Shown here: positions 1 through 19,240 of the stretch, piece after piece | Layout: every line of letters starts with the position of its first letter | Numbering within the stretch: the stretch's first letter is position 1 | NCBI GenBank assembly: GCA_029210545.1 | Contig: JARGFV010000044.1 | Span: 1 to 19,240, forward strand | From: a bacterium | GTDB lineage: Bacteria; BMS3Abin14 | Reading direction: 5' to 3' | Length of the DNA stretch: 19,240 nucleotides | Notes under the pieces: generated by a model | Databases searched by the model: none | Seen by the model: only the letters and a program-made list of their open reading frames with translations | Told to the model about the DNA's origin: nothing | Made by a program: the position numbers and the translations under genes

Positions 1-2
1 GG

Positions 3-320
3 GTAGGGATCGGCTGGGAGGCGACGGAAAGGCTAGTTGACAAGGCGCCTTCAAGGGATTACCAGGGAAAGGTCGTTGAGGCCATCCTGACGGTGCCCCG
101 GACCCTGAGCGTGAGGGACCTGAAGATGAGGTACGTGGGCAGGCGCATCGCGGTGGAAGTCCACCTCGGCCTCGATCCCGAGATGAACGTGGCCGACAGC
201 CACGACGTGGCCAGGGATGTGAAACGGGTGGTCATGGAGAACGATCAGAGGGTCTTCGACGTGCTGGTGCATGTGGAGCCTGAAGAATCGTCGGGTTCCC
301 CGATCGATTCTTCAGGTTAG
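3..320 (+). CDS. Cation diffusion facilitator (CDF) family transporter, C-terminal part
   Basis: This is the 3' end of a gene that begins before the window; the frame is open from base 3 to the TAG at 318-320. The roughly 105 visible residues match the cytoplasmic C-terminal domain of CDF metal/proton antiporters. They include LVDKAPSRDY after the last membrane helix, a beta strand with MRYVGRRIAVEVHLGLDP, then DSHDVARDVK and a closing VLVHVEP. In this family the domain dimerises and senses divalent metals such as Zn, Mn, Fe or Co; the metal cannot be read from this piece. The last 13 codons (PEESSGSPIDSSG) lie beyond the conserved domain and are made by a near-perfect inverted repeat. The HEAT gene follows after 41 bases on the same strand. 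Confidence 0.85.
   Translation, partial: VGIGWEATERLVDKAPSRDYQGKVVEAILTVPRTLSVRDLKMRYVGRRIAVEVHLGLDPEMNVADSHDVARDVKRVVMENDQRVFDVLVHVEPEESSGSPIDSSG
279..316. repeat. Inverted repeat at the 3' end of the CDF gene
   Basis: The arms 279-290 (CCTGAAGAATCG) and 305-316 (CGATTCTTCAGG) are perfect reverse complements over 12 bp. Inside them TCGGG (291-295) pairs with CCCGA (299-303), giving a hairpin of about 17 bp with one bulged T and a 3-nt loop. It ends one base before the stop codon, so both arms are translated. No T-tract follows, so it is not a classical intrinsic terminator. It may act as an mRNA 3'-end barrier. Confidence 0.75.
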
Positions 321-361
321 AAAACAAAACAGTAACTCGTTCTTACGGCAACGGGGGGCAG

Positions 362-2455
362 ATGTCCGAGGAATCCTTAACCCATTTTCACTCCGGGGGC
401 GACGATCTTGTCGTCTCGCTGATCCAGGCCTTCCTGCGGACAGGCGACTATCTCCCGGACCATCCCCAGTCGCAGACGGCGAAGGAGGCCCTCTACGAGG
501 GCTTTGTCCCGTTGGCGAATGTTTCCGGAGACCTGCATTTCTACATCAGGGAAGAGGACGGAGAACCCACGGCCCATGTGGAAGGCCTCGGCGAGTCAGC
601 CGTACGGCTCAAGGAGATCATGCCCCTCGGGATGGTGGACACCTGCATCCCCGGGTTCGTCAACTTTATGGAGCAAAAGGAGCTCATCAGCCTCACCCTC
701 TCTGCGAGAATGGGGCCGGATGAGTTCTCCCGTTTCATCGACCTCATGAGCGACCCGGCCTTCGTCGAAATGGGGGAGACAGAGTCCAAAAAACGGTTTA
801 CCGACAGCATAAGGCTCCAACAGATCCGGAACATCTCCTGGATCTTCAACGAGGAACTCATCGGCACCGGCCGGGAGATCCCCTGGCGGGTGAACCTGGC
901 CCTTTCACGCCTCCACAAGGATCTCAGGGTGCTGTCGATCCACGGGAAGATGGAGCACGAAGAGCTCGCCAGGATCAAGGGCCGGATCCTCCATGATGTT
1001 ACCCGTCCCCTGAGGGAATATGACCAGACTTATGCCTTCCTAATGAATCTGGATCTTGCCGCGACCCGGATCCTTGATGAGGACGGAGCGGAGGATGAAC
1101 TGCTGTCGGTCATGGAGGAGAAGACCTTTTTCGCAGTCGTTACCCTCCTCATGGACGACGCCTCCGGTAAGGAATCTTGCTTTCGTGAGATCCTGCCGCC
1201 CGAAAAGTTCGACCGCCTCCTCGGAAAGGTCTGCGGGAGGCTGATCCGGATCGACACCCGGGAATCCAACGACCGCCTGAGGGTACTTTACGAGGCGGGC
1301 GTCCTGTCTCCGGAAAGCCTCACCCCCGAGGTGAGGGAACGGGTCACCCTCCTGCACCTGGTCAGGAGCTTCATCGATTACTCCGACGCCTACCTGACCC
1401 ATCTGGACGCCGGTGGTTCCATGGAGGAATTTTCCAGGTTCGCAGTTCCACTGGCCAGGATCGTACTCTACCTCATCGAGGGCGGGTGGTACGCTGAGGC
1501 GGTCGCCATTACGGGGAGGCTGGCGTCCCGTGCCGCCGAAAACAGTGAGCTGACACACGTCGCGCACCAGGCCCTCGGCGAGATCAGGGAGGGTCCGGCT
1601 ATCCGGGCGGCGAAGGAAGCCTTTCTCACGGTTCCGAAGGAAGACCGCGTCGAGATCGGCCGTTTCTTCGTTCTCATGGGTGTCTGGGCCATCGGCACCC
1701 TCAGGGAGATCATCATTCAGAGCGATGACATCTGGAGGAGAAAACAGGCAGCCGATATCCTCCTCGAGATGGGGCCGGACCCGGCGTCTATCCTCGTCGA
1801 TATCCTCGATGAGGCCGGGGTGTCCGGCGACACGTTGGCGATGGTCGTCAGGGTTCTGGCGGGGGTAACCTACGAGAACTTCAAGCCGATAGTCGTCCAG
1901 GCCGTTGAAAGGAAGGTCGGGGATCCGAGCAGCGATGTGCGAAGGGAAGCGGTCCGTGCCCTGGTCAGCCTGGCGCCCGTGGGCAAGGGGAAGCTTTTCA
2001 TGAGCGCCTTGAAGGATACCGACCCGGAGGTGCAAAGAGAGGCGGTCAGGGGGTTGGGGTTCGCCGCTGACCCCGGTTTGTTTGATCCACTTCGGGATAT
2101 CCTCGCCAGGGCCGGCCGGGAAGACGACGGGAAGCTGTGGAGTCTCGCCGCCGCCGCTGTGAGCGCCCTGGGGCATCTGCGTGACGGATGCCCCGGGATC
2201 AGCGACGAGATCGACAGCTGCGTCCTCTCTGTGAGCGAGAAAGCGATCCCCCGGAGAGGTTTGAAGAAGCTGAAAAGGCCGGGAGGCGGGTTCCCGTCCG
2301 AATTCCTCACGTCCCTGTCCTACACACTCGGGCGGATGGGAGGGGAAGAAGCTGAAAAACAGCTCGAGAGGATGTCACATCTCAAGGATGATGCGGTGGC
2401 GAAAAGGGCAAGGGCGGAGCTGGAGAAGCTAAGGGCCGTGAATCGTGATCGGTAA
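362..2455 (+). CDS. HEAT-repeat protein, function unknown
   Basis: A 697-residue protein with no signal peptide or membrane segment, so probably cytoplasmic. The start at 362 is preceded by a purine-rich ribosome site (ACGGGGGGCAG). The first 130 residues form a conserved-looking domain that I cannot name (DDLVVSLIQAFLRTGDYLPDHP near the start). The rest is almost all helical. From about residue 455 to 660 it shows HEAT-type helical pairs, for example DPSSDVRREAVRALVSLAP and DTDPEVQREAVRGLGFAAD. HEAT solenoids usually serve as protein-binding scaffolds. No enzymatic motif is visible. It lies 41 bases after the CDF gene and may be cotranscribed, but a shared role is not evident. The last codons and the stop lie inside a 7-bp-period repeat, so the extreme C-terminus (NRDR) may be repeat-derived. 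Confidence 0.85.
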   Translation: MSEESLTHFHSGGDDLVVSLIQAFLRTGDYLPDHPQSQTAKEALYEGFVPLANVSGDLHFYIREEDGEPTAHVEGLGESAVRLKEIMPLGMVDTCIPGFVNFMEQKELISLTLSARMGPDEFSRFIDLMSDPAFVEMGETESKKRFTDSIRLQQIRNISWIFNEELIGTGREIPWRVNLALSRLHKDLRVLSIHGKMEHEELARIKGRILHDVTRPLREYDQTYAFLMNLDLAATRILDEDGAEDELLSVMEEKTFFAVVTLLMDDASGKESCFREILPPEKFDRLLGKVCGRLIRIDTRESNDRLRVLYEAGVLSPESLTPEVRERVTLLHLVRSFIDYSDAYLTHLDAGGSMEEFSRFAVPLARIVLYLIEGGWYAEAVAITGRLASRAAENSELTHVAHQALGEIREGPAIRAAKEAFLTVPKEDRVEIGRFFVLMGVWAIGTLREIIIQSDDIWRRKQAADILLEMGPDPASILVDILDEAGVSGDTLAMVVRVLAGVTYENFKPIVVQAVERKVGDPSSDVRREAVRALVSLAPVGKGKLFMSALKDTDPEVQREAVRGLGFAADPGLFDPLRDILARAGREDDGKLWSLAAAAVSALGHLRDGCPGISDEIDSCVLSVSEKAIPRRGLKKLKRPGGGFPSEFLTSLSYTLGRMGGEEAEKQLERMSHLKDDAVAKRARAELEKLRAVNRDR

Positions 2456-2472
2456 TTAGTGATTAGTGCTTA
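2438..2472 (+). repeat. Heptamer array spanning the HEAT gene stop codon
   Basis: Five consecutive 7-mers: GTGAATC, GTGATCG, GTAATTA, GTGATTA, GTGCTTA. The stop TAA (2453-2455) falls inside the third unit. It is one of about a dozen 7-bp-period arrays in this window, each with its own word. Confidence 0.7.
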
Positions 2473-2547
2473 GGGAACCCCCCCGGCTTTGCCTGGGGTA
2501 CATGACTCTTCCTCTCCCCTCAGGAAAAACTTTCCCCCTCACCCCGG

Positions 2548-2571
2548 CCCTCTCCCTCGGCGGGGAGAGGG
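2548..2571. repeat. CCCTCTCCC/GGGAGAGGG hairpin (REP-like)
   Basis: CCCTCTCCC (2548-2556) and GGGAGAGGG (2563-2571) form a perfect 9-bp stem with a 6-nt loop, preceded by CCCCTCACCCCGG. Inverted repeats of this composition recur between genes in many bacterial genomes. Between two convergent genes it could also help to end transcription, but there is no T-tract. Confidence 0.55.
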
Positions 2572-2873
2572 AGAATAAGGAAAGGGCCTATTGGCAGGGG
2601 GAGGAAGGGTAAGGAAGTAAGCCTACATGAGGGGAAGAAGAATGGGGAGGGGACTTATTGCCAGGCGATTTCCGGGATGACGAATAAAGTAAACCGCCAT
2701 ACCGACACTTCGACACCCCTTCCCCCCTGCTCCCCCGCTCCTCTGCCCGCCCTCTCGCTCCGCAGCTCAGTCGTCCAGCCGTAAGTTTCCGCGTCCAGTT
2801 TTTTCCGCCCTCCGCACCAGGCGAGTTGGTCGAGTCGCACTTCGCACTGACTTTTCCTAGCACTTGTCCTTCC

Positions 2874-2901
2874 CCTTTGGCCTTTGGACTTTGCACTTTG
2901 G
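2874..2901 (-). repeat. Heptamer array just after the GNAT stop
   Basis: On the minus strand the units read CCAAAGT, GCAAAGT, CCAAAGG, CCAAAGG. The array starts 8 bases beyond the stop of the GNAT gene. Confidence 0.65.
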
Positions 2902-2909
2902 ACTGTTTT

Positions 2910-3821
2910 TTACTCCACCCTGATCTTCTCCAGATCCACCATGGGCTGCAGCTGGTACAGGTCCGGGCGCCGGTCGTGGAGGGGACGGACGGTGGCGATG
3001 TGCCGCTGCTGGGCCAGGGCCGAGAGGGCCAATTCCGAGACCACCACCGACTCCACGTTGGGGTCGGCCTCTCCCTGGATCCCCTTTTCCGGAAAAGGAA
3101 AGTCGCTTGGGGTGATGTGCAGCTTGTCCTGTGTGTAGACGTACCCGCCGCTGGCGGCGTGGCAGCTGATGAGCTGGTAGGTAAAGTACTCCGGAAAGAG
3201 GAGGAAATGGCAGTGGGAGGCGGAAGCCGTGTCGACGAAGAACTCAACCGCGTCTTCCATCTGGACCTTTTTCACCTTGTAGCCGGCCTTGAGGTGGGAG
3301 TTGAGGGCCTGGTCCTCCAGTTCCCCTTCCACGACCTTCCTGACGTACTGGCCGGCGGTCATCCTGCCGGCGTAACGCCTGTAACCGGGGATACGGCCGT
3401 AGGCGATCATCCGCCTCAGGTTGTATCTCTTCATGAGCTTCCTGCGGCGCTCGTAGAGCATTCCGGAAATGCCCAGGCGCTGGTAATCGGGATGGACGGC
3501 AAGGTCCGCCCCGTAAAGGGTGTCCCCGAGATAGTTGTGGGTGCTGAAGGTCCCGGCGCCGGTGATCTCGTCCACGGTGTACCAGTAGGTCTCGTCATCG
3601 AGGCTGATGATGAGGGAGGTGGCAAATCCCACGATCTTGTTGTCAGCGATGGCCAGGAACTGCCCCTGCGGGAAAACGGCCAGCTGCATATCGTAGAGCC
3701 GCTCGCCGTATTCGAACTCCGGAGGGTAGTCCGCGTAGGCGGCCTTGTTGCACTCGATGACTCCGGGTATGTCTTCCTCACGCCAGCGTCGGATCGTTAT
3801 CTTCGGACGTCTTTTGGCCAT
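2910..3821 (-). CDS. GNAT acetyltransferase with a shortened nitrilase domain (YhcX-like remnant)
   Basis: A 303-residue protein. Residues 8 to about 185 match the N-terminal GNAT domain of the bifunctional GNAT/carbon-nitrogen hydrolase family (B. subtilis YhcX type), with GDTLYGADLAVHPDYQRLG (acetyl-CoA loop region) and RRMIAYGRIPGYRRYAGRM. The remainder consists of separated pieces of the nitrilase domain joined in frame. VEFFVDTAS followed by LLFPEYFTYQL carries the catalytic Glu region, YTQDKLHITP carries the Lys region, and DPNVESVVV to VRPLHDRRPDLYQL is the domain's C-terminal end. The catalytic-Cys segment (CYDxEFPE-type) and long stretches between the pieces are absent. Family members are about 500 residues. 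The nitrilase half should be inactive, while the GNAT half may still work. The gene lies 52 bases after the PLP decarboxylase on the same strand, with a weak GAGG ribosome site, and is probably the operon's last gene. Confidence 0.8.
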   Translation of the reverse strand: MAKRRPKITIRRWREEDIPGVIECNKAAYADYPPEFEYGERLYDMQLAVFPQGQFLAIADNKIVGFATSLIISLDDETYWYTVDEITGAGTFSTHNYLGDTLYGADLAVHPDYQRLGISGMLYERRRKLMKRYNLRRMIAYGRIPGYRRYAGRMTAGQYVRKVVEGELEDQALNSHLKAGYKVKKVQMEDAVEFFVDTASASHCHFLLFPEYFTYQLISCHAASGGYVYTQDKLHITPSDFPFPEKGIQGEADPNVESVVVSELALSALAQQRHIATVRPLHDRRPDLYQLQPMVDLEKIRVE

Positions 3822-3873
3822 GGTAATAAAACCTCGAGTTTAAGTTCGCAAACCGTTAACGGTGATCCGTGGC

Positions 3874-5193
3874 CTATGATCCAGGCCTGATCGCCTCAGA
3901 GAACCAGGTGATGGAATCAGCCCGGGATTGCCTGAGCCGCACCATTTCCGCCGTCGGTTTGATGAACTGCTGGCGAAGACTCCAGGTGTAGGCGCCCTGG
4001 TTGGGAAGGAGGAGCAGGTCGCCGGGCTCGATCCCGTCTCCGAAATAGGACCAGCCCCACACGTCATGCGGAGTGCACAAAGACCCGGCGATGAGGCAGG
4101 GCCGCTCCACGGCGGAGGGCCGGCTGAGGTTGATGACAGGCACGTAGTCGGATTCGTATCGCTCCCACCCGACGATGTTGGTCCCTGCGTCCGCGATGAC
4201 AATGTCCCGGGACTTGACGTCCACAACGCGAAGGAGTATGTGCATGGCGCTGTTGGCGATCCACCGGCCGGGTTCGGCATAAACGGTCAGGGGGCAAACG
4301 GGGAAGATGTTTTCCCGGAGGGAACGGGCGATCTCCCGCGCGAAGTCATCGATGGGAGCTGCCGGAACGATCCGGCGTCCGGGCAGGAAGCCCGGTGAAA
4401 GAGACTCCGTATCCAGCAGCCATTCCCCCTCCTCCGGCCAGTAACCGCCCCCGATATCGATAAACTCCAGGTCACGTGTCAGTCCCCGGTCAAGGTTTCT
4501 CAGGACGAGGCCCAGCCTGGCGATGAACCCGGTGTGGGCGTCAGGGGTGAGGTTCCAGCTTGTGTGGAACTGAACGCCCCGCAGCAGCACACGCGGGCTT
4601 TGGGCTGCCTTCTTCATGAAGGTCTCGAGTTCGGCCAGGCCCACCCCGAACTTTCTCCAGAGCCCCTCCTCCTGCGTGGTGATCCGCACCCCGGTTCGGA
4701 CAGGCGCCCCGGAAAAAGAGACGATCCCTGCCAGCCGGTCCAGCTCCCCGGGACTGTCCAGGAGGATGGTGACGGCGTCCCGGTTCTCAAGGGCGAGACC
4801 CAGTTCGTCGTCTGTCTTGCCCGGTCCCGAGAACAGGATCCTCCGGCAGCCTGCCGCGAGGGCGTTTTCCAGCTCCAGGCCGCTGGAAACGTCCAGGCCC
4901 AGCCCGGCTGCGACCACCCCGGCGGCCATCCAGGGGTGGTTGTTGCACTTCATGGCAAAGAAAGCCTCGAAACCCGGAAGACGTTCCTCGAACGCTCCGA
5001 CAAATGCCCGGCAACTGGCGCTGAGGGACGCGGGGTCGAAAAGGTAAAGAGGGGTGTTCCGAAGGTCCGCCGCCGCTTTCAGCTCCTCCGCTCGTGCAAG
5101 GAACGAAAGGACGAGGTCGCGGACCTCCTTTTCGCAGTGGGGGCCCTGACTGGCGTCACACCCGTGGCCGTCCATTCCCCCGGCCTGTTTCAT
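3874..5193 (-). CDS. Fold-type III PLP-dependent decarboxylase (DAP/ornithine/carboxynorspermidine decarboxylase superfamily)
   Basis: A 439-residue enzyme of the alanine-racemase-fold decarboxylases (LysA/NspC/Orn_DAP_Arg_deC group). Visible motifs are K82 in AMKCNNHP (Schiff-base lysine), H210 in FHTSW, the glycine loop IDIGGGY (245-251) and YAEPGRW (305-311) for phosphate binding. SLCTPHDV supplies the cross-subunit Cys373, and GAYTWSLRQQF closes the site. The Cys is followed by TPHD rather than the ESGD/DSxD common in LysA or ODC, so the substrate is probably not the standard one. The start at 5193 overlaps the ATP-grasp stop (ATGA) and has GGAG 8 bases upstream. It likely produces or modifies an amine used by the neighbouring ligase; this is inferred from context only. 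Confidence 0.85.
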   Translation of the reverse strand: MKQAGGMDGHGCDASQGPHCEKEVRDLVLSFLARAEELKAAADLRNTPLYLFDPASLSASCRAFVGAFEERLPGFEAFFAMKCNNHPWMAAGVVAAGLGLDVSSGLELENALAAGCRRILFSGPGKTDDELGLALENRDAVTILLDSPGELDRLAGIVSFSGAPVRTGVRITTQEEGLWRKFGVGLAELETFMKKAAQSPRVLLRGVQFHTSWNLTPDAHTGFIARLGLVLRNLDRGLTRDLEFIDIGGGYWPEEGEWLLDTESLSPGFLPGRRIVPAAPIDDFAREIARSLRENIFPVCPLTVYAEPGRWIANSAMHILLRVVDVKSRDIVIADAGTNIVGWERYESDYVPVINLSRPSAVERPCLIAGSLCTPHDVWGWSYFGDGIEPGDLLLLPNQGAYTWSLRQQFIKPTAEMVRLRQSRADSITWFSEAIRPGS

Positions 5194-6473
5194 GATGCCA
5201 TCTCCACGCGAAGGAGTTTTTCCAGGCGGTCACCCTCCTCCGCAAGGTCATCAGGGTTGGAGGGGCTGAAAATGATGTGGCCAAGCACTCTCGAAAAGTA
5301 GTCGCCGGGCGGGAGGGCGACCTTGTGTCCCGGCTCACGGTATAAGGTGATATCCACGACCCCGGGATCCCCGGCAATACGTGAAACATCGATTCTCTCG
5401 ATCACCCCGGTCTGGCGGGCGAAAATCCTCACTGCCGCGAGAAACCGGAACGATTCCACAGGAGGGAGCACTGGACTCGACCCTTCCGCAAGGTCCAGGG
5501 CGAGACAGAGCATGTCCAGCCCACCGCTGGCCCGGATCAGCCAGGGAAGACAGTCCCCTGAAGGGCGCGGGGAAAGCTCGAGGAAGCTGGCGCGCCCGCG
5601 GTGGACGATAAAGTCGGCCATGAAGAGACCACTGGTGAGCTCCATGGCGTCGGCCGCTTCAAAGAGCTGCTTCTCCAGGTCCCTCTGGCTGATCCCTGTG
5701 TCTCCGTTCGCCGGTACGTAATACAGGTGGGTCGTTCCCGTACCCAGTTCCGGGGCAAGGATCTTGCCGGCTACACGGACGATCTTCACCCGACCGTTCT
5801 CGAGGATGAAATCGCAGCTGAACTCGGGACCGGTCAGCCCTTCCTCGGCGACCACATCCTGACGGGGATCGATGCCCTGGCCCTGGTAGTGCCCCAGGTG
5901 GTACATCCTTTCGTCAGGGTGCTCGGCCAGCCTGCGGGTAATGATCCTGAAGGCCTTCCGGGCCTCTCCACGGTTCTTACACCAGAAGACGAGTTCGCTC
6001 CCGGACCCTGTCAGCGGTTTGAGTACCAGGGGGAAGCCCAGGCGGTCGATGACCGCCTCGAGGTCCTCCGGTTCCCTTGCGGTGAGGACCCGGGGACAAG
6101 GGACACCTGAACGCAGCCATGCCCTTTTGGAGTGGAATTTGCTCCTGCTGGTCTTTATGGACGCCTCGGAATGATAGGGGAGAGCCAGTTTGGCGGCCAG
6201 GGACGCGGCAAGCGCCAGGGACTCGTCGTCAAAGCAGGTGATCCCGGAAAGTTCCATACCGTGGGTCGTGAGATGCCTTCTCAGCGAAGACAGGGCCTCC
6301 TTGCTGTTGCTGAGGTCTGCGGTGACCTCCACTTCCTCCGGGGGGCGCTCGACTCCGGCGTTCCGGCGGACCCTGGCGTCGGTCAGGAACAGGGCCCGTC
6401 CGGGATAGCGGCCCTCGATCAATTCGATGTAATCAGGAGTCGTCCCGACGACCAGCACTCTCCCCCGAGTCAC
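5190..6473 (-). CDS. ATP-grasp carboxylate-amine/thiol ligase-type enzyme
   Basis: A 427-residue ATP-grasp protein. It has an N-terminal Rossmann-like part (GRVLVVGTTPDYIEL), then K112 in SRSKFHSKRAWLRSG, and FPLVLKPLTGSGSE (about 147-160) for the ATP-binding lysine and glycine loop. EEGLTGPEFSCDFIL (about 210-224) follows, and the metal ligands D287 and E299 lie in FMADFIVHRGRASFLELSPR. The family activates a carboxylate as acyl-phosphate and joins it to an amine or similar nucleophile. The order of motifs fits CarB-like, amino-acid-ligase members. It starts with GTG at 6473, overlaps the acyltransferase stop (GTGA), and has GGAG 7 bases upstream. The substrate is unknown; the flanking decarboxylases suggest that a decarboxylated amino acid could be one partner. 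Confidence 0.85.
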   Translation of the reverse strand: MTRGRVLVVGTTPDYIELIEGRYPGRALFLTDARVRRNAGVERPPEEVEVTADLSNSKEALSSLRRHLTTHGMELSGITCFDDESLALAASLAAKLALPYHSEASIKTSRSKFHSKRAWLRSGVPCPRVLTAREPEDLEAVIDRLGFPLVLKPLTGSGSELVFWCKNRGEARKAFRIITRRLAEHPDERMYHLGHYQGQGIDPRQDVVAEEGLTGPEFSCDFILENGRVKIVRVAGKILAPELGTGTTHLYYVPANGDTGISQRDLEKQLFEAADAMELTSGLFMADFIVHRGRASFLELSPRPSGDCLPWLIRASGGLDMLCLALDLAEGSSPVLPPVESFRFLAAVRIFARQTGVIERIDVSRIAGDPGVVDITLYREPGHKVALPPGDYFSRVLGHIIFSPSNPDDLAEEGDRLEKLLRVEMAS

Positions 6474-7405
6474 GACGATACTCCGTGGGATACCTGCCCT
6501 GCCGCTTCAGAAAGGAGGTACAGGGGCCGTTCCGTGAGATGGAACATCTTCTTCCAGTTGAACTCTCCGCAAAGGAAATCGACCTGGCGTATCTGTTCGG
6601 CGCAGGCTCTCTCCATGTGGTGGAGGTTGATGAGCTTGGCGATACCGGAGCATTCAGGGTCGGTACCCCCGGCCATGAGGGTGTAAACCTCCTTATGGAG
6701 CACACCCACATCGACCGCGGCCGGATAGCCGCCCACCATGGCGGTGGTGACCCTCAGCCACCCGGCTTCGGCGAAGAACCGGACCATGTCGGTAAACCCC
6801 CTGCGGAACCTGGGATCCGCGAAATAGGAACTGGTCCCGAATCGGGCCAGGTTCATGGACACCATGAGGTCAAAATCCTCGAAACGGTCCAGGCGCCAGG
6901 TTACACCCCTGGTCTGGAGGGTCTCGACTTCCTTCCGGATCCGTTTGAAAGACTTGCCGGAGAAGGCGGCACGATATCCGGCCATGTCGTAACCGTACCT
7001 GGGCGGTTCGAAAAGATATCCGGTCTCGTCGACCCGGCTTTCGGCGGGCAGGTTGGCCGAACGGGGCGAGAGGTATCGGATGTGAATGGGTCCGGGAACC
7101 GAGGCAAGGAGGCTTTTAGGATCACTGGAAACGATGACATTCTGCTCCAGCCAGGTGCGGCCCCGCCAGGTCTCTCCCGGGAAGAAGGCCCAGTTCCCCT
7201 GCTCCTCGATCCAGGACAAGGGAAGGAGACCTGCGGGTTTCCCCCCGGACTCCTCGACGAGAAAAAGGAAGGGACGGCGGAAATGACGGTGGAACGCCAT
7301 GCGTACTTCCCAGAGGTCCATGACGAACTCGTCGGGCATGAGATCGACCCACAGTTCCCGGGCTTCGCCGAGGTCGCGGACAAATCTGACGTCCACGGCG
7401 GTCAC
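6470..7405 (-). CDS. FemAB/CelD-like acyltransferase (Acetyltransf_6 type GNAT)
   Basis: A 311-residue protein of the double-GNAT BioF2/CelD/FemAB-like superfamily. Typical marks are KSFKRIRKEVETLQ (about 151-164), the strand LRVTTAMVGGYPAAVDVGVL (217-236), YTLMAGGTDPECSGIAKLIN (241-260) and the late VDFLCGEFNWKKMF (275-288). The last matches the family's ending with DFLxGxxxYK-type residues. Members move acyl or aminoacyl groups to amines. Its GTG start at 7405 overlaps the stop of the SpeD-like gene (GTGA). No good ribosome site precedes it, so it probably depends on translational coupling. No membrane segments are seen, so the reaction is probably cytoplasmic. Confidence 0.8.
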   Translation of the reverse strand: MTAVDVRFVRDLGEARELWVDLMPDEFVMDLWEVRMAFHRHFRRPFLFLVEESGGKPAGLLPLSWIEEQGNWAFFPGETWRGRTWLEQNVIVSSDPKSLLASVPGPIHIRYLSPRSANLPAESRVDETGYLFEPPRYGYDMAGYRAAFSGKSFKRIRKEVETLQTRGVTWRLDRFEDFDLMVSMNLARFGTSSYFADPRFRRGFTDMVRFFAEAGWLRVTTAMVGGYPAAVDVGVLHKEVYTLMAGGTDPECSGIAKLINLHHMERACAEQIRQVDFLCGEFNWKKMFHLTERPLYLLSEAAGQVSHGVSS

Positions 7406-7806
7406 CGCCGGAACGTGACGTTCGATTCCACCCGGGACCCTCCAAAGAAACTGCGGGCAAACTCGGCCACAATTTCCGGATCGTAGGGCTTGCAGCTGAA
7501 AACGTCGAGGTAGGTGGTATTGGTGAGGTTGGCGAAGTGTGCCGAGATCAGTGAAGTCTCGATGAGCTGGACCATGGAATAGCCGGCCACCTTTTCGTCC
7601 TCCCCGAAGTGGATCACCTGCGTCTCACCGAAACGCTTCATTTCGATGAGGTCACACAGTTCGACGACGAAAAGCCGAATAGCCTCAGCGTCCCGGATAG
7701 TGTCGGGGTCGCACTCGTAGATGTCTATGGCGGTGGCGATGCCCCACACCTGCTCGGCCGCTGCCTGCTCGGGTACGGTCATTGGTATTGGCTGTGTTCC
7801 CAACAT
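7402..7806 (-). CDS. SpeD-like (AdoMet decarboxylase family) pyruvoyl enzyme, probably not an AdoMet decarboxylase
   Basis: A 134-residue protein aligning with prokaryotic class 1b SpeD: IDIYECDPDTIRDAEAIR near the N-terminus, then GYSMVQLIETS and YLDVFSCKPYDPE. Spacing is exact: Ser85 (of ETS) is followed by His90 at +5 and Cys105 at +20, as Ser63/His68/Cys83 of the Thermotoga enzyme, so self-cleavage to a pyruvoyl group is plausible. The Glu before the serine is Thr here, and the HTWPE segment, whose Trp/Glu contact AdoMet, is replaced by AHFANL. SpeD homologues that decarboxylate ornithine or arginine are known, and this fits that type better. I chose the start at 7806 rather than the ATG at 7821 because GGAGG lies 8 bases before it and nothing precedes 7821. 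First gene of the coupled set; no speE is visible. Confidence 0.7.
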   Translation of the reverse strand: MLGTQPIPMTVPEQAAAEQVWGIATAIDIYECDPDTIRDAEAIRLFVVELCDLIEMKRFGETQVIHFGEDEKVAGYSMVQLIETSLISAHFANLTNTTYLDVFSCKPYDPEIVAEFARSFFGGSRVESNVTFRR

Positions 7807-7871
7807 TTCACTTTCCTCCATAAAATATGGGATTGTCCTGCAGCCTTGCCGCTTAAAGGGCGTTGGGGCTG

Positions 7872-7884
7872 ATCAACGGTTGAT
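7872..7884. promoter_or_regulatory. Palindrome upstream of the SpeD-like gene, candidate operator
   Basis: ATCAAC-G-GTTGAT is a perfect 6+1+6 palindrome in the 103-117-base gap between tetR and the SpeD-like gene. It could bind a regulator of the operon, but it differs from the two tetR-promoter operators (TTGAC-N6-GTCAA), so the link to this TetR is unproven. Confidence 0.3.
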
Positions 7885-7924
7885 TACCTCGTTAAAAGTC
7901 TCTTCGGGCCATTTTGCGAGGCCA

Positions 7925-8587
7925 TCAATGGCTGTCCTCTTCCTGGCGGAGGGCTCCGTTGATGAATCGCGCGAGGCTGCTCACAAGGACCCCCTTCAGT
8001 GATTGGATATTTTCGTCCACGTTATCGTCCTCCGAGGCGATGACGGCGAAGGAGTAGTAGCCGGAAAGAAACCCCGCTACCGCGCAGCCGATGCGGCGAA
8101 GAAGCGGTTTGCCCAGGCGCTGCCGGACCACCGAGTCCACCAGGCCTTCGATGGACTCGAGGTACTCAAGGAAGGGCAGTTCGAGTCCTGAATAGCCCTC
8201 CTTGAGCTTCAGGTCGGCACGACCCTGATAGTAGAGGACGAAATCCTCCCACCTGGAGCTGAAAAAATCGATGTGGGCCTGGATAATGAACTCGAGCAAA
8301 GTCGTCAGGTCCGTGGCTGCAAGGCACCGTTCCTCCATGGTCTTGACAAGACCATGGAGGACCTCCCGGATCTGATCGGATATGACCTCGTTCTTGTCCT
8401 CGAAATAGTAGTAGAAGGTTCCTTTTGCCAGATCGGCCCGCTGAGTGATGTCTTCGATGGTCGTCAGGTCGATGCCCTTTTCTGCGAACAGTTCCCTGGC
8501 AGCCTTGAGGAGGCGGCGCCTTGTCGCACGGGTTTTCCTGGCCTGCCGGGACAGCTTTGCTTCGATCGTTGGTTTGATCTGGTTCAT
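7925..8587 (-). CDS. TetR/AcrR family transcriptional regulator
   Basis: A 220-residue repressor. The N-terminal helix-turn-helix is clear: TRATRRRLLKAARELFAEKG, then TTIEDITQRADLAKGTFYYY and FEDKNEVISDQI (about residues 16-70). The C-terminal ligand domain is helical and not assignable to a ligand. A longer frame extends upstream to 8860, but I chose the ATG at 8587. It has AGGGGA 7 bases before it and a promoter that places the transcript start near 8605. The gene lies upstream of and in the same direction as the biosynthetic set (gap 103-117 bases), so it is a likely local regulator and may be cotranscribed with it. The stop codon sits in a small palindrome (GCCAT-CA-ATGGC, 7921-7932). Confidence 0.9.
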   Translation of the reverse strand: MNQIKPTIEAKLSRQARKTRATRRRLLKAARELFAEKGIDLTTIEDITQRADLAKGTFYYYFEDKNEVISDQIREVLHGLVKTMEERCLAATDLTTLLEFIIQAHIDFFSSRWEDFVLYYQGRADLKLKEGYSGLELPFLEYLESIEGLVDSVVRQRLGKPLLRRIGCAVAGFLSGYYSFAVIASEDDNVDENIQSLKGVLVSSLARFINGALRQEEDSH

Positions 8588-8606
8588 GTCCGAATCCCCT
8601 ATATTG

Positions 8607-8640
8607 CTGACCGTATAGTCAAATTTGACCGCATAGTCAA
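8607..8640. promoter_or_regulatory. Two tandem TetR-type operators
   Basis: Two copies of the palindrome TGAC-N6-GTCA, at 8608-8621 (spacer CGTATA) and 8626-8639 (spacer CGCATA). The second extends to TTGAC/GTCAA. Their centres are 18 bp apart. They cover the -10 and -35 elements of the tetR promoter, which is the classic arrangement for autorepression. Confidence 0.65.
8612..8640 (-). promoter_or_regulatory. Sigma-70-type promoter of tetR
   Basis: On the minus strand TTGACT (-35, 8635-8640) and TATACG (-10, 8612-8617) are separated by exactly 17 bases. The expected start is near 8605, about 18 bases before the ATG. Both elements are embedded in the two operators. Confidence 0.65.
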
Positions 8641-8714
8641 TAATTATTTTCAGGGTATAAAATATTTTTTTCGAAGAAAAAAGAGCAACAAAATCAATGG
8701 GTAAGCCGAATGCC

Positions 8715-8735
8715 GAGTGACGAGTGACAAGTGAC
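8715..8735 (+). repeat. Heptamer array (RAGTGAC)
   Basis: GAGTGAC, GAGTGAC, AAGTGAC in tandem, between the AT-rich tetR upstream region and the possible small gene at 8783. Confidence 0.65.
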
Positions 8736-8782
8736 AGTTTACAGTCGATCACTGATCGGGAAGGCCGGGGAAGGGAAATGCG

Positions 8783-8920
8783 ATGGAAACTTCCGGTATC
8801 AGGCTGGTCAGGGCCATCCCGAGCCGGCTGGACGCCCGGACTGAATGGTCGGTGGGGCATGGCGTGTCGTTCGTCATGGTGTTCAGGGAGTACCGGGAGG
8901 CCGGAGCGGAGATTTATTGA
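8783..8920 (+). CDS. Possible small protein, 45 residues, unknown
   Basis: The frame starts METSGIRLVRAIPSRLDA and ends REYREAGAEIY followed by TGA. Support is circumstantial. AAGGG lies 7 bases before the ATG, a heptamer array begins immediately after the stop as it does for established genes here, and a strong plus-strand terminator follows at 8942. No other plus-strand gene explains that terminator. I recognise no family; no signal or membrane segment is seen. It could also be a decayed gene fragment. Confidence 0.3.
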   Translation: METSGIRLVRAIPSRLDARTEWSVGHGVSFVMVFREYREAGAEIY

Positions 8921-8941
8921 AGCTAACAGCTAATACTTAAA
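8921..8941 (+). repeat. Heptamer array (AGCTAAC) after the small ORF
   Basis: AGCTAAC, AGCTAAT, ACTTAAA follow directly on the TGA at 8918-8920 and run up to the terminator stem. Confidence 0.5.
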
Positions 8942-8970
8942 CAGGGGCCGGCCGGCCCCTGAAGTTTTTT
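8942..8970 (+). terminator. Intrinsic terminator, plus-strand orientation
   Basis: A perfect 20-base palindrome CAGGGGCCGG/CCGGCCCCTG (8942-8961) is followed by AAG and six T (8965-8970). On the minus strand the following bases are only TTTAAG, so it works best for plus-strand transcripts, although it could also slow purU transcription. Confidence 0.7.
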
Positions 8971-8983
8971 ATGAGATATGAGA
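8970..8983 (+). repeat. Two heptamer copies (TATGAGA) at the purU 3' end
   Basis: TATGAGA TATGAGA lies 5 bases beyond the purU stop on the downstream side. This is a short array, and on its own it would be weak evidence. Confidence 0.4.
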
Positions 8984-8988
8984 TCAGC

Positions 8989-9873
8989 TCAGCCCCCGAA
9001 GACGACCGTTTTACCATTATGTATCAGCACCCTGTTTTCCACGTGCATGGCCACGGCCCGGGCGAGGACCACCTTCTCGATATCCTCGCCCTTGCGTTTG
9101 AGGGTCTTCACGTTGTCCCTGTGGGTGACCGGAACGATGTCCTGGTAGATGATGGGGCCCTGGTCGAGATCCTCGGTGACGTAGTGGCTGGTGGCGCCGA
9201 TGATCTTGACCCCGCGTTTGAACGCCTGAAGGTAGGGGTCGGCACCGATGAAGGCGGGGAGGAAAGAGTGGTGGATGTTGATGATGCTGTTGCGGTAGGC
9301 GGTGACGAACCTGGGGGTCAGGATCTGCATGTAGCGGGCCAGGATGACCGTATCCACGTTCTCTTCCTTGAGGATCTCCAGGGCCTGGTCCTCCTGACCA
9401 CGTTTGTTCTCCTTGTCCACCGGCAGGTGGTGATAAGGGATGTTGTAATAGCCGGCCATGTCCCGCAGTTCGTCGTGGTTGCTGATGATGCAGGGGATGT
9501 CCACTTCGATGTGCCTGCTTCGCCAGCGGTACAGAAGGTCAAGAAGGCAGTGTCCCTGTTTTGAGACCATGATGGCGATCCGTTTTTTTCGATCCGAAAA
9601 GAAAAGGCGGTGAGCCATCCCGAGCCGCCAGCACACCTTGGAGAACTCGTCGTCTATCTCTTCCCTGGGGATCTCGAATCCTTCCATGTCCCAGCGGATC
9701 CTCATGAAGAACATGTCCTCCACCGGATCGGTGTGCTGGTCCAGGTAGACGATGTTGCCGCTGTGGTCGAAGATCCAGTTGGTGATGGTAGCGATGATCC
9801 CCTTGGTATCCTTGCCCTGGATCAGTGCCGTTACGGTTGTGGGTGCTTTGCCGTTGTTCGCGCGATCGCTCAT
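8989..9873 (-). CDS. purU: Formyltetrahydrofolate deformylase
   Basis: A 294-residue PurU. It hydrolyses 10-formyl-tetrahydrofolate to formate and tetrahydrofolate, which balances one-carbon pools and supplies formate for purine synthesis. Residues 12-90 form the ACT domain (TVTALIQGKDTKGIIATITN). Residues about 97-290 form the formyltransferase-fold catalytic domain, with N199 and H201 in IINIHHSFLPAF and D237 in VTEDLDQGPII, the N/H/D catalytic set of this fold. Length fits the family (about 280-295). The ATG at 9873 is chosen over one 13 codons upstream because GGGAGGAG lies 8 bases before it and nothing precedes the upstream ATG. It is probably a single-gene unit with its own promoter. 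Confidence 0.95.
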   Translation of the reverse strand: MSDRANNGKAPTTVTALIQGKDTKGIIATITNWIFDHSGNIVYLDQHTDPVEDMFFMRIRWDMEGFEIPREEIDDEFSKVCWRLGMAHRLFFSDRKKRIAIMVSKQGHCLLDLLYRWRSRHIEVDIPCIISNHDELRDMAGYYNIPYHHLPVDKENKRGQEDQALEILKEENVDTVILARYMQILTPRFVTAYRNSIINIHHSFLPAFIGADPYLQAFKRGVKIIGATSHYVTEDLDQGPIIYQDIVPVTHRDNVKTLKRKGEDIEKVVLARAVAMHVENRVLIHNGKTVVFGG

Positions 9874-9943
9874 GTGGGTGACTCCTCCCGGCTGCCGGCC
9901 GGTTCTTTTCATGACAGAAGTGCAGCGCCTTCAGTCAGGCTCC

Positions 9944-9960
9944 TGTCAGAAGTTCTGACA
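9944..9960. promoter_or_regulatory. Palindrome at the purU transcript start, candidate operator
   Basis: TGTCAGAA-G-TTCTGACA is a perfect 8+1+8 palindrome starting about where transcription from the predicted purU promoter would begin. A partial copy (GACAGAAG) lies near 9913. The binding protein is unknown; a 5' mRNA hairpin is the alternative. Confidence 0.45.
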
Positions 9961-9966
9961 TTTCGC

Positions 9967-9994
9967 AGTTTAAAGGAGATTCACCAAAGGTCAA
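9967..9994 (-). promoter_or_regulatory. Candidate purU promoter
   Basis: On the minus strand TTGACC (9989-9994) is followed after 16 bases by TAAACT (9967-9972), placing the start near 9960, about 87 bases before the purU ATG. Confidence 0.45.
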
Positions 9995-9999
9995 GAACC

Positions 10000-10033
10000 C
10001 TGAATCCGGAGGGGACATCCCACCCGGATTCAG
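10000..10033. repeat. Inverted repeat CTGAATCCGG/CCGGATTCAG
   Basis: Perfect 10-bp arms at 10000-10009 and 10024-10033 with a 14-base loop. It directly abuts a second, longer inverted repeat. No T-tract follows on either side. Confidence 0.6.
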
Positions 10034-10073
10034 CCCCAAAATCGCGATTGATCTGATTTTCGCGATTTTGGGG
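10034..10073. repeat. 14-bp inverted repeat CCCCAAAATCGCGA/TCGCGATTTTGGGG
   Basis: Perfect arms at 10034-10047 and 10060-10073 with a 12-base loop, followed by an A-run. It begins with CC, as IS1380-family ends often do, and lies about 90 bases before the transposase relic. It could therefore be a rearranged insertion-sequence end; a regulatory hairpin is the alternative. Confidence 0.55.
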
Positions 10074-10163
10074 ATAAAAAAACCTTGTTGGTATCGGGCT
10101 TCCCGATCTGGTGGACGGTTGTCTTCCTTCCCCTGGAAGCGGAGCCGGTTATCGTCCATCCCA

Positions 10164-10418
10164 ATTCGTGATGCCGCTTTTGTTGACATTGTTTTTGCCG
10201 TCGGCGCGGACCTTGATTCGGCTGTTGTGGGGGCTATCCGGGCCATTGCCGTGGACGAGCGGCGTCCCTGTCAGGATGGTCATGTCGCCGAGACGGCGCA
10301 CAGCATGGAACACGCGAAGAAGGCGTTGCGCCTGATCGCTGCGCGTCGCCCGGTTCAGGGGGATCTGTTCGAGGAGGAGAACCCGAGGTTCCGTTACAAG
10401 GTGATCGCCTCAAACCAA
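10164..10418 (+). pseudogene. IS1380-type transposase fragment
   Basis: About 85 codons in one frame resemble an internal part of IS1380-family DDE transposases: FAVGADLDSAVVGAIRAI, QDGHVAETAHSMEHAKKALR, and LIAARRPVQGDLFEEENPRF followed by RYKVIASN. The start with the first catalytic acidic residues and the C-terminal third are missing, and the frame runs into unrelated repeat DNA after 10418. A full transposase is above 400 residues, so this is a dead relic. The assignment rests on remembered family patterns. Confidence 0.6.
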
Positions 10419-10432
10419 TCTCGGATTTCGGG

Positions 10433-10460
10433 TCACCTTTCACTGTTCACTGTTCCCTGT
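10433..10460 (+). repeat. Heptamer array (TCACTGT)
   Basis: TCACCTT, TCACTGT, TCACTGT, TCCCTGT in tandem, just after the transposase relic and about 75 bases before gatC. Confidence 0.65.
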
Positions 10461-10467
10461 TTATATG
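10439..10467 (+). promoter_or_regulatory. Candidate gatC operon promoter
   Basis: TTCACT (10439-10444), 17 bases, TATATG (10462-10467). Each box matches 4 of 6 consensus bases. The -35 box lies inside the heptamer array, so changes in repeat number would alter the promoter. Weak call. Confidence 0.3.
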
Positions 10468-10534
10468 CTAACAATTCCTTTTTTGTTTCCCGTATCTACG
10501 GCCGGGCTGGAAGCTGTCCCGACAGGAGGAACCT

Positions 10535-10825
10535 TTGAAAATCACACCGGAACTCGTCGACCACGTCGCCCGTCTCGCCAGGCTGGATATGGAGCCTGAA
10601 GAAGCCGCGAAGATGCAGAGCCAGCTGGGTGATATCCTGGGTTACATCGGTCTTCTGGACGAGCTGGACCTGTCCGGTGTACCTCCCACATCCCACGTTA
10701 TCGATATGGCCAACGTTATGCGGGCCGACGAGGTGCAACCGTCCCTCCCTGTTGAGAAGGGACTGGCAAACGCCCCGGAAAGGGAAGGGACAGCGTTCAG
10801 GGTTCCCCGAATTATCGAAGGATAA
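10535..10825 (+). CDS. gatC: Asp-tRNA(Asn)/Glu-tRNA(Gln) amidotransferase subunit C
   Basis: A 96-residue GatC, of normal family length. It is the small subunit that wraps around GatA and stabilises the GatCAB complex, which converts Glu-tRNA(Gln) and Asp-tRNA(Asn) to the amidated forms. Marks are ITPELVDHVARLARLDMEPEE at the N-terminus, LGDILGYIGLLDELD, PTSHV, and the C-terminal MRADEV and FRVPRII. It starts with TTG at 10535, fixed by AGGAGG (10524-10529) five bases before it and by the conserved K-I-T next to the start. The last codons and the stop lie in a perfect 16-bp inverted repeat. thiC follows after 117 bases. Confidence 0.95.
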   Translation: MKITPELVDHVARLARLDMEPEEAAKMQSQLGDILGYIGLLDELDLSGVPPTSHVIDMANVMRADEVQPSLPVEKGLANAPEREGTAFRVPRIIEG

Positions 10826-10836
10826 TTCGGGGAACC
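10801..10836. repeat. Perfect 16-bp inverted repeat over the gatC stop codon
   Basis: GGTTCCCCGAATTATC (10801-10816) and its exact reverse complement (10821-10836) flank a GAAG loop. The left arm encodes the conserved C-terminal VPRII of GatC, and the right arm contains the TAA stop (10823-10825) and continues beyond it. No T-tract follows. The right arm looks like an inverted copy of the coding end. Confidence 0.85.
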
Positions 10837-10866
10837 AGATATCAGATTTCAGTAGGCAGATATCAG
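10832..10866 (+). repeat. Heptamer array (ATATCAG) after gatC
   Basis: GAACCAG, ATATCAG, ATTTCAG, TAGGCAG, ATATCAG: five units sharing CAG, overlapping the end of the gatC inverted repeat. Confidence 0.6.
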
Positions 10867-10892
10867 ACAAAGTCTTTTGTACTTTACTGGCT

Positions 10893-10913
10893 ACTGACGA
10901 CTGATTACTGATT
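10893..10913 (+). repeat. Heptamer array (ACTGATT) before thiC
   Basis: ACTGACG, ACTGATT, ACTGATT in tandem, 29 bases before the thiC start. Confidence 0.6.
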
Positions 10914-10942
10914 TCTGCAAAGTTTCACGGAGAGAAACATTT

Positions 10943-12211
10943 ATGACCACCCAACGAATAGCGGCACTGGAAGGACGCATCACAGAGGTCATGCGCCACG
11001 TGGCCCGGGAAGAGAACGTCGCGCCCGGGGAGGTGAGAGACCTGCTGGCTTCCGGCAAGGTGTCCATCCCGGCCAATCCTGCCCACACCGCTCTTCAGCC
11101 CAGGGGGATCGGCGGCCCCTTCACCGTCAAGGTCAACGCCAACCTCGGTACGAGCCTGGCCTGCAACGACCCTGAGCTGGAGCTGAGGAAACTCAACACG
11201 GCCATCGCTGCCGGCGCCGATGCCGTCATGGACCTTTCCACCGGCGGTAACATGGGCGCCCTCCGCAAGGAGATCGTGCGCCGCTCAACCATCCCGGTGG
11301 GAACCGTTCCCATTTACGACGCTGCCGTCAGGACCTACGAGAGCAAGGGGGACCCTTCCCTTTTTTCCGCGGATGACCTGTTCGACGCGGTGCGCCGTCA
11401 CGCCGAGGACGGGGTGGATTTTGTCACGCTCCACTGCGGTGTGACCCGTTCGGCGGTGAAAACGGTGAGGAAATCGGGAAGGGTAACCAGGATCGTCAGC
11501 CGGGGAGGATCGCTCCTGGCGGCCTGGATGGAGCGGGAGGGGAAGGAAAACCCCCTCTACGAGCGGTACGACGACCTCCTAGCCATCCTCCGGGAACACG
11601 ATGTCACCATCAGCCTGGGTGACGGGCTCAGGCCAGGCAGCCTTGCCGACGCCACCGACGCGGCCCAGGTGGAAGAGCTCATCGTCCTTGGGGAGTTGAC
11701 CCGGCGTGCCTGGGACGCCGGAGTCCAGGTCATCGTGGAGGGGCCGGGACACGTTCCCCTTGATCAGATCCAGGCCAACGTGGTCCTCCAGAAACGGCTC
11801 TGCCACGGAGCGCCCTTTTACATCCTCGGTCCCCTTGTCACCGACGTCGGGGCCGGTTACGATCACATCACGGGAGCCATCGGCGGTGCCGTGGCCGGCA
11901 TGGCCGGCGCCGATTTCCTGTGCTACGTCACCCCGGCCGAGCACCTTTCCCTGCCGGATCCCGACGACGTGAGACGCGGGATCATGGCTTCGAGGATCGC
12001 CGCCCACGCGGTGGACATTGCCCGGGGCAACAAGGCGGCCTGGGAGAGGGACCTGGCCATGTCAAGGTGCCGCGCCTCCCTGGACTGGGAGGGGCAGATC
12101 AAATACGCCCTGGACCCGGGGGAGGTCCGCCGCCGGATGGGGGACAGGAAGGAACTGGACGAGGAGTGCAGCATGTGCGGAAAATTATGTGCCATGAAAG
12201 TCTTCAGCTAG
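10943..12211 (+). CDS. thiC: Phosphomethylpyrimidine synthase (ThiC)
   Basis: A 422-residue radical-SAM enzyme of the short ThiC type. It rearranges aminoimidazole ribotide to hydroxymethylpyrimidine phosphate for thiamine synthesis. Visible are VNANLGTS, GADAVMDLSTGGNMG, TLHCGVTRSAVK, SRGGSLLAAWM, SLGDGLRPG, VEGPGHVPLDQI, GYDHITGAIGG and ADFLCYVTPAEHLSLP. The C-terminal CSMCGKLC (C409, C412, C416) is the iron-sulfur motif in the CX2CX3C spacing of short forms. The paralogue BzaF (hydroxybenzimidazole synthase for anaerobic cobamide) shares most motifs, and I cannot fully exclude it. GGAGAG lies before the ATG at 10943. No TPP riboswitch fits in the 117-base leader. The gene sits unusually inside the gatCAB operon. 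Confidence 0.88.
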   Translation: MTTQRIAALEGRITEVMRHVAREENVAPGEVRDLLASGKVSIPANPAHTALQPRGIGGPFTVKVNANLGTSLACNDPELELRKLNTAIAAGADAVMDLSTGGNMGALRKEIVRRSTIPVGTVPIYDAAVRTYESKGDPSLFSADDLFDAVRRHAEDGVDFVTLHCGVTRSAVKTVRKSGRVTRIVSRGGSLLAAWMEREGKENPLYERYDDLLAILREHDVTISLGDGLRPGSLADATDAAQVEELIVLGELTRRAWDAGVQVIVEGPGHVPLDQIQANVVLQKRLCHGAPFYILGPLVTDVGAGYDHITGAIGGAVAGMAGADFLCYVTPAEHLSLPDPDDVRRGIMASRIAAHAVDIARGNKAAWERDLAMSRCRASLDWEGQIKYALDPGEVRRRMGDRKELDEECSMCGKLCAMKVFS

Positions 12212-12246
12212 GAGTCTGTCGGACTATCCGTTTCAGACTCCCAGCT
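12206..12246. repeat. Inverted repeat over the thiC stop codon
   Basis: AGCT-A-GGAGTCTG (12206-12218) pairs with CAGACTCC-C-AGCT (12234-12246): 12 pairs with one mismatch, plus an inner CGG/CCG. The stop TAG (12209-12211) lies in the left arm. No T-tract follows. Confidence 0.7.
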
Positions 12247-12252
12247 AGAATT

Positions 12253-12273
12253 TCAGTAATCAGTAATCAGTGA
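12253..12273 (+). repeat. Heptamer array (TCAGTAA) after thiC
   Basis: TCAGTAA, TCAGTAA, TCAGTGA in tandem, seven bases after the thiC hairpin. Confidence 0.65.
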
Positions 12274-12296
12274 GAAGCTATGTTCCAGGCTCTGAA

Positions 12297-12317
12297 CCCA
12301 AAACCCAAAACCCAAAA
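12297..12317 (+). repeat. Heptamer array (CCCAAAA) before gatA
   Basis: Three perfect copies of CCCAAAA, ending 11 bases before the gatA start and so next to its weak ribosome site (GGGACC). Confidence 0.75.
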
Positions 12318-12328
12318 CGGGACCGACC

Positions 12329-13786
12329 ATGAAGCTTTACAAAAAAACGATCCATGAACTGCACGAGGACCTGAAAGAAGGTCGGACCACCTCGACGGAC
12401 ATTACCCGGAGCGTGTTCGGCCGCATTGCCCAGGTGGATGACAAGGTCCGCTGCTACATCACCCTCACCGAGGCGGCGGCCATGGAAGCCGCCGACCGGG
12501 CCGACGAGCGTTACCGCAAGGGCGATTTCATCGGGCCCCTGGACGGCATCCCCATCGGCCTCAAGGACATCTTCGTTACCGAAGGGGTGAAGACCACCGC
12601 CGGCTCGAAGATCCTGGAAAACTTTATCGCGCCCTACGACGGGACGCCCTCCCGCAGGCTCAAGGAGGCCGGGGCCGTCATCACCGGAAAGCTCAACATG
12701 GACGAGTTCGCCATGGGATCGTCCAACGAGAACTCCGGTTTTTTCCCCACCCGCAACCCGTGGGACACGGATTGCGTTCCTGGAGGATCTTCGGGCGGTT
12801 CGGCCGCCGCCGTGGCCGCCGGCGAGGCCATAGGGACCCTGGGCACCGACACGGGCGGGTCCATCCGCCAGCCAGCCTCCCACTGCGGCGTGGTGGGGCT
12901 CAAGCCCACATACGGGCGGGTGAGCCGTTACGGGGTCATCGCCTTCGCCTCGTCCCTGGACCAGGTGGGGCCCCTTACCCGGGACGTCATCGACTGCGCC
13001 ATTCTACTGGGCGCTGTCGCCGGCAACGATCCGGCCGACAGCACCTCGGCCGACCTTCCCGTGCCCGATTACGCGGCCCTTCTCACCGGTGACGTGGGGG
13101 GGATGAGTATCGGACTTCCCGACGAGTATTTCGGGGAGGGGCTCGACCCGGAGGTCGAGGAACTGGTGCGCAGGGCCGCTGCGGACCTTCAGGCGAGGGG
13201 AGCGAAACTGGTCCCGGTGTCCCTGCCCAGCACGAAGTACGCCGTGGCCACTTACTATATTATCGCCCCGGCTGAAGCGTCCTCCAACCTGGCCCGCTAC
13301 GACGGGGTCCGGTACGGGGCCCGGGTTCCGGATACGAAGGGGCTCATCGAAATGTACCGCAAGACCCGGAGCCGGGGGTTCGGCCCCGAGGTCAAACGGC
13401 GCATCATGCTCGGGACCTTCGCCCTTTCCGCCGGTTACTATGACGCCTACTACGGGAAGGCCCAGAGGGTCCGGACCATGATCCGCAGGGAGATGGACGA
13501 GGCGTTCGCGAAGGCCGACGTCCTCCTCTCACCCACCGCCCCCGGTCCTGCGTTCCCCATGGGGGACAGGGTGGACAACCCCCTCCAGATGTACCTTTCG
13601 GACGTGTTCACCATTCCCGTGAACATCGCCGGCGTGGCCGGGATGTCGGTCCCGTGCGGCGTCACGAAGGCAGGGCTTCCAGTGGGTGTCCAGCTCATCG
13701 GCCCGGCCTTCCGGGAAGAGGTGCTCCTCAATGTGGCCTATGCGTATGAACTTCAAAGAGGACAGCTTGATGAATGTCCTCTTTGA
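12329..13786 (+). CDS. gatA: Asp-tRNA(Asn)/Glu-tRNA(Gln) amidotransferase subunit A
   Basis: A 485-residue amidase-signature enzyme, of normal GatA length. It releases ammonia from glutamine for transfer to the tRNA-bound Asp or Glu by GatB. The Lys-cisSer-Ser triad is present at K79 ([10 protein letters not shown]), S154 ([10 protein letters not shown]) and S178 ([11 protein letters not shown]), the same numbers as in the S. aureus enzyme. Also seen are [17 protein letters not shown] and [13 protein letters not shown]. The ATG at 12329 has only a weak GGGACC before it, directly after a CCCAAAA repeat. The last 11 codons form the arms of a 12-bp hairpin, so the C-terminal [10 protein letters not shown] is repeat-shaped. 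gatB follows after a 239-base gap. Confidence 0.96.
13753..13786. repeat. Perfect 12-bp inverted repeat ending at the gatA stop
   Basis: TCAAAGAGGACA (13753-13764) and TGTCCTCTTTGA (13775-13786) flank a 10-base loop. The right arm ends with the TGA stop itself. No T-tract follows. Both arms are translated. Confidence 0.8.
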
Positions 13787-13830
13787 GAACTAGCGAATTA
13801 AGTATCAGGAACTAAGGTATTGCTTGAAAC

Positions 13831-13858
13831 TTAGCTCATAGCGGTTAGCACATAGCTC
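13831..13858 (+). repeat. Heptamer array (TTAGCTC/ATAGCGG) after gatA
   Basis: TTAGCTC, ATAGCGG, TTAGCAC, ATAGCTC: four 7-mers with alternating first bases. Confidence 0.6.
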
Positions 13859-13911
13859 TGAAACATGTTGAGGGGAATTGCCGGAGTGTCCACTGTAAGT
13901 ACCTGGACCTG

Positions 13912-14007
13912 GACCAGGACTACGACCAGGACCACGACCAGGTCTACGACCAGGTCTACGACCAGGACTACGACCAGGACTACGACCAGGACCACGACCA
14001 GGTCTAC
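13912..14007 (+). repeat. 12-bp tandem repeat upstream of gatB
   Basis: Eight complete units of GACCAGGWCYAC: variants GACCAGGACTAC (A), GACCAGGACCAC (B) and GACCAGGTCTAC (C) in the order A B C C A A B C, followed by a partial GAC. It ends 8 bases before the gatB ribosome site. It is in frame with gatB and open (repeating D-Q-D-Y/D-Q-V-Y) back to a TAG at 13846, but I see no plausible start in that stretch. Confidence 0.9.
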
Positions 14008-14025
14008 GACTATTTGGAGTGCTTC

Positions 14026-15459
14026 ATGAAATACGAAACAGTCATCGGTCTCGAGGTCCACGCGCAGCTGAAGACCACCAGCAAGATCTTCTGCGGTTGC
14101 AGCACCGAGTTTGGGAAGGCGCCCAACGCCAACACCTGCCCGGTGTGCCTGGGTTTGCCGGGTGTTCTCCCGGTACTCAATCGGAAAGTCGTAGACTTTG
14201 CCATCATGATGGGCCTCGCCACCAATTGCCGCATCGCGGCCGAGAGCGTCTTCGCCCGGAAGAACTATTTCTACCCGGACCTGCCCAAGGGGTACCAGAT
14301 CAGCCAGTTCGAAAAGCCCCTTTGCGAGGAGGGGTGGGTGGACATCCGGCTGGACGGGGATGTGAAAAGGATCGGCATCACCCGGATCCACATGGAGGAG
14401 GACGCCGGCAAGCTGGTCCACGAGGGGGCTTTCGACTCGTCCAACGCCAGCTTCGTGGATCTGAACCGGGCCTGCGTGCCCCTCATGGAGATCGTGAGCG
14501 AACCCGATATGCGTTCCCCTGAGGAGGCCCGGGCCTACATGCAGACCCTGCGGGATGCCGTGGTGTACCTTGGGATCTGCGACGGCAACATGGAAGAGGG
14601 AAGCCTTCGCTGCGACGCCAACGTTTCGGTGATGCCGGTGGGTTCCGACACCTTCGGTACCCGGGCGGAGATCAAGAACATGAACTCCTTCCGGTTTCTG
14701 CAGCAGGCCCTCGAGTACGAGGTCGAGCGGCAGATCGATCTTATCGAAAGCGGCGGCCATGTGGTCCAGGAAACCCGGCTTTTCGATTCCGACAAGGGGG
14801 TCACCATCTCCATGCGGGGCAAGGAGGAGGCGCACGATTACCGTTACTTCCCCGAACCTGACCTTGTCCCCATCCGTATCGACAAGGATTGGGTCGCGCG
14901 GATCGGGGAAGATCTGCCCGAACTGAGGGATCAGAAAATGCAGCGCTACGTCAGCGAGATAGGAATCCCGGAGTACGACGCCCAGGTACTTACCGCCGAT
15001 GTGGCGACAGCCTGTTTTTTCGAGGGAACGGTGGACGCCGGTGCCGACGCCAAGAAGGCCAGCAACTGGGTCATGGGGGAGTACACTCGCCTGGTCAAGG
15101 AAAAGGGCGTTGAGACGGCAATGGTCAGCCCCGGGCAGCTTGCCGCCATCATCGGCTTCGTGGACAACGGGACCATCTCCGGTTCGGGCGCCAAGCAGCT
15201 CTTTGAGGAGGTCTTCACCACGGGTGCCGACCCGAAAGCCGTGGTCGAGGCAAAGGGACTAGCCCAGGTCTCCGACGCGGGGGCCATCGAGGAGGAGGTC
15301 AAAAAGATCCTCGACGCCAACCCCGACCAGGTCCGGCAGTTTAAAGACGGCAACGAGAAGGTCCTGGGCTTTTTCGTGGGCCAGGTGATGAAGGCGAGCG
15401 GGGGGAAGGCTAATCCGCGAGTCGTAAATGAAATTCTGAGGAAGTTGCTTGCCGAATAG
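14026..15459 (+). CDS. gatB: Asp-tRNA(Asn)/Glu-tRNA(Gln) amidotransferase subunit B
   Basis: A 477-residue GatB, of normal length. It binds the misacylated tRNA, activates the Asp or Glu side chain with ATP and transfers ammonia from GatA. Seen are [15 protein letters not shown], the zinc cysteines FCGCS and [70 protein letters not shown] and [10 protein letters not shown]. The C-terminal YqeY-like tail domain ends [20 protein letters not shown]. The start is set at the ATG 14026, which has GGAG six bases before it; the in-frame TTG at 14014 has none. A 12-bp tandem repeat lies just upstream. Confidence 0.97.
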
Positions 15460-15460
15460 T

Positions 15461-15481
15461 CCGTGAACCGTGAACCGAAAA
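15461..15481 (+). repeat. Heptamer array (CCGTGAA) right after gatB
   Basis: CCGTGAA, CCGTGAA, CCGAAAA, starting one base after the gatB stop and leading into its terminator. Confidence 0.65.
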
Positions 15482-15490
15482 GACTCAGCC

Positions 15491-15512
15491 GGAGCGATGC
15501 TCCTGTTTTTTT
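15491..15512 (+). terminator. Intrinsic terminator of the gat operon
   Basis: GGAGC-GAT-GCTCC (15491-15503) followed by TG and seven T (15506-15512), 32 bases after the gatB stop. The stem is short but the T-run is strong. Confidence 0.7.
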
Positions 15513-16051
15513 GTTTCTGTAAAAGCGGCAAGAGCCTTAACGCAGGGGACGCAGAGCAGCCGCAAAAAGACTGCACCGCAGGGTGACGCAGGGAAAACCT
15601 TAAGACCGGGGGAGATCTCTGGCGTGTGCCGTCAAAGCCTGAAGAGCATTCACCGCGGAGGACACGGAGAAGAGCGAAGGTAAGGATCTTTCTTCGCGCT
15701 TTGTTCTTTGCGCTTCGCGCCAGGGTTCAGGGTAAGGCGCTATTCCTGTAACGGCGGTTAAATCTGTCTCACGCAGAGAACGCGGAGCGCAGAGGAAACA
15801 AAAGGAAGTCATTGCGAACCATAAAACAGGTGAAGCAATCTCGGGACTTGCGGCACAAAACCTGAAACCGGACTAAGGTTCTTCTGCTACCATTGCTATA
15901 ACTATAACCATTACTAATCACTGCACATATTCGTGTGCAATAATAAGCAGTTGAAAAACCACTGCGGAATGCTGTAGAATCCTCATTGTTCCAGGGGATC
16001 AGGTGGGGGCAAACATCATCTTGGGGATATCATCATTGAGTGCAAGCGTAG

Positions 16052-16083
16052 CCGCCTTTCCGGTTTCGGGAGGGCGGTTTTTT
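16052..16083 (+). terminator. Terminator or attenuator hairpin before the secreted phosphatase gene
   Basis: CCGCC (16052-16056) pairs with GGCGG (16073-16077), and inside CCG (16060-16062) pairs with CGG (16067-16069), giving a long hairpin with some G-U pairs. Six T follow (16078-16083). It sits only 68 bases before the next start and more than 500 bases after the gat terminator, so it could be an attenuator of the downstream gene rather than an operon end. Confidence 0.6.
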
Positions 16084-16151
16084 GGTTGAGAAGGTAAGAA
16101 GGTGGGGCACGACTCTAAGGTTGGTCGCTTTTCCAGGGAGGGGAGTTCGAG

Positions 16152-16379
16152 ATGAAAAGAGCTCTTTTCATGGTGGTGGTCGTGGCTGCGGTTGCTTTTC
16201 ATGTACCGGCAGGGGCCGAGGTAGTTACGGGGACCGACTTGCTTATGCCGCCTGTGGAGTGCGGCGCCTATGGAAGTGTCTGCGATTCGGTCGATTGTGT
16301 GCCCGACTTGACGAGCTGTATCGAGTGCCACGTGCCTGATTCCGCCCGGAGAGATCTGGGCATCGCCGCGATGAGCTAG
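16152..16379 (+). CDS. Signal peptide and Cys-rich N-terminus of a secreted protein, ended by an in-frame TAG
   Basis: A 75-residue frame starting at 16152 behind a strong ribosome site (GGGAGGGGAG, six bases before the ATG). Residues 1-22 (MKRALFMVVVVAAVAFHVPA then GA) are a typical Sec signal peptide with cleavage after AGA. The exported part has cysteines at 37, 44, 49, 56 and 59. C56-I-E-C59-H60 matches the CxxCH haem c attachment motif, though with so few residues this may be chance or a disulfide region. The frame stops at TAG 16377-16379, but the same frame then stays open to the window end and encodes a protein with no start or signal of its own. The two parts are most likely one gene. 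Confidence 0.65.
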   Translation: MKRALFMVVVVAAVAFHVPAGAEVVTGTDLLMPPVECGAYGSVCDSVDCVPDLTSCIECHVPDSARRDLGIAAMS

Positions 16380-19240
16380 TCCGTCCCCCTGGCCGAGAGC
16401 GCCACCACAAGCGTTGTGTTCCCACATCCCAGCGGGAAGTTCACGGTCCAATATCCTGACAGCCCTGTCCCTGTAGGTCAGGGTTTTACCAATCACGTAT
16501 CCATGAACGGATATATCCTGCGGTATCAGTATACCTTCACAAATGAAACGACAGGCGCCAGGGAAACCTACGACAGCTGGCCGTGGCATGAACTGAACAA
16601 GCAATATTATCATTCCCACACCTATGACACGGCGGGATCATACCGGTTTGACATCCGCGTTCTTTATTGTGCCGACAACAGGGAAACCTGCGCCTCCGGC
16701 TGGGCGGTCCAAAACTATTCCTGGAACGTGACGGTGGAGGAGGTTCAGGAAGAAGAATCATCAGTCGTTTATATAATCATCGATGGACTGCGTTGGGACA
16801 AGTTCTGGGCATCTATGTCCGGTTCTACGGCGGCTTCCACAGACCCAATGGGATACTTTGTGGAGATTTTTGGGGAAGATTTGGGTGGTTCGAAGCTGAT
16901 TAACAGGACGCACTCCATCTTCCCATCCATCACCTACGCAGCCAATGCCTCCCTGGTTACCGGGGTCGATCCCTTCCAACATGAGATCTTAGGAAATAAA
17001 TATTTCGACCGCTACGCGGATGACGGAAACGAAGGACTCGAGGTAAAGTTCACTTCTCTGTTCACGACCATAGATACATACGCTTTTGGATACGCCAACA
17101 ATCTCCTGAATGCCCCCACCATTTACGATATTTGTCTTGAGCCCAGCATTGTCAGTTTCCACATGTACAGCAATGGTAGTACGAGCTGGGTCAGGTATCA
17201 GAACGGACTGGAATTGGGGAAATACCTAACAGACACACCAGGGTACGACAAGGACGCAGTGACAATGCTCCTGGCCGGACTGGACGGTTTTGAAAAGACC
17301 CGTGGGCGGCTACCCAAGATCGTCACCTTCTATCTCCCGGGACTCGACCACCACTCCCACCTGCATAAGGTCGCCACGCAGGAGGACTACCTGAAGGTCC
17401 ACCTCAACCCCGTTTTCGATATATTGCTGAACGGTTACGACGAGGACGGCACCCATATCCGTGGCCTAAAGGAATATTATGGCAGTCTGGAGCCGTTCTA
17501 CTTCGTCTTGGTGGCCGACCATGGGCAGACGGACATCGTGAAACGACTCACCAGCAGTAGAATCCACCTGTCTCTGGTCAATGCCCTCGGTGGTTTGCCT
17601 GAATACAGCCAGCAACTGCAGGATGGAACACTCGACCAATATTTCAAGATAGAGATCAACGACGGAATGACCCATATCTACATTCGGCGGCCTGGTGAGA
17701 ACTGGTATCGAAATCTGGGAAGATGGGATGACGCCGGCAGGCGCTTGCTGACCGAGATCACCACGAACTTAATGAACCAGAATCAACTGGCAGAAGGTGT
17801 CGACATCGCCCTCGTGCTGCTGAATGATGCCTATCAGGTCTATACAGGTAACGACTCCCGGTTCGCAGGAACGACAACCGCCTTGACTGAATACTTCGAG
17901 GCGGTGGGCGATTCAGACAAGTACTGGAAACCAGTGGAGAGGATTCAGGGACTTATGGGACCCTTTACAACGAGCGGTGATATCATCCTAACCGCCAATT
18001 ACGAGGACAATTACACTTTTATCGAGTCAAGTACTATTCCTGACTGGATAAATCCCTGGGACAACAAGGCTGTTCACGGGAACCTCATCAGGAAGGAGAC
18101 AGATACTCATGTGCCGCTCGTAGTGACTGGTAAGGATATCGGCTCCGGATCCGTCCTCAGTCGGCAAGGAATCCTGGATGCTCCCTGCCTGGTGGCTCAG
18201 CTGGCCGGTTATCCCCTACCGGGACTCACATGTCCCGATCTGGATTACGATTTGAATAACATCGTTTTCACCGGGCACAGCCCCATTGACCTGGCCGTCA
18301 CCGATCCACTGGACAGAACTGTGAACAAGGGTGTTAACGAGATACCCGGTGCGGCCTATCTGGAAGAGGACGTGGACGGCGATGGGCTCGTGGAGGACAG
18401 AATCATCATCCCCAGGCCTGTTGATGGAGACTTTACGGTGCAAGTGTCTACAGATGGGACCTCCCAACCCGGAGACACCTACAGCCTGGAGGTCAGCAAC
18501 AAGGGAACAATAGGCTGGTTGGCCCAGAATACTCCCGTACCGGAATCGGTTCCCCATTATTATCAAGAAACTTCATCCAACCTTCCTCCAGAGTTATACA
18601 GCAGTGGGGGAAAAAGAGCCGAGGTAGGAGTTGGATACTCCTACAGGATGCTGGCCGACGATCCTGAGGGTGAGCCTCTCACCTACACTGCGGTATCGCT
18701 TGCGGAGGGAATGTCTTTTGACGAAACCACTGGAGAGGTGGCTTGGATGCCGATGATCGACCAACTCGGGGACCACCTTGTCGAACTCTCCGTGAGCGAT
18801 CCTGATGGAGGCACTACCTCCGAAGTCTTCGACGTGAGTGTCTATCTGGCTAAGCCGGTGGCACCCGAGGCGACATATGACTGCGATCGCGTCTCTGTTG
18901 CGTGGGATCCCCTACCCGGTGCTGTGAGCTACAGGGTCCAGAGGATTTATATGGGTGAACCCGAGCCTTTCGATGTCTACACGCCGGTGAACTTCTACGA
19001 AGATCAGTCTTTCCCCTTCGCCACAACGTTAGGGTATTACATCTACGCGGTGGATTCCCTTGGTCGCGAGGGTGGGCAGGAAACCATCGCGACTGTGACC
19101 ACAGGATATGATTTCGACGGCGATGATGTCGGAGATGACTGCGACAACTGCCCCCAGGATATTAACCCGGATCAAGTCGACGTGGATATAGACGGACGGG
19201 GAGACATTTGCGACCCTTGCGACGACAGACCCCTCCAGGG
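16380..19240 (+). CDS. Secreted alkaline-phosphatase-superfamily phosphodiesterase with Ig-like, FN3-like and Ca-binding repeats, partial
   Basis: Open in the same frame as the signal-peptide ORF from 16380 past the window end, over 950 codons. Numbering from M1 at 16152: residues about 78-205 resemble a PKD-like beta domain (YHSHTYDTAGSYRFDIRVLY). Residues about 206-700 are a type I phosphodiesterase/nucleotide pyrophosphatase-like domain with D211 (YIIIDGLRW), probable nucleophile T261 (FPSITYAANASLVTG), D399 and H403 (GLDHHSH), D456-H457 (VADHGQ) and H642 (AVHGN), a full two-metal set. An Ig/cadherin-like domain follows at about 815-900 (DPEGEPLTYTAVS, TGEVAWMP). Next comes an FN3-like domain at 905-985 (VAWDPLPGAVSYRVQRI), then thrombospondin-type-3-like calcium loops (DFDGDDVGDDCDNC) at the window edge. 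Probably extracellular or surface-bound. Internal starts (for example ATG 16503) lack ribosome sites. Confidence 0.75.

Follow-up and report, generated by a model that had tools for sequence, protein, structure and literature searches.

A conserved four-gene bacterial operon that may direct synthesis of an amide-linked putrescine metabolite

Gene content and conservation of the operon

The window, the whole 19,240-nucleotide stretch of DNA that was analysed, contains four consecutive minus-strand ORFs at positions 7402-7821, 6470-7405, 5190-6473 and 3874-5193. Their junctions (7402/7405, 6470/6473 and 5190/5193) read GTGA, GTGA and ATGA, each a 4-bp overlap of stop and start codons. The first gene encodes a SpeD-like protein (AdoMet_dc Pfam, 81 bits), probably a pyruvoyl L-ornithine decarboxylase (SpeDC). 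Its first ATG lies at 7821, with GGAGG and a second ATG (7806) after it (ATGGAGGAAAGTGAAATG); because GGAGG stands just before this second ATG, the gene probably spans 7402..7806, with 7821 as the alternative start. Next come a Fem-like gene with two GNAT domains (6470..7405; Acetyltransf_6, 89 bits), which probably encodes an aminoacyl-tRNA-dependent transferase, a gene for an L-amino-acid-ligase-like ATP-grasp protein (5190..6473; Pfam ATP-grasp_4 and RimK, with LAL_C2 borderline), and a gene for a fold-type III PLP decarboxylase that appears to be of the conjugated-amino-acid kind (3874..5193; Orn_Arg_deC_N, 85 bits). The ORF calls, junctions and Pfam matches agree with the original prediction of four overlapping minus-strand genes under a TetR gene. 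No tRNA gene was found within the operon.

The gene for the TetR-family regulator (7925..8587, minus strand; TetR_N, 56 bits) lies upstream of the operon on the same strand. The start at 8587 is probably to be preferred over that at 8860, because in the longer ORF the TetR_N domain begins only at residue 117. Ahead of tetR, at 8608..8639, stand two tandem near-palindromes, exact copies of TGACCGNATAGTCA, which are candidate TetR operators; allowing up to two mismatches, 0.27 copies are expected, and two copies were reached in 4 of 200 shuffles. Downstream of the operon lies a further minus-strand GNAT gene (2910..3821) with close homologues (75-82%) in loci L005, L006, L008 and L011 only and one weak match in L078. 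Only in the window's own family does it adjoin the operon, and it is probably outside the operon core.

The conservation of this arrangement was assessed in a scan seeded with the SpeD-like protein, using one genome per species, from which the best 80 of 161 related stretches (62-86% identical) were kept. Seventy-two of these loci were informative, meaning that the contig was long enough or the full gene set was present, and in 69 of the 72 the SpeD-like, Fem-like, ATP-grasp and PLP genes occur in the same order and on the same strand; in a handful of these, a gene is truncated at the contig end or broken by an N or gap. The idea that two decarboxylases form a coupled set with an ATP-grasp ligase and a Fem-like transferase is thus borne out. 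The exceptions are L033 and L063, where the SpeD-like gene stands alone, and L069, with no ATP-grasp gene nearby. By record title, the carriers span about 10 phylum-level groups, including Desulfobacterota, Deferribacteraceae, Planctomycetota, Krumholzibacteriota, Zixibacteriota/GN15, Sumerlaeota, Armatimonadetes, Nitrospirae and Omnitrophota, among others; most are metagenome-assembled genomes, and individual placements may be wrong. Cultured carriers include Desulfobacter, Desulfospira and Dethiosulfatarculus. The carriers are mostly anaerobic, distantly related bacteria.

As a guard against seeding bias, a Fem-like profile was used as an independent seed against 297 evenly drawn genomes from the phylum of Desulfobacter. 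Eleven genomes were positive, all with E ≤1e-102, and none fell between that value and the limit of 1e-20. Among the ten Fem-seeded loci (Desulfobacter reference excluded), the ATP-grasp gene was present in all and the SpeD-like gene in nine, and the PLP gene was found in 9/9 whose contig reached far enough. The four genes are therefore an ancient conserved unit and not a chance adjacency, because their order is kept in nearly all SpeD-seeded loci and the cluster is recovered from the Fem-like seed as well; the genes are far from being rarely together, which would have spoken against the original prediction. The same profile was positive in 5 of 50 genomes from the phylum of Seleniivibrio, and within the window's own family the PLP gene occurs in at least 6 of 12 genomes, one of which has two copies. 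This clear-cut but patchy distribution suggests transfer or repeated loss. A plasmid origin of the operon was rejected, the Fem-like query having no plasmid match, as was a phage origin, the SpeD-like query matching only distant phage SpeDs. Genome G273 combines the Fem-like, ATP-grasp and PLP genes with a canonical SpeD only and no SpeDC; therefore putrescine, if used, can come from another source.

Family assignments of the four proteins

The SpeD-like protein passes the Pfam AdoMet_dc model and fails the AdoMetDC equivalog TIGR03330 (29.1 vs 75.65 bits). In an alignment of 82 sequences, S90, H95 and C110 (numbered from the 7821 start) are invariant, and correspond by motif to the pyruvoyl Ser/His/Cys of the T. 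maritima enzyme (S63, H68, C83). Also invariant, and in this order, are Q85, T89, F96 and Y104. SpeD homologues that decarboxylate L-ornithine (SpeDC) have been described, for which Gln, Thr, Phe and Tyr are the diagnostic residues, and the text of the same paper gives the proline of AdoMetDC as completely conserved (Li et al. 2023, PMC10407285). The family studied here matches the diagnostic residues in letter and order, the columns of Fig. 8 of that paper being taken from its text. It keeps the pyruvoyl-forming residues without the AdoMetDC motif: the ESH cleavage motif and the proline are both absent, with ETSLISAHFAN replacing AESHLAIHTWPE of the genome's own speD. An AdoMetDC for spermidine synthesis was rejected as the identity of this protein, since the TIGR03330 cut-off and the motifs both failed. 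Its signature residues indicate that it is probably a pyruvoyl L-ornithine decarboxylase (SpeDC) making putrescine. The label "SpeD-like" thus holds for the AdoMet_dc family, but not in the sense of a typical AdoMetDC.

The neighbours of published SpeDC genes are speD/speE, CASDH/CASDC or HSS, whereas here they are the Fem-like, ATP-grasp and PLP genes; a search of the text of PMC10407285 found no ATP-grasp or acetyltransferase genes. A domain 66% identical to the SpeD-like protein is found between speD and speE in Leptospira interrogans. The phage search returned HTVC201P (arginine decarboxylase) and AdoMetDC-type relatives, with no validated SpeDC sequences among them. Weak similarity to phiM12 was discarded as evidence for ornithine decarboxylation, the related phiN3 enzyme being a bona fide AdoMetDC. 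Family profiles of the SpeD-like and Fem-like proteins gave no credible match to PDB sequences.

In the AF2 model of the Fem-like protein (pLDDT 91), two GNAT domains are arranged as in FemX. Its best fold matches are Sba18 (Z 18.2), Sbb17 (17.7) and FemX (17.5), where differences in Z under 1 are ties, followed by MprF (about 15); other tandem GNATs reach Z 13.7 or less. The match to FemX and Sba18 (Z 17.3-18.2) extends over 260-272 residues. The double-GNAT fold is common to the Fem-like protein, FemX and the streptothricin-type enzymes Sba18 and Sbb17, and an aromatic-Lys motif may be so too, although identity in structural alignment is only 12-14% and the partner genes are not the same. 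An F-K motif is essential in FemX and DhpH-C (PMC12945691), and the nearly invariant W284-K285 of the Fem-like protein matches the catalytic Lys of these enzymes (FemX K305, DhpH-C K329) by motif only. From its modelled fold and this motif, the protein is probably an aminoacyl-tRNA-dependent transferase; a simple CoA-dependent GNAT may be the less favoured identity, given the lower scores of CoA-type tandem folds. The earlier description as a FemAB/CelD-like acyltransferase needs amending as to the probable acyl donor, an aminoacyl-tRNA. The W-K motif fits non-tRNA GNATs too.

The ATP-grasp protein passes the ATP-grasp_4 model (36.7 bits) and falls just below the LAL_C2 cut-off (29.0 vs 29.4 bits). 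Profile matches are to 4dim (a structure without a named function), 3vot (BL00235) and BacD. By sequence, the protein resembles L-amino-acid ligases: the ATP-grasp core is common to BL00235, BacD and the operon ligase, and the C terminus of the latter may be LAL_C2-like, its score being just below the cut-off.

For the PLP enzyme, the nearest solved sequence in profile searches is 7kh2 (N-citrylornithine decarboxylase), with BtrK, DAPDC and SbnH close behind. Its loop reads GSLCTPHD, against GPLCTPED in BtrK and GQLCTPKD in SbnH, where DAP decarboxylase has C-E; G(S/A)LCTPxD was present in 65/65 loci matched by motif search, 61 of them with H before the D. FigC, SbnH, AcsE, MccE and BtrK are decarboxylases outside polyamine synthesis that act on conjugated substrates (PMC7857480). 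The operon enzyme has the alanine-racemase-type PLP fold of BtrK, SbnH and FigC/FslC, shares LCTPxD with BtrK and SbnH, and carries His376 at the citrate-contact position, aligned with H357 of FigC and K347 of SbnH. It differs from BtrK, SbnH and FigC in being a distinct conserved family, with no carrier protein or NIS synthetase seen in the operon cluster. By fold comparison alone, the AF2 model (pLDDT 87) is nearest to DAP decarboxylases, from which the BtrK/SbnH kind is not separable. DAP or ornithine decarboxylase was rejected as the identity of this gene: the loop is C-T-P instead of C-E, the score against the LysA equivalog is 127.5 bits (cut-off 297.9), and a different type III decarboxylase in the genome scores much higher. 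The enzyme therefore probably resembles decarboxylases of conjugated amino acids and not of free ones, which keeps the fold-type III assignment of the original prediction and revises its substrate.

Co-divergence, control and the host's polyamine genes

Across 61 loci, protein distances correlate at 0.88 for the ATP-grasp/PLP pair, 0.84 for Fem/ATP-grasp and 0.77 for Fem/PLP, with permutation maxima of 0.13 or less; these correlations partly reflect shared genome ancestry. The SpeD-like protein correlates less with the other three (r 0.58-0.63, against the same permutation maxima) than they do among themselves. In a Desulfamplus locus (L084), the ATP-grasp protein and the PLP enzyme are fused in a single ORF.

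A sigma-54 activator is encoded near the operon in 45 loci, usually upstream and divergent, and a TetR gene occupies the same upstream place as in the window in 20 others. The best sigma-54 promoter-like site (TGGCAY...TTGCT) scored 10.1 on average in the activator loci (shuffles 3.6) and 6.6 in the TetR loci (shuffles 6.5). Sites at P ≤0.02 were present in 80% of activator loci and in no TetR locus (Mann-Whitney 1e-8, a value that is overstated since the loci are related, the contrast between the locus classes being large all the same). Expression would thus depend on TetR in the window's organism and, in most relatives, on a sigma-54 activator.

It had been remarked that no speE is visible, which is true of the window; elsewhere in the genome, on contig C1 and apart from the operon, speE lies in one row with speD, PvlArgDC and an agmatinase-like (speB) gene. 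Judging from these genes, the host is expected to produce spermidine from arginine with no need of SpeDC. Because this arginine-to-spermidine cluster is complete and separate, the putrescine made by SpeDC is probably dedicated to the operon itself.

A proposed pathway and its alternatives

The conserved unit, the family assignments and the promoter-like sites are observed; every reaction below, and the product, we infer. We tentatively favour, at slightly less than an even chance, a pathway, dedicated and NRPS-independent, whose product is a small, amide-linked, decarboxylated putrescine pseudopeptide. SpeDC would cleave itself at Ser90 to form its pyruvoyl cofactor and convert L-ornithine to putrescine, as its signature residues and relatives suggest. 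Going by fold and family, the Fem-like protein would transfer an amino acid from aminoacyl-tRNA to an amine, and the ATP-grasp ligase would form a second amide bond at the expense of ATP. The active-site loop of the PLP enzyme suggests that it would strip the alpha-carboxylate from a side-chain-conjugated amino acid and so expose a new primary amine, the model for such conjugate decarboxylation being BtrK, SbnH and FigC (PMC7857480). This would yield a short molecule, amide-linked and polyamine-like; the enzyme families support an amide-linked amine, as originally proposed, as the probable outcome. On the side of the pathway are the conserved gene order with its recovery from the independent seed, the co-divergence of the four proteins, the SpeDC signature, the Leptospira domain, the FemX-like fold with its W-K motif, the LCTPxD loop, the ATP-grasp/PLP fusion and the separate spermidine route. 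On the other side are the absence of SpeDC from G273 and of the ATP-grasp gene from L069, the solitary SpeDC genes of L033 and L063, the weaker SpeDC correlation, the occurrence of the Fem motif in non-tRNA GNATs, and the PLP fold nearest to DAP decarboxylases.

The ATP-grasp ligase and fold-type III decarboxylase pair also occurs in the vibrioferrin cluster, together with NIS synthetases and transport genes, which are not seen here. No match to the four-gene cluster, whether exact or otherwise, was found in the literature searched, which took in only a minority of subscription papers, nor any papers on aminobutyryl- or alanyl-putrescine; a 2025 paper on a spermine route (PMC11999265) makes no mention of ATP-grasp genes. 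Each enzyme family is known, and, as far as we found, no known pathway is matched by their combination, conservation and presumed product. The larger novelty may lie in the product. That the operon defines a new class of amide-linked, polyamine-like metabolites, made from putrescine by an aminoacyl-tRNA-dependent transferase together with the ATP-grasp ligase and the conjugate decarboxylase, and spread over mostly anaerobic members of about 10 phyla under sigma-54 or TetR control, is a more doubtful proposition than the pathway itself. A compact pathway kept over such distances points to a product that is useful to anaerobes and that, as far as we found, nobody has identified. If the proposal is true, polyamine metabolism would be joined to tRNA-dependent peptide chemistry, and a role outside spermidine synthesis would fall to some genes of the SpeDC type, which annotation commonly labels AdoMet decarboxylases.

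Among the alternatives, it is unlikely, though less so than the others, that SpeDC only feeds spermidine synthesis while the other three genes, merely co-operonic, make an unrelated small peptide amine. The looser correlation of SpeDC, its solitary occurrences and the SpeDC-type domain with speD and speE in Leptospira are consistent with such a role. In addition, carriers such as G101, G103-G105, G109 and G244 have CASDC and no PvlArgDC or OKR decarboxylase, and therefore SpeDC may be their putrescine source. However, the window's genome keeps SpeDC in the operon despite its complete arginine-to-spermidine cluster, and the adjacency of SpeDC is kept over about 10 phyla.

It is distinctly improbable that the product is a metallophore, in the form of an NRPS-independent chelator with putrescine as its backbone, for which the PLP enzyme would act on an N-acylated amino acid, as for rhizoferrin or staphyloferrin B. 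N-citrylornithine decarboxylase is among the nearest solved relatives of that enzyme, which has the SbnH-type loop and His376 at the citrate-contact position, and five loci (L035, L045, L070, L071 and L076) have a gene for citrate synthase downstream. Nevertheless, no NIS synthetase (IucA/IucC type), siderophore exporter or TonB receptor was found among the selected recurrent neighbour families that were annotated. Least probable of all is that the Fem-like protein decorates peptidoglycan or lipid with an amine from the other genes, so that no free metabolite is made. FemX (Z 17.5) and MprF (about 15) are its next structural relatives, but no wall- or membrane-biosynthesis gene recurs among the annotated neighbours, and the protein, which is soluble-sized, is matched by small-molecule synthases as closely as by FemX (Z <1 apart).

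Genes near the operon

Downstream of the operon, the window carries a GNAT gene (2910-3821, minus strand), whose relatives in four other genomic loci (L005, L006, L008 and L011) are longer fusions of a GNAT domain and a carbon-nitrogen-hydrolase domain. Several internal blocks of these fusions, among them the middle of the hydrolase domain, are missing from the window's gene, which is therefore either degraded or misassembled. On the other side, a gene encoding formyltetrahydrofolate deformylase (PurU; 8989-9912, minus strand) adjoins the tetR regulator gene, an arrangement also found in loci L009 and L010. A ThiC-family gene (10943-12211, plus strand) passes the ThiC cut-offs; its score against BzaB, the paralogue associated with the B12 lower ligand, is nearly equal to that against ThiC, yet falls below the cut-off. 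At five other loci (L035, L045, L070, L071 and L076), a citrate synthase gene lies 3' of the PLP decarboxylase gene on the same strand.

Operon genes in two copies and an ATP-grasp/decarboxylase ORF

Genome G002, of the same family as the window, carries operon genes in two copies at sites far apart, represented by the locus pairs L004/L096 and L008/L102. In a Desulfamplus MAG, the ATP-grasp and PLP decarboxylase are encoded by one ORF (L084:7212-9983); either the two genes are naturally fused or the assembly has joined them.

SpeD and SpeDC-type fusions outside the operon

On the second replicon of Leptospira interrogans, a SpeDC-type domain follows an N-terminal domain that looks like SET-type in a single fusion protein (L129:7497-8363), the gene for which is flanked by speD and speE. 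Two Desulfobacter loci, L134 and L135, encode SpeD-SpeD fusions. In both, the SpeDC Gln has been lost from the second domain, as has the cleavage Ser in L134, in agreement with the degraded fusions already on record (Li et al. 2023, PMC10407285).
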